From Clostridiales bacterium (GTDB lineage Bacteria; Bacillota; Clostridia; Lachnospirales; WQUN01), in NCBI GenBank assembly GCA_031287685.1, contig JAITSQ010000001.1:1-64000 (forward strand): DNA of 64,000 nt, written 5' to 3'. The translations under genes and the position numbers were made by a program. Below the pieces are notes generated by a model. It was given only the letters and a program-made list of their open reading frames with translations, was not told the origin of the DNA and made no database searches. Positions 1 to 64,000 of this stretch are shown here, piece after piece (position 1 is the stretch's first letter; each line of letters starts with the position of its first letter).

Positions 1-789
1 GTCGGCAAAATAGAAGTGAAACTTATGCCCGAAAGCGAGTGGATTATTGTTCCAAACGCCTTTCCAGCAATAATCACCGCCGAGCAATTTCAAAAGGTTC
101 GGGCGATGGTGAGCGCAAAAGTAAAATATGCTCATTCCGGCAAGGTGAGCGAACTGCTGTTCACGCGAAAGATAAAATGCGGTAACTGCGGTCACGCGCT
201 GTATCCGAGCCGCTATAAAAATCAGGTGCGATATTATTGCTCCACGCAAAGAGAAGTGGAGCAGGAGAACTGTCTGCACGGCTATGTTCACGAAGCCGAC
301 CTCAAAGCCGCCGTTATTGCCGCGCTTCGGCAGCAGATAATGCTTGCCGAACAGGTGAAAACTCTCCGCAAATCGAAATCGTCTGCGCAGACCGTCACAG
401 GTCTGAACGGTGAAATTCAAAACTTGCGGCGGCTGATTGACAAATCCAAGACGGCTAAAATGACGCTGTGGGAAAATTATCATTCCGGCGAAATGACGAA
501 AGAAGCGTTTCAGCAAGAAAGCGATAAATTGACTGAACAGTCGGTAGCGTATGAAGCCAAAATCTCAGAAATGGAAGCTGCGCGAAAAAAGCTCGAAGTG
601 CAAACAGGAGAGACTGACACGTTCGTTGAACGGCATATGGAGTTCGCCGGGATAACGGAACTGACGCGCGAAGTCATCGACATATTCGTGAAAGAGGTTA
701 GGGTTTATGCCGCCGACAGAATTGAGATTGTTATGAATTTCGCGGACGAATACAAAAGAGTAGCGGAGCAACTGGGCGTGGGCGTTTAG
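1..789 (+). CDS. Large serine recombinase, C-terminal part (runs off the left edge)
   Basis: The reading frame is open from base 1, so the N-terminal catalytic domain lies outside the window. What remains matches the C-terminal half of large serine recombinases, which integrate and excise mobile elements. The visible order is the end of the recombinase domain, a zinc ribbon (CGNCG, then a YYC pattern, about residues 55-80 of the visible part), a long charged coiled coil (about 115-200), and a C-terminal segment ending in EYKRVAEQLG. A GTG at 16 is only an internal codon. A second recombinase follows 62 bp downstream on the same strand, an arrangement typical of clostridial transposons and conjugative elements with tandem serine recombinases. 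Family assignment is confident; activity cannot be judged. Confidence 0.85.
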   Translation, partial: VGKIEVKLMPESEWIIVPNAFPAIITAEQFQKVRAMVSAKVKYAHSGKVSELLFTRKIKCGNCGHALYPSRYKNQVRYYCSTQREVEQENCLHGYVHEADLKAAVIAALRQQIMLAEQVKTLRKSKSSAQTVTGLNGEIQNLRRLIDKSKTAKMTLWENYHSGEMTKEAFQQESDKLTEQSVAYEAKISEMEAARKKLEVQTGETDTFVERHMEFAGITELTREVIDIFVKEVRVYAADRIEIVMNFADEYKRVAEQLGVGV

Positions 790-851
790 CCCCGCCTTTT
801 TGTTCGGGCAAAAATATTTTGAAATTTTCGTGATTTTTTTGCGGTCACTAC

Positions 852-2480
852 TTGACACGAGCAGACGACGGATTTTCCGGTACAAGCGTAAACAAGCGCG
901 ACGACTTTCTAAGAATGATTCGCGACGCTTCGCAAGACCGTTTCGACCTCATAATAACGAAGGAAATCGCCCGTTTTTCGCGCTCCACGCTTGATTCCAT
1001 AAAATACACGCAGGAGCTTCTTGGATACGGCGTGGGCGTGTTTTTCCAGGCGGACAACATAAACACGCTTTATTCGGACGCGGAGCTTCGGCTGACCATA
1101 ATGTCGTCGCTCGCGCAGGACGAGGTGCGCCGCCTTTCGGAGCGCGTAAAATTCGGGATGAAACGCGCCTACGAGAGCGGGCGCGTTCTCGGGCGCGACA
1201 ACATCTACGGCTACGACAAGCACAAGGGGCGGCTCGCCATAAACGACAAGGAAGCCGCCTTCGTGCGCGAGCTTTTCAGCCTTTACGCCGACGGGCAATA
1301 CGGATTCCGAACAATAGCGCGGCTTCTGACCGAAAAAGGCTACAGGAGCCAAGCGGGAAAGGAAATCAACCCCGCCAGTTTGAAAGGAGTTTTGACGAAT
1401 CCCAAATATAAGGGCTATTATCGAGGGCGGCTGACCGAGAGCCGCGACTACCGAAGCAAGAAAAATATGAAAATCGCGGCGGAGGAGCAGATTTTACATA
1501 AGGACGAAAATGTCCCGCCGATAGTGACCGAGGAGTTGTGGGACAGGGCGAACGCCATTATAACGCAGCGTTCCGCGAAATTCAAGAAAAAAGAGGGCGG
1601 GACGCAAACCCGCTTCCCTTACAGCGGGAAAATAATGTGCGAAGCCCACGGGACCTATTATTACAGAAAAATGTGGACAGACCGAAAGGTACCCGCCGAA
1701 AGCTGGTGCTGCCGCGAATATTTAGCAAAAGGACGCAAGGGCTGCCTGTCCCCGCACATATACACGCGGGAGCTTGACGCGATACTGGAATACATTGGAA
1801 ACGACTTGCTTGCGGATAAAGAAAAATACGCGAGAAGCATCGACGGCTTAATCGAGCTGTACAAGCGTTCCGAAACCGCGAACGCCGACTATATTTCAGA
1901 GAAAGCCAAGATTTCAAAGGAAATCGCCAAAACTAAGACAAAACAGGACAAGATACTTGAACTTCACATAGACGGCGATATGGATAAAAATACCTATCTT
2001 GAAATGAACGCGCGGTTCCGGCAGAATATCGAACGCCTGACCGCGAAGCTTCAAGCCGCCGAAGCCGACCGCGAAGCCGCGAGTAATTCCGAAGCGGTTC
2101 TGCGGCAAGCAAAGGATTTTTTAGGCAAGCTGCCCGAAAGCGGAGATTGCGCCCTTGACGTGGCGCGGTCTTTGCTCCATAAAGTCGTGGTTTGCGAGGG
2201 AAGCTCGAAAAACTTGGTTAAACTGCGGATAATGATGAAGTACGGGAAAATTTTGCCCGCAAGCGTCGCGAGAAACTTCATTTTGTATAGTGAAACAGAA
2301 ATCTACGCGAACGAGGGGAACGGAATCCCCGCTGACCATACCGACGCAAACGGGGTTGTGCATATATATAATGCGAAACGGATTCGGCTTCAAGTTCGAT
2401 TGCTTGACAAGGAGTATCGCAGTCTCGGCGGCGGTAAATATTCTTTATCGAAAGTAAAGCAGATAGTGGACGAACAATAA
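852..2480 (+). pseudogene. Large serine recombinase lacking its catalytic N-terminus
   Basis: The 542-residue frame from TTG 852 begins at DDGFSGTS and FDLIITKEIARFSRS, which in this family lie some 60 residues after the start. The N-terminal strand and helix with the catalytic serine are missing. An in-frame TGA at 831-833 closes the frame upstream, and the 62 bp before it do not encode them. The rest looks complete: recombinase domain, zinc-ribbon-like cluster (one Cys, then CC, then C, about residues 262-300), coiled coil (about 345-400) and tail. It is therefore a 5'-truncated gene, most likely unable to recombine DNA by itself. The truncation may have arisen by deletion or by recombination joining two ends. 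A separately encoded N-terminus is conceivable but none is visible. Confidence 0.75.
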
Positions 2481-2537
2481 GGGAACGGATACAACACGGA
2501 GGTATACCGTCACACCGTTGGCGGTCTTGCGGCGGTC

Positions 2538-2924
2538 TTACAAAAACCACACCCACCGATTATCAACGCGCTTGGTTTTAACGTCTATCGCCGCCCGCGC
2601 CCGTTCAAGCGTCCTCTTGGAAATTCCCGCTTCGTCGGCTAACGCTATCGCTTCACTCGCGAGAGCTTCTCCTTCGGACAGCAAATCCGTGAGAAAATCG
2701 GCGGCTTCGTCAACCTTGCTCTTGTCCTCTTTCGCCCTTGACGCGCTAAAATTCAGCATATCTTCGGGCGTCGCGTCGCTCTCGCCGAGCCATTGAAAGC
2801 CGTCCGCTTTATTGAGCCGGAACATTTGCGACACACCTAACTCCGTAAAATTACTCTTGCCGTGAGCGACCAAACGAACGTCGCGGTCATAACCCTCCGC
2901 TCGGCCTAAGAATATGACACTCGG
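2538..2924 (-). pseudogene. C-terminal remnant of a RepA-like AAA ATPase
   Basis: On the minus strand the frame reads SVIFLGRAEGYDRDVRLV and then VAHGKSNF, ending ...RVDNRWVWFL. This is the end of the RecA-fold core plus the C-terminal winged-helix region (GISKRTLERA) of the RepA/KaiC-like ATPases found in phages, plasmids and integrative elements. The homology starts exactly where the left inverted end of the RIT element begins (2925), and a TAA lies in frame just inside the repeat. The gene was therefore cut by that insertion. The N-terminal half is not found beyond the other end of the element at 6562, so a further deletion or rearrangement is likely. Assignment rests on family pattern memory. 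Confidence 0.6.
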
Positions 2925-3013
2925 AACCGATTATGTGACGAAGTGCAGAATTCGAGTTAATGCCGCGTAAACCCAATAAAACAGAGCAACTTCAAGGGAA
3001 GTTGCTCACATAA
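2925..3013. repeat. Left terminal inverted repeat of the RIT element
   Basis: These 89 bp match the reverse complement of 6473-6561 at 87 positions; the differences sit at about 2945 and 2951. The inner part contains its own palindrome at 2984-3007, with 10-bp arms (GAGCAACTTC/GAAGTTGCTC) and a 4-base loop. Such palindromes are plausible binding sites for the tyrosine recombinases. Confidence 0.93.
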
Positions 3014-3037
3014 TTATTACCGTAAAATCGTCCGGGC

Positions 3038-4072
3038 TTACTTTCTCGCCCTGTTAATAAAGTCGGGCAAAGCGCATGGGTTGGTTTTTGCTTTTGGCGC
3101 GGCGGCGGTCAATTTAGGGATTTTGCGTTCGGTCAACGCTTTGTTGACGGCGTTTTGACCTACGCGGGCGTAAATCTCCGTTGAACTGACTGATTTATGA
3201 CCGAGGTAGTTGCGAATATATATGAGATTTACGCCCGCTTCTACCATATGAACCGCTTTGCTGTGCCGAAAACTGTGGGGCGAGTAGCTCTTCTCCAGAA
3301 ACAGTTTGGGGTGCGCTTCTTTCGCCATATTGACGTACTTTGCCACGATGCTCCGTATGCAGGCGGTCGTCATATGCTCGTTTGTTTGGCTTGAAAACAA
3401 AGGTAACGGCTTGCTCTCGGCGCCGTTAAGCCACTGCTGTTTCAGATGGTAACGCAGTAAGTCTGATACGTCGTCTGAAATGGCTATTTCTCGAACTTTA
3501 CCCTTTTTACCGCGTAATTTTACCTTTGTGGGTTTACCGAAACGAATGTTGCCGACACACAAATCGCAGATTTCTTGCGCTCGCGCGCCCGCTTCATATA
3601 AAAGAGACAGCAAAACAAGGTCGCGGTCTCCGAGATATTTGTCAGGGTCTGGAAGCGCCAGCAAAATACCCATTTCTTCTGTCGTGAAGTACGGAAACTC
3701 GGTTCGATTTAAGTCGGGCAGCTCAGCGGTGTCCGCGTTTGTATACGCGCTCACAGCCCTCATCTCACGCCGCGACGCGTATTTAAGGAACGACGATATG
3801 GCCGCCATGCGGTTGCGTATCGACGCGGCGCTGTACCCGCGCTCGTTTTTCATCCACAGCAAAAACTCGTCGAAAAGGGCGGGAGTAAGCTGCGCGTAGG
3901 TCACGCGGTCGTGCTGCAGCCCTTTGCTCTCGTATAAAAATTGGAAAAATATGGCGAAGGAGTCGGCGTAAGACGCGACGGTTTTTTCCTTTACCTGTCT
4001 GATTTCGGGCAGAAAGGTATCGAAATAGTTTCCAAGTTGACGTAAAAACAATAAGTCTTTTTTATTTTTCAC
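3038..4072 (-). CDS. ritC: Tyrosine recombinase RitC (third gene of the RIT trio)
   Basis: This 344-residue protein is full length, with an N-terminal SAM-like core-binding domain (about 10-105) and a C-terminal catalytic domain. The expected catalytic residues are all visible: R164 (AGARAQE), K190 (LRGKKGK), H266 and R269 (HSFRHS), H292 (LGHKS) and the nucleophile Y301 (TEIYARV). It starts at GTG 4072 and overlaps the end of ritB by 11 bp, suggesting translational coupling in the original trio operon. It is the only undamaged recombinase of the element. Family known function is DNA strand cleavage and rejoining at the element ends; whether it acts alone is unknown. Confidence 0.9.
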   Translation of the reverse strand: MKNKKDLLFLRQLGNYFDTFLPEIRQVKEKTVASYADSFAIFFQFLYESKGLQHDRVTYAQLTPALFDEFLLWMKNERGYSAASIRNRMAAISSFLKYASRREMRAVSAYTNADTAELPDLNRTEFPYFTTEEMGILLALPDPDKYLGDRDLVLLSLLYEAGARAQEICDLCVGNIRFGKPTKVKLRGKKGKVREIAISDDVSDLLRYHLKQQWLNGAESKPLPLFSSQTNEHMTTACIRSIVAKYVNMAKEAHPKLFLEKSYSPHSFRHSKAVHMVEAGVNLIYIRNYLGHKSVSSTEIYARVGQNAVNKALTERKIPKLTAAAPKAKTNPCALPDFINRARK

Positions 4073-5072
4073 GCGGCACCCCCGGGAACAAGCTCTTTGA
4101 ATAGGCGGCGGTTAAAGCGAGAATATCCTCCGAGCTTTCGGCGGTCATATGAATATATTTTTCCGTGCCTTTCAGTTTCTCGTGCCCCATATATATTGAC
4201 AAGAGCGGCGTAACACGGCTGTCGTCAACGTCCTTGATGTCTTGCTTGCGGAACGAATTAATCGCGAACGTGTGGCGCAGGCAATACAAACAAATATTGC
4301 GCTCACCGTCTAATACCTTCAAAAGGTCTATCCCGGCTTCTTCGAGAATTACGCGGAAATTTTTCTGCGCCCAAGACGGCGAGCAGCTGGCGCGGAGACT
4401 GCGCCCTTTTTTATCGTTGCCCACAGACAGATACGAATCGGCTTGGCCGTCCTTAAACATGGAATCACTATACGCTCTGAGAATGTCCGTGAGCGTTTCG
4501 TCTATCGGAATAAGCCTGTCTTTGTTGCCTTTGGCGCGGTTAATAAAGAGCGTGCCGTTCGCGAAATCCACGTCGGACAGGCGCAGCGCCAGAGCTTCGC
4601 CTAACCTTAATCAGCAGCCGTACATTATCCTTAAAAACATCGGAAACTGTATGCGCGTTAATTGGTCGCGCCAACATTGAAAGCTGTCGGCGGCGCGAAA
4701 AATATCTTCAAGCTCTTGTTCCGTGAAAATATAGGGCACGTAGCGTTGACTGACGATAGGTGCTTCCGCGATAAACGCCGGAACGCCCAGTGAATTCAAA
4801 TACTTCGCGAACGCGTTGTAATACGCGATGTAATTGGCAATCGACTTGGCGCTTAGGTGCCCGAAGCTGACCGACGCTCATTTATCCGCAATATCAGGCG
4901 TTATTTCTTTTGCGGTCGCGCCAATGGCCGTCAAATGTTTATCCAAGCTCGACAAAACAAGGACGCTCGTTTCGTCTTTAATACCTTGACTTCTGCGCAG
5001 TTTCACAAAATCGGACATCTCTCCGCTCAAAACGCTTGAATAATCATCAGAACGCGTTCGGCGAAGCGGCAA
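4062..5072 (-). pseudogene. ritB: Tyrosine recombinase RitB with two nonsense codons
   Basis: One minus-strand frame runs to the stop at 4062 and encodes a whole RitB-type recombinase, but it is broken by TGA at 4878-4880 (after ITPDIADK) and at 4611-4613 (after FLRIMYGC). Flanking residues align well without any frame change. The second stop falls where related integrases have a conserved glycine before LRLGE; the first is where tryptophan would fit. Point mutation to TGA is the simplest reading. The catalytic region is preserved (LYCLRHTFA, MGHEKLKG, TEKYIHM). The start is uncertain: the frame is continuous with the end of ritA, and TTG 5072 is only a guess. Confidence 0.75.
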
Positions 5073-6401
5073 ACCCTCTGCAATCAAACCATTGAATTTT
5101 CCGGCAGGCGGCAAAACGGGGAGTGCGTTGACCCTAAGCCTATCAATATCCGCTTTAACGTATGCCTTTGTGGATTGAATGTTGCGCTGGCCCAACACTT
5201 TTTGTATCGTGGCGTAATCGTTGTCCTCGTCAAGCAAAGCCGTCCCAAGGCTTGCGCGAAGCGCGTGGGAACCGATTCGGCGTTTGCCTGATTCAACGCC
5301 GGAACGGCCGAAAGCGATTCTCGCTGTTTGCGCCACGGTTTGAGCGAAAATTGCGCCATGGCCGTCGAAGTTAATAAAAATATGGCTATCGTCTGAAGCG
5401 GGTCTGCCTTTAGCGACATAATCGTCAATAGCCGATTTCACTTCGTCAAGCAGCGGCAATTTAATCGGCACGTTCGTTTTTTCCTGAACAAGTTTAATCA
5501 TAGACGTTCTGTCGCACAAGCAATCGAACGTAAGCCCCGCAATATCGGAAGCCCGCAAACCCAATCTTGCCGCCGTGAGAATAATGGCGTAGTCACGCTT
5601 CCCTGTGGTCGTTGCGCGATCCGCGGTCTATGGAAGCAAGCAGCCGCTCAACCTCGACCGGAGTATAGACTGACGGTATGGTTTTGTGGCCTGATACTAA
5701 TCTCAGATTAAAAAGGAGACAAACGAGCGCAGCCGAACGCCAGAGGGCGTGAGGCGTTTTAAGCGAAGTTTGACGACTATTTTAATCGGGGTTAGTATGA
5801 CACGCTTGGCATGAAAATACGGAGATTTGTTTCCGTCAATCCGTATTTATGCGCGTATTCCAAAAACGCTCCGACCAATCGGCTGAAATTGCCTTTATCG
5901 CCGAACGCCTCGAACGCCTCGTAGACGTCTTTTGCTGATAAACCTTTCATATCGGTTGTCCTCGTTGTTCTAAAAACCTCAAAAATCGGGCTACTGTATG
6001 AACGCGGTTTCGTATATCGCGCGCGGTTTTGTCTGTTTTGTGAATATACTCCTCGTAATCCGTAACGGCAGCATCATAGCACGATTGAGCGTATTTGTCT
6101 GGCGTCTTACGCAAAGGCGTCCACTCAATTTGCAACAACGCGCGGTTTTGAGATGCCTAATATGGCGGCAATAATTCTGCAATGTCTCTTTCGCCATCGG
6201 CGGTTGTCGCAAACGATGCGTATCCAAGAAACGCTCGCCAACGCTTTCGTCATAAACGTCAATCCCTGCCGCGTCACAGAACCGCTGCAACGCGGAAAAG
6301 GACTTCTGAAAGCTCTTTAATGACGACGGGCTATATCCGCGTCCGGTTAAGCCTGCCATCGTTTCCGGTATTAACTCAGGCAAACCTTTTGTGGTACTCA
6401 C
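5073..6401 (-). pseudogene. ritA: Tyrosine recombinase RitA, frameshifted and interrupted by a miniature element
   Basis: Pieces of one integrase lie in different frames. GTG 6401 has a GGAAGGAG site upstream and opens the N-terminal domain (GLPELIPETM...). The frame changes near 6145 (before ALLQIEWTPL), near 5947 (FLEQRGQ then MKGLSAKDV) and again near 5600-5625 (before KRDYAIILTAARLG). A 103-bp insertion sits at 5695-5797. The catalytic end carries HALRASLGT, VLGQRN and TKAYVKAD. The fragments together match the expected size and domain order of RitA, so this is a decayed gene; sequencing error could explain one shift but not all of them plus the insertion. Confidence 0.75.
5695..5797. mobile_element. 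103-bp miniature inverted-repeat element inside ritA
   Basis: The segment begins TACTAATCTCAGATTAAAAA and ends TTTTAATCGGGGTTAGTA, giving imperfect inverted ends (TACTAA/TTAGTA plus GATTAAAA). It is flanked by direct TGA trinucleotides (5692-5694 and 5798-5800), consistent with a 3-bp target duplication. Removing the element and one TGA rejoins ritA in frame as ...MPSVS-GHKTIPSV. It has no coding capacity, so it must have been mobilised by an enzyme encoded elsewhere. Confidence 0.75.
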
Positions 6402-6472
6402 GGCGCACACTCCTTCCTTTGTGAATAAATATAACCTGCAAATATGAAGTTAGTATGAAATTTACATTAAAT

Positions 6473-6561
6473 TTATGTGAGCAACTTCCCTTGAAGTTGC
6501 TCTGTTTTATTGGGTTTACGCGGCATTAACTCGAGTTCTGTACTTCGTCACATAATCGGTT
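6473..6561. repeat. Right terminal inverted repeat of the RIT element
   Basis: Inverted copy of 2925-3013 (87 of 89 positions identical), including the inner palindrome GAGCAACTTC/GAAGTTGCTC. It lies 72 bp upstream of the ritA start, so it probably also holds or adjoins the promoter of the recombinase trio. Confidence 0.93.
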
Positions 6562-6646
6562 TTATCTGACTTATCATATAATACCGCGTTAATCAATCCC
6601 CGCGCGGCGGCCTTTGGGTTTAATCGTAAGGCGGCGTTTCGATAAA

Positions 6647-7963
6647 TTACCGCTTGTCCTTCAGCCGGACATAGACCGCGTTCGCGTGGGCTTGCAGGCC
6701 CTCCTCCTCGGCGAAACGCGCGCAGTCGGCGGCTATTTCGGCGAAAGCGGCCCGGTTGAAGCAGAGCACGCTGCTTTTTTTGACAAAATCGTCCGCTGAA
6801 AGCGGCGAGAAAAACCGCGCCGTGCCGCCTGTGGGCAAGACGTGGTTCGGCCCGGCCATATAGTCGCCGAGCGGCTCCGGCGTAAAATGGCCAAGGAAAA
6901 TCGCGCCGGCGTTTTTGATTGCCGGCAGGAGGTCAAACGGCTCTTCGACGCAAAGCTCAAGATGCTCGGGCGCGGCCAGGTTCGCCAGTTCAGCCGCTTG
7001 CGAGAGGTCTTCCGTTATGACGATAGCGCCGCGGTTTTTAAGCGCGGTTTGGGCTATCGCCCGCCGAGGCAGCTTTTTAAGCTGCGAGGACAGGGCTTCC
7101 CTCACGGACTCCGCGAGCTTTTTCGACGGGGTGATCAGCACGCTTCCGGCCATTTCGTCGTGCTCCGCCTGGGAGAGCATATCGGCGGCGGCAAATTTCG
7201 CCTTGGCGGAAGAATCGGCTATTATGAGGATTTCGCTTGGCCCCGCCACGGAATCTATGTCAACCGCGCCGTAAACGAGGCGTTTCGCTGTGGCGACGTA
7301 AATATTGCCGGGGCCGACGATTTTATCAACGCGCGGAATGGACTTCGTGCCATAAGCCATAGCGGCCACGGCCTGCGCCCCGCCGGCCTTATAAACCGCC
7401 GAAACTCCGCATAAATCGGCGGCGGCCAGCACCTTCGGGTCAACGCGCCCGTCCGGCGCGGGCGGCGTGCAGATTATGATTTCAGGTACGCCCGCGCACA
7501 CGGCGGGGATTACGTTCATAACGACGGACGACGGGTAAAGCGCCTTTCCGCCGGGGACATACGCGCCCACGCGCTCAAGCGGGCGGACAATACGCCCCAT
7601 CAGCTCCCCGCCGGGGAACGGCTCAAACCAACCTTCCGCCTTGTGCCGGTTATGAAAATCCCGCACGCGCTCTATGCTTCTGTTCAAAATTCGGATAAAC
7701 TCCGGATTGGCGGATTTCCGCGCTTCTTTTATTTCTTTTTGCGTGACTTTAACGGTTTTTTCATCGACGACGGCCCGGTCAAACTTTTCGGTGTAGCTGA
7801 AAAGGGCTTCGTCGCCGCGCTCCCGCACCTCGCGTATTATGGCGAGGGCGGCCTCCGCCGCTTCGGTTTGCTCCTCGAAGGAGCGGGCTATAAGCCGCTC
7901 GAAGGCTTTTAGGCCGGATTTGGAGGAACCGTCGATGATTTGGATATCAAAGTTCAGGCTCAT
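6647..7963 (-). CDS. hisD: Histidinol dehydrogenase
   Basis: HisD catalyses the last two steps of histidine synthesis, oxidising L-histidinol to L-histidine with two NAD+. The 438-residue length is normal. Hallmarks seen are VGAYVPGGKALYPS, the GAQAVAAMAYGT stretch, KIVGPGN, the zinc-binding SQAEHDE segment (Gln and His ligands), APEHLEL, and the C-terminal GDYMAGPNHVLPTGG signature. ATG 7963 follows an AAAGGA ribosome site. It is the third of a minus-strand hisZ-hisG-hisD series, 115 bp after hisG. The gap shows no clear site. The gene ends 85 bp from a RIT element, marking the border between core genome and the mobile island. Confidence 0.97.
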   Translation of the reverse strand: MSLNFDIQIIDGSSKSGLKAFERLIARSFEEQTEAAEAALAIIREVRERGDEALFSYTEKFDRAVVDEKTVKVTQKEIKEARKSANPEFIRILNRSIERVRDFHNRHKAEGWFEPFPGGELMGRIVRPLERVGAYVPGGKALYPSSVVMNVIPAVCAGVPEIIICTPPAPDGRVDPKVLAAADLCGVSAVYKAGGAQAVAAMAYGTKSIPRVDKIVGPGNIYVATAKRLVYGAVDIDSVAGPSEILIIADSSAKAKFAAADMLSQAEHDEMAGSVLITPSKKLAESVREALSSQLKKLPRRAIAQTALKNRGAIVITEDLSQAAELANLAAPEHLELCVEEPFDLLPAIKNAGAIFLGHFTPEPLGDYMAGPNHVLPTGGTARFFSPLSADDFVKKSSVLCFNRAAFAEIAADCARFAEEEGLQAHANAVYVRLKDKR

Positions 7964-8078
7964 TGCGTCAAGTCCTTTCTAAATTTAAACCGGCGGGCCG
8001 GACGCGCGCGCCGCTTTCACGGCGTTCTCGCGGGGCCTTCGGCGGGTATTACAGCCCCGGGGTTATTTACGCGGCCAG

Positions 8079-8732
8079 TCACCACTCCGTTTCGCCGACA
8101 AGCGGCGCGAGCTTCGCGGTTAAATCCGCCACGCGCTTCCGCTTGACCTTGACGCTGGCGGAGTTGACCACCATCCGCGCCGACAAGCCCATTATCTCCT
8201 CAAGCACGGCCAAGCCGTTCTCCCGCAAGGTCGCGCCGGTCTCCACAATATCCACTATAAAATCCGCCAGGCCCACGATAGGCGCAAGCTCCACAGAGCC
8301 GTTCAGCTTGATTATCTCCACTTTCTGGCCGCTTCCCGCGAAATGCGCCTTGGCTATGGCGGGATATTTTGTGGCGATTTTGAGCCCGTCGCCGTGCTTG
8401 AGCTTCGCTCGGGATTCGGGCGTGTCGAAACCGGCGACCATCATTTTGCAGAAACCGAAGCCCAGGTCCAGCACCTCGCATAAATGGCGGGACTCCTCCA
8501 GCAGGGTGTCCTTGCCGGCGAAGCCTATGTCCGCCGCTCCCCGCTCCACATATACGGGCACGTCCGTCGCTTTGGCCAGGAAAAACCGATATTTGTGCTC
8601 CTCGTTTACGAAAATGAGCTTGCGCGTGGTTTTGTCGAGCGCCTCCGGGCAGGAAACGCCCGCGCGCTCAAGCAGTTTCAGCGCCTCCCGCGCAAGGCGG
8701 CCCTTGGCTAAGGCAAAAGTTAGGTATTCCAC
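8079..8732 (-). CDS. hisG: ATP phosphoribosyltransferase, short catalytic subunit
   Basis: HisG condenses ATP and PRPP in the first, committed step of histidine synthesis. The 217 residues correspond to the short form, which lacks the C-terminal histidine-sensing domain and works as a hetero-octamer with HisZ, encoded just upstream. Visible features are LTFALAKGRL at the start, the GAADIGFAGKDTL loop and the PRPP-binding segment IVDIVETGATLRENGL. GTG 8732 is preceded by an ideal AAGGAGG. The 142-bp space before it, after hisZ, holds an imperfect GC-rich inverted repeat (about 8825-8865) but no convincing terminator. Confidence 0.96.
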   Translation of the reverse strand: MEYLTFALAKGRLAREALKLLERAGVSCPEALDKTTRKLIFVNEEHKYRFFLAKATDVPVYVERGAADIGFAGKDTLLEESRHLCEVLDLGFGFCKMMVAGFDTPESRAKLKHGDGLKIATKYPAIAKAHFAGSGQKVEIIKLNGSVELAPIVGLADFIVDIVETGATLRENGLAVLEEIMGLSARMVVNSASVKVKRKRVADLTAKLAPLVGETEW

Positions 8733-8874
8733 GGCTGCACCTCCTTAAAAATTTCGCGCGGGCGGGCTTAAGGTAATTTTCAATAATCAAGCCCTACGCG
8801 CGTCCCGGCCGCCGAGCGCGGCGGAAAGCGAAGGTATAATCAGCTTCCGCTTCGGCGGCATCGCGCGCTTAAAT

Positions 8875-10095
8875 TCAGGAATTCGTCAGGATTTCGCTTA
8901 TTTTCGCGATTCTTTCCGCGCCGCTTTTTATGTCGCGCAGGCGCGCCGAGTCGGCGTTTTCAAAAAACATCAAGCCGTCCGCGTCTTTTTTGCGCGCGTA
9001 GGACAGGCTTTTCTCAAAATCGGCCGGAAAAGGGCTGTTTTCTATAATCAAGCCGCCGCCGCGCAGCTCGTCCGCGCAGGAGAGCGCGAGCCGCCGGCAG
9101 CTTTCGGCGTACCCCACGATGGTCACGGGGCTTTCGGCAAAATCGGCCCGCTGTTCGGACAGCGCGTCCATAAGCTCGTTTACGCGGAGAGCGCAGCCCA
9201 CGGACGGCGCGGGGGGAGACGACGGAAGCGGCAGCTTGTATTCCCCGCCCTCGGCTATGAGCGAACCGGCGCCCTGGGCGTATCCCCGGAAAATCACGCC
9301 GGTGTAATACCCCAAATGCCCGGACAGGCTGAGGTCAAAGTTTATATGCCGCGAAAGGCCATAGTCCGACAAGAGCGAGTGAATCTCCCGAAGCTCGCTC
9401 AGGGCGCCGATCGCCAGTGGGCTGCGCGCGGGCACTTCGTCCAGAAAATCCCCCCCGCCGTTGTATGACATAAGGTTGGTAAGAATGGCCTTTGTGGCGC
9501 CGTCCGTTTGGAGGTTTCCGACTGTTTTGCGCACGGAAACAAAGTCCCGCCGGAGGACGGCGGAGCGGGCGTCCTCCCGCGCTCCGGCGGGGATTTCGGA
9601 CAGAAGCCCCTCCAGAAAGCCGACATGGCCCACGTCCACGGTAAACGACGACAGGCCCGCGCAAAGAAGCGCGTTCACCGCGAGGGCGATTATTTCGGCG
9701 GAGGCCTCCGTTATTTTCTCCGCGCCGCAAAGCTCCGCCCCGGCCTGCGTAAACTCGGAGGGCTTGCCCTGATAGCGCTCCGTGGCGCGGAATACGTTCT
9801 CAAGATAGCACACGCGCAGCGGGAAAGCCTCCGCGCCCGCGCTCCGGCCCACGAGCCGGGCTATTTGCGGCGTGACGTCCGGCCGAAGGGCCAGCACGCT
9901 GCCGTCCCGCCCGATGAATTTATAGGAGACGTCGTTTTCGTCCGGCTTCCCGGTAAAGACGGTGAGCGGCTCGAAAGCCGGCGTTTCTATGAAGCGATAG
10001 GAATAAGCGGAGAAAACGGCGGAAATCCGCCGCTCCGCCTCGCGCTTTTTTCCGTAAAAATTAAGCAGGCCGGAAACCGCGTCGTAGCTTGACAT
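8875..10095 (-). CDS. hisZ: ATP phosphoribosyltransferase regulatory subunit
   Basis: HisZ is a catalytically inactive histidyl-tRNA-synthetase paralogue that activates short HisG and carries histidine feedback control. The 406-residue protein shows the class II synthetase-like core: YRFIETPAFEPL (motif 1 region), RPDVTPQIAR (motif 2) and the GYYTGVIFRGYA region. The anticodon-binding domain of true HisRS is absent. ATG 10095 has GAGAGG upstream. The pairing with hisG, and the order hisZ-hisG-hisD, support the call over a tRNA synthetase. purH lies 66 bp upstream on the same strand, so histidine and purine genes may be co-transcribed; the two pathways share AICAR. Confidence 0.95.
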   Translation of the reverse strand: MSSYDAVSGLLNFYGKKREAERRISAVFSAYSYRFIETPAFEPLTVFTGKPDENDVSYKFIGRDGSVLALRPDVTPQIARLVGRSAGAEAFPLRVCYLENVFRATERYQGKPSEFTQAGAELCGAEKITEASAEIIALAVNALLCAGLSSFTVDVGHVGFLEGLLSEIPAGAREDARSAVLRRDFVSVRKTVGNLQTDGATKAILTNLMSYNGGGDFLDEVPARSPLAIGALSELREIHSLLSDYGLSRHINFDLSLSGHLGYYTGVIFRGYAQGAGSLIAEGGEYKLPLPSSPPAPSVGCALRVNELMDALSEQRADFAESPVTIVGYAESCRRLALSCADELRGGGLIIENSPFPADFEKSLSYARKKDADGLMFFENADSARLRDIKSGAERIAKISEILTNS

Positions 10096-10161
10096 GAATC
10101 ACCTCTCGCGAAAAGTTTCTTAGCTTGGCTCGAAACCAGCAAGTCAAACCTGGAATTGCTC

Positions 10162-11718
10162 TTAGTGCCGGAAATGGCGCATTTCCGTAAACAGCATAGC
10201 AATCCCGTATTTGTCGCAGGCTTCGATTGACTCCTTGTCCTTTAGGGAGCCGCCGGGCTGGATAATGGAGGTAATTCCGGCTTTGCGCGCCTCCTCCACG
10301 CAGTCCGGGAAGGGAAAGAACGCGTCCGAAGCGAGCGCCGCGCCTTGCAGGATTTCCGCGCCGAGGGCCTCCTCGCAATGTTCGATCGCCTGGCGCGCCG
10401 CCCAGATTCGGTTGACTTGCCCGCAGCCAATGCCGAGGCTCTGGCCGTCCTTGCCTATGGCTATGCCGTTGCTTTTAACGTATTTTACTATTTTCCAGGC
10501 GAACATCAGGTCCCGGATTTCGGCTTCCGAAGGCTTCCGCTTGGTGACGCAGACAGGCTCCTTATCCGGCAGTATTACGCCGTCCGTCTGCTGAATGAGG
10601 ATACCGCCGGACACCTTTTTAATATCAACCGCCTGAGCCGGCTGTTTTACGGAAATGTTATCCAGCGTCAGGACGCGGATATTTTTCTTTCGCGTCAGAA
10701 CGTCAAGGGCGGCGGGAGTGTAGGACGGCGCGAGGATTATTTCGATAAAAATCTTGCTTATTTCGACGGCGATAAGCTCGTCGATTTCCCGGTTGGCGGC
10801 CACTATTCCGCCGAAAATCGACACCGGGTCGGAGGTGTAGGCCTTCATATACGCCTCCTGAATCGTGTCCGCCTCGCCCACGCCGCAGGGGTTCGAGTGT
10901 TTACAGGCGACGACGGCCGGGGCTTCGTATTCCTTAAGAAGCTCAAGCGCGCCGTGCGTGTCGTTTATGTTGTTGAACGAAAGCTCCTTGCCGTGGAGCT
11001 GCTTTACGCCGGTCAGCGCGCCGGGCGCGGGGAGGATTTCCCGGTAAAAGGCGGCGGCCTGGTGCGGATTTTCGCCGTAGCGCATATCCTGAGCCTTTTC
11101 GTAGGTGACCGTGTAGGTTTCCGGGAAGGGCGGCAGGTCCGTGAGCGGCTTGAGGTACGACGCTATAAGCGCGTCATACGCGGCGGTATGAGCGAAAACT
11201 TTGGCCGCTAGAAGGAGGCTGGTCTTTTCGCAAACGCGCCCGCTCTGCGCGAGCTCCCGCTCCACAAGCGGATAATCCGCCGGGTCGGTCAGGACGCTGA
11301 CAAAACGGTAGTTTTTCGCCGCGCTGCGCAGCATTGCCGGCCCGCCGATGTCTATGTTCTCGATTGCCTCCGGGAGCGCGCAGTCCGGCTTGAGAATGGT
11401 CTGTTTGAACGGGTAGAGGTTGACGACCACCATATCTATGGGCTCCACCCCAAGCTCCCCGGCCTGTTTGGCGTGGCTTTCGCTGTCCCGGAGGTAAAGG
11501 ATGCCGCCGTGGATTTTCGGGTGAAGCGTCTTGACGCGGCCGTCGAAACACTCCGGGAAGCCCGTCGCCTCGTCCACGGCAGTCACGGGCAGGCCCGCGT
11601 CCGTGAGCGCCCTGAAGGTGCCCCCGGTGGAGATAAGGCGGAAGCCCGCGTTTACAAGCGCCCGCGCGAAGGGTATTAAGCCTGTTTTGTCCGATACGCT
11701 TAAAAGCGCGTTTTTCAT
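10162..11718 (-). CDS. purH: Bifunctional AICAR formyltransferase / IMP cyclohydrolase
   Basis: PurH carries out the last two steps of IMP synthesis: formylation of AICAR with 10-formyl-tetrahydrofolate and ring closure to IMP. The 518-residue length is standard. The N-terminal MGS-like cyclohydrolase domain starts MKNALLSVSDKTGL and includes LISTGGT and KTLHPKIHGGIL. The transformylase domain has the catalytic Lys-His in ACKHSNPCGVG and SDPVSIFGGIVA. ATG 11718 follows AAGGAGAGG. AICAR is also a by-product of the histidine pathway, whose genes follow immediately. A structured leader with a terminator lies upstream, and the IMP-consuming dehydrogenase gene diverges from the same intergenic space. 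Confidence 0.97.
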   Translation of the reverse strand: MKNALLSVSDKTGLIPFARALVNAGFRLISTGGTFRALTDAGLPVTAVDEATGFPECFDGRVKTLHPKIHGGILYLRDSESHAKQAGELGVEPIDMVVVNLYPFKQTILKPDCALPEAIENIDIGGPAMLRSAAKNYRFVSVLTDPADYPLVERELAQSGRVCEKTSLLLAAKVFAHTAAYDALIASYLKPLTDLPPFPETYTVTYEKAQDMRYGENPHQAAAFYREILPAPGALTGVKQLHGKELSFNNINDTHGALELLKEYEAPAVVACKHSNPCGVGEADTIQEAYMKAYTSDPVSIFGGIVAANREIDELIAVEISKIFIEIILAPSYTPAALDVLTRKKNIRVLTLDNISVKQPAQAVDIKKVSGGILIQQTDGVILPDKEPVCVTKRKPSEAEIRDLMFAWKIVKYVKSNGIAIGKDGQSLGIGCGQVNRIWAARQAIEHCEEALGAEILQGAALASDAFFPFPDCVEEARKAGITSIIQPGGSLKDKESIEACDKYGIAMLFTEMRHFRH

Positions 11719-11826
11719 ATGAATCCTCTCCTTAATTGAATGATGTTATTACGGCTTTATTGGCTCCATCAAGCCTCGCGGGCGCCGCCGAAAACGCCCG
11801 CGCCAAGAGAAAAGTTCGTCTAAATT

Positions 11827-11910
11827 AAAAAAAGCCCCGAGCGGAACCAGTAAGGGGTATGTCTGTTCGGAGTCCTCCGGCATAAGTTGAAAAAACCACA
11901 GAAACACCCC
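11827..11910 (-). promoter_or_regulatory. Candidate transcription attenuator or riboswitch leader of purH
   Basis: On the minus strand the RNA can form a 13-bp stem between GGGGTGTTTCTGT (11910-11898) and ACAGACATACCCC (11866-11854), enclosing a small CGGA/TCCG hairpin. The CCCC of its 3' arm can instead pair with GGGG at 11838-11835, directly before a run of seven U (11833-11827), giving a terminator. The two structures exclude each other, as in an attenuator. I could not match it to a known purine, ZTP or PRPP riboswitch. The short terminator stem lowers confidence. Confidence 0.45.
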
Positions 11911-11930
11911 CCTGTAATTATAATAGCTTA

Positions 11931-11959
11931 ATTATAGCATACTCCGGAAGCCTTCGCAA
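11931..11959 (-). promoter_or_regulatory. Sigma-A promoter for the purH leader
   Basis: Minus strand: TTGCGA (11959-11954), 17-bp spacer, TATAAT (11936-11931), with TGC directly before the -10 as an extended element. Predicted start near 11924, about 205 bp before purH and just ahead of the attenuator-like stem. Confidence 0.7.
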
Positions 11960-11967
11960 TAAGAAAT

Positions 11968-11996
11968 TTGACTTTTCCTTCAATAATAGGTATAAT
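11968..11996 (+). promoter_or_regulatory. Sigma-A promoter for the IMP dehydrogenase gene
   Basis: TTGACT (11968-11973), a 17-bp spacer and a perfect TATAAT (11991-11996) predict transcription from about 12003. The start codon follows at 12025 after a GAGGAGG site. It diverges from the purH promoter, with only 8 bp between their -35 boxes, so a shared operator could control both. Confidence 0.8.
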
Positions 11997-12024
11997 GTAT
12001 AAACTTTATAGAGGAGGAATGGGA

Positions 12025-13533
12025 ATGGCTTATTTTTTTCAGGACGTGTCGCGGACGTTCAGCGAGTATCTGCTTGTGCCGGGGTACAGCTCGGAGGAGT
12101 GCGTCCCGGCGAACGTATCGCTGAAAACGCCGCTTGTGAGATTCCGAAAAGGGGAGGCGCCCGCGCTTTCGCTGAATATACCGCTTGTGTCGGCCATAAT
12201 GCAGTCCGTGTCTAACGACACTATGGCTATCGCGCTCGCGCGGGAGGGGGGCGTGTCTTTCGTATACGCCTCTCAGGCTGTCGAGAGCCAGGCGGAGATG
12301 ATAGGCCGTGTAAAGGGTTATAAGGCTGGCTTTGTCAAAAGCGACAGCAACATTCGGCCAGACCAGACGCTTGTGGACATTCTGGCGCTTAAGGAGAAAA
12401 CGGGACACTCCACCGTCGCCGTGACGAGCGACGGCACGGCCTCCGGGCGGCTCGTGGGCCTTGTTACGAGCAAGGACTACCGCGTGAGCCGGCTTGATCC
12501 GAAAACGCCCGTAAGCGCGTTTATGACGCCGATAGAAAAGCTGACCTGCGCTCGCGACGGCATCACCATAAGCGAGGCCAACAACATAATCTGGGAGCGT
12601 AAGCTGAACGCCCTGCCGGTTATAGACGACGGAGGCATACTGACGCACTTCGTTTTCCGGAAGGATTACGACACGCACAAGGAGAACCCGCGGGAACTGC
12701 TCGACTCTAACAAAAGCTACGTGGCCGGCGCGGGCATAAACACGAGGGATTATGAGGAGCGGGTACCCGCGCTTGTGGCGGCGGGGGCGGACGTGCTCTG
12801 CGTGGACTCCTCCGAGGGTTTCTCCGGGTGGCAGAAGCGCGCGCTCAGCTATATACGGGAGCGGTACGGCGATTCGGTGAAGGTGGGCGCTGGGAACGTC
12901 GTTGACCGGGAGGGCTTCAGGTTCCTGGCGGACGCGGGGGCGGACTTTGTGAAAGTCGGGATAGGCGGCGGCTCAATATGCATAACGCGGGAAGCGAAGG
13001 GCATAGGCCGCGGGCAGGCCAGCGCGGTTATAGACGTGGCCCGCGCGCGGGACGAATATTTTGAGGAAACCGGCGTGTACGTCCCGATTTGCAGCGACGG
13101 CGGGATTGTCCACGATTATCACCTGACGCTGGCGCTGGCTATGGGCGCGGATTTTTGTATGCTTGGGCGATATTTTTCGCGCTTTGACGAAGCGCCCACG
13201 CAGAAGGTGCGCATAAACGGCAATTACATGAAGGAATACTGGGGGGAGGGCAGCGCCCGCGCGCGCAACTGGCAGCGGTACGACCTTGGCGGGGAGGGCA
13301 AGCTCTCCTTCGAGGAAGGAGTGGATTCTTTCGTGCCTTACGCCGGCTCCCTTCGGGGCAACCTTGACGTGACGCTTTCAAAAATCCGCTCGACAATGTG
13401 TAACTGCGGCGCGCTTTCCATAGCGGAGCTGCAGAAAAGGGCGCGGCTGACGCTGGTTTCCTCCGTCAGCATAGTGGAGGGCGGCGCGCACGACGTGACG
13501 CTCAAAGACCAGGCCGGCGGACAGCAGAAGTAA
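12025..13533 (+). CDS. guaB: IMP dehydrogenase
   Basis: Oxidises IMP to XMP with NAD+, the committed step to guanine nucleotides. The 502-residue protein has the N-terminal barrel strands ([16 protein letters not shown]), an inserted CBS pair (about 95-215) and the catalytic loop [11 protein letters not shown], whose Cys forms the covalent intermediate; the usual GPGS is GGGS here. Further motifs are [18 protein letters not shown] and YGEG-like [13 protein letters not shown] 12025 was chosen because GAGGAGG lies 7 bp upstream; ATG 12019 is too close, and an in-frame TTG at 11968 is the -35 box. It diverges from purH, whose product it consumes. Confidence 0.93.
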
Positions 13534-13550
13534 AGAAAGCGGGGAAAGCT

Positions 13551-14207
13551 ATGGATTTGGAGAGCCTGCGGTACGAAGAGCTTCTGCCGGTTATAAAAAA
13601 GGCGCACGACGAGGTCCTGCGCCTCGAGTCGGCCTGCGATGAAATCAAATTTTTAACAAACGAGGTGAACGAGGCCGGGCGCGGGAAATTCGGCTTCGTC
13701 CGGACGGACGCGGCGGGTATGCTCATAATAACCCCGTTTGACGCGTTTAAGGTCTTTTTTCTGGGAATCGCGTTCGTTACCTTTGTTTGGGGTGGTCCGA
13801 AAATCGGTTCAAAAATCGGAACGTTTTTCGTTATGGTCGTCGTCGCGGTATTGGCGCTCGAATCCGCCGCTCGCTATATAAAGTTCAGGACGGAAAGGAA
13901 CAGCCTCCTGAGGCGCCTTTCCCAAGAGCTGGAGGCGCAGAGGCGGCGGCTTGCCGAAACCGCGCGGATTGTGGCGGCGCTTCTGAATATCCCGCGGGAA
14001 TACCGGTATTCCGCCTTTTTGGCCTACGCGGAGGATAAGCTCGCCACCAGGGTGTTTACAGATTTCCGCCAGATTACGGAAAATTACGCGCCGCAGCTTG
14101 AGGCCTGGCTGTCGGACGATTTCTCGTCAAAAAGGGAGCGTGTCGAAGAAATGCTCTCCCGGCGGGAATATCTGAGCGGGCTGATTGAGGGAAAAGCGGC
14201 GGTTTAA
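13551..14207 (+). CDS. Membrane protein with two central transmembrane segments, unknown function
   Basis: I do not recognise this 218-residue protein. It begins 17 bp after guaB and probably shares its transcript. Residues 1-45 are charged and likely helical (EVLRLESACDEIKFLTNEV). Two hydrophobic segments follow (about 57-80 and 85-105), with a short WGGPKIGSKIG turn between them. The C-terminal half is Arg/Glu-rich and looks coiled-coil (LRRLSQELEAQRRRLAETARI). The downstream end is marked by terminators at 14225-14293. The layout suggests a cytoplasmic scaffold or sensor anchored by a hairpin, but no function can be assigned. Confidence 0.75.
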   Translation: MDLESLRYEELLPVIKKAHDEVLRLESACDEIKFLTNEVNEAGRGKFGFVRTDAAGMLIITPFDAFKVFFLGIAFVTFVWGGPKIGSKIGTFFVMVVVAVLALESAARYIKFRTERNSLLRRLSQELEAQRRRLAETARIVAALLNIPREYRYSAFLAYAEDKLATRVFTDFRQITENYAPQLEAWLSDDFSSKRERVEEMLSRREYLSGLIEGKAAV

Positions 14208-14224
14208 TATGGAATAAGGGGTTT

Positions 14225-14250
14225 AGCCGCCTAAATTTTTTAGGCGGCTT
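14225..14250 (+). terminator. Terminator hairpin after the guaB operon
   Basis: AGCCGCCTAAA and TTTAGGCGGCT-type arms surround a short T-rich loop, followed by TTCTC. It lies 18 bp after the stop of the membrane protein gene. Confidence 0.7.
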
Positions 14251-14264
14251 CTCCCGAGCAAAAT

Positions 14265-14293
14265 AAAAGCCGCGCTTTTTATCGCGCGGTTTT
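14265..14293 (-). terminator. Terminator between convergent genes
   Basis: CCGCGC and GCGCGG arms with A-rich 5' and T-rich 3' flanks can terminate in either direction. The gene ending at 14310 on the minus strand is the most likely user. Confidence 0.6.
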
Positions 14294-14309
14294 CATTACT
14301 TTCCAAATT

Positions 14310-15134
14310 TCAGCTTTTCGCCATCACGGACTCCGGGTTTACCGTCCCGTCGGCGTTACTAACCGTGAAACCCAAGTGTTCGCCCAGCAGGACGCTGTAA
14401 ATCGACGGCTTGCCTACCCCGCCGATAACCTGGCCCGCTTTCACAACGTCCCCCACTGACACAAGCGCGTTGTCCTGAAGCTGAGTGTAGGTCGTCTCCC
14501 AGTTATTGCCGTGGTCGATTACGACTTTGTTGCCGTTCTCTTTGCTTTTCGAGACCTCCTTCACGCGGCCGGCCGCCGCCGCGCGCACCTGCGCGCCGAG
14601 CTTCGCTGAAATGCAAATGCTGTCGTTCGTGCGGTACTGGTCAAGCGTCACGTCATAGACGGCGTGGTCGGGGCTGTAGCCCATCACTACATCGCCAATC
14701 GTCGGCCAGAGCATTTCGCCGTCGTCCTTGAACTCGTCAAAGGCAGGCTTGGTCTCCTCCTTCGGGGCGGGAGCGGCGGCCTCCGCCTTCGGCGGGGCGG
14801 ACTGGGCGGCGGGTGCGGGAGCCGCCTGGGCGGGCGGCAGAGCCGGGGCCGGGGCTTCTTTCGGCGCCGGTGCCGCGGGCTTTATGTTGTCCCCCGCTCC
14901 AGGCTTTTTGCCGTCTTTCGGCGTCAGGAAGCTGCCCTCCGCTATGGTGGATTTGTTCGCTTCCCGCGCGGGCGGCGGCTCGTTCTGCTCCTTCTGCGCG
15001 ACGGGCGGAGTCTTTTCCGGCGCGGGCGCGAACCCCTGATACGCCAATACCCCCGCTATGCTGAGCACCGTGGCCACGCACAAATACAGAGCGATGTAAA
15101 AACCCGGTTTCTTCGACTGCTTCTTATCTTTCAT
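14310..15134 (-). CDS. spoIIQ: SpoIIQ-like membrane-anchored M23 (LytM) protein, metal site degenerate
   Basis: The 274-residue protein has a short basic N-terminus, one membrane segment (about 12-32), a long Pro/Ala-rich linker (about 35-130) and a C-terminal LytM/M23 domain. The family trait DQYRTND, where peptidases have the first zinc histidine, is seen at about residue 175. The HxH end motif is reduced to GEHLGF, so hydrolase activity is unlikely. This is the SpoIIQ pattern: a forespore membrane protein that pairs with SpoIIIAH to form the feeding channel during engulfment. Sporulation genes elsewhere in the window support it. An alternative is a generic M23 regulator. ATG 15134 has GGAGG upstream. 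Confidence 0.7.
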   Translation of the reverse strand: MKDKKQSKKPGFYIALYLCVATVLSIAGVLAYQGFAPAPEKTPPVAQKEQNEPPPAREANKSTIAEGSFLTPKDGKKPGAGDNIKPAAPAPKEAPAPALPPAQAAPAPAAQSAPPKAEAAAPAPKEETKPAFDEFKDDGEMLWPTIGDVVMGYSPDHAVYDVTLDQYRTNDSICISAKLGAQVRAAAAGRVKEVSKSKENGNKVVIDHGNNWETTYTQLQDNALVSVGDVVKAGQVIGGVGKPSIYSVLLGEHLGFTVSNADGTVNPESVMAKS

Positions 15135-15226
15135 TCTACTGCACCTCCGAATATTATTATTACCGCGCCTCCGGAGGCTTATTCATAAATTTGCCTTGAT
15201 TACGTTTTTTTTGTATGATAAACTAT

Positions 15227-15352
15227 TATCGCAATTCCGTTTTACATAAGCAAAATTCGTTCGCTGAAAACGCGCTGAAGGCGGCTTTTTGGCGGAGAGC
15301 CGCCAAAAAACGCCGAGTTCCGATTTTGCGAGTAAAACGCGGAATTGCTATA
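15227..15352. repeat. Palindromic dispersed repeat, copy A
   Basis: About 126 bp bounded by inverted ends: GCAATTCCGTTTTAC on the left, GTAAAACGCGGAATTGC on the right. The centre is GAAGGCGGCTTTTT, a GGCGG/CCGCC hairpin, then AAAAAACGCC. The layout matches copies at 16.3, 50.2 and 58.9 kb. It occupies most of the 249-bp gap before engB, whose promoter may lie in or just after it (TATTAT near 15351). Confidence 0.75.
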
Positions 15353-15383
15353 TTATAGCATTATTTTCAGGAGGGCTTGACTT

Positions 15384-15989
15384 ATGATTGTGAACAACGC
15401 GCGGCTCCTGTCGGTCGCTGTGAACGCCTCCGGCTTCCCCGCAGAGGATTTGCCCGAAATAGCGTTCACGGGGCGGTCAAACGTAGGTAAATCCTCCCTC
15501 GTAAATTTTATGCTCTACAGGAAATCAATCGCCCGCGTGGGCAAAAGCCCCGGCAAAACCCGCACCATCAATTTTTATGAAGCCGAGGGCGCGGAGGGCG
15601 CGGTGCGCTTGGTTGACCTGCCGGGATACGGCTTCGCGGCGGTCTCCAAATCGGAAACGCGTAATTGGGGCAAAATGATAGAGGGTTATTTGAAAAACCG
15701 CCGCCAGCTCCGGGCGATAGCCCTGCTTATCGACAGCCGGCGCCCGCCGACGGAGCTTGATATGACAATGTACGAATGGCTGAATTTTTATAAGGGCAAA
15801 GAGGGCTTCGGCATAATCGCCGTGGCGACGAAGTTTGACAAGCTGAACGCGGCGGAAAAACCCTCCAGTGTAAAGGCCATAGCCGGCGCGCTGGCCCTGC
15901 CCGAAAGCGGCGTAATCCCCTTTTCGAGCCAAGCCAGGACCGGACGAGCCGAGCTTTGGGCCGCCATAGAAAATTTCACGGCGCGGTAA
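15384..15989 (+). CDS. engB: Ribosome biogenesis GTPase EngB (YsxC)
   Basis: A 201-residue GTPase of the EngB/YihA/YsxC family, needed for large-subunit ribosome assembly. All G motifs are present: G1 GRSNVGKSS (about 31-39), G2 TRTINFY, G3 DLPGYGFA, G4 TKFDKL and G5 SSQARTG. The normal length and an ATG at 15384 after CAGGAGGG support the start. It stands alone between two repeat clusters rather than next to lon or clpX as in Bacillus. Cytoplasmic, ribosome-associated. Confidence 0.97.
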   Translation: MIVNNARLLSVAVNASGFPAEDLPEIAFTGRSNVGKSSLVNFMLYRKSIARVGKSPGKTRTINFYEAEGAEGAVRLVDLPGYGFAAVSKSETRNWGKMIEGYLKNRRQLRAIALLIDSRRPPTELDMTMYEWLNFYKGKEGFGIIAVATKFDKLNAAEKPSSVKAIAGALALPESGVIPFSSQARTGRAELWAAIENFTAR

Positions 15990-16017
15990 GACTTTCGCGC
16001 CCGCCCACCGTATATGT

Positions 16018-16225
16018 TGTTAAAGCAATTCCGAGTTTTACTTGCGAAACTTGGATTGTCCGGCGTTTTTGGCGATTACCGCCGTTCTTACTTGAAAAAG
16101 GCCGAAAGCGAGAACGAAACGCGCGGCAAGAAGGTGGCTTTTTGGCGCGGCAGTAGGTGCCAAAAAACACCGGGCATTAGGCGCGTTTCGGGCGACGCTT
16201 AAAGCCTATTTTCAAGTTGAACGGC
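16018..16225. repeat. Composite dispersed repeat: half element plus 145-bp copy B
   Basis: 16018-16070 carries one end of the AGCAATTCCG family (AGCAATTCCGAGTTTTAC) without its partner. 16081-16225 is a 145-bp element with imperfect inverted ends (GCCGTTCTTACTTGAAAA and TTTTCAAGTTGAACGGC) and the cassette GGCAAGAAGGTGGCTTTTT...AAAAAACACCGGGC around a hairpin. It matches 35788-35932 almost throughout except in the hairpin arms. Confidence 0.8.
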
Positions 16226-16266
16226 TATAACGCCCTCTCGCCATAAAAGCTGTAAAACGGCGGAGT

Positions 16267-16439
16267 AGAGCAATTCCTTGTTTGACTGGCTTGTTTCGAG
16301 CCGAAAATCGCGGGCAAGAAGGGGGCTTTTTCGCGGGGCAGTAACCGCGAAAAAACACCGGCAAGAAGGGGGCTTTTTCGCGGGGCAGTAACCGCGAAAA
16401 AACACCGAGCGAAGCCTATGTCAAACGGAATTGCTATAA
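16267..16439. repeat. Dispersed repeat, copy C, with a tandem 47-bp unit
   Basis: Ends are AGCAATTCCTTGTTTGAC and GTCAAACGGAATTGCT. Inside, the unit GGCAAGAAGGGGGCTTTT...AAAACACC (16313-16359) is duplicated exactly at 16360-16406; each holds a TTCGCGG/CCGCGAA hairpin. The element lies between engB and pspC. With copy B it fills the 469-bp gene-free stretch 15990-16458; I see no gene there. Confidence 0.85.
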
Positions 16440-16458
16440 AGAGAACGGAGATGTTATA

Positions 16459-16689
16459 ATGAAAAAAAGAGTGTATCTTTCGACGGAAAATAAAATCATC
16501 GGCGGCGTGTGCGGCGGTTTTGGCGAATATTTCGGCATTGACCCGACTTTTATGCGGCTCATTGTCGTCATTATAATGATGATGACGGCGATTATACCGA
16601 TATGCGTCCTGTATGCCGTGTGCTACGCCATTATCCCGCATAAGCCGGACGATTTGGGCGGCTGGGAGAACAAAGGAAACGGCAATTAA
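16459..16689 (+). CDS. pspC: PspC-domain membrane protein
   Basis: A 76-residue protein made almost wholly of one PspC domain. The N-terminal motif KKRVYLSTENKIIGGVCGG is followed by FGEYFGIDPTFMRL, a hydrophobic transmembrane stretch (about 34-58) and IIPHKPDD. PspC proteins sit in the cytoplasmic membrane and are tied to envelope-stress responses; in Firmicutes this stand-alone form is common and poorly defined. ATG 16459 follows ACGGAGA. It is flanked on both sides by palindromic repeats, the downstream one merging with its terminator. Confidence 0.9.
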   Translation: MKKRVYLSTENKIIGGVCGGFGEYFGIDPTFMRLIVVIIMMMTAIIPICVLYAVCYAIIPHKPDDLGGWENKGNGN

Positions 16690-16774
16690 CAAGAAGGGGG
16701 CTTTCATTTGTCTAAATCCTCTTAGACAAATGAAAACACCGAGCAAAAGCCCCGTCCGGACGGGGCTTTCTATT
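16690..16774. terminator. Repeat cassette D and terminator after pspC
   Basis: 16690-16745 has the family cassette AAGAAGGGGGCTTT...AAAACACCG around CATTTGTCTAA/TTAGACAAATG arms. It runs into a standard terminator, AAAAGCCCCGTCC/GGACGGGGCTTT (16745-16770), with T-rich flanks that can serve both pspC and the convergent fruK. Confidence 0.8.
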
Positions 16775-16813
16775 TGGCTATTTTGCGAAGGCGCGCCGCC
16801 TATGCCCCCCGTT

Positions 16814-17779
16814 TTATATTTCCTCCAAAATTATCCTTGGTTTCATTAGTTCTATCTCCGCCGCGGCCCCGGCGCTCGTGCCGTCGCGCTCGACCGCCGC
16901 CGAGGCGCAGGCCGAAGCCAGCCGCGCCGTTTCGTCCAGGTCAAGCCCCTTAAATATCGCCGCCGCGACCCCCGCGGCCATCGCGTCGCCCGCGCCTATC
17001 GTGCCCTTCACGTCGAGCCGGCCGGCGGCGCGAGCCTTGACCGCGCGCTCTTTGGTCACAAAATACGCGCCTCTCTCCCCAGCGGACACCGCCGCGAGCG
17101 AAACGCCCCCCAACCCCGCGACCGCCCGCGCCGCTTCTTTTATCCGCGCGTCCGACTTAAGCTCCCCGTCAAAAGACGGCAAAACCGCCTGGTTGTCGCG
17201 CAAAAAGCGCTCAAGCTCCGCGACGTTCGGCTTGATTGCGTAGGGAGCCGCCAAAACCCCGAAATTAAGGGCTTCTCCCGAAGCGTCCAGGACGACCCGC
17301 CCGCCCGAAGCCCGCGCCGTTTCTATCAGCTCCGCGTAAATCCGCGCCGGAACGCCCGGCGGCAGACTCCCGCTCAAAACGAACACGCTCCCCCTGCCGC
17401 GCGACTGCGCAAAGTTTTCGTGAAACGCCGAAATCTCCGCCTCCTTGACGACGGGACCGCTTTCGTTGATTTCCGTCTCGCGCCCGCTATCCTCAAGTAG
17501 TTTTATGTTTGTCCTCACTTCGCCGGAAATCGGCGTAAAATCGCAAAAAACACCCAACGCGGCAAGCGTTTCCGCAAACCTCGCCGCGTCGCCCTTGCCC
17601 ATAAAGCCCGCGGCGCGGCAAGCTAAACCGAGCGCCGCCAAGGTTTTCGCGGCGTTTACGCCTTTCCCCGAAAAATCCACGCGTTCCAATACGCACCTGT
17701 TTGTACCGCCCGGCGCAATTTCTCCCAAGGTTAGTTTCTTATCCACCGCCGGATTCAGTGTCACGGTTATAATTTCCAT
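16814..17779 (-). CDS. fruK: 1-phosphofructokinase (PfkB family)
   Basis: Phosphorylates fructose 1-phosphate to fructose 1,6-bisphosphate with ATP. The 321-residue ribokinase-fold protein starts ITVTLNPAVDKKL, has the GGTNRCVLERVDFSGKGVNAAKTL substrate region (two Gly clusters), SGSLPPGVP, IKPNVAELE and the C-terminal catalytic signature GTIGAGDAMAAG with the base Asp. These fit the FruK/LacC branch. No PTS permease or DeoR regulator lies beside it, so the substrate could also be tagatose 6-phosphate. It is followed upstream by aldolase, whose substrate is its product, after a terminator-like hairpin. Start ATG 17779. Confidence 0.88.
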   Translation of the reverse strand: MEIITVTLNPAVDKKLTLGEIAPGGTNRCVLERVDFSGKGVNAAKTLAALGLACRAAGFMGKGDAARFAETLAALGVFCDFTPISGEVRTNIKLLEDSGRETEINESGPVVKEAEISAFHENFAQSRGRGSVFVLSGSLPPGVPARIYAELIETARASGGRVVLDASGEALNFGVLAAPYAIKPNVAELERFLRDNQAVLPSFDGELKSDARIKEAARAVAGLGGVSLAAVSAGERGAYFVTKERAVKARAAGRLDVKGTIGAGDAMAAGVAAAIFKGLDLDETARLASACASAAVERDGTSAGAAAEIELMKPRIILEEI

Positions 17780-17813
17780 TTTTCGCCGCTTCGCCCCTCA
17801 TTCCTTATAATAT

Positions 17814-17845
17814 AACAGGGAAGCCCTTTGGCGGGCTTCCCTGTT
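17814..17845 (-). terminator. Terminator after the aldolase gene
   Basis: Strong hairpin AACAGGGAAGCCC / GGGCTTCCCTGTT with a 5-6-base loop, just past the aldolase stop on the minus strand. It separates aldolase from fruK, although read-through to fruK is possible. Confidence 0.8.
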
Positions 17846-17850
17846 AGTAA

Positions 17851-18714
17851 TTACGCCTTCCCTACCGAGCCGAACAGTTCAAATTTCTCCTTGCACGTGC
17901 CCTTGATGGCCTCCGCGCCGGGAGCAAGCAGTTTTCGCGGGTCGAAGCCCTTGCCGGCCTTATCCTTGCCATCCTCGATATATTTACGGGTGGCGGCGGC
18001 AAAAGTCAGCTGACACTCGGTATTCACATTGATTTTCGACACTCCGAGAGAAATCGCTTTTTTAATCATACCCTCCGGGATACCCGTACCGCCGTGGAGC
18101 ACGAGCGGAATCGAGCCGGTGGCGGCGTGGATTTTGTCAAGCGCCTCAAAATTCAAGCCTTTCCAGTTTTCCGGATATACGCCGTGTATATTGCCAATGC
18201 CCGCCGCCAGGAAATCCACGCCCAAATCGGCGATACGCTTGCACTCGTCCGCGGAGGCTATCTCCCCGGCGCCGACCACGCCGTCCTCCTCGCCGCCTAT
18301 GGAGCCGACCTCAGCCTCGATTGACATACCCTTTTTATGGGCAAGCTCCACAAGCTCGGTGGTCTTGGCAATGTTTTCGTCTATAGGGAAGTGGCTCCCG
18401 TCGAACATAATGCTGGTAAAGCCGGCCTCCACGCACGCCTTGCAGCCCTCATAAGAGCCGTGGTCAAGGTGAAGCGCCACGGGCACGGTGATTCCGAGCG
18501 ATTCATCCATAGCGCGCACCATAGCGGCGACGGTCTTAAAGCCGGTCATATACTTGCCCGCGCCCTCCGAAACGCCTAGAATGACAGGGCTTTTAAGCTC
18601 CTGCGCCGTAAGCAGGACGGCCTTTGTCCATTCCAGGTTGTTGATGTTTATCTGGGCGACGGCGTAATGCCCGTCCCTCGACTTTTTGGTCATATCCGCA
18701 GCGTTTGTAAGCAT
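17851..18714 (-). CDS. fba: Class II fructose-1,6-bisphosphate aldolase
   Basis: Zinc-dependent cleavage of fructose 1,6-bisphosphate to DHAP and glyceraldehyde 3-phosphate. The 287-residue length is typical. Motifs seen are AVAQININNLEW, VALHLDHGS (zinc His and catalytic Asp), MFDGSHFPIDEN, EAEVGSIGGEEDG, GIGNIHGVYP and LVLHGGTGIP with zinc His, then KINVNTE. ATG 18714 is preceded by CGGAGG. It belongs to a minus-strand glycolytic neighbourhood with fruK, pyruvate kinase and 6-phosphofructokinase. A related specificity such as tagatose bisphosphate is possible but less likely. Confidence 0.94.
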   Translation of the reverse strand: MLTNAADMTKKSRDGHYAVAQININNLEWTKAVLLTAQELKSPVILGVSEGAGKYMTGFKTVAAMVRAMDESLGITVPVALHLDHGSYEGCKACVEAGFTSIMFDGSHFPIDENIAKTTELVELAHKKGMSIEAEVGSIGGEEDGVVGAGEIASADECKRIADLGVDFLAAGIGNIHGVYPENWKGLNFEALDKIHAATGSIPLVLHGGTGIPEGMIKKAISLGVSKINVNTECQLTFAAATRKYIEDGKDKAGKGFDPRKLLAPGAEAIKGTCKEKFELFGSVGKA

Positions 18715-18745
18715 AGCGAAACCTCCGTTTATTTTTTATTTTTCC

Positions 18746-19364
18746 TTATGAATTATAATTCTTATCGTACCCGATGTTCACGGTCTCCCAAAGGTCGCCG
18801 CTGGAGTGCGCGTAAGTGCGGACGTCGTCGTTATAAGCGAACGAGAAATTAACGGTATCGTCCGCTCCGTAAAAACTATACGACGAGCCGCGCCTGTTGA
18901 AATCGTCATAAACCTTGCATTTGTTCAAATCCACGTTCTTCAGGTACGCGCCGTTGCGCAGGTCAACCGACGCGCCGCCGTCCGTTTCCCTGACGTAGGA
19001 ATTAGTCGCCGAGGCCCTGCCTATCGCGTAAAACGGGTTCGTCAAGTTTGACTCAAGCAAAGAACCCGACGCGTTGTACACGTTATATTTCGTGTTCGAC
19101 GTGGTGTACGGCCAAGGCAAAATAAGTTTTTGGTCATACGGAATATAGTCCGTATCCGGCCGGGCCGCGTCTCCCTCCGGCAAGCCCTCGAAGGCGACGT
19201 GCTTCAGATTAGGGTCCTCAACCCCCTCTCCGAAATCCGTGCCTTATTTCATAATCGTACAAATGCTCATACGGATCCTCATACTCCGGAGAAGCGAAAG
19301 AAATGCCCGCCGCGCTAAAGGAAAGCATACTAACCAATAACGCGCAAACAGCTCTTTTCAGCAT
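18746..19364 (-). pseudogene. Secreted protein gene with a frameshift, unknown function
   Basis: ATG 19364, with AAAGAGGG upstream, opens a clear signal peptide (LKRAVCALLVSMLSFSAAG...FAS, about residues 2-25). The frame then stops after about 50 residues. The continuation, EDPNLKHVAFEGLPEGD and 145 more residues to 18746, is in the next frame. A single-base loss in the G5 run (C's at 19222-19226) would join them, giving a secreted protein of about 205 residues. The mature part is rich in Asn, Asp, Tyr and Ser and I do not recognise it. Real disruption, slippage control or assembly error cannot be told apart here. Confidence 0.6.
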
Positions 19365-19401
19365 AAAAAGCCCTCTTTAAAATTTTTATAATCCCCAGTC
19401 T

Positions 19402-19560
19402 TTATTCCTTCTCAAACTGGTCCTTGCTCACGCCGCACATCGGGCATACCCAGTCCGCGGGCACGTCCGCCCAAGCGGTGCCCGGGGCTATACCGCCGTC
19501 AGAGTCGCCCGCCTCCGGGTCGTAAGTATATCCGCAAACCACGCAAGTATATTTATCCAT
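19402..19560 (-). CDS. rub: Rubredoxin
   Basis: A 52-residue one-iron electron carrier with both CxxCG knuckles, CVVCGY (near residue 6) and CPMCGV (near 39), and the usual DPEAGD and APGTAW loops. It donates electrons to peroxide/superoxide reductases or oxygen-scavenging flavoproteins in anaerobes. ATG 19560 was chosen because it starts the fold at MDKYTC and follows AAAGAGG; an upstream in-frame extension is not rubredoxin-like. It lies 28 bp after pyruvate kinase and may be its operon partner. Confidence 0.96.
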
Positions 19561-19588
19561 ACAAAAACCTCTTTCTTTTGAATTTTCG

Positions 19589-21355
19589 TCATTTCTTTCC
19601 ATTATAAACAAAACCCTGGGCCGTGTCAACGGTTATTTCTATTGAGTCGGGTATTAAATCGGTCACGTTCTCCCGGCATATCACGTAGGGTATGTTAAGG
19701 GACTTGCACGCGGTCCGGACGTGCCTGTGCTCATCGTCGCCGCCCGTGCCGACTATTACGCACGAAGCCTTTTTTATAAGCGGAATCAGCTCGTCGTTCG
19801 TGCGCGTGACGACGAGTATATCCCCCTCGAAAATCTCCTTGACGTACGCGCCCTCCTCGTTCACGCCGCGCACGACGTTGGCGCGCCCGTGGACGATTTT
19901 ATCGCCGAAGCCCGTGCCTTTTGTAAATATATTTCCGATTACCTGGATTTTCAGGGCGTTCGTCGTCCCGGCGCCCTCCACGGGCAGGGACGCGGCTATC
20001 ACGACGGAATCCCCCGTTTTGGCCAAGCCCTCCCTTTCGGCGGCCTCAACCGCTATTTCAAAAACTTTGTCGTTCGCGAAGGGCTGGTTGTACAGCACCG
20101 GGCAGCAACCCCAAGTCAGGTTGAGCTGCCTTCTTGTCATATCATACGGAGTGATTGCCAGTATAGGGCATTTCGGGCGGAATTTTGAAATCATCCGCGC
20201 CGTGAAGCCCGACGACGTTATCGCCGCGATGCACGAAGCCTCCAAATCCCGCGCTATGGAGAAAGTCGCGTGGCTTATGGCGTTTGTATTGGTGATGTGC
20301 GTTTGCGACAGCTTTAGGGAGGACTGGCCCTCGCCGTAATAATCTATATTTTTCTCGGTTGTTTCGGCAATCCGGGCCATCATCCTGACGCTCTCCACAG
20401 GGTGCGCGCCGCTGGCCGTCTCCCCCGAGAGCATAATCGCGTCGGAGCCGTCGTAAATGGCGTTGGCCACGTCGTTAACCTCCGCCCGGGTCGGGCGCGG
20501 GTTTTTCACCATAGACTCAAGCATTTGCGTCGCGGTGATGACAGGCTTGCTTTTCTCGTTGGCAATGCGTATAAGGTATTTCTGCTTAATCGGCACTTCC
20601 TCCGGAGCCAGCTCCACGCCCAAATCCCCCCGCGCCACCATAATCCCGTCCGACACGTCAAGTATGCGGGAGGCGTTTGACACGCCGTCCCTGCTTTCTA
20701 TTTTGGAAATGATTTTAATGTCCGCCCCGCCGTTATCCTCAAGCACCTGGCGGATTTTCAGAACATCCGACTCCGAGCGGATAAAAGAAGCCGCGATGTA
20801 ATCAAACCCCATTTTGATGCCGAAAATTATATCCTCCACGTCTTTTTCCGTAAGGGAGGGCAGGCTGACATACACGTCCGGCACGTTCACGCCCTTCCTG
20901 TCGCTGAGCGCGCCGGAGTTGACGACTTCGCAGATAATATCCGTATTTGTCAGCTCCTTGACGCGCAGCTCAACAAGCCCGTCGTCCAGAAGCACGCGCC
21001 CGCCTGTCCGCAGGTCGCTCGGCAGGTCGGCGTGCGTGACGGAAACTATGTTTGAATCGCCCTCGACGTCCCGCGCGGTCAGGGTGAAAATCTGCCCCTG
21101 CTCAAGGAAAACCGAGCCTTCCTTAAAGGTCTTTATGCGGATTTCCGGACCCTTTGTGTCAAGAATCATCGGTATCGGCCGGCCCGTTTCCTCCCGCGCG
21201 CGTTTGAGGCTCTCCACCATAACCGCGTGAGATTCGTGCGTGCCGTGCGAAAAGTTAAACCTGGCCCCGTCCATTCCGCTCTCAATAAGCTCTTTCAGCG
21301 TGTCGAGCCCGGCGCAGGCCGGCCCGAGCGTGCAGACAATTTTAGTTTTGCGCAT
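19589..21355 (-). CDS. pyk: Pyruvate kinase with C-terminal PEP-utiliser-type domain
   Basis: Makes pyruvate and ATP from PEP and ADP. The 588-residue protein starts [10 protein letters not shown]-like ([14 protein letters not shown]) and has the [22 protein letters not shown] (catalytic Lys) and [10 protein letters not shown] motifs, then TATQMLESM and the regulatory C domain. A further C-terminal segment of about 110 residues (from GRANVVRG) resembles the phosphohistidine domain found on Bacillus-type pyruvate kinases, although its usual TSHAA motif is not clear (GGDDEHRH instead). ATG 21355 follows AAGGAG. pfkA lies 84 bp upstream on the same strand. Confidence 0.96.
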
Positions 21356-21439
21356 ATAAACTCCTTCTCAGTCAACACTATCTTTCGGTTTTGTCGGTTT
21401 TAACGGCTCTTCAAGCCTTGCCGCGGTTAAGCTCCTCGC

Positions 21440-22426
21440 TCACACCGACAGTATCTTCAGCACGTTATAAATATACGGGTCGTAGGGCCGCTCCACAGCG
21501 AGCGCCTCCTCAAGGTCGAGGTGGTCGTGGCCGCCGTTTTTCGAGACGACGACGCGGTTCCGATAACCCCGCGTCAGAATGTCGACAGCCATATAGCCCA
21601 TAACGGAAGCGTGCATACGGTCAACCGCCGTGGGGCTGCCCCCGCGCTGAAGGTGCCCGAGAATCGTGGCGCGGGTCTCTATGGAGGTCTCCGCCTCAAT
21701 CTGCTTGGCCAGCTCGATTGTGCCGCCGATTCCCTCCGCGACCACCACAAGGTTATGGGTCTTGCCGCTCAGGCGGTTTTTGCGGATTTGCTCGATGACG
21801 GCTTTTGTGTCGGCGGCGGCCTCCTCCGGTATGAGCACTTCCTCCGCGCCGCCCGTCAGGCCGCACCAAAGCGCGATATAACCCGCGCCGCGCCCCATTA
21901 CCTCAACAACGCTGCACCGTTCGTGGGAGCTTGAGGTGTCCCGCAGTTTGCTTATAGCGTCCATACCGGTGGAGACGGCGGTGTCAAAGCCGATTGTATA
22001 ATCCGTGCATTTGAGGTCAAGGTCGATTGTTCCGGGTATCCCTATTATGTTCACCCCGCGGCGCACGAGCTGCAGCCCGCCGTTCAGCGAACCGTCCCCG
22101 CCGATTACGATAAGCGCGTCAAAGCCCAAATCCTTACACCTCTGCGCCGCCTTGTCCTGCCCCTCCGGGGTCATCATCTCCATACAGCGCGCGGTCAGCA
22201 GAATTGTGCCGCCTCTCTGCATAGTGTCCGAAACCGAGCGCGCGTTCAAGTCCACCACGTCGGGCATTTCCTCCCTCAGCAGACCCTCGTACCCCCGGCG
22301 CACGCCCACCACCTTTATACCGTGGTAAAGCGCGGTGCGCACCACGGCCCTCACCGCGGCGTTCATGCCCGGCGCGTCCCCCCCGCTTGTCAGAACCGCT
22401 ATTTTCTTGATTTTTACGCCTTCCAT
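21440..22426 (-). CDS. pfkA: ATP-dependent 6-phosphofructokinase
   Basis: Commits fructose 6-phosphate to glycolysis. The 328-residue protein shows TSGGDAPGMNAAVR, RRGYEGL, IGGDGSLNGG (Gly after GGD indicates ATP rather than pyrophosphate as donor), YTIGFDTAVSTG and EVMGRGAGYIAL. The active-site loop usually written GTIDND reads GTIDLD here: the catalytic Asp positions are kept but Asn is replaced by Leu. ATG 22426 follows CGGAGGG. Operon with pyruvate kinase downstream is likely. The substitution is worth confirming but does not change the family call. Confidence 0.93.
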   Translation of the reverse strand: MEGVKIKKIAVLTSGGDAPGMNAAVRAVVRTALYHGIKVVGVRRGYEGLLREEMPDVVDLNARSVSDTMQRGGTILLTARCMEMMTPEGQDKAAQRCKDLGFDALIVIGGDGSLNGGLQLVRRGVNIIGIPGTIDLDLKCTDYTIGFDTAVSTGMDAISKLRDTSSSHERCSVVEVMGRGAGYIALWCGLTGGAEEVLIPEEAAADTKAVIEQIRKNRLSGKTHNLVVVAEGIGGTIELAKQIEAETSIETRATILGHLQRGGSPTAVDRMHASVMGYMAVDILTRGYRNRVVVSKNGGHDHLDLEEALAVERPYDPYIYNVLKILSV

Positions 22427-22525
22427 ATTTAGTGCCCTCCGTTTCCCGCTTCGTCAGCAAATATAATATTTTATTTTACCACATTTTAAATGTCCGGTCA
22501 ATATTTTATTGAAAACCACGCGGTT

Positions 22526-22565
22526 AAAAGAAAACCCCGACGAGTGAGCGGGGTTTTCTTTTTCG
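22526..22565 (-). terminator. Terminator between pfkA and the upstream surface protein gene
   Basis: AAAACCCCG / CGGGGTTTT arms with a 9-base loop and A/T-rich flanks on both sides. On the minus strand it terminates the transcript of the gene ending at 22570. Confidence 0.8.
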
Positions 22566-22569
22566 GGCT

Positions 22570-23534
22570 TCATCTTTGAATCATCGCTTTAAGTTTTTCG
22601 TAATCCCCATGAAATCCGCACTCCACGTCCCTATCGTATCCCCACCCATATGTTTCTCCGCTTGGACATCGAGGAACACTTTCCAAGTACCCCGCAGTAA
22701 CGAGGGGGTTAAAAACGGAGGATTCAAACCAATCATCATATTCCGTGTTCTCCGCGTCGTAAAGAGCTAAAGCCGACTTGATTTTGCGCATATTATCAAG
22801 GCACTCCTCCGCCGTGCGGTCAACAACAAAGTACTTAACGCCTAAGTAATCTATATCCCCGGTCAATACCGCCGCGGAATCCCCTTTTACGTAAATTTTT
22901 CCGCTCCAGTCGGCAATATAACTACGATTAACAGAATACGGGTCGGAACTATAGCTTTTGCCCGCCTTGGAATCGAACAAGTGGCACCAACCGTGTCCGA
23001 CCGCAGTACTAAGACTCGCTTGCGGCGCTTCCGTAAAGCCGCAAGCGATTAATATTTTCTCGTAGTCCGCCATATCCGCCGTCATATATTGTGAATAATA
23101 GTCGGGCGGCTTGTCGTAGCTGTCGAGTCCGTATTTGAACGCTTCATCATCATCCCCGTCACTAAAACCATAAAACCCCCCATTTCGCGAAGTTTCATTT
23201 CTCCTTGAAGCGTCGGAATTCACAATAAGATTCGCCAGAATGGGAATGTCCGCGAGTTCCGCTATTTCCGCGACTCTCGCGCCGTACGAGCTGAGTGCGC
23301 CGGTGTATTGCAAGCCGGCCAAATCAATCTTGTTGTTTTCTGTCTTTGCCGCCGTACCCCCCGCGCCGCCAGCCGCCGCCGACACCGCCTCAGGATTTTG
23401 CCGAGTTACCCCCCCCCGTCAGCCGCCGCCGTACCCGACGGATTCACCATACCCTGGCTAAATCTCACCATCAAATAAAACGCGCCCGCGAACAAGGCTA
23501 ACCCCAAGCAAATACCTATAAAAACTTGCTTCAT
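22570..23534 (-). pseudogene. Membrane-anchored surface protein with pilin-like C-terminus, frame broken in a G9 run
   Basis: ATG 23534 has a good AAGGAGA site and opens a hydrophobic signal/anchor (VFIGICLGLALFAGAFYLMV, residues 4-23). The frame then stops directly after a nine-G run. One extra G would join it to the next frame, VTRQNPEAVSAAAGG, and on to residue about 322. The C-terminal third looks like pilin-type and pseudopilin proteins (ECLDNMRKIKSALALYD, then SVPRCPSGETYGWGY), but the N-terminal prepilin motif is absent. Function is not recognised. The long homopolymer right after the anchor suggests on/off phase variation; decay or an assembly error would look the same. Confidence 0.6.
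23409..23417 (-). repeat. Nine-base G run, possible slippage site
   Basis: Nine consecutive C on the plus strand (G on the coding strand) mark the frame break between the anchor and exported part of the 22570-23534 gene. Ten bases would restore the full protein. Confidence 0.7.
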
Positions 23535-23578
23535 CACAACTTCTCCTTAATTATAAAATTTACATTTCGCTTAATCGC

Positions 23579-24997
23579 TTAAATGGGGTAGGTGTTCCTC
23601 TCCTTGTTATAAAGCTCCGGGTCGGCGCCGTATTTCGCCGCTTGGCGCTTTTTGAAAAACGCGGCGGCAATTTGCGGAAAAAGGGCGTAGCTCAAAACGT
23701 CCTCCTCCCCCTCCAGGAGGTCGCCCTCTTTCAGAAGCTCCTCCCGCGCGGCGGCAAGGCCGGGCTTCAGCAGCTCCGCCGGAGCGGCGGTCACGCGCGG
23801 CTCGTCCCCTATGACTTTTCGGGCCACCTCGTCCGAGACAGGCACCGGCGTTTTCCCGTACATTCCCTTGACAAGCTCCTTGCTTTCCTTCGGCGCCATT
23901 TTATAGCGCTCGCCGGAGATTACGTTCATAACCGCCTGAGTACCCACAATCTGGCTCGACGGAGTGACTAACGGCGGAAAGCCAAAATCCGCGCGCACCC
24001 TCGGGATTTCCCGCAAGACCTCCTCGTACCTGTCCTCCGCGCCGGATTGTTTCAATTGGGCCACAAGGTTTGACAGCATCCCGCCCGGGACCTGATATTT
24101 AAGCATATCTATATTCACGCTGAGCGCCACGGCGTCAAGCAGGCCGCTTTTCAGGGCGCGCTCCCGCACCGGGGCCAGCAGCGCCGACGCTTTGCTCATA
24201 GCCTCCGCGTCAAGCCCGACCGCGCGGTAATCCCCCAAAATGGCCGCCATAACCTCCGCCGCCGGCTGGCTTGAACCCATAGCGAACGGCGAAAGCGCCG
24301 CGTCAAGAATATCCGCGCCGGCCCGCGCCGCCTCAAGGTAAGCGCAGCCCGCCAGGCCGCTCGTGTAGTGCGAGTGAACCTGAATAGGCAGGCTTGTGGC
24401 CTTTTTAAGCTCCGACACAAGCTCGCGGGCGGCGGCGGGCATAAGCAGCCCGGCCATATCCTTGACGGCGATGGAATCCGCCCCCATCTGTTCAAATTCC
24501 TTAGCGAGGTCAACGTAGTACTTAACCGTGTGGACCTCGCTCGTCGTGTAGGAGAGGGCCATCTGCGCGTGCCCTCCGTACTTTTTGACCGCTTTCACGG
24601 ACGACTCAAGATTGCGCGAATCGTTGAGCGCGTCGAAAATCCGCACTATGTCTATGCCGTTTTTAATCGCAAGCTCCAAGAATTTATCCACAACGTCGTC
24701 CGGATAGGCCTTATAGCCCAGCATATTCTGCCCGCGGAAGAGCATTTGCAGCTTGGTTTTCCTGACGCGCTTCTTAAAGGCGCGCAGGCGCTCCCACGGG
24801 TCCTCGTTCAGATACCGCAGACAAGCGTCAAAAGTCGCGCCTCCCCAGACCTCCATCGAGTGAAAGCCCACGTCGTCCATAAGCTCCAGCGCGGGCTCCA
24901 TTTCCTCAAAGCTCATCCTCGTGGCGATAAGGCTCTGCTGCCCGTCGCGGAAAGTCGTATCCGTAAAGGCTATGGGTTTTTTTCCGTTATTTTCCAA
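23579..24997 (-). CDS. oadA: Biotin-dependent carboxyltransferase, oxaloacetate decarboxylase alpha / transcarboxylase 5S type
   Basis: A pyruvate/oxaloacetate carboxyltransferase moving a carboxyl group between oxaloacetate and carrier biotin. The 472-residue barrel protein shows TDTTFRDGQQS, the metal and substrate segments GFHSMEVWGGATFD and MLFRGQNMLGY, the conserved KDMAGLL (carbamylated Lys region), HSHYTSG (metal His pair) and the C-terminal PYC_OADA region up to LFPQIAAAFFKKR. No biotin domain is fused; it is encoded separately next door. TTG 24997 follows GGGAGGG. With its neighbours it forms a three-gene unit lacking a biotin carboxylase, so decarboxylation or transcarboxylation is likelier than ATP-driven carboxylation. 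Confidence 0.9.
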   Translation of the reverse strand: MENNGKKPIAFTDTTFRDGQQSLIATRMSFEEMEPALELMDDVGFHSMEVWGGATFDACLRYLNEDPWERLRAFKKRVRKTKLQMLFRGQNMLGYKAYPDDVVDKFLELAIKNGIDIVRIFDALNDSRNLESSVKAVKKYGGHAQMALSYTTSEVHTVKYYVDLAKEFEQMGADSIAVKDMAGLLMPAAARELVSELKKATSLPIQVHSHYTSGLAGCAYLEAARAGADILDAALSPFAMGSSQPAAEVMAAILGDYRAVGLDAEAMSKASALLAPVRERALKSGLLDAVALSVNIDMLKYQVPGGMLSNLVAQLKQSGAEDRYEEVLREIPRVRADFGFPPLVTPSSQIVGTQAVMNVISGERYKMAPKESKELVKGMYGKTPVPVSDEVARKVIGDEPRVTAAPAELLKPGLAAAREELLKEGDLLEGEEDVLSYALFPQIAAAFFKKRQAAKYGADPELYNKERNTYPI

Positions 24998-25013
24998 TTT
25001 TCGCGCCCTCCCT

Positions 25014-25355
25014 TCAGGATATGGTCATTATCAAATCGCCGCTGTTGACGCTCTGCCCTTTTGAGACGGCGACGGAGCCGACCGTCCCCGCTTGCGGCGC
25101 GACTATCTCATTTTCCATTTTCATCGCCTCAAGGGTGACGACGACTTGATTTTTCTCGACTTTCTGCCCCGAAGCCACTTTTATGTCAAGAATCGTCCCC
25201 GGCATAGGCGCCTCCAGGCGGAAGCCGGAGGCGGGCGGCGCGGAAACCGGAGCCGCCGGAACCGTCGGAGAGGCTGAAGGCGCGGCTCCCCCAACCTCCT
25301 CGACCGCGACGTCATACGGATTGCCGTTTACCGTAACTCTGAAATTTTTAATCAC
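25014..25355 (-). CDS. Biotin carboxyl carrier protein
   Basis: A 113-residue carrier with a short N-terminal beta segment (FRVTVNGNPYDV), an Ala/Pro linker (about 24-45) and a biotinyl domain carrying the invariant EAMKMEN, in which the Lys is biotinylated. It ferries carboxybiotin between the two carboxyltransferases on either side. GTG 25355 was preferred because AAAGGG lies about 8 bp upstream; TTG 25364 would add three residues. Gaps to both neighbours are 16 and 24 bp, so one transcript is likely. Confidence 0.93.
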   Translation of the reverse strand: MIKNFRVTVNGNPYDVAVEEVGGAAPSASPTVPAAPVSAPPASGFRLEAPMPGTILDIKVASGQKVEKNQVVVTLEAMKMENEIVAPQAGTVGSVAVSKGQSVNSGDLIMTIS

Positions 25356-25379
25356 AACAATCAACCCTTTCTATAGGCG

Positions 25380-26534
25380 CTATCTGAAGTTCTTCAAAAA
25401 CCCAGCCTCAAGCGCGGCTATAATCCGCTTCCTTGAGGCGGCCGGCTCAATTACGCAGTCGATAAAGCCGATTTTCGCGGCTTCCTCCGCCGTGAAGGAG
25501 GCGGACCCGCCGGTGAGCTTTTTCGCGCCCTCCTCGGGCATAAGCGCGAACGACGCGCCGCCCCACGCGAAGGAAAAATCAACCGCGCCGGCCAGAGCCG
25601 CCGAATAAAGGGGAGCGGACGCGCCGCCCGTGACGAGCGCGATTTTCAGAGCCTCCGCGCGCCGCACGGAGTTCGCGAAATCCGACAGCCGCAGGAGCAT
25701 CTCCGTATCCGGGCAATCCCTGGCGTAAGCCCCTTTTTCGTATATAAACAGGAGCGGGAGGCGGAAGCTGTCACAAAAGCGGACGAACCTCGCGCACTCG
25801 CGCAAACCGTCCGCGTCGGCGGCCGCGTCAAAGCCGACGGCCCCCACGGTCATCCCGCCTACGCGCTCAAGGCTCATATGAACGGCGCCCCTCGCGCGTA
25901 ATGTTATTCCCCGCCCGTCGGCGATTTCGCCGGCGATTTCCGCGGCGGTTGAGTCTTTGCCGAATACAGCGTCCCTGTTCAAATCCGGCGGCGCTTCCCC
26001 GAAGTGCTCCGCGCTGTCCGCGTTGCCCGGGATAAAGCTGAACAAGCGCCGCGCCTCCGCCGCCGCGTCCTCCGCGACGACATGAGCGTATAAGGCCGAC
26101 GCTTTCTCCGGCGCGACGTTCGGGCTTTGAAGGAAAAGCCGCGACTTTTTGTCCGCGACAATAAAATCCGAATTCGCGGCAATCAGAGAGCACAGCCCCA
26201 TACAATCCCCGGAAACGACGGCGATCTGGGCAATCCGCCCCTTCGCCTCGGCCTGTTCCCGGAAAATCTCCCCGTAGGCGGCAAGCGCGTCAAGCCCGCC
26301 GTCAAGCCGCGTCCCTCCGGAGTTCAGCACGCCGATTACCGGCGCTCCGCTTTTCAAGGCCTTTTTATATAAACCGCCGATTTTTTTCGCGTGCGCGGCC
26401 GTCACGTCTCCGGTCTGCTCGTAAGCGTACACAAGCCGCCCATCCACAGCCGCGCATCCCGTCGTGACCCCCGCCCCTTCGAGGAGTGAGCCATACTCCG
26501 CAAGACTGTTCTCGTCCAAGATTTTTTCTAACAT
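25380..26534 (-). CDS. Short acyl-CoA carboxyltransferase-like subunit (12S/PCC-beta related)
   Basis: This 384-residue protein resembles the beta-carboxyltransferase of propionyl-CoA carboxylase or transcarboxylase 12S (ILDENSLAEYG, VIGVLNSGGTRLDGG, AAYGEIF), but the family usually has about 500 residues. The second oxyanion region, normally Gly-rich, reads GDCMGLC. ATG 26534 was chosen: it follows ACAGGAGG, whereas the longer in-frame extension has none. With the OadA-like protein and biotin carrier it could form a transcarboxylase or a sodium-pump-linked decarboxylase whose membrane subunit is elsewhere. Exact substrate unknown. The 177 bp upstream, to the methyltransferase gene, show no gene. 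Confidence 0.75.
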   Translation of the reverse strand: MLEKILDENSLAEYGSLLEGAGVTTGCAAVDGRLVYAYEQTGDVTAAHAKKIGGLYKKALKSGAPVIGVLNSGGTRLDGGLDALAAYGEIFREQAEAKGRIAQIAVVSGDCMGLCSLIAANSDFIVADKKSRLFLQSPNVAPEKASALYAHVVAEDAAAEARRLFSFIPGNADSAEHFGEAPPDLNRDAVFGKDSTAAEIAGEIADGRGITLRARGAVHMSLERVGGMTVGAVGFDAAADADGLRECARFVRFCDSFRLPLLFIYEKGAYARDCPDTEMLLRLSDFANSVRRAEALKIALVTGGASAPLYSAALAGAVDFSFAWGGASFALMPEEGAKKLTGGSASFTAEEAAKIGFIDCVIEPAASRKRIIAALEAGFLKNFR

Positions 26535-26711
26535 TACGAGCCTCCTGTAAATACTATTAGTCGCTTCTTCGCTTTTCAACCCCGAAACACTATGACCGCC
26601 AGCCGCCAAAACCGCAAGCAATTCCGGCACGAATAACCGGACAGCCGGTATCTCAGCAAACAGCCCCGCGACCGACGGCGCAAGCGAAACCGGGCCAACG
26701 GCTTCACTTTC

Positions 26712-27467
26712 TCACTCACCCCGCCTCACGGCCTCATACATCAGTATCGCCGCCGAAACAGCCGCGTTCAGCGAATCCGCGCCGTTTTTCATCGGTATTC
26801 CCGCCGAAAAATCCGCCGCCTCAAGAGCGGCTCGCGTCAGGCCCGCGCCCTCATTGCCTATCATTATGGCGATTTTTCCAGTAAAATCCGCTTCCCGCGG
26901 GGCGATTCCGCCGGAGGAGACCGCCGCCGCGATTCTCCAGCCCGCCGTTTTCAGCCGGCGTATAACCTCCGTCAAGCCGGCGTTTTCAAGGAACGGCAGG
27001 GCAAAATGCGCCCCGGCCGCCGCCTGAACGGTTTTCGGGTTATACGCGTCCGCCGAGCCTTTCAAGAGGATAAGCCCGCCCGCGCCAAGCGCCCGCGCCG
27101 TCCGCATTATCGTGCCGAGATTGCCCGGGTCCCGCAGGTTTTCGCACATTATAATGAAACAATCCGAAAAATCCTCAAGGGAATAATTCAGCTTCCGGCA
27201 AAGCGCGAGCCTCCCCTGCGGGGTCTGCGAATTTGACAGCCCCGCGAAAATTCCGTCGCTCACTATAGTCGCCGGACAATTCGCGCCGCGCTCCCCGGCG
27301 CGGCTTTCCGAAACAATCAACCGCTCCAAGGCCGATTCCGGGATTTCCCGCAGGATTTTTTCGCCCTCCGCTATAAAAAGTCCGGTCTTATCGCGGTATT
27401 TTTTGTGCTTGAGCGAAGCGGCCAGCTTTACGGTTTTATTCTCTTTAGACGCTATTATTTCAGTCAT
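26712..27467 (-). CDS. RNA 2'-O-ribose methyltransferase, TrmH/SpoU family
   Basis: A 251-residue SPOUT enzyme. The N-terminal substrate-binding part begins KENKTVKLAASLKHKKYRDKTGLFIAEGEK. The knotted catalytic domain has the three SpoU motifs: ENLRDPGNLGTIMRTA (motif 1), IAIMIGNEGAGL (motif 2) and IPMKNGADSLNAAVSAAI (motif 3). It transfers methyl from SAM to a ribose in rRNA or tRNA; which nucleotide cannot be told. ATG 27467 overlaps the purC stop by 4 bp (ATGA), so the two are translationally coupled. Confidence 0.92.
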   Translation of the reverse strand: MTEIIASKENKTVKLAASLKHKKYRDKTGLFIAEGEKILREIPESALERLIVSESRAGERGANCPATIVSDGIFAGLSNSQTPQGRLALCRKLNYSLEDFSDCFIIMCENLRDPGNLGTIMRTARALGAGGLILLKGSADAYNPKTVQAAAGAHFALPFLENAGLTEVIRRLKTAGWRIAAAVSSGGIAPREADFTGKIAIMIGNEGAGLTRAALEAADFSAGIPMKNGADSLNAAVSAAILMYEAVRRGE

Positions 27468-28312
27468 CGCGCAAGCCTTTCATAGCACTTTTGGTACAGT
27501 TCCGCCGTCGCGCTGACAATATCGTCCGGGACAGGCGGCGGCGGGCATACCCCGGCCAGCCCCTCCCGCGTCAGCCAGTCCCGCAGGAACTGCTTATCGA
27601 AACTTTTCGGGGACTGCCCTGTTTTATATTCGGCCGCGTCCCAGAAGCGGCTCGAATCCGGCGTAAAAAGCTCGTCCGCCAAGACCAGGCGCCCCTCCTC
27701 CGAAAGGCCGAACTCGAACTTCGTGTCGGCAATGATTATCCCGCGCCGTTCGGCCATTCCCGCGCAGCGCTCATACAACGCTATACAGATTTCCTCGAGC
27801 CGCGCCGACATTTCGCCGCCCAGCTCGTCTTTCAGGCGCTTGACGCTTATATACTCGTCGTGCCCCTCCGAAACCTTAAGGGACGGCGTAAGAACCGGCT
27901 TTTCGAGCTTTTGCGCCAGCTCCAGACCTAGCGGCGGCGCGTATCCGAAAAACTCGCCGTTTTTCTTATACCCCTCCCACATCGCGCCGAAAAGATACCC
28001 CCGCACGATAAACTCATACGGCAGCATTTTGAGCTTGCGCGCAAGCATGGCGCGCCCCGCGTATTCCGGCTTCCGAAGCTCCGGGGGAAAGTCGCCCGAG
28101 TCGGCGGAAATAACGTGATTTTCCACAATATCCCGCGTTTTTTCAAACCAAAACAGCGAAAGGCCGTTCAGGACCTCGCCCTTTCGCGGCACGAGCGTGG
28201 GATACACCACGTCAAAGGCCGAAATTCTGTCGGTCGCGACTATAAACAGCCTGCCCTGCCCCGCGTCGTAGACCTCCCGCACTTTGCCGCTTAAAATTTT
28301 TTCGCTCAACAC
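27464..28312 (-). CDS. purC: Phosphoribosylaminoimidazole-succinocarboxamide synthase
   Basis: SAICAR synthetase, the eighth step of IMP synthesis, joins CAIR and aspartate using ATP. The 282-residue protein shows SGKVREVYDAG, FIVATDRISAFDVV, ARKLKMLPYEFIVRGYLFG and the later IADTKFEFG, all family hallmarks. GTG 28312 was chosen because it begins directly at the fold and follows GGGGGAG; it overlaps the gltX stop by 7 bp. The rest of the purine pathway is not here except purH and guaB about 15 kb away. Downstream it is coupled to the TrmH-type gene. Confidence 0.95.
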   Translation of the reverse strand: MLSEKILSGKVREVYDAGQGRLFIVATDRISAFDVVYPTLVPRKGEVLNGLSLFWFEKTRDIVENHVISADSGDFPPELRKPEYAGRAMLARKLKMLPYEFIVRGYLFGAMWEGYKKNGEFFGYAPPLGLELAQKLEKPVLTPSLKVSEGHDEYISVKRLKDELGGEMSARLEEICIALYERCAGMAERRGIIIADTKFEFGLSEEGRLVLADELFTPDSSRFWDAAEYKTGQSPKSFDKQFLRDWLTREGLAGVCPPPPVPDDIVSATAELYQKCYERLAR

Positions 28313-29751
28313 AGCTCCCCCTTTAGCTTGGTTATGGCCGCTTCTATCCGTCCGAAGGTCTCGCCCCGCCCCAGAAGCTCCATAAGCTCCGTCGCGCCGC
28401 AGGGCGTGGTCGGCTTGCCCGAAAGCGCCGTGCGCACGCTCCACAGAAGCTGTGAGTTTTTCATACCCTTTTCGGCGGCAAGCGCGGTCAGCGCCTCATA
28501 CAGCGCGGCATTCTCAAAAACGGCCAGCCGCCCGGCGTTATCCCGCACAGCCTCAAGCGCCGAAAGCGCGGTCTCCGGGTTGGTTTTCATCTTTTTATGC
28601 GTATAAAGCGCCGTGTCATAGGGCGGCGCCGCGTCCACGAAGTCAAGCATTTCCTCTATTTCCCGCAGAAACGACACGCGTGTTTTGACCATTTCGGCCA
28701 GCTTGCGCTTGTCCGCGCCGCCCTTTACGGCTCGCTCGATATACGGGAAGGCCATTCCGAAAAACTTCTCAAAGTCCATATTTTTGAAATACTCGCCATT
28801 CAGCCAGGTCAGCTTCTTATAGTCAAATTTCGAGGGAGACTTGCTGATTCCGTTTACGTCAAAGACCTCCGCCATTTCCTCCAGCGTGAAAATCTCCCGG
28901 TTGTCCGGCGGCGCCCAGCCCAGCAGCGCGACGTAATTCAGCGCCGCCTCCGGCAGGAAGCCCCTCTCAATCAAGTCGTTAAACGACGCGTCCCCGCAGC
29001 GCTTGGAGAGCTTCTCGCCGTTTTCGTTCAAAATCAGCGGCAGGTGGATATACGCCGGTATATCCCAGCCGAAGGCCTCGTACAAAAGGTTGTATTTCGG
29101 AGTAGACGAAAGGTACTCACACCCGCGCATTACGTGCGTAATGTCCATCAAATGGTCGTCAATCACGTTGGCAAAATTATAAGTCGGCAGGCCGTCGGAT
29201 TTTATGAGCACCTGGTCCTCAATTTCGGCGTTCTCTACTGTGATTTCGCCGAAAACCTCATCCCGGAAAGCCGTCCGCCCCTCCGGGATAAGCTGGCGGA
29301 TTACATACGGCAAGCCCCGCTCTAAGTTCGCGGCGATTTCCTCTTTTGAGAGGCGCAGACAGCGCCTGTCGTATTTTGCCGGCTGTTCGGCGTTTTTCGC
29401 GTCCTCGCCCTTTTCCTCCTTGCCGCAGAAGCAGCGGTAGGCCGCGCCGCGCTCTATGAGCCGCTCCGCGCAGAATAAATATTCATTCTTCCGCTCGCTC
29501 TGGACATACGGCGCGTATGGCCCGCCGACGTCCGGTCCTTCGTCATGCTTTATTCCCGTAAGGCGCAAGGTGTCGTAAATTATATCCACCGCGCCCTCCG
29601 TATACCGCGCCCTGTCCGTGTCCTCAATGCGCAGGACGAACGCGCCGCCCTTTGACTTGGCGTATAAATATTCATAAAGCGCCGTGCGCAGGTTTCCTAT
29701 GTGCATCGAACCCGTGGGGCTTGGGGCGAATCGTGTCCGTACTTGTGGCAT
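28306..29751 (-). CDS. gltX: Glutamyl-tRNA synthetase
   Basis: Charges tRNA-Glu (and possibly tRNA-Gln) with glutamate. The 481-residue class I enzyme has RFAPSPTGSMHIGNLRTAL (HIGH-type motif), the CFCG element followed by EEKG, and the KMSKS-type loop KLSKRCGD. The C-terminal helical anticodon-binding domain is complete. ATG 29751 follows GGAGAAT. purC starts before its stop codon, forming a gltX-purC-trmH cascade. Confidence 0.96.
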   Translation of the reverse strand: MPQVRTRFAPSPTGSMHIGNLRTALYEYLYAKSKGGAFVLRIEDTDRARYTEGAVDIIYDTLRLTGIKHDEGPDVGGPYAPYVQSERKNEYLFCAERLIERGAAYRCFCGKEEKGEDAKNAEQPAKYDRRCLRLSKEEIAANLERGLPYVIRQLIPEGRTAFRDEVFGEITVENAEIEDQVLIKSDGLPTYNFANVIDDHLMDITHVMRGCEYLSSTPKYNLLYEAFGWDIPAYIHLPLILNENGEKLSKRCGDASFNDLIERGFLPEAALNYVALLGWAPPDNREIFTLEEMAEVFDVNGISKSPSKFDYKKLTWLNGEYFKNMDFEKFFGMAFPYIERAVKGGADKRKLAEMVKTRVSFLREIEEMLDFVDAAPPYDTALYTHKKMKTNPETALSALEAVRDNAGRLAVFENAALYEALTALAAEKGMKNSQLLWSVRTALSGKPTTPCGATELMELLGRGETFGRIEAAITKLKGELC

Positions 29752-29856
29752 AGAATAAATATTCTCCTTTAATTTTCAGGGTAAACGCCGCCGCGCCGAG
29801 ATTGCGGCCGCCGCCGAACAGGAAATTAAGCTGACCGCTCGCCGTTTTCTTCTCTC

Positions 29857-30567
29857 CTAAAACCGCCCGCTCTCGCCAACTCCGCGTATCTCAAAAAATA
29901 CTTCCGCGTATTTCTCAGCCTCGGCCTTAAAGGCGTTCGCCGCTTTATAGTCGTCCCAGCTATGCATAGGCGCGAAAACGCGCGTTTTAACCTCTTGCAG
30001 AAACTGCTCCGCCCCCAGCGCGTAATCCCGCCCAAGGCGGCTGTCCACGGGAAACATCGCCAAATCGACGCTTCCTCCGGACGCTTCCTTTATAAGCGCG
30101 GCCTCGCTCAAAAAAAGACGGCCCATCGCGGCGGCTTCTTTCGGCGGAGCCTGCTCGTTCCAGTGCCAGTTGTTCAAATCCCCCGCGTGGAATATTTTCA
30201 GCCCGTCCCGCCAGACCAAAAAAGACGCGCCCGCGTCCGTCGAGCCGAACGCCTCCGCCCTGCCCCCGCCGGGCAGGTCATAGCTCTCAAGCTTGTCAAG
30301 AAAAACGACGCCCTCCCTGTTTCCGCAAGACGAGCGGATTTCCGACGACAATATGAACGCCGCCGGGCGGACTTTTGAAAACTCGAAAATTTCTGGGTTG
30401 AAATGGTCAAAATGGCTGTGGGAGGCGAAAAAGAACACGTCCTTGCCAGCGTCCGCGCTACGGAGGTAATCCTCCACAAGCGCCGCTTCTTTGTAATAGT
30501 CAAAGATAAAAACAGCCGTCTCCGTTTCGACGATAAACCCGCTGTGATATATATAAGTTATTTTCAT
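29857..30567 (-). CDS. MBL-fold metallohydrolase
   Basis: A 236-residue metallo-beta-lactamase-fold protein of the UlaG/YtnP-like stand-alone type. The metal motif is ASHSHFDHFNP (about 50-60); downstream ligands appear in FHAGDLNNWHW (about 128-138) and MHSWDDY near the end. The N-terminus ITYIYHSGFIVET is typical. It likely hydrolyses a phosphoester or similar small substrate in the cytoplasm; nothing in the context defines which. ATG 30567 has AAGAGG upstream and lies 10 bp after a nitroreductase gene, so an operon is likely. Confidence 0.85.
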   Translation of the reverse strand: MKITYIYHSGFIVETETAVFIFDYYKEAALVEDYLRSADAGKDVFFFASHSHFDHFNPEIFEFSKVRPAAFILSSEIRSSCGNREGVVFLDKLESYDLPGGGRAEAFGSTDAGASFLVWRDGLKIFHAGDLNNWHWNEQAPPKEAAAMGRLFLSEAALIKEASGGSVDLAMFPVDSRLGRDYALGAEQFLQEVKTRVFAPMHSWDDYKAANAFKAEAEKYAEVFFEIRGVGESGRF

Positions 30568-30577
30568 ACCAGCCTCT

Positions 30578-31132
30578 TTACCCTATTATGCTTACCCTGT
30601 CGGTTTTAAGGGGATGCGGCGCGTTCTCCGCGTCTGAAACCCCGGCCGCCACGGCTATGCCGAATCCGTACCCCTCGTAAAACCCGAGCCTTTCGCGCCA
30701 ATAGGCCCCTTTTTCGCCCGAGAAAAGCGCGAGGGGCATAGCCATAATCACGCTGCCAAGCCCTAAGGAATGAGCCGCCAGGCATATATTCTGGGCGGCT
30801 ATGCCCACGTCCACGAGAGAGGTGTGCGAAGCGTCGGCCACCGGCACAAAAATCACAAAAGGCGCGTCGTACATAACCTTGCCTCCCCGGCCCGCCACGC
30901 GCTCCGCCGCCGCTGGCTCCGCGGCCGCGAGCGCCTCAAGGACGTCCGCGTCTATTTGGCGCAGAAGCTCCCTGTCGCCGACTCCTATAACCTGATACGG
31001 CTGCTTATTCCAAGCGGAGGGCGCCGCCAGGGCCGCGTTTATCAGCGCCTCCCTCTGGGCCTCCGTCAGCGGCGCGTCCTTATACGCCCGCGCCGAGTAC
31101 CTCTTGCCTATAGCCTCTAAAACCTCGTTCAC
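30578..31132 (-). CDS. Nitroreductase family protein
   Basis: A 184-residue FMN-dependent oxidoreductase. It shows the N-terminal RYSARAYKDAPLT motif that binds FMN phosphate, then APSAWNKQPYQVIGV and the central LVDVGIAAQNICLAAHSLGLGS helix region (given here in parts: VDVGIAAQN, AHSLGLG). It reduces nitro or quinone-type compounds with NAD(P)H; a specific substrate cannot be named. GTG 31132 follows CGGGAGG. It is the first gene of a pair with the MBL protein and diverges from the STAS operon; the 226-bp gap contains a weak sigma-A-like TATAAT at 31275-31280. Confidence 0.88.
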   Translation of the reverse strand: MNEVLEAIGKRYSARAYKDAPLTEAQREALINAALAAPSAWNKQPYQVIGVGDRELLRQIDADVLEALAAAEPAAAERVAGRGGKVMYDAPFVIFVPVADASHTSLVDVGIAAQNICLAAHSLGLGSVIMAMPLALFSGEKGAYWRERLGFYEGYGFGIAVAAGVSDAENAPHPLKTDRVSIIG

Positions 31133-31358
31133 GCGAAAACCTCCCGAAAATTATAATCCATTTAATTCTAACTCTTTCCTTAAAAAATGTCAACCGGATT
31201 CCGCTTTATTCCGTGCTTAAGAAAAATTTAAGAAATTTTCAAAAATTTTACTTCATTTTTTGTCCGCGATAATATATAATAAGGTTACATTGATAAGCCA
31301 AGCGCGGTTTCCGCCGCTCGCTCCGCGCCGCGATCAAAAAAGCATAGGAGGTACGCAG

Positions 31359-31691
31359 ATGGACTATCAAATAACCCCTTCTTACGATGCCGAAAAAAGC
31401 GTCTGGAACGTCGCTCTTTCGGGAGAGTTTGATATTTTCAACTCACCTGAGCTGAAAACCGAACTTAACAACCTGATAAAGGGCGAGGGTAAAGCCGAGC
31501 TTGTTCTGGATTGCGAGGAACTGACTTTTATGGATTCTACCGCCATAGGCACGCTCGTGGCCGTACTCAAGAACGTAAAAGTGCATAACGGCTCGATTAC
31601 GCTTAAAAACGTCAAGCCGAGCGTTCTTAAGCTGTTCAAGATAACCAGTCTTGACAAAATTTTCAATATAGCGGGTGATGCCAATGGATAA
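31359..31691 (+). CDS. Anti-sigma-factor antagonist (STAS domain)
   Basis: A 110-residue single STAS domain, like SpoIIAA or RsbV. The phosphorylatable segment TFMDSTAIGTL (about 55-65) has the conserved Ser. In partner switching the dephosphorylated form binds an RsbW-type kinase and frees its target. ATG 31359 follows TAGGAGG; the longer upstream frame is intergenic. It is the first gene of four tightly packed plus-strand genes: STAS, two kinases and a receiver-phosphatase. No sigma factor lies in the set, so the final target is unknown. Confidence 0.93.
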   Translation: MDYQITPSYDAEKSVWNVALSGEFDIFNSPELKTELNNLIKGEGKAELVLDCEELTFMDSTAIGTLVAVLKNVKVHNGSITLKNVKPSVLKLFKITSLDKIFNIAGDANG

Positions 31692-32082
31692 TGAATTTAA
31701 CGGCTCTAATTTGCAAACCATAGAAATATCCCTGCCGGGCAACGCGGCCTACGTGTCCTCAGCGCGCCTTGCCGCTTCTTCCATAGCCGGCAGGCTTAAT
31801 TTTGACGTTGACGAGATAGAGGACATAAAGGCCGCCGTTTCGGAGGCCTGCTCCCTTTTTATCGAAAACGCCGGCGGGGGCACCTTCACAATCACTTTCG
31901 CCCCGTCGCCGGGAAAGCTCTCAATGAAATTCCGCCTGAACCAGGAAACCTCCGCAAGTTTCGACGACGCCGCTATCGGCATACTTATGATAAAAGCTCT
32001 TATGGATAAATTCGAAACCGACTACAAAGACAAACGCCCCGTTATAAGTATGCAGAAAATTCACCACGAGTTTTCGCTGTGA
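31684..32082 (+). CDS. RsbW-like serine kinase / anti-sigma factor, first copy
   Basis: A 132-residue GHKL-type ATPase resembling RsbW/SpoIIAB. The start overlaps the STAS stop codon by 8 bp; ATG 31678 is an alternative. The N-box area reads IEDIKAAVSEACSLFIENA, with the expected Glu-Ala-Cys pattern but lacking the usual Asn-Ala-His. The G-box region is weak (FDDAAIGILMIKALMD). This suggests a divergent member whose ATPase may be reduced. It probably binds the STAS protein. The next gene encodes a more canonical kinase. Confidence 0.78.
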   Translation: MDNEFNGSNLQTIEISLPGNAAYVSSARLAASSIAGRLNFDVDEIEDIKAAVSEACSLFIENAGGGTFTITFAPSPGKLSMKFRLNQETSASFDDAAIGILMIKALMDKFETDYKDKRPVISMQKIHHEFSL

Positions 32083-32555
32083 TTTTCGCTTTACGGAAAG
32101 AGGCTTTTGCGGGAAAGGACTTTCTGAATGAAATGAAGCGAACCTACGAAACATTATTTTCAAGCGAATTATATAACGTCAAAAAAGCCCTCAAAGAAAT
32201 ACTGACGTTTCTGCGCGAGCATCTGCCGGAGGAATCGGCGGCCGAGATAGACGACCTGCGCCTTATTTTCAGCGAACTGCTTTGCAACGCCGTTATCCAC
32301 GGCAACAAGCAGGATTTGTCCAAAAAAGTGCGCGTGGAGGTGCGCGTGGAGGAGGACGGGGTCTCGGCGGACATCTCGGACGAAGGCCCTGGCTTTAATT
32401 TCCTCCTGGCGATACAAAACAATTCCGGAATCAGGCCGGCCAGCCTGTCCAATGATCACGGACGGGGTATTTTTCTTGTTCACAGCCTGTCCGACTCTCT
32501 AACCTTCGGCAAAAACGGCAGCGTTGTGCAATTTTACAAAAGGGTGACTCGCTAA
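32079..32555 (+). CDS. RsbW-like serine kinase / anti-sigma factor, second copy
   Basis: A 158-residue GHKL ATPase with a clear N box (FSELLCNAVIHGN), G1 box (DEGPGFN) and G2 box (HGRGIFLVHSLSD). It would phosphorylate the STAS protein and hold an unknown target. GTG 32079 overlaps the preceding stop by 4 bp (GTGA); an ATG near 32127 with GGAAAGGAC upstream is an alternative. Together with the divergent first copy this gives two kinases for one STAS protein, an unusual ratio. Confidence 0.85.
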   Translation: MIFALRKEAFAGKDFLNEMKRTYETLFSSELYNVKKALKEILTFLREHLPEESAAEIDDLRLIFSELLCNAVIHGNKQDLSKKVRVEVRVEEDGVSADISDEGPGFNFLLAIQNNSGIRPASLSNDHGRGIFLVHSLSDSLTFGKNGSVVQFYKRVTR

Positions 32556-32560
32556 ATACT

Positions 32561-33751
32561 ATGGATAACATACTTATCGCTGACAGCAGCCCGAAAAATT
32601 CAGAGCTGATGAGCCTTTGCCTCGTTCAGAAAGGCTACCAGGTTATGACGGCGGCCAACGGGCACCAGATAATCGCCAAGACGCAGCTTTTCGGGCCTGA
32701 CCTTATAATACTTGACACGCATTTTGACGATATGAGCGGCTATGAAATCTGCAAAAAAATCCGCGGCAACCCGAACAGCAAGCACACGCTTATTCTGTTT
32801 ATATGCTCCCTCGAGACCAAAGACGCCACAATCAAGGCTTTTGAGTCTGGCGCGGACGATATTATGGAAAAAACTTTCGACGCCGTGGTGCTTTCGGCCA
32901 AGGTGGCCTCTCTTCTGCGCGTCAGCCACCTGCGCGCCCAGCTTTACGAAAACTTCGCCGAGCTTGAGGAAAAGAACAAAGTGCTCGATTTTCAGCTTAA
33001 AATGGGCCAGCAGATTCAGCGGAGCATAATGAAGGACTATGACGTCGAGGCGGGCGGCGCGCGGCTTTTATCGAATTACCTTCCCGCGCTTGACATCGGC
33101 GGGGATTTTTACGACGTTTCAATAATAAACGAATATTCGACGGGGCTTTGCATAGGGGACGTTTCCGGCCACGGGATTTCGGCCGCGCTGCTTACGACAA
33201 TGCTCCTCTCAATGGTCAAGGTTGACCCGAAGCTCTACTTTAACCCGGACTTGTTTTTAAGCTCCATAAACAACAAGTTCTGCAACATTTTCGAAGGCAG
33301 CGACATCGGTATGTATTCCTGCCTTTTCTGTCTGCTTATCGACAACAAACAGCGCAAGCTCTACTACTCGAACGCCGGGCAGCCTCTGCCCTTTTATTAT
33401 AACGCCAAGAAAGGCGACGTTTGCGAGCTTGATATAAACGGCACGCCGATAGGCATGATTCCCGGCTCCGTTTACGAGTGCAAATCGCTTAACTATAATT
33501 CGGGCGATATTCTGGTGTTTTACACGGACGGCCTGCCCGACGCGCTTTACAAAAGTGCCCCGGAGGAATTCGGGAACCGTATGCGCGAGCTTTTGACCGA
33601 TTTCGGAGAGGATTCCGCGGCCAAAACCGCCGGGCCCGACTTAACGGAGCTTCGGAAGTCAATAATAGACACGTTCTACGACTTGAACGCCACCGCCTCA
33701 AAAAAATATATATTAGACGACACGAGCCTTGTGCTGTGCCGGTTTGAGTAA
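32561..33751 (+). CDS. Response-regulator receiver fused to PP2C (SpoIIE/RsbU) phosphatase
   Basis: This 396-residue protein has an N-terminal receiver domain (1-120) with phospho-acceptor Asp in LIILDTHFDD, a short coiled-coil linker (FAELEEKNKVLDFQLKMG, about 130-150) and a PP2C-type phosphatase domain (about 165-395). Metal-binding motifs are ALDIGGDFYDV and CIGDVSGHGISAAL, then FYTDGLPDA and the final DDTSLV. It dephosphorylates the STAS antagonist in response to phosphorylation of the receiver by a histidine kinase not found here. It starts 5 bp after the second kinase gene, closing the partner-switching operon. Confidence 0.92.
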   Translation: MDNILIADSSPKNSELMSLCLVQKGYQVMTAANGHQIIAKTQLFGPDLIILDTHFDDMSGYEICKKIRGNPNSKHTLILFICSLETKDATIKAFESGADDIMEKTFDAVVLSAKVASLLRVSHLRAQLYENFAELEEKNKVLDFQLKMGQQIQRSIMKDYDVEAGGARLLSNYLPALDIGGDFYDVSIINEYSTGLCIGDVSGHGISAALLTTMLLSMVKVDPKLYFNPDLFLSSINNKFCNIFEGSDIGMYSCLFCLLIDNKQRKLYYSNAGQPLPFYYNAKKGDVCELDINGTPIGMIPGSVYECKSLNYNSGDILVFYTDGLPDALYKSAPEEFGNRMRELLTDFGEDSAAKTAGPDLTELRKSIIDTFYDLNATASKKYILDDTSLVLCRFE

Positions 33752-33783
33752 AACGGCGGCTTAATACGCCCGGTTTCCCCGCC

Positions 33784-33822
33784 AAACGCCCTTGCTTCAG
33801 AAACACTTGAAGCGGGGGCGTT
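33784..33822 (+). terminator. Terminator of the partner-switching operon
   Basis: AAACGCCC...CTTCAG / CTTGAAG...GGGCGTTT hairpin followed by ATTTTTG, 33 bp after the phosphatase stop. The rest of the 248-bp gap to 34000 is A/T-rich and may hold the next promoter; I see no gene. Confidence 0.75.
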
Positions 33823-33999
33823 TATTTTTGCGCGAGAAAAACTATGGAGTTTTCGTCATTTTTATATTTTTATTAAAAAATCTAAAAATTGTTGCAAAAT
33901 CGCTTAAGTTGTATTATATTTATACATAGTATCTTGTATTTCGTGCTATTAGTATTAAAAGCGACGGCACGGAAAATTTATTATAAAGGAGCTACCACT

Positions 34000-34158
34000 A
34001 TGACAGCAAAAGTTGCAATCGAAAGAGGCTTCAGAATAACAATCCCAAAAGAAATGGCCTGGAAACTGGGCTTCACGGAGGGCTGCGCGCTGAACTGCCG
34101 CGCGAGCGGCGGCGCGCTCATTCTTGAGAAAGAGGCTATCCCCCCCTTTAACAGCTAA
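34000..34158 (+). CDS. AbrB/SpoVT-type DNA-binding domain, possibly the N-terminus of a frameshifted regulator
   Basis: A 52-residue swapped-hairpin domain: AKVAIERGFRITIPKEMAWKLG is the classic AbrB pattern (RG-x-RITIPK), followed by LILEKE. ATG 34000 follows AAAGGAG. The frame stops shortly after a C7 run (34140-34146). Losing one C would carry it straight into the next frame, which encodes a SARP-like regulator without its own ribosome site. So it may be a small stand-alone repressor or, more likely, the DNA-binding head of a 225-residue regulator. Confidence 0.8.
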   Translation: MTAKVAIERGFRITIPKEMAWKLGFTEGCALNCRASGGALILEKEAIPPFNS

Positions 34159-34678
34159 CGACCGCCGCCTGTATGTGCGCTGTTTCTCGAATTTTTCCGT
34201 AGAAACAGGCGGTGAAACCACCGACACGCATAGCGCGAAGGCGAATGAACTTATAGCGTTTCTGGCCTGTGAGCGCGGCTCCGTGTCGAAACGCCGCGCC
34301 GCGGAAACCCTCTGGGCGGACAGCCCGCCGGAAAAGGCGATTAAAAGCCTTTATCAGACGCTCCGGCACCTCCGGACGCTGGATTTCCCCGCGCCGCCCA
34401 TAGTTTCCGAAACACGCGGCGCTCTGCGGCTTGCCGCCGCGACGGACACGGCGGACTTCCTGCGCCTGTACGAAAGCGGCGCGCCCGAGGACTGGGAGCG
34501 CGCCGTCGTGCTATACCGCGGCATACTTCTTGTAGACAACTGCTACGACTGGGCCAGCGAATATGAAGGCTACTACGACGTGCGGTACTATGAGCTGCTC
34601 TCCCGCCTCGCGGCGCATTACGCGAGCGCGGGGAATAAAAACCTCGCCCGGTATTACAAAAACAGGCTGAACGAATAA
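34124..34678 (+). CDS. SARP-like transcriptional regulator (winged helix plus BTAD), start uncertain
   Basis: From LYVRCFSNFSVETGG onward this 184-residue frame matches AfsR/SARP-type activators: a winged-helix region (HSAKANELIAFLACERG, KRRAAETLW, KAIKSLYQTLRHLR) and then a bacterial transcriptional activator (TPR-like) region (AVVLYRGILLVDNCYDWASEYE). Candidate start TTG 34124 has no ribosome site and overlaps the AbrB-domain gene by 35 bp. Fusion to that domain by a one-base shift at the C7 run is an attractive reading. Position downstream of the partner-switching operon hints at a regulatory block. Terminator at 34677. Confidence 0.7.
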   Translation: MRKRLSPPLTANDRRLYVRCFSNFSVETGGETTDTHSAKANELIAFLACERGSVSKRRAAETLWADSPPEKAIKSLYQTLRHLRTLDFPAPPIVSETRGALRLAAATDTADFLRLYESGAPEDWERAVVLYRGILLVDNCYDWASEYEGYYDVRYYELLSRLAAHYASAGNKNLARYYKNRLNE

Positions 34679-34707
34679 GGAAGGGGGCTAAGCCCCCCCT
34701 TCCTTAC
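34677..34707. terminator. Bidirectional terminator between convergent genes
   Basis: AAGGAAGGGGG / CCCCCTTCCTT arms around a CTAAG-type loop. It overlaps the last bases of both the SARP-like gene and the minus-strand gene ending at 34704. Confidence 0.75.
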
Positions 34708-35255
34708 CTCAGCCTCGCGTATTTAACCTCCTCCGATTTCATCGCGCTTATCAGGCGGCGGCGGAGCTTCAGCGCGTCAAAAAACGCGAAAAAATAGAGT
34801 ACGCCCGCCAACGCCGCGAAAGGCACGGCGAATATCCCGTCCATCTCCATACCAACAGCTATCGACAACGAAGAGAGCATAACCGTCGTAAACATCAGCG
34901 CGCTCCCCCTCGCCATAAAGCCCAGGAGCATCTGGCCCGCGCCGGGTATCAGCGCGCAAATAAACGTAAGGAAGCCGTTCGGCTTTTTCGCGGGGACGAT
35001 GAAGGTCGGGTTTATGACGGCTTCGGCAAGCAGGCTTACGACGCCCCTGTCGTCCGTCGGCTTCGTTTTATAGCCGTCCATAACCCTGGCCGCCCTCGCC
35101 CTGGGCTCGTCCCCCGCCAAAGCCGCGAAAACGCCCCCGCAGTCGCGGCAGGCGGCTGAGCCTCCCTCCACGGCGGCACATTCCTGACAAAGCCCCGCGC
35201 CGCACTTCGCGCAAGTGTAAACGGCGCTTCGCGCCGAGTGGTTTTTGCAATTCAT
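34704..35255 (-). CDS. Zinc-finger membrane protein, unknown function
   Basis: A 183-residue protein with an N-terminal B-box-like zinc finger (CKNHSARSAVYTCAKCG, then CQEC and CRDCGG, residues 3-40), a linker, and at least three hydrophobic segments (about 92-110, 115-135, 140-160). ATG 35255 follows GGGGAA. Similar small zinc-ribbon membrane proteins are frequent in Clostridia and lack a known role. A short gap (72 bp) separates it from the next minus-strand gene, so co-transcription is possible. Confidence 0.75.
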   Translation of the reverse strand: MNCKNHSARSAVYTCAKCGAGLCQECAAVEGGSAACRDCGGVFAALAGDEPRARAARVMDGYKTKPTDDRGVVSLLAEAVINPTFIVPAKKPNGFLTFICALIPGAGQMLLGFMARGSALMFTTVMLSSLSIAVGMEMDGIFAVPFAALAGVLYFFAFFDALKLRRRLISAMKSEEVKYARLR

Positions 35256-35327
35256 CTGAAATTCCCCTTTATGTATGGTTTTTCTTGCACACCTTTACAT
35301 ACGAGGGATTTTCCGGAAAGTTTACGC

Positions 35328-35753
35328 TTACTCCAGATTTTTAACGGAAATTTTTGACAGCACAGCCGGGACGGCCTCTCCCCCGGCTTCTTTTATTCGC
35401 AAAAGGTCGAACGCCGCGCGCACCGCCTGGATTTTTACGGAATAAATATACGAAATCTGGCTCGCCGTGTAGCTTTCCGGGCTGCCGCAGGCGATTTCCC
35501 GCGCGTAAAAGCGGCAGACCGCGCTGCTGCCCTCCCGCATAATTATGAAAAAAACGCGCCTGTCGATTTCCTTAACCTCCCCGCGAACGCCCGCCTCCCG
35601 CGCGATTTTCTCCGCTTCGTCAAGCGGCATCTCCAGCAGCAGAGCCGCATCGCCTATTTCCATACTGCCCCCGTCGCCAAGCTCTTTAACGCGCACGTCT
35701 ATTTTCCGCAGAAGCGGCGCTATTTCCAGGCTGTACCAGTCAAACACGCTCAA
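35328..35753 (-). CDS. Conserved-looking small protein, unknown
   Basis: A 141-residue soluble protein that I do not recognise. Its N-terminal half is acidic and helical (VRVKELGDGGSMEIGDAALLLEM), with a DEAEKIAREAGV helix that could be a winged-helix element. Cysteines are few. TTG 35753 follows GGGGGGAT; GTG 35747 is an alternative. Coding potential is supported by the good ribosome site, the codon pattern and placement between a terminator-flanked gene and a repeat. Confidence 0.65.
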   Translation of the reverse strand: MSVFDWYSLEIAPLLRKIDVRVKELGDGGSMEIGDAALLLEMPLDEAEKIAREAGVRGEVKEIDRRVFFIIMREGSSAVCRFYAREIACGSPESYTASQISYIYSVKIQAVRAAFDLLRIKEAGGEAVPAVLSKISVKNLE

Positions 35754-35787
35754 AGAATATCCCCCCGAAACAAAAAGTATGAGTCCA

Positions 35788-35932
35788 GCCGTTCTTACTT
35801 GAAAAAGGCTGAAAGCGAGAACAAAACGCGCGGCAAGAAGGTGGCTTTTTGGCGGGGCTTCAACCGCCCAAAAACACCGGGCATTAGGCGCGTTTCGGGC
35901 GACGCTTAAAGCCTATTTTCAAGTTGAACGGC
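35788..35932. repeat. Dispersed 145-bp palindromic repeat, copy E
   Basis: Same length and nearly the same sequence as 16081-16225, with ends GCCGTTCTTACTTGAAAA and TTTTCAAGTTGAACGGC. Outside the central hairpin only about two bases differ. The central arms differ (here TTTTTGGCGG / CCGCCCAAAA) but still pair. It sits in the 276-bp gap 35754-36029, which contains no gene. Confidence 0.88.
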
Positions 35933-35986
35933 TATAATTATACCTCTTTAACGGGTCCTTCCGCAAATGTAATATCTGGGCGTTCC

Positions 35987-36030
35987 AATAGACCTCTTGC
36001 GGAATTGGACAATTCCGCAAGAGGTCTATT
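35987..36030 (-). terminator. Perfect 20-bp palindrome at the 3' end of the 36030 gene
   Basis: AATAGACCTCTTGCGGAATT and its exact complement flank a GGAC loop, ending at the last base of the minus-strand gene's stop codon. It probably terminates that transcript, although no U run follows, and the arm length is unusual for a terminator. Confidence 0.6.
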
Positions 36031-36842
36031 CAATCATACACCGTCGCCGGAATGAAGCACTCAAATTCCCGCTCCCGGCCGGTTTCCCCCTCAAAAAACC
36101 AGGCCGCCTGAACAACGCTGTTTTCGTAAAAATACACTAGCTGGCCTTTGCGGAGGTCAACCTCCTCCCCGGCGGGCGGCAGCTCCGCAAGGGCCTCCTC
36201 CATTGTCTTGATCTCGCCGGACCCTATTTTTTCATAGCTGATGAAATAATAATCCGCCCCCGTCACCCTCCCCTGGGCGTCGAGCCGCACCACCTGCGGA
36301 AACGCGTAGTTTTTCAGGTTCCCCAGCCGGTTTATGAAGCTCAGCGTGAAGCCGCCGTCCGGGGCCTTCAGCGCCTTGACTTCCTCATACGGCGTGAAAA
36401 GCCCCCGCTCCGCCAAAAAATCCTCCGCGCGCCGGACGGCCTCCTCGTCGCTGCGCGGGGGCGCGTCGGGCCTCGTTTCTCCGGCGTTCTCGTATTCTAT
36501 AAAGGCCGCGTCCTTATGGATTATGAGCCGCTCCGCGCCGTTTCGCAGAGTAAACGCCTCCGCGCCCTCCGTTATCCCGGCGGACTCCATACCGAAAAGG
36601 ACGGCGTATTTACGCACGGACTCCGCCGACGCGCGGAAAGGCTTCGGTACGTATGTGTTCACGCGCCCCTGGGGCCGCGCCGACGGTATGAAGCTTAATT
36701 TGTAATTAAGCGCCGCCGGACGCTCCGGAGCTTTATACGCCGAAGTCAGCGCCCCCCGCCCGGGGCTTCCCAGAAACCCCGCGGCCAGAACGCACATTAT
36801 TACCGCCGCCGCTATGGCGAATCCGCCCGCTTTACCTTTCAC
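36030..36842 (-). CDS. Membrane-anchored extracytoplasmic protein, unknown function
   Basis: A 270-residue protein with one N-terminal membrane segment (GGFAIAAAVIMCVLAAGFLG, residues 6-25) and an exported domain. The C-terminal part has EEAVRRAEDFLAERGL and VDLRKGQLVYFYENSVVQAAWF, a layout reminiscent of PepSY- or YycI-like proteins, but the match is too weak to name. GTG 36842 has only a poor ribosome site (TTAGGTGA). It diverges from ytaF, 54 bp away, so the two may share a promoter region. Confidence 0.7.
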   Translation of the reverse strand: MKGKAGGFAIAAAVIMCVLAAGFLGSPGRGALTSAYKAPERPAALNYKLSFIPSARPQGRVNTYVPKPFRASAESVRKYAVLFGMESAGITEGAEAFTLRNGAERLIIHKDAAFIEYENAGETRPDAPPRSDEEAVRRAEDFLAERGLFTPYEEVKALKAPDGGFTLSFINRLGNLKNYAFPQVVRLDAQGRVTGADYYFISYEKIGSGEIKTMEEALAELPPAGEEVDLRKGQLVYFYENSVVQAAWFFEGETGREREFECFIPATVYD

Positions 36843-36896
36843 CTAAACCACGTTCTTTCCATAATATACAATAAGTACTTATCGGGAGAGTTCTCT

Positions 36897-37535
36897 ATGC
36901 CCAGCACGCCTCATTTTCTTGAAGCCGCCGCTCTGACCGCCGCGCTTTCGGCGGACGCTTTCGCCGCAGCCTTCGCCTACGGCGCGAGCGGCATCAAAAT
37001 CCCTTTCAAATCCGTACAGGTAATAAATATAGTATGCGCGTCCTGCCTTGTTGTATCCCTGCTGGCGGGGCGGCTCCTCAAAAACGTGATTTCCCCGCGC
37101 GCGGCGGCGTCCGCCTGCTTCATAATACTGCTCGCGCTCGGCGCGGCCAAGCTCCTTGACTGCCTGACGAAATCGCTCATCCGAAAATATAATACGTTTA
37201 ATAAGGAGATAAAGTTTTCCGTTTTCAGCCTTTATTTTATATTAAATTTATACGCCAACCCCGAGGAAGCGGACGTAGACCGCTCAAAGACTCTCTCCGC
37301 GGGGGAGGCGCTCTCGCTGTCCGCCGCCCTCTCTCTAGACGGGCTGGCTGTCGGCGTGGGCGCGGCCCTTTCCGGTATGCGCGCTCCTTACATTATAGCC
37401 TGCTCGCTTATTTTCAATACTCTGTTCGTTATGGCCGGCGCCGCCGCGGGCAAGCAGGCCCGCCGCCTGCCCGCCGATTTCTCCTGGCTTGGCGGGGCCG
37501 TGCTTATAATGTTAGCGTTTTTGAAACTGCGCTGA
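36897..37535 (+). CDS. ytaF: Sporulation membrane protein YtaF (MntP-like)
   Basis: A 212-residue integral membrane protein of the YtaF family, related to manganese exporter MntP. It has six hydrophobic segments in two repeats, each with the family signature: LSADAFAAAFAYG in the first half, LSLDGLAVGVGAAL in the second. A polar central loop (about 95-140) is cytoplasmic. YtaF is associated with sporulating Firmicutes and may move cations, but its role is unproved. ATG 36897 follows GGGAGAG. Confidence 0.88.
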   Translation: MPSTPHFLEAAALTAALSADAFAAAFAYGASGIKIPFKSVQVINIVCASCLVVSLLAGRLLKNVISPRAAASACFIILLALGAAKLLDCLTKSLIRKYNTFNKEIKFSVFSLYFILNLYANPEEADVDRSKTLSAGEALSLSAALSLDGLAVGVGAALSGMRAPYIIACSLIFNTLFVMAGAAAGKQARRLPADFSWLGGAVLIMLAFLKLR

Positions 37536-37555
37536 CATTTTTAATCTAATTATAA

Positions 37556-37584
37556 TTGAATAGCCGCCGCGGAAAGAGTATAAT
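37556..37584 (+). promoter_or_regulatory. Sigma-A promoter of the RND efflux operon
   Basis: TTGAAT (37556-37561), 17-bp spacer, TATAAT (37579-37584). The transcript would start near 37591, giving a leader of about 80 bases in which CCGCGC and GCGCGG (about 37604-37641) could pair. Confidence 0.7.
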
Positions 37585-37668
37585 AGAATTTATGTTTAAT
37601 AAAACCGCGCGGCTCCGTTAATATAGCAATGTGAGCTTGCGCGGTCTCTTTGGAAACGGAGGATTACA

Positions 37669-39111
37669 ATGAAGATTCCAGAAACCGCCAGACGCGCCGT
37701 TCGCTGCGCTCTGCCTATTTTCCTGCTGTGCGCGTGCTCAGCCCCCAAGGCCGCCGAGGAAGCTCCGCTTGTCCCGGTAGAGGTTACAATCGCCGCCCCG
37801 ACGGGCATAAAGAACGAGCTTTCCTACGTCGGAGAGGTCAAGCCGGCCCGCTCCGTGAACGTAATAGCGAAAGTCCCCGGAAAGGTGACGAATACTTATT
37901 TTGAAACGGGAGACGCGGTGAGCGCGGAGGACGTCCTTTTCACCGTCGACACCACGGACGTGGAAAACTCCATACGCCAGATAGACGCGCAAATCGCGCA
38001 AGCCGACAAGGGCATCTCCACGGCGGAAAACGCCCTGGCCTCCACTCAGGGCGGGCAGTATCAGTCCTCCGTGCTTTCACAGGAGACCGGCATTTCAAAT
38101 ACTCAGGCCCAGCTGTCCGCCGCCGAAATCACCGTTAAAAACGCCGAAATAAGCGTGCAGAACGCCCAGGCGCAGTTTGAGAACGTCTCCTCCTCTTTCG
38201 ACGCCACAAAGACCCTTTACGACAACGGCCTTGTGGCCAAAAACGATTATGACAAGGCCCAGCTCGGCTATGACCAGGCGCAATCCACTTTAGACTCCGC
38301 GCGCAACGCCCGCGACCAGGCGGAGGCCAGCTACAACGCGCTTGTAAACGCCGCTCAGAACGCTCAAAAAGGGCTTGAGCTGACCCAGACGACAATCGCG
38401 GAGGATAACCGCCGGCAGGCTCAGCTCGCCCTTGACTCCGCGCGGGCCTCAAAAGACGTGCTGCTGGTGCAGAAAAGCATAGCGGAAAAGAGCCTCTCGG
38501 ACACTAAGGTGACCAGCCCGATTTCCGGCGTTGTGAGCGCTAAAAACGCTGACGTGAACGGATATGTGTCCGCCGGAAGCCCCGCCTATGTAATCGTGGA
38601 TTTACGCGGCCTTTCCGCCACTGTCAATGTGTCCTCCCTGCTTGTGGGCTCTCTTAAACACGGGGACCCGGTGAGCGTCTCCGCGCGGGGCGGCTCCTCC
38701 GAGACTCAATACGCCGGCTCCATTAAGACAATCGCCCCCTCCGCCGACCAAACGGGGACTTACCCTGTGGAGGTTTCCCTGCCCGGCGCTTCGGACGGCC
38801 TGAAGCCCGGTATGTTCGTCTCACTCAGATTCACGCGCGAAAAGAACGACTCGGCGATTGCCATAACCCCGAACGCCGTCCTGAGCGACGACAAGGGGTA
38901 TTATGTGTACCTTGAGAAAAACGGCGTGGTGGAAAGAACCCCCGTCACTCTCGGAATCAACGGCGGCGCGCTTGTGGAAATCGCCTCCGGGGTCTCCTCC
39001 GGGGACCGCGTGATTACCAAGGGGCAGACCTACGTATCGAGCGGCGACCATGTGAACGTCTCCGCCACGGTTGACGCTTCCGCTCCGCAAACAGAATCGA
39101 CTGGAGGCTGA
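37669..39111 (+). CDS. RND efflux adaptor subunit (membrane fusion protein), lipoprotein
   Basis: A 480-residue HlyD/AcrA-type adaptor. The signal peptide ends in a lipobox (FLLCACS, Cys at about 24). Then come a barrel-sandwich half (VGEVKPARSVNVIAKVPGKV), a long alpha-helical hairpin rich in Ala, Gln and Asn (about 100-275, including DNGLVAKNDYDKAQL), the second half (DTKVTSPISGVVSAKNADVNG) and a beta-barrel. ATG 37669 follows ACGGAGG. It is paired with the RND pump 4 bp downstream. No TolC-like gene is present, as in SwrC-type systems of Gram-positive bacteria. Confidence 0.92.
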   Translation: MKIPETARRAVRCALPIFLLCACSAPKAAEEAPLVPVEVTIAAPTGIKNELSYVGEVKPARSVNVIAKVPGKVTNTYFETGDAVSAEDVLFTVDTTDVENSIRQIDAQIAQADKGISTAENALASTQGGQYQSSVLSQETGISNTQAQLSAAEITVKNAEISVQNAQAQFENVSSSFDATKTLYDNGLVAKNDYDKAQLGYDQAQSTLDSARNARDQAEASYNALVNAAQNAQKGLELTQTTIAEDNRRQAQLALDSARASKDVLLVQKSIAEKSLSDTKVTSPISGVVSAKNADVNGYVSAGSPAYVIVDLRGLSATVNVSSLLVGSLKHGDPVSVSARGGSSETQYAGSIKTIAPSADQTGTYPVEVSLPGASDGLKPGMFVSLRFTREKNDSAIAITPNAVLSDDKGYYVYLEKNGVVERTPVTLGINGGALVEIASGVSSGDRVITKGQTYVSSGDHVNVSATVDASAPQTESTGG

Positions 39112-39115
39112 AACG

Positions 39116-42100
39116 ATGTTTAGAGCAGCTGTAAACCGGCCCGTAACAACGGTTATGATTATCCTCATAGCCATAGCTTTCGGCGTTTTGTCCGTGCTGA
39201 ACATAGACCTTGATATGATGCCGAATATGAACCTGCCTTACGCCGCGGTCATAACCACCTACACCGGCGCGGCCCCGGAGGAAATCGAAACGCTCGTCAC
39301 CAAGCCGCTTGAAGGCTCCCTCGGGCAGATTTCCGGGCTTAAGACCCTTATGAGCAGCTCCTCCTACGGAAGCTCTATGGTCGTCATGGAGTTCAACGAC
39401 AGCGTAAACATCGACAACACCGTTATAGACGTGCTCCAGCAGGTTGACGCGGTGAAGGGCCGGCTCCCCGACGACTGCTCCGACCCTATGGTGTTCAAAA
39501 TAGATATGAACAATATGATTAACTTCACCGTCGGCCTGTCCTCTGAAAACTCCGACTCCGTCACGCTTAAGCGCCTCGCCGACAATAAAATCAAAGACGA
39601 GCTTGAAAAACTCGACGGTGTGGCCTCCGTGTCCGTCTCCGGCGGGCGGGACGAGGAGATTTCCGTCACGCTTAATATGGAAGCGATGCGCGGCTACGGC
39701 ATCTCCGAAAGCCAGGTGCAGCAGGCTCTTTCCGCCGAAAACAGCAACACCCCGCTCGGCTCCGTCAAACAGGGCCGCCGGACGCTCACAATGCGCGTTT
39801 TCGGCCAGTACGAGGCTCTGTCCGACATAGAAAACATCCCCTTCGCCACCCCGGCGGGCGCGCGGGTTTATTTGCGCGACTTCGCGTCCGTAAATAAAAC
39901 CCTCAAGGACGCAAGCTCCGTTTCCTATATAAACGGCACTCCCTCCGTCACGCTCAACGTGTCCAAACAGTCCACCTCAAACGTGGTCAAAATGTCCGAC
40001 AACGTGCTGAAAGAATTAAAGAAACTGGAAAAGGCGAATCCCGACATTAAGGTGACGGTATTGCTCGACCCGGCGCAATATATCCGCCGCTCGCTTTCGC
40101 AGGTTATGAATTCGGCCATACAAGGAAGCATACTCGCCATAGTGGTGCTCTACATCTTTCTGCGCAACCTCCGCTCGACGCTCATTGTCGCCGCGGCCAT
40201 CCCCATAAGCATAATCTCTACTTTCGTGCTTATGTATTATACCGGTATGACGCTTAATATGATGTCCCTGGGCGGGCTTTCGCTCGGTATAGGTATGCTT
40301 GTTGACAATTCGATAGTGGTGCTTGAAAGCGTCTACCGTAAACTCGACGAAGGCATAGAGGCGAAAACCGCCGCCATAGAAGGCACGCGGGAAGTGGCGA
40401 CCTCCGTTATCGCCTCGACGCTGACGACCGTGGCGGTTTTCCTCCCCATAACCTTTTCCGGGGGCTTGTCGGCGCAGATTTTTAACCAGCTCGCGCTAAC
40501 AATCAGCTTTTCGCTCGGCAGCTCCCTGCTCGTTTCGATGACGTTCGTGCCTATGGCCTGCTCGGTTATACTGAAACCGGGAGACCTTTCCGCGCGCGGC
40601 AATAAAAGCGGCGTGTTCAGCCGTTTCCTTGATAAAATCGGCGACGGCATAGAAGGCCTTGAGAACTTCTACCGTTCCCGCCTTGATTTTTCGCTGAAGC
40701 ACCGGAAATTTACAATACTTGTCGTCATAGCCCTTACCGTGCTGACTTTCCTTACGGTGCCGACCGTCGGTATGGAGTTTATGCCCACTATGGACCAGAA
40801 CCAGGTCGGAATAGACATAACCCTGCCCAAAGGCTCCCTGCTCAAGGAAACTGAGGATATCACCAATCAGACCCTCGCCAAAATCGAAGGCAAGTTCCCC
40901 GAAATCAAGGAGCAAGCCATATCAATAGGCGGCGGGGGGAGCATGTTCGGCGGCGCGTCTGAAAACACCGCCTCAGTAACGCTCAATCTGATTGATAAGT
41001 CCGAGCGGGAAAAAAGCACGAACGACATCGCCAGCGAAATAAACAAGCTGACTTCGGACGTCCCCGGCGCCAAGATTAAGGCTTCCTCCCAGGGGAGCGC
41101 TATGGGTTCTTACGGCGGCGGCAGCTCCGCCGACTATCAGATTTTCGGAGACGATTTAGAGGAATTAGAAACCATTGCCGATGATTTCAAGGAAATGCTC
41201 TCTGGCATAGAGGGCGTAACGAACGTCACGACCTCTCTTGAGGACTCCACCCCGCAGGCCACTGTGCGCGTTGACCGCGCCAAGGCCGCCGGTTACGGCG
41301 TTTCCCCCTCTTCCGTGGCGGGCATAGTGCGCACGGCCATATCCGGCTCCGTGCCCACCTCTTTCAAGGAAGGCTCCTCGGAATACGACATCCGCGTGCG
41401 CCAGGATCAGAACAAATTCGATTATATAACCGACGTGGAGACGATCCTCGTGCCCCTGCCGCGCGGCGGCTCCGTGCCGCTGACGGAAATAGCGGACGTG
41501 GAGGTGGACGAAATGCCCGCCACAATCGGGCGCTACCAGAACCAGCGGTATGTGGAAATTTCCGCGTCAATCGCCAGCGGGACGACGTCCGGCTCGGTCA
41601 ACAAGGCCTTCGCGGCTGCGGCCGCAGCCTACTATATGCCCGACGGATACACTTGGGAGACCTCCGGCTCTCTCCAGCAGATGAGCGACACCTTCGGCTC
41701 CCTTGGGCTTGCGCTCATTATGGCTGTCGTAATCGTTTATATGATTATGGCGGCGGAGTTTGAGAACCTGCGCTATCCGTTTATCGTAATGTTTTCAATC
41801 CCCATAGCTATGACGGGCGGGATTTTCGGCCTCTTCGTCACGCGGCAGACGCTTTCGATAGCGTCGTTCCTGGGGCTTATAATGCTCGCCGGTATCGTCG
41901 TGAACAACGCGATTGTGCTTATCGACTACACAAACCTGCTTATACGCGAACGCGGTATGGCCGTCACGGAGGCGCTCCTTGAGGCGGGCCCGGTGCGTAT
42001 GCGCCCGATACTTATGTCCGTCGCGACGACCGCGCTCGGCCTCTTCCCTATGATGCTTTCAAATCAGACCGGTTCGGAGATGATGAAGGGTCTGTCTTCC

Positions 42101-42220
42101 GTCGTGGTGTTCGGCCTTTTGATTTCAACGCTTGTGACGCTCCTGTTCGTGCCGGTGATTTATCTGTCGATGCACAACGCCACCGAAAAAAGGAAGGCGA
42201 AAAAAGCCGCGCGCGGTTAA
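39116..42220 (+). CDS. RND family efflux transporter (AcrB/SwrC type)
   Basis: A 1034-residue proton-driven exporter. It has an N-terminal membrane helix (PVTTVMIILIAIAFGVLSV), a large extracytoplasmic loop (PNMNLPYAAVITTYTGAAPEEIE region), a block of six helices with GIGMLVDNSIVVLE, which holds the proton-relay Asp, then a second loop and helix block ending LFVPVIYLSMH. Both halves of the internal duplication are present. ATG 39116 follows CTGGAGG. Substrates may be lipopeptides, detergents or drugs; in Bacillus SwrC exports surfactin. Terminator at 42256. Confidence 0.94.
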   Translation: MFRAAVNRPVTTVMIILIAIAFGVLSVLNIDLDMMPNMNLPYAAVITTYTGAAPEEIETLVTKPLEGSLGQISGLKTLMSSSSYGSSMVVMEFNDSVNIDNTVIDVLQQVDAVKGRLPDDCSDPMVFKIDMNNMINFTVGLSSENSDSVTLKRLADNKIKDELEKLDGVASVSVSGGRDEEISVTLNMEAMRGYGISESQVQQALSAENSNTPLGSVKQGRRTLTMRVFGQYEALSDIENIPFATPAGARVYLRDFASVNKTLKDASSVSYINGTPSVTLNVSKQSTSNVVKMSDNVLKELKKLEKANPDIKVTVLLDPAQYIRRSLSQVMNSAIQGSILAIVVLYIFLRNLRSTLIVAAAIPISIISTFVLMYYTGMTLNMMSLGGLSLGIGMLVDNSIVVLESVYRKLDEGIEAKTAAIEGTREVATSVIASTLTTVAVFLPITFSGGLSAQIFNQLALTISFSLGSSLLVSMTFVPMACSVILKPGDLSARGNKSGVFSRFLDKIGDGIEGLENFYRSRLDFSLKHRKFTILVVIALTVLTFLTVPTVGMEFMPTMDQNQVGIDITLPKGSLLKETEDITNQTLAKIEGKFPEIKEQAISIGGGGSMFGGASENTASVTLNLIDKSEREKSTNDIASEINKLTSDVPGAKIKASSQGSAMGSYGGGSSADYQIFGDDLEELETIADDFKEMLSGIEGVTNVTTSLEDSTPQATVRVDRAKAAGYGVSPSSVAGIVRTAISGSVPTSFKEGSSEYDIRVRQDQNKFDYITDVETILVPLPRGGSVPLTEIADVEVDEMPATIGRYQNQRYVEISASIASGTTSGSVNKAFAAAAAAYYMPDGYTWETSGSLQQMSDTFGSLGLALIMAVVIVYMIMAAEFENLRYPFIVMFSIPIAMTGGIFGLFVTRQTLSIASFLGLIMLAGIVVNNAIVLIDYTNLLIRERGMAVTEALLEAGPVRMRPILMSVATTALGLFPMMLSNQTGSEMMKGLSSVVVFGLLISTLVTLLFVPVIYLSMHNATEKRKAKKAARG

Positions 42221-42255
42221 GCGTTTTCAGACGGCCCCGCGGAGTTTAGTTAAAT

Positions 42256-42288
42256 AAAAAAAGACCGCTCCAAGCGGTCTTTTTTTAT
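42256..42288. terminator. Bidirectional terminator
   Basis: AAAAAGACCGCT / AGCGGTCTTTTT with a 3-base loop between convergent genes (RND pump and the ABC ATPase ending at 42288). U runs exist for both directions. Confidence 0.9.
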
Positions 42289-43400
42289 TAGTTACAAATC
42301 GTTTCTTCCGAAACCTTATCAATAACGTGGATTTTGTTCACGTCTAACGCCAACTTAAGTTTATCGCCGACGGTGACGGGCGTGCGCGGGTTTACCCTCG
42401 CGGTGACGGACCGCCCCGACACGTCAAGATACAGATACACATCGGCGCCGAGCATTTCCTTGACCTCGACCTTCGCGTCAACAATGCTGTCGTCGGAATT
42501 GCTGATGAACACAGGCTCGTCGTGAATATCCTCCGGGCGGATGCCCAAGATAACGTCTTTGCCCTCGTACCCGCCGTCTATTATGAGCCGGGCCTTCTTT
42601 TCGGGCAGAAGAATCTTGTAGTCCGCGAATTTAATGAACACATCGTCGTCTTTTTTCAATATTTTGGATTCGATAAAGTTCATTTGCGGAGAGCCGATAA
42701 AGCCCGCCACAAACAGGTTGTTCGGCTTATAGTAAAGGTTCTCCGGCGAATCCACCTGCATAATTACTCCGTCCTTCATTACGACAATGCGCGTGCCCAG
42801 CGTCATAGCCTCAACCTGGTCGTGCGTAACGTAAATAAACGTCGTTTCCAGGCGCTTGTGGAGCAAAGATATTTCTTTTCGCATTTGCACGCGCAGCTTC
42901 GCGTCAAGATTCGACAGCGGCTCGTCCATAAGGAAAACCCTCGGCTCACGCACCATAGCGCGCCCCATAGCCACGCGCTGGCGCTGGCCGCCCGACAGGG
43001 CCTTCGGCCGCCGGTCGAGCAGGTGGTCAATATTGAGGACTTTCGCCGCTTCGTGCACGCGGCGGTCAATCTCCTCCTTCGGGGTCTTGCGGAGCTTCAA
43101 GCCGAAAGCCATATTGTCGTAAAGAGTCATATGCGGATAAAGGGCGTAGTTCTGGAAAACCATAGCTATATCCCTGTCTTTAGGGGGAACGTCGTTCACC
43201 ATCCTATCCCCTATGTACAGCTCTCCCGACGAAATTTCCTCAAGCCCGGCGACCATGCGCAGGGTGGTGGACTTGCCGCAGCCCGACGGCCCGACGAAAA
43301 TGACAAACTCCTTGTCCGCGATTTCAAGATTAAAATCAGAAACCGCCTCAAACCCGTTCGGATACTTTTTCACGATATTTTTCAGTTTAAGCGACGCCAT
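42288..43400 (-). CDS. Sugar ABC importer ATPase (UgpC/MsmK type)
   Basis: A 370-residue ATPase that energises carbohydrate or glycerol-phosphate importers. It shows Walker [10 protein letters not shown], the Q loop [11 protein letters not shown], signature [14 protein letters not shown], Walker [12 protein letters not shown], the switch His in THDQVEAMT, and the C-terminal OB-like regulatory domain (GIRPEDI). ATG 43400 follows GAGAGG; a longer in-frame start lacks one. It stands alone without permease or binding-protein genes, as for the shared MsmK-type ATPases of Firmicutes that serve several importers. Confidence 0.93.
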
Positions 43401-43504
43401 TAAAACACCTCTCCACAATATTTTAATTAATTATAACACTCATTTGAAACGGCGGCAATAACGCAATTTTGAACGAAATCCGCCGCCGCTTTTTGTTCAA
43501 TTTT

Positions 43505-44365
43505 TCAAAGATGCTCAAAACCCTCGCCAAGCACCTCCCGCACGTCGGCTACAATCACGAAGGCGCGCGGGTCCGCGGCGCTCACTATCTCCCGCAGACG
43601 GCTTATCTGCTTCCGCGCCACGACGCAGAGCAGAACGTTTTTTTCCCTGCCGGAGTACGCGCCGCGCCCGGACAGACTTGTCGCGCCTCGGTTTAAATCC
43701 GACAGCACGCGGCGGGATATTTCCTCCGCGCCGTTAGATATGATAAACACAGCTTTAGAGAAGTGAAGCCCCTCCATTACGTAGTCAATGGTCTTGCTCG
43801 TTATGAATACGGCGACTACGGCGTACATAGCCTTCTGCAGGCCAAATACAAACGCGCCCGCCGCCACGATTGACGAATCCACGAAAAACAGCACGCGGGA
43901 AACAGGCGCCCCCCGCTTGACCTTATGAACGATATTCGCCACAAGGTCCGTCCCGCCGGTGGAGGAGCTTTTTGAGAAAACCAACCCCAGGCCCGCGCCG
44001 GAGAGCGCCCCGCCGAAAATCACCGCTATCACGAAATCGAGCTTTATGTCCGGCAGGCGCTCCATCAGGAAAAGGAACAGGTTATACGCCGCCGTTCCGA
44101 AAGCCGCCCGCTCCGTGAACTTTTTGCCGCCGTATTTCAAGCAAACAAGGAAAACGGGCGCGTTCATAACCGTGCCCGAAAGCCACAGCGGCACGGTATA
44201 CCCCAGATACTTTTCGGACAGGCTCATAATTATTATGGAAACGCCGGAAAATCCGCCCGTCACGATATGCTCCGGCGAATAGAACATCTCCGTGCCGAAA
44301 GCGAGCATCGCCGCGCCAAGGGCGATTATGGCGTAATCCTTAGCTATTCCGAGAAAATTTTTCAC
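43505..44365 (-). CDS. YitT family membrane protein
   Basis: A 286-residue protein with about five membrane helices in the N-terminal half (LGAAMLAFGTEMFY, GTAAYNLFLFLMERL and others) including the signature GGFSGVSIIIM and SSTGGTDLVANIV. A soluble C-terminal DUF2179-like domain follows (VLLCVVARKQISRLREIV). The family is widespread in Firmicutes without a proven function. GTG 44365 overlaps the tagA-like stop by 4 bp (GTGA), so it is coupled to the surface polymer operon. Confidence 0.92.
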   Translation of the reverse strand: MKNFLGIAKDYAIIALGAAMLAFGTEMFYSPEHIVTGGFSGVSIIIMSLSEKYLGYTVPLWLSGTVMNAPVFLVCLKYGGKKFTERAAFGTAAYNLFLFLMERLPDIKLDFVIAVIFGGALSGAGLGLVFSKSSSTGGTDLVANIVHKVKRGAPVSRVLFFVDSSIVAAGAFVFGLQKAMYAVVAVFITSKTIDYVMEGLHFSKAVFIISNGAEEISRRVLSDLNRGATSLSGRGAYSGREKNVLLCVVARKQISRLREIVSAADPRAFVIVADVREVLGEGFEHL

Positions 44366-45114
44366 TTTGCCCTTCCCCTTAACTTATCCGTGAGCGCGTC
44401 AAGCATAAAACCAGGCAGGGCCGCCGCCCGGCCGAGCCTTTCGGGCTGGCGGGCTATGCGGAAGAGCCACTCCAAGCCGAGTTTGCGGAAGATGAGCGGA
44501 GCGCGGGCGGCCTTTCCGGCCAGCACGTCAATCGTGCCGCCGCAGGCTATGGCGAGTTTTACCCCCGCGAGGGCTTCCCTGTTCTTTATGAGCCAAAGCT
44601 CCTGTTTGGGCATGCCGAGGCCCACGAGCAGAAGCTCCGGCTTTTTCTCGGAAATATCCTGTATAATCAGTTTTTCCCGCTCCGCGTCAAAATATCCGTC
44701 GCCGCAGCCCGCGATTTTAAGGCCCGCGCAGCTCTCCTTGATCTTCGCGCAGGCCGCCTCCGCCACGCCCGGCGCCGCGCCGAGGATATAAACGCTCAGC
44801 TTTCCCGCCGCGCAATATGGTAAAAGCGCCTGCGCAAGGTCACACCCCGGCGTCCGGCCCCGGATTTTTATTTTGTTCAGTTTTGACGCGAGCACCAGGC
44901 CTATCCCGTCCGCCACGAGCAAATCCGCGGCTTTCAGGGCTTCAAAATAGGCTTCGTCCCGCCTGGCGCGGTAAAGCGCCTCCGGATTAGGCGTGAATAC
45001 GACGCTTAATTTATCCCCGCGCAGGTATTCCTCCGCTTTCCGGACGGAATCCGCGAACGGCCGCGCCCAAATCCGCAGGCCGCTTATTTCTGTAAAGTTC
45101 GTATTGTCCCTCAA
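44362..45114 (-). CDS. WecG/TagA/CpsF family glycosyltransferase
   Basis: A 250-residue membrane-associated enzyme that adds N-acetylmannosamine (TagA) or a related sugar to a lipid-linked precursor of wall polymers. Family motifs are TPNPEALYRA, ADGIGLVLAS, LVGLGMPKQELW and ACGGTIDVLAGK, plus an amphipathic C-terminal part (GLEWLFRIARQP) that docks on the membrane. TTG 45114 starts directly after the upstream stop codon, with AAGGTGAT before it. Context with a CsaB-type pyruvyl transferase points to secondary cell-wall polymer synthesis. Confidence 0.93.
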   Translation of the reverse strand: MRDNTNFTEISGLRIWARPFADSVRKAEEYLRGDKLSVVFTPNPEALYRARRDEAYFEALKAADLLVADGIGLVLASKLNKIKIRGRTPGCDLAQALLPYCAAGKLSVYILGAAPGVAEAACAKIKESCAGLKIAGCGDGYFDAEREKLIIQDISEKKPELLLVGLGMPKQELWLIKNREALAGVKLAIACGGTIDVLAGKAARAPLIFRKLGLEWLFRIARQPERLGRAAALPGFMLDALTDKLRGRAK

Positions 45115-47307
45115 CTAAAAATCACCTTTTTCAAGAAGCTCCACGGCATATCTCACGTTGAGCGCGGCTTTTTCCCTCTGTTCCCCGGCCTTTTCCCGGA
45201 TTTTCGCGCAAATGGCGGCGCGGTTTTCCATAACCTGCCGCCCGAAGGCGATAAGGCCGTCCGAGTCCGCTTCCTCCACCGGCGTATGAAACGGCTGCTC
45301 GATTATTTCCATCATGGCGCGGACTTTCGGGTCGTAAACGAGACCGATACAGGGCGTGCCCGACGCGGCGGCGTAAATTATGGCGTGAAGCCTCATCGAT
45401 ATGACAAACTCCGCGCCGGCGATAAGGCCCAGGATTTCGTCCGTGGCGCGGCGCCCGTCCAGAAAGACGGCGTTTTCCGCCATTCCCGCGATTATTTTAC
45501 GGGAAATCTCCGTGTCGTCCGAGGGCTGCATCGCCAGGAAAACCGCCGACAAGCCGTATTCCCGGCACATCGCGTCGCAAAACGCCGATATGTGCCCCTC
45601 AAAGCGCGGCGGGAGCGTCCGCCACTCCCGAAGGCAGGCCACGAAGTATTTCCCTGAAACCGGCGGCTCCACCCCCGCCGTCGGGATTTTCAGCGCAAAA
45701 GCCGCGTCCGCGGTTATGTGACAAGGGATACCCTCGCCCGCGCCAAGCTCCCGCAAAAGCTCGTAAGACTGCCTGTCCCTAAGGGTAATAAAATCCACGG
45801 CTTTCAGCGTCTCCCGGATTCGCTCCCTGTTCTTTTTAAGCCGCACCGGCCCTATTCCGTTGGCGTAGAGCATAATCCGCGCGCCCCTGTTTTTCGCCCA
45901 TTTTATCACCAGCAGGTAATACAGGAGCGAGCGCGTGGAGGTTAAATCCTGCAGGAGCGTCCCTCCGCCGGAGACGAGCATTTTCGTATCCCGCAGACGG
46001 TTTATTATTTTTATGAAATTAAACAGATACAAAGACTCGACGCCGTACAGCCGCCCGGTTTCGGCGGGTTTGCGCGAAAGCACGGTTATAGCCGCGCCCG
46101 GCTTTTTCTCCCGCAGGTCGTCCACGACGGACTTAAGGAGCGCGTCGTCGCCGTTGTTGTTCGAGCCGTAATAGCCGTAAAGCATAACGTCTGTTTTCCG
46201 GCGCGAGGCCCGCACGGATTCATAAACGGCAAGCGCGTCGGCGCACATTTTTTCCGTCGAGTAGCGTTTCATTATAACCTCCCGCCCGCGCCGGCCCAGC
46301 TCCAAGCGTTCCTCCGGGCTGTTTATAAGCGCGTCCAGCTCCTCCGCCAGCTTTTCTTTCGTGACGGGCGCGCAGCCCCGGCAGGTAAAATTCGTGCGTT
46401 CGCAGGTTGGCAGGCTCTTTTCGTCGAACCGCCCGATATAGCCGAACGGCCCGGCCAGAACCACCGGCAGGCCGCAAGACGCGGCCTCAAGCGCCGCGCG
46501 GGAAATCCCCACAAAAATATCCTTCTCCGGGAGTATTTCCGCCACGTCTGTCCGCGCCCCGGTCAGGGTGATTCTTCCGGCGATTTCCTCCGGCAGAGCG
46601 GACACGCGCGCTCGGAGGTTCTCCAAATCGTCCCCTCCGCCGACCACGGTCAGCCGCGCGTTCGGAATCAGCCCGAAAGCGTCCAGCAGCGTATAGATAA
46701 ACGCGGCCGGCTCTTTGTCAAGGCGCGACACGCAGACTATTTCAGCGGGGCGGCCCGGCGCGGCCTCCCCGCTCCTCGGCCCCGGTCTTGAGCTTGGCTT
46801 AAATTTTTCCGTATCGATGCCGTTGACGGTAATGACGACGTTTTTCCTGTCCATACCATACACGCCGGTCAGGTACTCCTCTAAATCCTGGCTTACCGCC
46901 AGGGATTTTTCTCCCCAATTGGTAAGGTATTTATACGGGAACGTGCTTACAAACATCCCGTGCGCGGTCGTTACAAAGCGGAAGCCCAGCTTCCTGCTCA
47001 AAAGGCCGCACAAAAAAGCCGGAATCCGCGCGTGCGCGTGCACGAGCTTCACGCCGTTCTCTTTAATCACTTTTTTGAGCGAAAAATAGGCCGAAAATAC
47101 GTTGTACAGCTTTTTATTATGCAGCGGGATTTTTATGTGCGGTATGCCGCACTCCGCCAGCTCCTTTTCATACGCGCCGCCGTTGCTCGCCACGAGCACG
47201 TCCGCGCCGCGCTTTTTAAGGCCTTTGCACAGCTCAAGAACGTGCGTCTCCGCCCCGCCGATTTCCATACCCATAAGCGCCATCAAAACCTTGAAGTTTG
47301 TGTCCAT
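45115..47307 (-). CDS. Glycosyltransferase family 4 fused to CsaB-type polysaccharide pyruvyl transferase
   Basis: A 730-residue two-enzyme fusion. Residues 1 to about 365 form a GT4 glycosyltransferase (MGMEIGGAETHVLELCKGL, VNGIDTEKF, the late ISRAALEAASCGLPVVL). Residues about 370-730 form a polysaccharide pyruvyl transferase like CsaB (YGYYGSNNNGDDALL, LVSGGGTLLQDLTS, LYANGIGPV, SMRLHAIIYAAASGTP). CsaB attaches ketal pyruvate to the wall polymer that anchors S-layer-homology proteins. ATG 47307 has a weak site. It lies 12 bp after the NAGPA-domain gene and abuts the TagA-like gene, so these act in one pathway. Confidence 0.88.
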   Translation of the reverse strand: MDTNFKVLMALMGMEIGGAETHVLELCKGLKKRGADVLVASNGGAYEKELAECGIPHIKIPLHNKKLYNVFSAYFSLKKVIKENGVKLVHAHARIPAFLCGLLSRKLGFRFVTTAHGMFVSTFPYKYLTNWGEKSLAVSQDLEEYLTGVYGMDRKNVVITVNGIDTEKFKPSSRPGPRSGEAAPGRPAEIVCVSRLDKEPAAFIYTLLDAFGLIPNARLTVVGGGDDLENLRARVSALPEEIAGRITLTGARTDVAEILPEKDIFVGISRAALEAASCGLPVVLAGPFGYIGRFDEKSLPTCERTNFTCRGCAPVTKEKLAEELDALINSPEERLELGRRGREVIMKRYSTEKMCADALAVYESVRASRRKTDVMLYGYYGSNNNGDDALLKSVVDDLREKKPGAAITVLSRKPAETGRLYGVESLYLFNFIKIINRLRDTKMLVSGGGTLLQDLTSTRSLLYYLLVIKWAKNRGARIMLYANGIGPVRLKKNRERIRETLKAVDFITLRDRQSYELLRELGAGEGIPCHITADAAFALKIPTAGVEPPVSGKYFVACLREWRTLPPRFEGHISAFCDAMCREYGLSAVFLAMQPSDDTEISRKIIAGMAENAVFLDGRRATDEILGLIAGAEFVISMRLHAIIYAAASGTPCIGLVYDPKVRAMMEIIEQPFHTPVEEADSDGLIAFGRQVMENRAAICAKIREKAGEQREKAALNVRYAVELLEKGDF

Positions 47308-47319
47308 ACGGCAGCCCGC

Positions 47320-50142
47320 CTAATTTACAGGTTTCAAATCATAGTACATATCGTCGCCGGCCACGCGGATACGCAGCACGCGGAAATTCTCATTATAAAC
47401 CCCTCCGTCGCCCTCCGGCGCGAATAGGCTGCCCAGGTTGACATACCTCACCCCGTCCCTGACGGTCACGGCGGTGCCCGTCCCCTCGCTTGAGAGCACG
47501 AATATATTTTTGCCAGCTTCGCGCAGTTTAACAAGCTCGTCGTTAAACAGGTCAAACTCCTGACGCGGACTCATATTCAGCGGGTTTTTATCCGTCGTTA
47601 TGATTATGTTTTTCACGGGGCTGTTTTTTATGTCCGCGTCGATACTCGCCCACTGCCAAGGCGCCGTTTTGGTGAAACTGCCCTTTTCGGCGCAAAGGTT
47701 CATTACGGCGGCGTTTTTATAGATTTTAAACGAATAGTCGGTATTATGCCTGTGCACGGACGCGCCGACGGCGCCGCTTATGGTCGTATCGGCGGCGTAC
47801 AGGGCGATTTCCGCGCCCTTCATTTTTTCCGAAATAGCCCCGTCCGTCGCGGCGGGTGGCTTGCCGTCCTGGGTTTTCGCGTACGCGCTTCCTATGGCGG
47901 CAATGTCCCAGCTTTCCTCCGCTGGAGCGGCGGAAAGGTCCACGCGCCGGTTATCCTTATATTCGGAGGATTTAGGCACAGGCACGTCCGTCAGTATGGG
48001 ATAAACCGCCGAAACCGCGCCTATGCTCACCTGGCCGGACACATTGCCGTCCGAGCCGCTGGTGACGACGTAAATCCGCGTCAGCGCCACCGGATACGCC
48101 GTATCCTTGGGAATCAGCGCGTTCACGGTCCTTTTGCCCTCCCAGTTTATTTCGCCGGTGAAATCTATGATTTGAATTTCGCCCTTAGCGTCCTGAAACT
48201 TCGCGCGAAGCCACATCCCGGAGTTGTTGCCGAAAACGTCCGCGCGGATTGCGGACGGCTCCCCCGCTATGCCGAGCGGCTCGTCAAAAACAAGGTAGGC
48301 GGCCTGCGTCACGTCCTTGTTTTTCAGGTTGTAATTAAGGTCGCGCGCCGTTCCGTATCCCTCTTTTGGGTGAAGCTCCGAAAGCCAGCCCGTCACCACG
48401 TCCTTCGGGTACCCGTCGAAGGAAACCCGCGCGGACTCCGCCGGGAGCGGCACGGCCAGCCCTCCCGAAAAAATGGGGATATACGCCGAAACTCCCGCCA
48501 TGGAACACTCCATATAACCGTTGCCCGGTTCTTTGGCCGTAAAGACGCCATTTTCGACCGCGCCAAGATTCGGCGGCGCAATGGCGAAAGCCACGCCCGA
48601 ATCAATCGGGTTTTCCGCGCCGAGCTGGTCAACGCCGCTGAACGACAGGGCGAGGCTTTCCCCCTCCATAAGCCGGATTTCGGAGACGTTTGCGTGCAGC
48701 TCCTGCAGCTCCCGGCATACGAACTTCCGCGAGCCGGACAGCCCGCCCGCCCGCGCCTCTATCGTAATATCCCCAAAAGTGGAGGGATAAAACACCCCGT
48801 TTTTGAAAAAGCCGTGCTCGTCGTCGTCCGCCAAGCTTAAATCGTCCAGCGCAAGCTCCACGCGCCGCCCGTACTCGTCAAGCCCGTACACGTCCAGCTT
48901 CACCGGCTGGTTTCTGTAAAGCACGCCGCCCCGCCCCGCGGAAATCTCTATTTCGACCGGGTTTCCCAGCGGGGCCGTGTTGAAGACCCCCAAGCCGTTT
49001 ATGACGCGCCTCTGCGCGCCGTCGCTTGGGCGGTTGACCACGCTGTAGCCTGTGTCCCCTTGAAATTTAAGCGCCATTGTCGTCGAGCCGCCGCCGTCGA
49101 GATTCATAGCGTTGTACGCGCCGAAACGCTTCATTATGTCGCCAAGCTCCTCCGGGTTCGCGCCTATGCTGTGGGTGCGCCCGTCCACAGCGACAAGGAT
49201 TATTTTTTTCTTGTCCTGCGATATTCCGAGGGCCGTGCGGGGCTGTCTGCCGCTTATGCTGACGCCCATCGGGGCAAAATCCCCGTTGGCGAGAATCCGC
49301 GCCCCGCCGCCGACCGCGGTTTTAATCCTCTCAAAATCTATGCCCACCGTCTTGAAGGAAATGGCCGCGCCCTGCCCCGCCGCGAAATATTTCAGCGCCG
49401 CGTCGGCGTTCGCTTTATCCATAACGACAAGATAGCCGTTTTCGGGGACTTCGACAGTCTCCCCCGCCTGAGAGATATATGTTATAACGTTGCCCTCCAC
49501 AACGAGTTTGTACAAATCGTCAAACCGGGAGTCGAGCGCGGCGGTATCGCTCATCGCGCGGCGGTTAAGGATAATCGGGTATTTCATGTCCGTAACCTTG
49601 TTTATTGAAAGGACGTTCAGATTGCGCTTATTGTCGTTCAGAAACTCAATTTCCGCGTGAACGAACGAAATAAACGGGCTGTCGTCGTCGGAGATAAAAA
49701 ACGCCGCCATGTCGTGGCCGTCGCCGTCGTTTGTGCCTTTGGACACGGAAATAAGCCGGCCGTCCCGAACCACCGGCCCGAACGACAGGGAGTAATTCCC
49801 GGCCATACCGAAAAAATCCGCGTTTACGCCGGCTATAGCCCCGTTTTCCGAAAGAAGCTGCGTCAGCGGCTTTTTGCGCCCGTAATCCCCAACGGACTCG
49901 GCTGGGCCAAGCGCTATGTTCGGGTTGGTTATGTCAACGGTCGTGATGAAAATGTCCCGCAGGCCGGCCTGCGTCACCTGGCGTACTTTTTGATATGTAA
50001 CCCCCCTGACAATTTCCCTCGGCTCTCCCCTATACTCGAATATTACCGGCGTTTTTTCCTCCGCGAACGCGGATAAATTTACAAAAACCGACATCAGAAG
50101 CCCCAAAAACACGGCCCTCGAAAGCCGCACCAAAGCGCGCAT
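47320..50142 (-). CDS. Secreted phosphodiester glycosidase (NAGPA-domain) protein
   Basis: A 940-residue exported protein with a clear signal peptide (AVFLGLLMSVFVNLSAFA, about 10-27). The NAGPA domain (about 100-390) has GVNADFFGMAG, ISGRQPRTALGI, VAVDGRTHSIGANPEEL and the hallmark MNLDGGGSTTM. NAGPA domains cleave sugar-phosphodiester links; here the target could be the wall polymer made by neighbours. The C-terminal 500 residues are beta-rich, with Ig-like stretches and a final metallophosphatase-like region (IIITTDKNPLN, VLSSEG). ATG 50142 follows CAGGGGG. It likely begins the csaB-tagA-yitT transcript. Confidence 0.88.
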   Translation of the reverse strand: MRALVRLSRAVFLGLLMSVFVNLSAFAEEKTPVIFEYRGEPREIVRGVTYQKVRQVTQAGLRDIFITTVDITNPNIALGPAESVGDYGRKKPLTQLLSENGAIAGVNADFFGMAGNYSLSFGPVVRDGRLISVSKGTNDGDGHDMAAFFISDDDSPFISFVHAEIEFLNDNKRNLNVLSINKVTDMKYPIILNRRAMSDTAALDSRFDDLYKLVVEGNVITYISQAGETVEVPENGYLVVMDKANADAALKYFAAGQGAAISFKTVGIDFERIKTAVGGGARILANGDFAPMGVSISGRQPRTALGISQDKKKIILVAVDGRTHSIGANPEELGDIMKRFGAYNAMNLDGGGSTTMALKFQGDTGYSVVNRPSDGAQRRVINGLGVFNTAPLGNPVEIEISAGRGGVLYRNQPVKLDVYGLDEYGRRVELALDDLSLADDDEHGFFKNGVFYPSTFGDITIEARAGGLSGSRKFVCRELQELHANVSEIRLMEGESLALSFSGVDQLGAENPIDSGVAFAIAPPNLGAVENGVFTAKEPGNGYMECSMAGVSAYIPIFSGGLAVPLPAESARVSFDGYPKDVVTGWLSELHPKEGYGTARDLNYNLKNKDVTQAAYLVFDEPLGIAGEPSAIRADVFGNNSGMWLRAKFQDAKGEIQIIDFTGEINWEGKRTVNALIPKDTAYPVALTRIYVVTSGSDGNVSGQVSIGAVSAVYPILTDVPVPKSSEYKDNRRVDLSAAPAEESWDIAAIGSAYAKTQDGKPPAATDGAISEKMKGAEIALYAADTTISGAVGASVHRHNTDYSFKIYKNAAVMNLCAEKGSFTKTAPWQWASIDADIKNSPVKNIIITTDKNPLNMSPRQEFDLFNDELVKLREAGKNIFVLSSEGTGTAVTVRDGVRYVNLGSLFAPEGDGGVYNENFRVLRIRVAGDDMYYDLKPVN

Positions 50143-50172
50143 ATAAATCCCCCTGTTTATAATTTTAACTAT

Positions 50173-50418
50173 TTAGAGCAATTCCATGTTTGACGAGCTT
50201 GCTTCGAGCCGAAAATCGCGGGCAAGAAGGGGGCTTTGGATTGCCTAAATCCTTTTGGCAATCCAAAACACCGGCAGGAAGGAGGCTTTTTCGGCGGGCC
50301 AACTTGGCCCGCCCGGCCAGCTAAGCGAAGCTTGCGAGAGGGCATTAGCGCCGAAAAAACGCCGGCTTCAACCCGTTTTCGGCGATGAAAGAAACCTGTG
50401 TCAAACGGAATCGCTATA
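50173..50418. repeat. Dispersed palindromic repeat, copy F (double cassette)
   Basis: Ends AGCAATTCCATGTTTGAC and GTCAAACGGAATCGCT enclose two cassettes. The first, GGCAAGAAGGGGGCTTT...AAAACACCGG, has GGATTGCC/GGCAATCC arms. The second, GGCAGGAAGGAGGCTTTTT...AAAAAACGCCGG, has a GGCGGGCC/GGCCCGCC hairpin. The first 60 bp match copy C at 16267. It fills the 276-bp gap between the NAGPA gene and the DUF4330 gene; no gene is seen in it. Confidence 0.85.
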
Positions 50419-50910
50419 TCACTCCAAGTTGTCAGACACCGCGTATACCCGCGCCGAACCCATAATTATCTTATTTGACTGAATAGCCATATCCCTTCCG
50501 GGAGCCACCTGGTTGTTGCCGTTTATAAAATACCCGCCGGAGGTCTTTGTGCCGGAGGCCTCTAAAGTCAGGTAGAGGTCGTATTTATCCTCCATAGGGT
50601 ATTTTTCAATCGTGCCGTCGAGCAGCTGCGCCCACTGAACGGACGTCTCGCTCCGCTCTCTGACCACTTTGCCTATAACCTGCGCGTGCTGCTCGAAAAA
50701 AACGTCGCCATCTTCAATCGCGTTCAAGGAATAATCGCGCACTTTTTCTACCTTATAAGTGACGTAAAACGCGCGCTGTTCGCCCAGAACATTTATTTCC
50801 CCCCGGGAGGCGCGCTTGTAAAGAAAGCTGGCCGCCATACCCGCGATAAGCAGGACGACTATTATGTCCAGAAGGTTAAACAAGCCGAAAAGTTTTCCGT
50901 TTTTTACCAA
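50419..50910 (-). CDS. DUF4330-like membrane protein, second of a pair
   Basis: A 163-residue protein with one N-terminal membrane helix (LLDIIVVLLIAGMAASFLY, about 11-29) and an extracytoplasmic domain (TYKVEKVRDYSLNAI...GDVFFEQHAQVIGKV). This matches DUF4330 proteins found in clostridial surface-polysaccharide loci. TTG 50910 was chosen because AAGGAGG lies 8 bp upstream; a longer in-frame start would overlap the preceding gene by 32 bp. It is probably a partner of the similar gene just upstream. Role unknown. Confidence 0.78.
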   Translation of the reverse strand: MVKNGKLFGLFNLLDIIVVLLIAGMAASFLYKRASRGEINVLGEQRAFYVTYKVEKVRDYSLNAIEDGDVFFEQHAQVIGKVVRERSETSVQWAQLLDGTIEKYPMEDKYDLYLTLEASGTKTSGGYFINGNNQVAPGRDMAIQSNKIIMGSARVYAVSDNLE

Positions 50911-50923
50911 TTCCCGCTCCTCC

Positions 50924-51409
50924 TTACCGCTCTGTCCGGTCGATTTCGACGACATAGCCGCCCGCCGAAAAGCTTGGGCTTTTCACAAAAATTGTCTTGC
51001 CGATGAGCAGGTCGTACTGTCCGACGCTCGTGGACCGCTCGCTTATCTGGGCCTGCGCCTCGGCCACCACATACACGTTGACAAGCCCCTCCGCGTATGC
51101 CTTGCGGTAGACCTTGCCGGATACGTCCGGCACGCTGTCCCAAAAAGGCTTCTCATAAACGTCGGTGATTTTGCCTATTTCATAGCCTTTTTCGCTGTCG
51201 TAGAGGGTTTCGCCGACTTTGATATTTTTGCCGTAGCCCTCCTCCCGCCGGTTAAGCTCAACCGTATAGCGGATCGGGACGCCTCCCGCCGCCTCGGCCG
51301 TTTTGGGCGCGGCGAACCTCCGAAGAAGGACTATCGCCGCCAGCGCCATTATAATGAAAATAATGTCCATAAGGCTCACTTTGCCCGCGATTCTGAAATT
51401 TTCATCCAT
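50924..51409 (-). CDS. DUF4330-like membrane protein, first of a pair
   Basis: A 161-residue paralogue-like protein: membrane helix SLMDIIFIIMALAAIVLLRRF (two parts: MDIIFIIM, AAIVLL; about 13-31), then VPIRYTVELNRREEGYGKNI and DSEKGYEIGKITDVYEK. Like its neighbour it has a single anchor and a beta-rich external domain with the pattern of two paired DUF4330 genes. It lies 4 bp after the GT4 gene. The context suggests a role in polymer assembly or length control, but nothing proves it. Confidence 0.78.
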   Translation of the reverse strand: MDENFRIAGKVSLMDIIFIIMALAAIVLLRRFAAPKTAEAAGGVPIRYTVELNRREEGYGKNIKVGETLYDSEKGYEIGKITDVYEKPFWDSVPDVSGKVYRKAYAEGLVNVYVVAEAQAQISERSTSVGQYDLLIGKTIFVKSPSFSAGGYVVEIDRTER

Positions 51410-51413
51410 AAAA

Positions 51414-52529
51414 TCACCTTTCCCCCGCGTTTCCCGCCAAGCTCTCGTACAGCTCGCAGATTTTGCGCGTCATTTTTCTTGCGGTAAAATCTTCTAAATA
51501 TATGTCGTTTGCCCGTTTGGACATTTTTTCATACAGCTCCCTGTCTCTCCGGAGGCGCAGGATAGCCTCCGCCATAGCCTCCGCGTCCTTCTGCGGGATA
51601 ATCAGGCCGTTTTCCCCGTCGCGGATTACATAGGGATTGCCGCCGAAATCCGTCGCCACGGCGGGTTTGCCTATGCTCATCCCCTCGAGGAGGGAAAGGG
51701 AGGTGGCCTCCGTGCCGTAGGAGGCGTTCAGCTGAACGTCCGTAATATTCATAATTTCGTCGATTTCCTTAATAAAGCCCGCCACGACCACGTTTTTAAG
51801 CTCCGCCGCCTGTTCCTTGATTTCTTTCAGGAGCGGGCCCGTCCCCACGATTAGGAACTTTACGTCCGGCGCTTTCTCAATAAGCAGCCGCGCGGCGGAA
51901 AGGACGTACTCGTGCCCTTTTATATCCACAAGCCGGGCGACTATCGAACAGACGAAATCCCCCGTTGAGAGTCCGTGGCTTTCCCGGATTTTCGCCGTTT
52001 CCTTAGAGGAGAGCGACGGCAGGCGCGCCACGCCGTTGTAAATCACCTCGATTTTTTTCGGCGATACGCCCACGTCGGTCAGGTTTTTTGCCGCCGCCGG
52101 CGAAACCGCGACGATTTTATCGCAAAAGAAGCCGTTCAGCAAACCGTTTATCTGCTTCGCCGGAAAAATCGTCAGGCGCTTGGGCGGGTCGAAAACGCTG
52201 TGCCGCGTGTAGACGATCTTCGCCTTGGTAAAAAGGCGCGCGGCCAGCCGCGCCGACATAACCGCGTGGGTATGCACTATGTCCGGGCGCGCCTCCGTGA
52301 ACAGCTCTTTAAGCACCGACACCGCGCGGTAATCAAAGGATTTATCGCCAATATAAAGCGTTTCCGTAAACTTCACGCCGCGCAGCTTAAGCTCACGCGC
52401 CAGGCGGGAACCTCTCGGCAGGATAACCTCCGTGTCGAAGCTGCTTTTATCGCAATTATCAAGAAAAGCGAGCAGATATTTCCCCGCGCCGCCTATATTC
52501 GTATCGCTTATGATTTGGATGATTTTCAT
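51414..52529 (-). CDS. Glycosyltransferase family 4
   Basis: A 371-residue GT-B enzyme transferring a sugar from a nucleotide donor to a surface polymer. The N-terminal domain starts IIQIISDTNIGGAGKYLL and contains IVHTHAVMSARLAARL; the C-terminal domain has IYNGVARLP, IVARLVDIKGHEY, FLIVGTGPLLKEI and the donor-binding EATSLSLLEGMSIGKPAVATD (in parts: TSLSLLEGMS, GKPAVAT). ATG 52529 overlaps the ligase-like gene's stop by 4 bp. Cytoplasmic, acting at the membrane with the neighbours. Confidence 0.94.
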   Translation of the reverse strand: MKIIQIISDTNIGGAGKYLLAFLDNCDKSSFDTEVILPRGSRLARELKLRGVKFTETLYIGDKSFDYRAVSVLKELFTEARPDIVHTHAVMSARLAARLFTKAKIVYTRHSVFDPPKRLTIFPAKQINGLLNGFFCDKIVAVSPAAAKNLTDVGVSPKKIEVIYNGVARLPSLSSKETAKIRESHGLSTGDFVCSIVARLVDIKGHEYVLSAARLLIEKAPDVKFLIVGTGPLLKEIKEQAAELKNVVVAGFIKEIDEIMNITDVQLNASYGTEATSLSLLEGMSIGKPAVATDFGGNPYVIRDGENGLIIPQKDAEAMAEAILRLRRDRELYEKMSKRANDIYLEDFTARKMTRKICELYESLAGNAGER

Positions 52530-54334
52530 CGAAGCCTCCCCGCTTCCCCGCCAAACGCCGCCGCGAAGCCCGCCGCCGCGAAAAACAGCATAAACACCTT
52601 ATAATTGTAAAAAGAATAGTCAAACATCCCCTGAAGGACGAAAGCGCACATCATAGCGGTCAAGGCGGCCAGGACGGCTTTTCCCCGCGCGCCGGCTCTG
52701 CCGAACGCCGGGAGCAGCGTCTTGAAATAGCAGAACAAAACGCCGAGAAAGGCCGCGAAGCCGAAAACCCCCGTCTCCACAAACACCTGCAGAAACAGGT
52801 TGTGCGAGTGAGGCGCGGAGACGGCGTTAAAGCCGTACAGCGGGTACACCTTGTTGAACGCTTCTATGCCCTGCCCCAGGCCCAGAAGCCAAAACCGCTC
52901 AAGAATACGGATTGTGCCCTGATAAATAAATATACGGTACGACGTGGAGGAATCCGCCAGATTAGTTATGCTGGCGAAACGGGCGGTTATATCGGCGGGC
53001 AGGAGGGCCGGCAGGAGAAAAACGCCCGCCGCAGCCACGGCTATAAGCCGCCGCTCCATCATAAGCGTAAAAACGAAAACGCCCAGCACCAGCGCCAGGT
53101 AGCACCCTCGGGAATACGTCAGCGCCAGGTTCAGAAGCAGGACGGCGCACACCCCCGCGTAGTACAGCTTGGCGATAACGCGCCGGGAGATTATCAAGCC
53201 TATAACCGATATAGGTATCGCAAGCAGGAGATACTCCCCGAAGACGTTCGGGTTGGCGAAAACGGAAAACACGCGCAGGCGCAGGCCGTCAAAGATTTCC
53301 TTGTCAACCCACGTCATGTCCACTTTTCCCGAATACTTTTGGTAAAGGCCGTAAAGCCCCGTCAAAAGCGCCGAGGAGGAGAAAGCGAAAACGGCCAGCT
53401 CCGCCTTTTTCGCCGTGTCAACAAGAGAGGTGAAAAGGAAGCACGCCGTCATAAAAAGCGAGGTCAGCAAAGCGATTTTAACGCTGCTGCGCGGCGTGAG
53501 GGAGGTGACGCCGCGAAAAAGGGTTATCAGGATATAAACCGCGACAAAAACGCCCGTCGCGTCGGATTTGGCTGAATACGCCGGGTCGGTCAGTAGTTTA
53601 AGGAAAAAGGCCGCGCCCACGGCTATAAGCCCCGCCGCCACGGTCATCGTGGGGATAAACGGCGCGGCGAAAAGAAGCCCCAAAAGCCCGAAAAGCGGAT
53701 ACGCCGCCGCGAGGAGAGCCAACGGCGGGCCGAAAAACGCGGCAAGCGCGAATTTTGCGGGCAGGAGCGCGAACGCCAAGCCGCCGTAAACGCCGTAAAC
53801 AACAGCGTACAGAGGGCTTGTCCGCTCCGCCGTTTCTTTTTTCGCAAGCCCGGCGGCGTCAAAGAAACGGAATATAAAACGCGAAAAGCCGCTCTCCGCG
53901 CACAGCTCGTACAAATTTTCGCCGGAGAGAAAGCAGGCCGCGCCGGAAAGCGCGATTATTCCAAGAAAGGGCGAAACTTCGCGGCTTACGGCCAGAAATA
54001 CGGCGCACCCCGCGATTATGCCCAGGCCGAGGCCCCGGGCGCTCAAGCCGCCGAGCTTCCCCGGCAAGGCCCTCAGGAAGCTTACCAGAAAAGAGCCGCC
54101 CCACAAGCGCTTCCCGTATTTATCCCGGAAAGAACGGAACGCGGCGAACACAGCCGAAACAAGCAGGCAGACCCGGCTTTCCGCCGTAAGGGCGGCCGCG
54201 TCCCGGCGGAGGGCGCGGATTATGACGCTCCCGCCCGCGAACCGCCCTATGAAGTCCATAACGCGCGTCACAAACCGCGCGAACACGCTCCCGTCAATTA
54301 TCCCCATTATTTTAAGCCAAGCCGTATTAAGCAT
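52526..54334 (-). CDS. O-antigen ligase-like (WaaL/Wzy) membrane protein
   Basis: A 602-residue polytopic protein with roughly a dozen hydrophobic segments. It shows the Wzy_C features: the loop NVFGEYLLLAIP, YSRGCYLALVLGVFV and the external LGLGQGIEAFNKVYPLYG followed by APHSHNLFLQVFVETG, where the His is the family signature. It ligates or polymerises lipid-linked polysaccharide on the outer face of the membrane. ATG 54334 has only a modest site. It is first in the run waaL-GT4-DUF4330-DUF4330, and the extended N-terminal half is longer than typical ligases. Confidence 0.9.
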   Translation of the reverse strand: MLNTAWLKIMGIIDGSVFARFVTRVMDFIGRFAGGSVIIRALRRDAAALTAESRVCLLVSAVFAAFRSFRDKYGKRLWGGSFLVSFLRALPGKLGGLSARGLGLGIIAGCAVFLAVSREVSPFLGIIALSGAACFLSGENLYELCAESGFSRFIFRFFDAAGLAKKETAERTSPLYAVVYGVYGGLAFALLPAKFALAAFFGPPLALLAAAYPLFGLLGLLFAAPFIPTMTVAAGLIAVGAAFFLKLLTDPAYSAKSDATGVFVAVYILITLFRGVTSLTPRSSVKIALLTSLFMTACFLFTSLVDTAKKAELAVFAFSSSALLTGLYGLYQKYSGKVDMTWVDKEIFDGLRLRVFSVFANPNVFGEYLLLAIPISVIGLIISRRVIAKLYYAGVCAVLLLNLALTYSRGCYLALVLGVFVFTLMMERRLIAVAAAGVFLLPALLPADITARFASITNLADSSTSYRIFIYQGTIRILERFWLLGLGQGIEAFNKVYPLYGFNAVSAPHSHNLFLQVFVETGVFGFAAFLGVLFCYFKTLLPAFGRAGARGKAVLAALTAMMCAFVLQGMFDYSFYNYKVFMLFFAAAGFAAAFGGEAGRLR

Positions 54335-54408
54335 AAGAACCGCCTTAAATATGTTTTCGGGTAAATTTCCCTAATTATATCACAGGGCTTCTCTTTTAAC
54401 AAGCGTTA

Positions 54409-54417
54409 TGCTATAAT
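54409..54417 (+). promoter_or_regulatory. Extended -10 promoter for the YfhO-like gene
   Basis: TGCTATAAT at 54409-54417 with no good -35 upstream. Predicted start near 54424, 68 bp before the gene. The 157-bp divergent gap shows no other clear site. Confidence 0.5.
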
Positions 54418-54491
54418 AATTGTCGAATCATAAATTTAGCCAAGGCGGTTCTATCTTTACAGCGGAATTGCCATTTTAAGGAGTAAGGAAA

Positions 54492-57113
54492 ATGAAACGC
54501 TTCAGAATAGCTTTTCCGCGCGCGGACAGATACCTGGCGCTTTCTTTTATACTGCCGGCGGCCTTTATGCTCGCCGCGTACTATCTTAACGGCGGCTACC
54601 CGTTCGGAGACAGGGCTTTCACTATCTCCGATATGTCCCTCACGTACCTGCCTATGTTTCAGAGCCTGCGCCATATCCTTTCGGGTGAAGTCTCCCCCTT
54701 TTTTTCCTGGAATAAAACGCTCGGCACGCCGAATATCGTGAGTTTTATGAGCTACGACCTCACAAACCCGCTGGCGCTGCTGCTGCTGCCGTTTAAAAAC
54801 AGCTATACGCCTGTCGTGCTGGCGTATTTTATCGCGCTTAAATACGGCCTTTGCGGGCTGAATTTCGCGCTTTTCGCCCGGAACGTCGTCAAGTCCGACC
54901 GCCTGGCCGCGCTTATTTTCTCCCTGTGTTACGCGCTCTGCGGCTATAACCTGACCTACGTTTTCAACATAATGTGGCTTGACGCGGTGGCGTTTCTGCC
55001 GCTGGCGGTCTGGGGCGTGGAGCGCGTCTACCGCGGGGAATCCCCCGCGCTGCTTTATTTATCGACGCTCGTGATGATTTTCCTTAATTATTACGCCGGG
55101 GCGCTGGCGCTTATTTTCGCGGGTATGTACGCTCTTACGCGAATGAACGTCCCCGTTTTGGAAAAGGGCAAAATTCTAATAAAGCTGCTCTGCTGGGTTC
55201 TGCTGGCGGTCGGCGCGCTGGCGGCGTTTCTGCTGCCCGTTTTTCTGCTTATCCGGGAAAACCGGGGCGCCGCTTACGACGCTCTTGACATAATTCACTC
55301 CAGCCCGCTCCTTGTGCTGTTCAAGCTCTTTCCCGACAGCTTCGACCATTACGCCGCCAACAGCGCCGCGCCGAATATATACTGCGGCCTGCCCGCGCTC
55401 CTGCTCTTTTTCTCGCTCTTTTTCATTAAAAGCGTCCCGCCGCACGTGAAAATAACGGCGTTTCTGCTTTCTTTCATACTCCTGGCGGGTTTTCTGACCA
55501 ATTTTAATTATGTTATGCATATGTTTCAGATTAATATGGGCTTTGCTTTCCGGTATTCCTTCACCTTCTCGTTTCTTATGGTCTCCGGCGCGGCCTACGC
55601 GCATAAGCGGCTTAAAGACCTGCGGTTATACGTCCCCGCGGCCGCCGCCGCCGCGTCGCTCGCCGCGCTCCGGCTCGTGCTTGAGCGCCCTGAAATCTCG
55701 CCCAAGCTGTTTGATTATCTGACTGAGGATAAAATGATTATGTACTTCGCGCTTCTCGCTCTCTATCTTCTCGGGCTTTATATGTATAAGCGCGGCGTAA
55801 ACCCCCGGCTCCTGAGCTTTTGCGGCGCGGGCCTGCTCTGCCTTGAGCTTTTCCTGAACGCCCTGCTGAGCTACAACCACTTCAGCTGGTTCGGCGAGGG
55901 GTTTTACCCCAGATACGAGGAATACCTCGGCTTGGCCTACGTTAACGAGGCCGAAAACCTCAAAAACGCGGACAAGGGCTTCTATCGTATGGATATAGCC
56001 TACAACGAGCTTACCGGCACGATGAACGAGCCGGCTTTCGTCGGCTACCGCGGCGTGAACTATTTCGGGTCGGATTTTAATATACAGCTTAACGAAACCC
56101 TGTCCCGCCTTGGCATGGTTCTTCAGTCCTTCAACATCATATACAACAGCGGCGAGGTCCTTGACGACCTGCTCTCAATAAAATACACGCTCGGCATAGA
56201 CGCGGAGCGAAACCTTATCAAGAAGGAAAACCACGACGCGCTTTCCGTCGGTTTTATGGTCAGCCCGGATTTTCTGGAAAAAACGGAGGGTGAGGAGCCT
56301 CTGCTCGTGGCGCGGATGCCCGACAAAATAGCGGAGCAGACCCGGCTTATAAGCCGGCTGCTCGGGCGGGACGTACAGCTTTATAAGCCCCTTACTCATT
56401 CTTTCAGCAAAACTTATAAGGACTTCGATAAGGACGTTAAAATCAACGCGCGCGAAGCGATGGTGAAGCGCGCGTTCGCCTCGGAGCGCTATGTCTTTAC
56501 GCCAAACTCGGAGTCCGTCTACGTCCAGGCCGAGAGCGAAAACTTTGAAATGGATCCGCGCAGCCCGCGTAACCGCCTGATCCGCCTGAGGGTAAACGGC
56601 GTTTACCTGAAATCCGGTATCGACTATGGCAAGACCGTGTACAACGACCCGAATATGCTTATGCGGGTGGACGGCCTGACCCCCGGGCGGGCGGTATGCC
56701 TGGAGGCGTCCCGCATGGACCCTATGCTCACTATGGCCACGCCGCGCCTTAACGTGTACGAGCTTGACGAGTCCGTCTGGCGGGAGGCCCTGTCGGAGCT
56801 TGGCGCGAATCAGCTCGAGGTCACGGGCTGGACGGCGGATTCTCTCAGCGGGGTTATCACGGCGGACCGGGACGGCTTGATGTTCACGAGCATCCCTTAC
56901 GACAAGGGGTTTCACGCGACGGTGGACGGGCGGAGAGCCGAAATTAAGGCTTATGACCAGACCTTCATCTGTCTGCCCCTCCCGGCGGGACGGCACGAGA
57001 TTAAATTTAAGTACACGCCGCGCGGATTTTACGCCGGGCTTTGCGTATCCGCCGGGAGCGTCGCCTGCGCCGCGTTTTATTTCATACGCCGCGGAAAAAA
57101 CCGGCCGCGGTAA
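54492..57113 (+). CDS. YfhO family membrane protein (putative polymer glycosyltransferase)
   Basis: An 873-residue protein with about a dozen N-terminal membrane helices (up to about 470) and a large external C-terminal domain ending in another helix (GLCVSAGSVACAAFYFI). The N-terminal YPFGDRAFTISDMSLTYLPMF and LSGEVSPFFSWNKTLGT motifs are diagnostic for YfhO, a GT-C-fold family that glycosylates lipoteichoic acid or other wall polymers in Firmicutes. ATG 54492 follows AAGGAG. It diverges from the ligase-like gene and extends the surface-polymer locus. Confidence 0.92.
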   Translation: MKRFRIAFPRADRYLALSFILPAAFMLAAYYLNGGYPFGDRAFTISDMSLTYLPMFQSLRHILSGEVSPFFSWNKTLGTPNIVSFMSYDLTNPLALLLLPFKNSYTPVVLAYFIALKYGLCGLNFALFARNVVKSDRLAALIFSLCYALCGYNLTYVFNIMWLDAVAFLPLAVWGVERVYRGESPALLYLSTLVMIFLNYYAGALALIFAGMYALTRMNVPVLEKGKILIKLLCWVLLAVGALAAFLLPVFLLIRENRGAAYDALDIIHSSPLLVLFKLFPDSFDHYAANSAAPNIYCGLPALLLFFSLFFIKSVPPHVKITAFLLSFILLAGFLTNFNYVMHMFQINMGFAFRYSFTFSFLMVSGAAYAHKRLKDLRLYVPAAAAAASLAALRLVLERPEISPKLFDYLTEDKMIMYFALLALYLLGLYMYKRGVNPRLLSFCGAGLLCLELFLNALLSYNHFSWFGEGFYPRYEEYLGLAYVNEAENLKNADKGFYRMDIAYNELTGTMNEPAFVGYRGVNYFGSDFNIQLNETLSRLGMVLQSFNIIYNSGEVLDDLLSIKYTLGIDAERNLIKKENHDALSVGFMVSPDFLEKTEGEEPLLVARMPDKIAEQTRLISRLLGRDVQLYKPLTHSFSKTYKDFDKDVKINAREAMVKRAFASERYVFTPNSESVYVQAESENFEMDPRSPRNRLIRLRVNGVYLKSGIDYGKTVYNDPNMLMRVDGLTPGRAVCLEASRMDPMLTMATPRLNVYELDESVWREALSELGANQLEVTGWTADSLSGVITADRDGLMFTSIPYDKGFHATVDGRRAEIKAYDQTFICLPLPAGRHEIKFKYTPRGFYAGLCVSAGSVACAAFYFIRRGKNRPR

Positions 57114-57172
57114 TTCCTACATTATTATTCGGTAAAACGGATTTGCTTTATAGGGAAAACGCAACCGCGGGT

Positions 57173-57448
57173 TTACCTGAATTTGGCGCTTTTAACGACG
57201 GGCTTCGTCATATATTTTTCTTTCGTGGCCAGCCCGCCGCGTATATGGCGCTCGGATTTGTTGATTTCAAGCACCCTGCGGGCCTCGCCCGCCAGTTTCG
57301 GGTTCACCAGCAGAAGCCGCTCGGTCACGTCCTTATGCACTGTGGATTTCGATATGCCGAACTTTTTCGCGGCGTCCCTGACCGTGGCGTTACTGTCGAT
57401 TATATACTTGGCAACACAAGCGGCGCGTTCCTCTATATAAGCCTTCAT
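57173..57448 (-). CDS. spoIIID: Sporulation transcriptional regulator SpoIIID
   Basis: A 91-residue DNA-binding protein acting in the mother cell during sporulation. It has the helix-turn-helix VRDAAKKFGISKSTVHKDVTERL (in parts: AAKKFGISKSTVHKD) and the basic C-terminal tail KSERHIRGGLATKEKY. ATG 57448 was selected: MKAYIEERA is the conserved start and CAGGGAGG lies upstream; an earlier in-frame start would add seven unrelated residues. It converges with the YfhO-like gene. This is good evidence that the organism forms endospores. Confidence 0.95.
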   Translation of the reverse strand: MKAYIEERAACVAKYIIDSNATVRDAAKKFGISKSTVHKDVTERLLLVNPKLAGEARRVLEINKSERHIRGGLATKEKYMTKPVVKSAKFR

Positions 57449-57522
57449 TGAGATTGCCTCCCTGAACACGTTTAGTCAATTTTATGAAGGTTTGCCGCGA
57501 ATTATGTTAAGGAGTTGATTTT

Positions 57523-57948
57523 ATGCGGATTTCGGCAAAATCGAGATATGCCGTGGCTAGCCTGACCTATATGGGCCAGCTGAGCGACAACGAGCTTGTG
57601 ACTCTTTCGGCGCTGTCCGAAAGGCTGAAAATATCCAAAATTTACCTGGAGCAGGTTTTTTCGCTGCTCCGGCTCTCCGGCATTGTTACCGCCGCCAAGG
57701 GCGCGCAGGGCGGATACCGCTTGACCAGGCCGACCTCGGAAATAACCGTCCTGGACGTTTTAGCCGGGACGGAGGCCCAGCTTTTTGACAAACCGGAAAA
57801 AACCGTGGAAATGGAGAATATCGAGCGGGCTATGCGCTCCGGGCTTTTTGAGAAGCTCGACGCGGCGGTGCGGGGCGCGCTCTCCTCCGTCACGATAGCG
57901 GATTTGGCGGCGCTTGCCGGCGACGGCGGCTATATGTATTATCTATAG
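57523..57948 (+). CDS. Rrf2 family transcriptional regulator
   Basis: A 141-residue winged-helix regulator. The start MRISAKSRYAVASLTYM, the LSERLKISKIYLEQVFSLLR recognition region (ISKIYLEQVF) and the GAQGGYRLTRP wing are typical. The three-Cys cluster that binds Fe-S in IscR is absent, so it does not sense iron-sulphur in that way. The target is not evident: iscS/iscU are not adjacent, and the next gene is a tRNA. ATG 57523 follows AAGGAG. Confidence 0.92.
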   Translation: MRISAKSRYAVASLTYMGQLSDNELVTLSALSERLKISKIYLEQVFSLLRLSGIVTAAKGAQGGYRLTRPTSEITVLDVLAGTEAQLFDKPEKTVEMENIERAMRSGLFEKLDAAVRGALSSVTIADLAALAGDGGYMYYL

Positions 57949-57954
57949 CGCCAC

Positions 57955-57992
57955 AAAAAAGCAACCCCCGGCAAGAAGGGGTTGCTTTTTTA
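57955..57992 (+). terminator. Terminator after the Rrf2 gene
   Basis: AAAAAAGCAACCCC / GGGGTTGCTTTTTT arms with U runs on both sides; it can also end the tRNA transcript from the opposite strand. Confidence 0.88.
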
Positions 57993-58066
57993 TGGGCCCT
58001 CAGGGACTCGAACCCAGGACCGTCCGGTTATGAGCCGGATGCTCTAACCAACTGAGCTAAGGGCCC
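57993..58066 (-). tRNA. tRNA with CAU anticodon (Met or lysidine-modified Ile2)
   Basis: A 74-base cloverleaf on the minus strand: acceptor stem GGGCCCT paired with AGGGCCC plus discriminator A, a D arm with TAGCTCAGTTGGTTAGAGC, an anticodon stem-loop CCGGCTCATAACCGG with CAT at plus positions 58030-58032, and a T arm GGTTCGAGTCC. 3' CCA is not encoded. No initiator features are seen (the first pair is G-C). CAU is read as elongator Met or, after lysidine modification, as Ile; the primary sequence does not settle which. Confidence 0.92.
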
Positions 58067-58218
58067 TAAAATTAACACGCTTATGTATTATATCACAACT
58101 CTGACGCTCTGTCAAGTTTTTTTGTCCTTTTACGAAAAAATAATCAAGGCCGACAAACGCGCATTTATTTCCCATCACCTCCGAATTGTTTCACATATGT
58201 TACAGATTGAATTTTAGA

Positions 58219-58247
58219 TTGACATAGTGTACAGGCTGGGATACAAT
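58219..58247 (+). promoter_or_regulatory. Strong sigma-A promoter of the Cys-rich peptide operon
   Basis: TTGACA (58219-58224), exactly 17 bp, TACAAT (58242-58247). Transcription would begin near 58254. A CGGAAGC/GCTTCCG hairpin at 58259-58280 would sit at the 5' end of the RNA and may stabilise it. About 110 bp of leader precede the first precursor gene. The remainder of the 58067-58363 gap is A/T-rich without a gene. Confidence 0.82.
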
Positions 58248-58363
58248 GTAATTGTACTCGGAAGCATTTTACAGCTTCCGGTATACGTTGCAATGTTATA
58301 CTGCGCGCGCAGCAAAAACTTTGCGGGAAAACAAAAAATCATAACAAAGAGAGGATTTTCATT

Positions 58364-58483
58364 ATGAATAACATCGAAATCAGCTAAGTTCAGGTAACTG
58401 AAACAAATATCGGAGTTACGCCTTACGGCGGCATTATTTGCGGCATAGGCTGCGACGGCGGGGTTTGCGGAGTATGGTGCTGA
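58364..58483 (+). pseudogene. Cys-rich peptide precursor 1, interrupted by TAA at codon 8
   Basis: ATG 58364 with AGAGAGG upstream reads MNNIEIS, then TAA (58385-58387), then VQVTETNIGVTPYGG and a core CGIGCDGGVCGVWC before TGA. The leader opens exactly as in precursor 2 (MNNIEIN), and the stop aligns with that peptide's Glu8 (GAA to TAA). The full peptide would have 39 residues and four cysteines arranged C-x3-C-x4-C-x3-C. It appears inactivated by one nonsense mutation unless read-through or re-initiation occurs. It is the first gene behind the strong promoter. Confidence 0.7.
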
Positions 58484-58546
58484 TTCGCCCCGCGATAAAA
58501 AATTCAAAAACAAAACAAATAACGACATACTTGGGAGAGTTATATT

Positions 58547-58708
58547 ATGAATAACATAGAAATCAACGAAATCACGATAACCAACCAAAACGCCGCGGCC
58601 GAGCCTTTCGCCGAAGGCGGAGGCTGCTTAGCCTTCACAGGCAACGCCTGCGGCGGGGCTTGCATAAGCCTCAACCCGATCGGCACCGTCTGCGGCTTGG
58701 GCTGCTAA
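58547..58708 (+). CDS. Cys-rich ribosomal peptide precursor 2
   Basis: A 53-residue peptide. Leader MNNIEINEITITNQN is followed by an Ala/Glu segment ending FAEGGG, then a core with six cysteines... in fact five: positions 27, 35, 39, 49 and 53, containing CGGAC and a terminal CGLGC. No hydrophobic signal sequence exists, as expected for a leader recognised by a maturase and an ABC exporter. ATG 58547 follows GGGAGAG. The next gene is a similar precursor and a radical SAM/SPASM enzyme follows. Likely product: thioether-bridged or otherwise cross-linked peptide, perhaps antibacterial. Family-level inference. Confidence 0.82.
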   Translation: MNNIEINEITITNQNAAAEPFAEGGGCLAFTGNACGGACISLNPIGTVCGLGC

Positions 58709-58761
58709 ATCGGTTATTTCCAAATATAGCAATTTTCAAAAAAATTTACGGAGGTATTTTT

Positions 58762-58911
58762 ATGAACGAAATTATTGTAAAAGAATACGACGTTACTTTA
58801 AGTTCCGGCGTTCAAACGACCGTGGTTCCGCTGTCGTCGGAGGGCAGCCTCTGCGGCCTGGGCTGCTCGGGCACAGGTTCGCAATGCGGCATATTCTGCT
58901 CGAACAAGTAA
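58762..58911 (+). CDS. Cys-rich ribosomal peptide precursor 3
   Basis: A 49-residue peptide: leader MNEIIVKEYDVTL..., a hinge PLSSEGS and a core CGLGCSGTGSQCGIFC ending SNK. The four cysteines (31, 35, 42, 46) form two C-G-x-x-C units separated by six residues. The core is rich in Gly and Ser. ATG 58762 follows CGGAGG. Leader similarity to precursors 1 and 2 is limited to MN-(N/E)-I and an acidic/beta-branched pattern, but the core design is the same. It directly precedes two hairpins and the maturase gene. Confidence 0.82.
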   Translation: MNEIIVKEYDVTLSSGVQTTVVPLSSEGSLCGLGCSGTGSQCGIFCSNK

Positions 58912-58927
58912 CCCGATAGATTTTGCA

Positions 58928-59053
58928 CGGTGTTTTGAGTCGTCTGAAAAACTTCAGACGACTCAAAACCGCCTTCTTAATACGCCTCAAATAAGTAAGC
59001 CGCGTAACCACCCACCGTTCGTTTATTTGAGATGTAAAACGGAATTGCTATAC
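58928..59053. repeat. Hairpins and dispersed repeat between precursors and maturase
   Basis: First hairpin: 16-bp perfect arms GTTTTGAGTCGTCTGA (58932-58947) and TCAGACGACTCAAAAC (58954-58969). Flanks CGGTGTTT and ACCGCCTTCTT are the inverted form of the dispersed cassette. Second: CTCAAATAA (58986-58994) / TTATTTGAG (59023-59031). The segment ends GTAAAACGGAATTGCTATA (59035-59053), the family terminal repeat. It could lower read-through into the maturase or protect the 3' end of precursor mRNA. Confidence 0.7.
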
Positions 59054-59125
59054 CGGCGGAAATTCGCCGCAAAGGCGGCGTTCAGAGCCTGTTCAAACAA
59101 CTTTCTCAACACGGGAGGACGCGGA

Positions 59126-60544
59126 ATGAGGGTTCATTTCATTGAAAAAGGGGAGCGCTTTATAGCGTATTTTCCCGACAGCAAAAGATTTTTTAACGTA
59201 AACGAAAATGGGAAAAACCTTATATCCATGCTCGCCTCCGGCGAAGCCGACGACGCTATTTGCCTGAAACTTAATATTAACGCGGAAACTCTGCTTGAAT
59301 ACAAGGACAGAATAGGGGCTTTTCCAAAGACGAAGTCTCCGGATTGTTTAAATCTTTTTGGACAAGCCGAAACGCCGGACAAGCCCGCCGCTGAGAAAAA
59401 AAGCCCCGCGGCTGCCGCGAAAAGGCTGTCTCGGTTAGTCGTCCATCTGGCGAACGCCTGCAATCTTATGTGTCAGTACTGCTACGCGAACGGCGGAGTT
59501 TATCTTTCGCGAGAAGGCGTTATGACCTTGGAAACGCTCAAAAAAACGCTGGACGTGTTTTACGAAAGATACGACGCGATAAGCGCGATTCAAATGTTCG
59601 GCGGGGAGCCGCTTCTTAATATGCCGGCTGTCGAGTATATATGCGAATACGTCCGTGATATTGATAAAAAGCGCGGCTGTACGACGATGCTGGGCATAGT
59701 CACGAACGGGATTCTCATAGACGACAAATTCTGCGATTTGACCGTTAAGTATAACATCAGCGTAACGGTAAGCTATGACGGAGACGAGAAAGTCAACAAC
59801 CTCCTGAGGCCTTTTCCGGACGGCTCCGGCTCTTCGTTAAATATATTGGAAAATATACGCAGACTCAGAAGCGTTTCGTCGCAGCCGAGCGTCATAGAGG
59901 CTACATATACTCAGCATCATATTGATAACGGCGTAAGCGTCCTTGACGCGGTAAAACACATCAAAGATAACTTCCCGGACATTCACGTGCATTTAGTGCC
60001 GGCGGGCGGCGAAAAGGGCTGCGGTTTCGCGCTGAGGGAAATGACCGGGTTTGTGGACTCCGTGGACGAGATTTTTAAGCGGAACAAGGAAACGCCCGGC
60101 GCGAACTATGCGTATTCCCTTGTTCAAAGGTTCGTAAACGGCTTAGCTAGTAAAGCGCCCGGAAGCCAGTACATCTGCGACGCGGGCGTCGGCACGATTT
60201 CCGTTTCGTCGGAGGGTGCCGTTTACCCCTGCTTTATGTTTACCGATATGGAGGATTTAAGGCTCGGCACTATTTTTGACGACAATCTTTTTGAAGGCGA
60301 AAATTTCAAAGGCGTGCTCCGGTGTATGCACGAATTTAATCAAAAATCAGACAACGAGCAATGCCGGAAATGTTATATAGACACGCTGTGCAACGGCTGC
60401 CTGGGGCTGAACCGGATGTTTACGGGAAGCATTTATAAATTGGACGAGCGGGTCTGCGGTATGTTCAGGGACATGGCCGAAAAAGTTATCCTGAACCTGG
60501 CCGAAAATATCGACAAACAAGAATCCATAAAGCAGAGCGTGTAA
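59126..60544 (+). CDS. Radical SAM/SPASM peptide maturase
   Basis: A 472-residue enzyme. Residues 1-70 (VHFIEKGERFIAYFPDSKR, FFNVNENGK) resemble the PqqD-like leader-binding region seen on peptide maturases. The radical SAM cluster is CNLMCQYC (C112, C116, C119), with MFGGEPLLN after it. The C-terminal SPASM domain holds auxiliary-cluster cysteines C351, C369, C413, C416, C422, C425 and C444. Such enzymes install thioether or C-C links in Cys-rich peptides; from memory it resembles clostridial CcpM-type maturases. ATG 59126 follows GGGAGG. Its substrates should be the three precursors just upstream. Confidence 0.92.
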   Translation: MRVHFIEKGERFIAYFPDSKRFFNVNENGKNLISMLASGEADDAICLKLNINAETLLEYKDRIGAFPKTKSPDCLNLFGQAETPDKPAAEKKSPAAAAKRLSRLVVHLANACNLMCQYCYANGGVYLSREGVMTLETLKKTLDVFYERYDAISAIQMFGGEPLLNMPAVEYICEYVRDIDKKRGCTTMLGIVTNGILIDDKFCDLTVKYNISVTVSYDGDEKVNNLLRPFPDGSGSSLNILENIRRLRSVSSQPSVIEATYTQHHIDNGVSVLDAVKHIKDNFPDIHVHLVPAGGEKGCGFALREMTGFVDSVDEIFKRNKETPGANYAYSLVQRFVNGLASKAPGSQYICDAGVGTISVSSEGAVYPCFMFTDMEDLRLGTIFDDNLFEGENFKGVLRCMHEFNQKSDNEQCRKCYIDTLCNGCLGLNRMFTGSIYKLDERVCGMFRDMAEKVILNLAENIDKQESIKQSV

Positions 60545-60546
60545 AT

Positions 60547-62328
60547 ATGTTTAAGGGTATATGGCGCTTAATAAAATACAGTTTCAGCTTCAGCAAAGCG
60601 TATGTTCTTCTTATGGTGCTGAAACAGCTCGTTATTACGTTTATGTCCGTAGCGGGCATAGTCCTGCCCAGATATATAATAGATTCCTCGTTTATTTCGC
60701 GCGATTATTCCGCGGGAATGAGGTTCATATACGTTTTTGTCGGAATTACGCTCTTCGGCGGCGTGCTGTCGTCCTTTTTGTCGAACAAAATCCTGCTGTG
60801 CAAAATGATTGTATATAAAGAATTTCAGCTGTTTATCGGCAGACGAATGATGGAGGCCGATTATCAGCATATAGAAAGCGAAAACTTTCTTAATATAAAA
60901 GAAAAAGCGAGTAAATTTCTCTACGGAAACGGCAGTTTCGCCGGGATACTCGAAGCGTCTATGGACGTGTTCGGAAAAACGCTCGTGCTTATAAGCACGG
61001 CGGCGATTATTTCCTCTCTGGGCGTAAAGCTGTTTCTGCTGCTGCTGCTGACAATTTTCGCCAGCGCCTGGGCGGACGCGCGCTCAAAAAAGAAAAACAT
61101 AATTATAAATATGGAGAGAATACCGATAGAGCGGCGCGGGCTTTATTTCGCCGGCATTATGGCGGATTTTCGCTACGGCAAGGAGATACGCATATATAAT
61201 CTGATTGACTGGCTGTCCGATAAATATAACAAACTGCTTAACCATATGCAGGGGTTTTATGAAAAAACCTGCCGGAATAATTTCAGGGCGTCCGCCGTGG
61301 GTATTCTGCTCAGTTCCGCTCAGCAGTTTATAATATACGTCGTGCTGCTCTTTAAGGCTATGTCGGGGCTGATAACCGTCGGGGCGTTTACGATGTTTAT
61401 CAATTCGGTTTACACGTTTTCGTCGGCCATTAAGGATATCGCCGCCGCCGTCATCGATATGAGCCAGTATAACATTTATTACGCGGCTTTTGAGGAATAC
61501 CTCAGTATTCCTCAGCGCGCGCGCTCCGGAAACCTGAAGCCCGATTTTGACAAAAACAATCTGACCATACGTTTTGACAAGGTTTCCTATAAATATCCCG
61601 GACAGGAAAACTACGCGCTCCGGGATGTAAATATTGAAATAAACCCGGCGGAAAAAATAGCCATAGCGGGCGAAAACGGCGCTGGCAAGACGACGTTCAT
61701 AAAACTGCTGACAAGAATTTATCAGCCTTCGGAGGGCGCGATATATATAAACGGAATCGACATTCAGGAGATAGACTACGGCTTTTATACGTCCCTGTTC
61801 GCCGTCACGTTTCAGGATTTTAAGCTGTTTTCCGTATCGCTTAAGGAAAACGTCGCCCTGTCTGATTCGTCGGCGGAAGATTCCGAGGTTCTCGGCGTTT
61901 TGAAAAAATCCGGGTTTGAAAACAAAATCGAGAATCTGAAAAACGGAGTAAACACAAGCGTATTCAGGGATTTTGATATGTCCGGGTTTGTGCCCTCCGG
62001 CGGCGAAAGCCAGAAAATCGCCATAGCCGCGGCGCTCTACAAAGACTCGCCTATCGTCATACTGGACGAGCCGACGGCGGCGCTTGACCCGCAAGCCGAA
62101 TATAATTTATACACGCAGTTTGATTCGTTATTCAGCAACAAGATTGCGATTTATATTTCACACAGGTTGTCAAGCACCAAATTCTGTGATAAAATTATCA
62201 CAATAGACAAAGGGCGGATTGCCGAATTCGGCTCGCACGAGGATTTAATGCTTCAGGACAAGCTGTACGCGCGGCTTTTCAAGATGCAAGCGGAATTATA
62301 TTTCGCGCGGAAGCAGGATATTTTCTAA
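60547..62328 (+). CDS. Peptide-exporting ABC transporter (fused membrane and ATPase domains)
   Basis: A 593-residue half-transporter. Six membrane helices lie in residues 1 to about 310, and the ATPase domain has Walker A GENGAGKTTF (about 374), the Q loop FAVTFQDFKLF, signature PSGGESQ (about 483) and Walker B VILDEPTAALD (about 503), then the switch His in ISHRLSS. There is no N-terminal C39 peptidase, so leader removal needs another protease. It begins 2 bp after the maturase stop, implying coupling. Likely exports the modified peptides. Confidence 0.93.
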   Translation: MFKGIWRLIKYSFSFSKAYVLLMVLKQLVITFMSVAGIVLPRYIIDSSFISRDYSAGMRFIYVFVGITLFGGVLSSFLSNKILLCKMIVYKEFQLFIGRRMMEADYQHIESENFLNIKEKASKFLYGNGSFAGILEASMDVFGKTLVLISTAAIISSLGVKLFLLLLLTIFASAWADARSKKKNIIINMERIPIERRGLYFAGIMADFRYGKEIRIYNLIDWLSDKYNKLLNHMQGFYEKTCRNNFRASAVGILLSSAQQFIIYVVLLFKAMSGLITVGAFTMFINSVYTFSSAIKDIAAAVIDMSQYNIYYAAFEEYLSIPQRARSGNLKPDFDKNNLTIRFDKVSYKYPGQENYALRDVNIEINPAEKIAIAGENGAGKTTFIKLLTRIYQPSEGAIYINGIDIQEIDYGFYTSLFAVTFQDFKLFSVSLKENVALSDSSAEDSEVLGVLKKSGFENKIENLKNGVNTSVFRDFDMSGFVPSGGESQKIAIAAALYKDSPIVILDEPTAALDPQAEYNLYTQFDSLFSNKIAIYISHRLSSTKFCDKIITIDKGRIAEFGSHEDLMLQDKLYARLFKMQAELYFARKQDIF

Positions 62329-62336
62329 AAACCCAG

Positions 62337-62455
62337 AGCAAGGAAGCGGCTTTTTGGCGCGGTCACGAGCGTTTGCAACAGCTTTTTGGCGGAGCCAAAA
62401 TAGCGAACGCAAACGTGGGGAGGCGGCGAAAAACGCTGCGCAAGCCGTCGTTTCT
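62337..62455. repeat. GC-rich palindromic segment, probable diverged repeat copy H
   Basis: GCAAGGAAGCGGCTTTTTGGCG at the left end and GGCGAAAAACGCTGCGC at the right resemble the family cassette. GAGCGTTTGC / GCGAACGCAAAC-type arms lie inside. It separates the exporter from the next ABC gene. Confidence 0.5.
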
Positions 62456-62484
62456 ATACCTATGGGTACTCGGAGGGCTTAAAT

Positions 62485-63408
62485 TTGAACGAATATATTT
62501 TACAGACCCATAATATCTCAAAGGAATACAACGGCGTAAAGACGCTTGACGACGTAAGCGTCAGCATCCGCGCCGGGCGTCTGTACGGGTTTATCGGGCA
62601 AAACGGCGCGGGCAAAACGACTTTGTTCCGCATAATAGCGGGACTGTCCTGCCCCACGAGCGGCAGGCTCTCCTTATTCGGGGCGTCGGGCGGAAAAGAG
62701 CTTGCCGCCGCGCGCAGGCGTATGGGCAGCCTTATCGAAACCCCGGCGCTTTATCCCGATATGACCGCGTATGAGAACCTGGAAATACATCAGGTGCGGG
62801 CAAAAACGAAAGACAGGCGCGCAATCAACGAAACCCTTGAGTTAGTCAGCCTTACCGACACGGGCAAAAAACGCGCGAAGGATTTTTCGCTTGGTATGAA
62901 GCAGCGCCTGGCGATTGGCGCGGCCCTCGTCGGCGATCCGGAGTTTTTATTGCTGGACGAGCCTATAAACGGGCTTGACCCGCTTGGCATAGCGGAAATG
63001 CGAGAGGCGCTCCGGCGGCTCTGCTCCGAGCGGAAAATGACCATACTAATAAGCAGTCATTTACTGCCGGAGCTTTATCAGCTGGCCTCTAACTATATTT
63101 TTATCGACCGCGGCCGAATCCTTGAGGAAACGACGCTGTCCCGGCTCTGCGAAAAATGCGCGCGGCATATATCCATTACCGTGAACGACACGGCTCTGGC
63201 CGCCAGCGTTCTGGAGCGCGACTTAGGCGCGTCGAATTTCAAGGCAGCGCCGGACGGCACGATTGAGCTGTTTGATTTTGTAGACCGGCCGGAAGCCGTG
63301 TCGAAAGCCCTTGTTGAGCGCGGAGTCGCTCTTTCAAGAATCTCGGCGGAGAGCGAAAGCCTCGAAAGTTATTTCATCAATTTGATAGGCGGTGGTGAGC
63401 GTGGCTGA
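62485..63408 (+). CDS. ABC transporter ATPase, BcrA/LanF (self-protection) type
   Basis: A 307-residue ATPase with Walker A GQNGAGKTTLFRI, Q loop ETPALYPDMTAYENLEI, signature SLGMKQRLAIG and Walker B FLLLDEPINGLDP, where Asn rather than Glu-adjacent residues fits the BcrA branch, then SSHLLPEL. The C-terminal tail (about 215-307) is typical of lantibiotic immunity and bacitracin-resistance ATPases. TTG 62485 follows CGGAGGG. With the permease gene that overlaps its end it likely protects the producer from its own peptide, or senses and exports others. Confidence 0.88.
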   Translation: MNEYILQTHNISKEYNGVKTLDDVSVSIRAGRLYGFIGQNGAGKTTLFRIIAGLSCPTSGRLSLFGASGGKELAAARRRMGSLIETPALYPDMTAYENLEIHQVRAKTKDRRAINETLELVSLTDTGKKRAKDFSLGMKQRLAIGAALVGDPEFLLLDEPINGLDPLGIAEMREALRRLCSERKMTILISSHLLPELYQLASNYIFIDRGRILEETTLSRLCEKCARHISITVNDTALAASVLERDLGASNFKAAPDGTIELFDFVDRPEAVSKALVERGVALSRISAESESLESYFINLIGGGERG

Positions 63409-64000
63409 TATTATCAGAGCGGAGCTTTATAACCTTAAGCGCAGCCGGGGGTATAAATGGCTGCTGGCGGTGGACGCGGCGCTGTGCGTTCTTCTAATCG
63501 TCTCCTTACTCCTTCAGCATAGAGTCGTCTATTCGGGAAAGCTGTTGTTTGAAAACGGGTTCCGGGATTTTTTATTCATCATTATCTGCGCGGTTTTCGC
63601 GGGGCTTTCTATCGGCGCTGATTTCTCGAGCAGGACGATTAACCGCCATATCGCGTCCGGCTATGAGCGCGTGAGCGTGCTGGCCGGCAAAACCGCCGTA
63701 TATTTTATCGCCGCGGTGCCGCTGTTTTCTATTTACCCGATTATTTCGGGTATCGCCGGAAGCCTGATTTGGAGTTGGGGCGAACCGCTTACGGCTTCCT
63801 CCATAGCCCATATAGCGCTTGTTTTTATAATGAGCGCGACGCTGAATCTCGGAATATGCGGTTTTTTCGTTTTCTGTTCTTTTCTGCTTCAGGACGCGGG
63901 CAAGTCTATCGCCTGCTCAATCGTGGGGCATTTAGTACTGAGTACGATGCTCCGGATGATTGGCAGAGCCGTCCCTTGGTTCGGCAAAATAACAAACTTG
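63401..64000 (+). CDS. ABC-2 type permease (LanE/LanG-like), cut by the window end
   Basis: Open for 200 codons to the last base. GTG 63401 overlaps the ATPase gene by 8 bp and has GGTGGTGAG before it. It starts ADIIRAELYNLKRSRGYKW, the common start of ABC-2 permeases of immunity transporters, followed by membrane segments at about residues 22-38, 55-70 and 95-115 and beyond. IGADFSSRTINRHIASG is a typical cytoplasmic loop. It should form a membrane complex with the preceding ATPase, possibly with a second permease beyond the window. Confidence 0.85.
   Translation, partial: MADIIRAELYNLKRSRGYKWLLAVDAALCVLLIVSLLLQHRVVYSGKLLFENGFRDFLFIIICAVFAGLSIGADFSSRTINRHIASGYERVSVLAGKTAVYFIAAVPLFSIYPIISGIAGSLIWSWGEPLTASSIAHIALVFIMSATLNLGICGFFVFCSFLLQDAGKSIACSIVGHLVLSTMLRMIGRAVPWFGKITNL

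What the first reader, a model, noticed from the sequence alone, without database searches (positions are those of the whole stretch)
58219..64000. Compact ribosomal-peptide locus built on C-G-x-x-C cores
One strong promoter, three short Cys-rich precursors without signal peptides, a radical SAM/SPASM maturase with a leader-binding-like N-terminus, an exporter lacking a peptidase, and a LanFEG-like transporter form a complete production and self-protection unit. The gene order and families are established for sactipeptide/ranthipeptide-like systems; the precursor sequences do not look like any subtilosin- or thurincin-type peptide I know. The product is probably undescribed.
Basis: partly seen in the sequence, partly recalled or inferred. 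Interest (0 to 1): 0.85.

Follow-up and report, generated by a model that had tools for sequence, protein, structure and literature searches.

The report
Uncharacterised radical-SAM peptide gene cluster
This is a small bacterial gene cluster that very probably makes an undescribed cysteine-rich modified peptide; its enzyme belongs to an unnamed family whose relatives carry matching peptides in other Clostridia, but one of the three peptide genes here is broken by a stop codon.

Summary
The finding is real in outline. A promoter-like site, short Cys-rich ORFs, an RRE–radical SAM–SPASM maturase, a peptidase-free ABC exporter and an ABC-2 ATPase/permease lie where described. Corrections: precursor 1 has an in-frame TAA at codon 8, so only two precursors are intact. 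The ATPase/permease pair follows a dispersed genomic repeat, matches the LanF model only below its cut-off and has one permease, so self-protection is unproven. No leader protease was found.
New evidence: ten related maturases form one supported clade with the window enzyme, outside SCIFF, PapB and sulfatase-maturase rows, and share a SPASM variant (CX2CX5CX2C). Short precursors sit beside them; two window precursors have the same Cys spacing (4-5-4, 4-7-4) as two in another bacterial family. A hairpin separates precursors from maturase in all seven loci folded. Several relatives carry an M50-type protease and ABC genes, as in epipeptide operons.
Three close relatives pair with Cys-free Gly-Gly peptides sharing the leader motif, so thioether chemistry is likely but not certain. 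Best reading: an undescribed RiPP family, probably thioether-bridged; a new variant of a known kind.

The parts
58219..58247 (+). promoter-like site (TTGACA-17-TACAAT)
   Evidence: 11 of 12 consensus matches; consensus only
58364..58483 (+). precursor 1: MNNIEIS, TAA at 58385-58387 (codon 8), then a frame ending ...VTPYGGIICGIGCDGGVCGVWC; interrupted. Its core matches an intact precursor of L052 (z 14, same 4-5-4 Cys spacing)
58547..58708 (+). precursor 2, 53 aa, 5 Cys, CGxxC twice
58762..58911 (+). precursor 3, 49 aa, CGLGC and CGIFC, Cys spacing 4-7-4 as in a precursor of L052
58929..58973 (+). RNA hairpin between precursors and maturase (about -30 kcal/mol, z -6), proposed attenuator or stabiliser
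   Evidence: hairpins between precursor and maturase also in L052, L061, L063, L160, L158 and outgroup L057
59126..60544 (+). radical SAM/SPASM maturase, 472 aa; CNLMCQYC cluster motif; SPASM Cys 351, 369, 413, 416, 422, 425, 444 with CX2CX5CX2C
59126..59320 (+). RRE (leader-binding winged-helix domain) of the maturase, residues 1-65
60547..62328 (+). ABC exporter, MsbA-like, 593 aa, no peptidase domain found
62485..63408 (+). ABC-2 type ATPase, 307 aa (BcrA/LanF-like); membership of the cluster likely but not certain
63392..64000 (+). ABC-2 type permease, runs on to contig position 64144 (250 aa)

Best explanation
It is the cluster of an undescribed RiPP family. Short precursors carry an N-terminal leader (E-[IV]-x-hydrophobic-x-[ED/S]-hydrophobic) that the maturase's RRE binds; the radical SAM centre, with the SPASM auxiliary clusters, then installs modifications in a short Gly/Cys-rich core, most likely thioether links from the CGxxC cysteines to a carbon of a neighbouring residue (sacti- or ranthipeptide type). 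A hairpin after the last precursor keeps precursor transcripts in excess over the maturase. The MsbA-like exporter takes the product out; the ATPase/permease may protect the producer. In this genome precursor 1 is interrupted, so the product would come from precursors 2 and 3. Shown by sequence or model: anatomy, RRE fold, SPASM cysteines, clade membership, conserved core spacing, hairpins. Inferred: leader-RRE binding, thioether linkage, attenuation, export, antimicrobial or signalling role, immunity.
For: Ten relatives group with the window maturase in one clade (97/90), away from SCIFF, PapB and sulfatase-maturase rows. Short precursors were read next to them. Cys spacing 4-5-4 and 4-7-4 is shared by two window precursors and two of L052, at 42% maturase identity. 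CGxxC 6 against 0.2 expected. Shared leader motif in 11 of 15 precursors against 0.29 in shuffles (pattern chosen after seeing the data). Hairpin between precursor and maturase in all seven loci folded, z -3.3 to -6.8; six are of the clade including the window, the seventh is outgroup L057. N-terminus resembles the RREs of CteB, lasso B1, McbB and PqqD; the full model matches CteB, which makes a Cys thioether, Z 35.2, rmsd 3.8, 414 residues. Odd Cys numbers (3 or 5) in several cores do not suit disulfides alone. Lower GC of maturase and exporter (0.487, 0.457) than of the window (0.549) and patchy occurrence suggest horizontal spread.
Against: Three relatives in the same five-row subclade (98/90) have Cys-free Gly-Gly precursors. 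Anaerobic sulfatase maturases also match the catalytic part of the model at Z 33, so the fold does not decide the chemistry. Precursor 1 is broken and no leader protease was found in the cluster; a search of the genome with a relative's M50 protease found nothing, though that is one query without a positive control. No expression or mass data.
Confidence: 0.62

Rival explanations
1. It is a RiPP cluster, but the maturase does not use Cys sulfur: it makes a Cys-independent change (epimerisation, carbon-carbon or other link), and the CGxxC cysteines form disulfides or bind a metal.
For: Cys-free precursors with the same leader motif sit beside maturases of L054 (41% identical), L055 and L034, in the same supported subclade. 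In L054 no other radical SAM peptide enzyme was seen near them. Relatives of the Cys kind carry a protease with some similarity to daptide and epipeptide (YydH/LiaK) metalloproteases.
Against: CGxxC cores recur in most Cys-type relatives and the closest full-length solved structure is a thioether-forming enzyme; odd Cys numbers do not suit disulfides. Matching of the Cys-free peptides to these maturases is by neighbourhood and leader motif only.
Confidence: 0.23
2. The cluster is decaying in this genome and makes little or no product: precursor 1 is truncated and the leader protease seen in several relatives is absent.
For: In-frame TAA at codon 8 with no later start; M50 gene present in L052, L061, L063, L159, L057 and L064 but not here.
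Against: Precursors 2 and 3, maturase and exporter are open with conserved cysteines; precursor 3 keeps the spacing of its L052 counterpart. The TAA comes from one assembly and could be an assembly or strain variant. L062 and L158 also showed no M50 gene directly after the maturase.
Confidence: 0.1
3. The maturase acts on a protein (QhpD- or sulfatase-maturase-like) and the short ORFs are incidental.
For: QhpD model 117 bits and sulfatase-maturase model 80 bits.
Against: Both are far below their cut-offs (453 and 349); the tree separates it from sulfatase maturases; precursor-like ORFs recur beside relatives.
Confidence: 0.03

Closest known systems
SCIFF / CteA-CteB (ranthipeptide)
   Same: RRE + radical SAM + SPASM; best full-length structural match (5wgg, Z 35.2); Cys-rich short precursor
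   Different: 148 bits against a cut-off of 425; separate clade; SPASM CX2CX5CX2C instead of CX2CX5CX3C; cores CGxxC, not six Cys in about 45 residues; patchy rather than widespread
PapA-PapB (freyrasin, ranthipeptide)
   Same: best NCBIfam match of the maturase (175 bits)
   Different: cut-off is 340; PapA has CX3D/E motifs (PMC9413430), which the window cores lack; a PapB over the cut-off (L141) falls outside the clade
CcpM / clostridial Cys-rich peptides (TIGR04068)
   Same: Cys-rich precursor with SPASM maturase
   Different: 99 bits against a cut-off of 500; no precursor model matched
Sactipeptides (thuricin CD, subtilosin, ruminococcin C)
   Same: short Cys-bearing cores and a SPASM/twitch maturase; more than one precursor per cluster, as in two-component thuricin CD (PMC3132745, abstract)
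   Different: from general knowledge, sactipeptide cores such as thuricin CD have a Cys-bearing N-terminal half and an acceptor-bearing C-terminal half; here cores end 0-3 residues after the last Cys
Epipeptide operon (epe/yyd)
   Same: relatives' order precursor - radical SAM - M50-type protease - ABC ATPase - permease; order of the epe operon from general knowledge
   Different: window has no M50 gene; maturase is RRE-SPASM of the CteB fold, and EpeE structures rank far lower (Z about 17)

Membership tests
RiPP biosynthetic cluster with radical SAM/SPASM maturase | radical SAM CX3CX2C motif and SPASM domain | tested here: met
RiPP biosynthetic cluster with radical SAM/SPASM maturase | leader-binding RRE domain | tested here: met
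   fold only: (CteB RRE Z 7.4, lasso B1, McbB, PqqD); binding not tested
RiPP biosynthetic cluster with radical SAM/SPASM maturase | adjacent short precursor(s) conserved with the maturase | tested here: met
Canonical SPASM motif CX9-15GX4C-CX2CX5CX3C-C (PMC6231123) | exact Cys spacing | tested here: not met
   CX12GX4C present, but CX2CX5CX2C; same in the whole 11-row clade as far as checked (motif)
PapB ranthipeptide maturase (NF047865) | score over curated cut-off 340 | tested here: not met
   175 bits
SCIFF maturase (TIGR03974) | score over cut-off 425 | tested here: not met
   148 bits
CcpM (TIGR04068) | score over cut-off 500 | tested here: not met
   99 bits
Ranthipeptide or sactipeptide | Cys thioether to a carbon of another residue | not testable with these tools
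   needs mass spectrometry or NMR of the product
LanFEG-type immunity transporter (TIGR03740) | ATPase over cut-off 309.75 | tested here: not met
   206 bits
LanFEG-type immunity transporter (TIGR03740) | two permeases (E and G) | tested here: not met
   one permease, then a convergent gene
Peptidase-containing bacteriocin exporter | C39 peptidase domain | tested here: not met
   no match in Pfam scan

The most novel reading that the evidence does not exclude
One RRE-SPASM enzyme family has kept a common leader motif while swapping cores between Cys-rich CGxxC peptides and Cys-free Gly-Gly, Pro-rich peptides, which would mean its chemistry does not need Cys and is of a kind not yet described for this group.
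Probability: 0.2. Interest if true: 0.7.

Novelty: new variant of a known kind. Interest (0 to 1): 0.5.

Why it matters
It marks out a maturase clade with no matching model in NCBIfam and with conserved, testable precursors in several Clostridia, one in a named species (Paraclostridium ghonii). If the Cys-free branch is really modified by the same kind of enzyme, the family would be a natural comparison of what decides core chemistry when the leader and enzyme are shared.

Tried and rejected
Single-sequence scan of genome contigs for the maturase found no relative; the alignment-based scan did. No NCBIfam model for any precursor and no Pfam model for the window's. Text searches for core strings found nothing relevant; the DNA-like strings matched primers; absence from this library is not absence from the literature. 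Plasmid records gave only distant matches, under 30% identity in the rows shown. The Rrf2 regulator and tRNA-Met upstream were considered and set aside as ordinary neighbours. Considered and rejected: QhpD-like or sulfatase-maturase role; SCIFF, PapB or CcpM membership. L056, L058, L059 and G024 loci were looked at for Cys-rich precursors without a clear set.

Full report
Observation. The stretch 58219-64000 holds, on the + strand, a promoter-like site (11 of 12), three Cys-rich reading frames, a 472-aa maturase, a 593-aa exporter, a 307-aa ATPase and a permease that runs out of the window and ends at contig position 64144. The first frame is not an intact gene: ATG at 58364, TAA at 58385-58387, and no ATG, GTG or TTG before the Cys core. 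Six CGxxC motifs in the three cores compare with 0.2 in shuffled sequences.

Maturase. It has radical SAM and SPASM matches. Its best NCBIfam matches are peptide maturases, all far below cut-off: PapB 175/340, nif11 153/519, SCIFF 148/425, QhpD 117/453, CcpM 99/500. The AlphaFold model (mean pLDDT 86) matches CteB over its whole length (Z 35.2, rmsd 3.8, 414 residues) and sulfatase maturases over the catalytic part. Residues 1-70 folded alone have a beta-beta-beta-alpha-alpha-alpha order and match CteB's RRE, lasso B1 proteins, McbB and PqqD, with Z of 7.4 at most, a middling value that the RRE-rich top of the list makes more persuasive. The SPASM motif is CX12GX4C, then CX2CX5CX2C, one residue shorter than the canonical CX2CX5CX3C (PMC6231123); the short form is shared by the rows of the window's larger clade that were checked (one row, L058, gave no match; L158-L160 were not scanned), while SCIFF, PapB and sulfatase-maturase rows have CX3C.

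Relatives. Searches of sampled genomes and of genome contigs gave ten maturases that form one clade with the window enzyme (97/90), with a five-row subclade (98/90) of window, L052, L054, L055 and L034. Occurrence is patchy: 4 of 207 genomes in the family of L052, 2 of 299 in a phylum sample that includes the window's own genome.

Precursors of relatives. L052 has three, one of them with Cys spacing 4-5-4 like window precursor 1 and one with 4-7-4 like window precursor 3. L061 (Paraclostridium ghonii), L158, L062 and outgroup L057 (five tandem copies) carry CGxxC cores; L063, L159 and L160 carry a GCPHGWFG-x-x-C type. L054, L055 and L034 carry Cys-free Gly-Gly, Pro-rich peptides. A leader motif E-[IV]-x-[IVLF]-x-[EDS]-hydrophobic occurs in 11 of 15 precursors of both kinds against 0.29 in shuffles; the pattern was chosen after seeing the sequences. 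Hairpins between the last precursor and the maturase were found in all seven loci folded: the window, L052, L061, L063, L160 and L158 of the clade (z -3.3 to -6.8) and outgroup L057 (z -5.0).

Neighbours. In L052, L061, L063, L159, L057 and L064 a membrane HExxH protease follows the maturase, similar to daptide and, for one tested, YydH/LiaK proteases. L160 has a gene of similar length and start in that place whose motif was not examined. L063, L159, L160 and L061 also have an ATPase and two permeases. The window has neither the protease nor a second permease, and a query with L052's protease found nothing in its genome. In L055, which has Gly-Gly leaders, an ABC exporter with a C39-like start lies nearby.

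Cluster limits. The 156 bases between exporter and ATPase are largely a dispersed repeat, with about 30 strong copies in the genome. Maturase and exporter have lower GC (0.487, 0.457) than the window (0.549), the ATPase does not (0.555). The ATPase/permease may therefore be a separate neighbour, although its ATPase is 30-32% identical to those of L061 and L063 over nearly its whole length.

Conclusion. A RiPP cluster of an undescribed family is about 95% likely; Cys thioether chemistry about 0.62; a Cys-independent change is the main rival. Whether the product is antimicrobial or a signal is open.

Noticed in passing
window 62329-62444: Dispersed repeat of roughly 105-116 bases with about 30 strong copies across the genome, lying between exporter and ATPase.
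   Followed up: partly
L055:6283-11304, L034:9166-9765, L054:7122-7805: Cys-free Gly-Gly peptides with repeated TG[ILF][IV][AS]xP or LYGI motifs; L055 and L034 also hold a second radical SAM enzyme with extra C-terminal repeats.
   Followed up: partly
L057:8738-9560: Five near-identical tandem precursors ending CGGGCGAGC or CGGGCGGGC beside a more distant maturase and an M50-type protease.
   Followed up: partly
L062:4304-6977: Three similar membrane proteins (CPBP-like by eye) interleaved with two tiny CGxxC-type ORFs, all three ending in the same 20 or so residues.
   Followed up: no
L034:6105-7478 and L055:2379-3770: A TraB/GumN-like gene (by eye) lies beside both Gly-Gly peptide loci of the two related genomes.
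   Followed up: no
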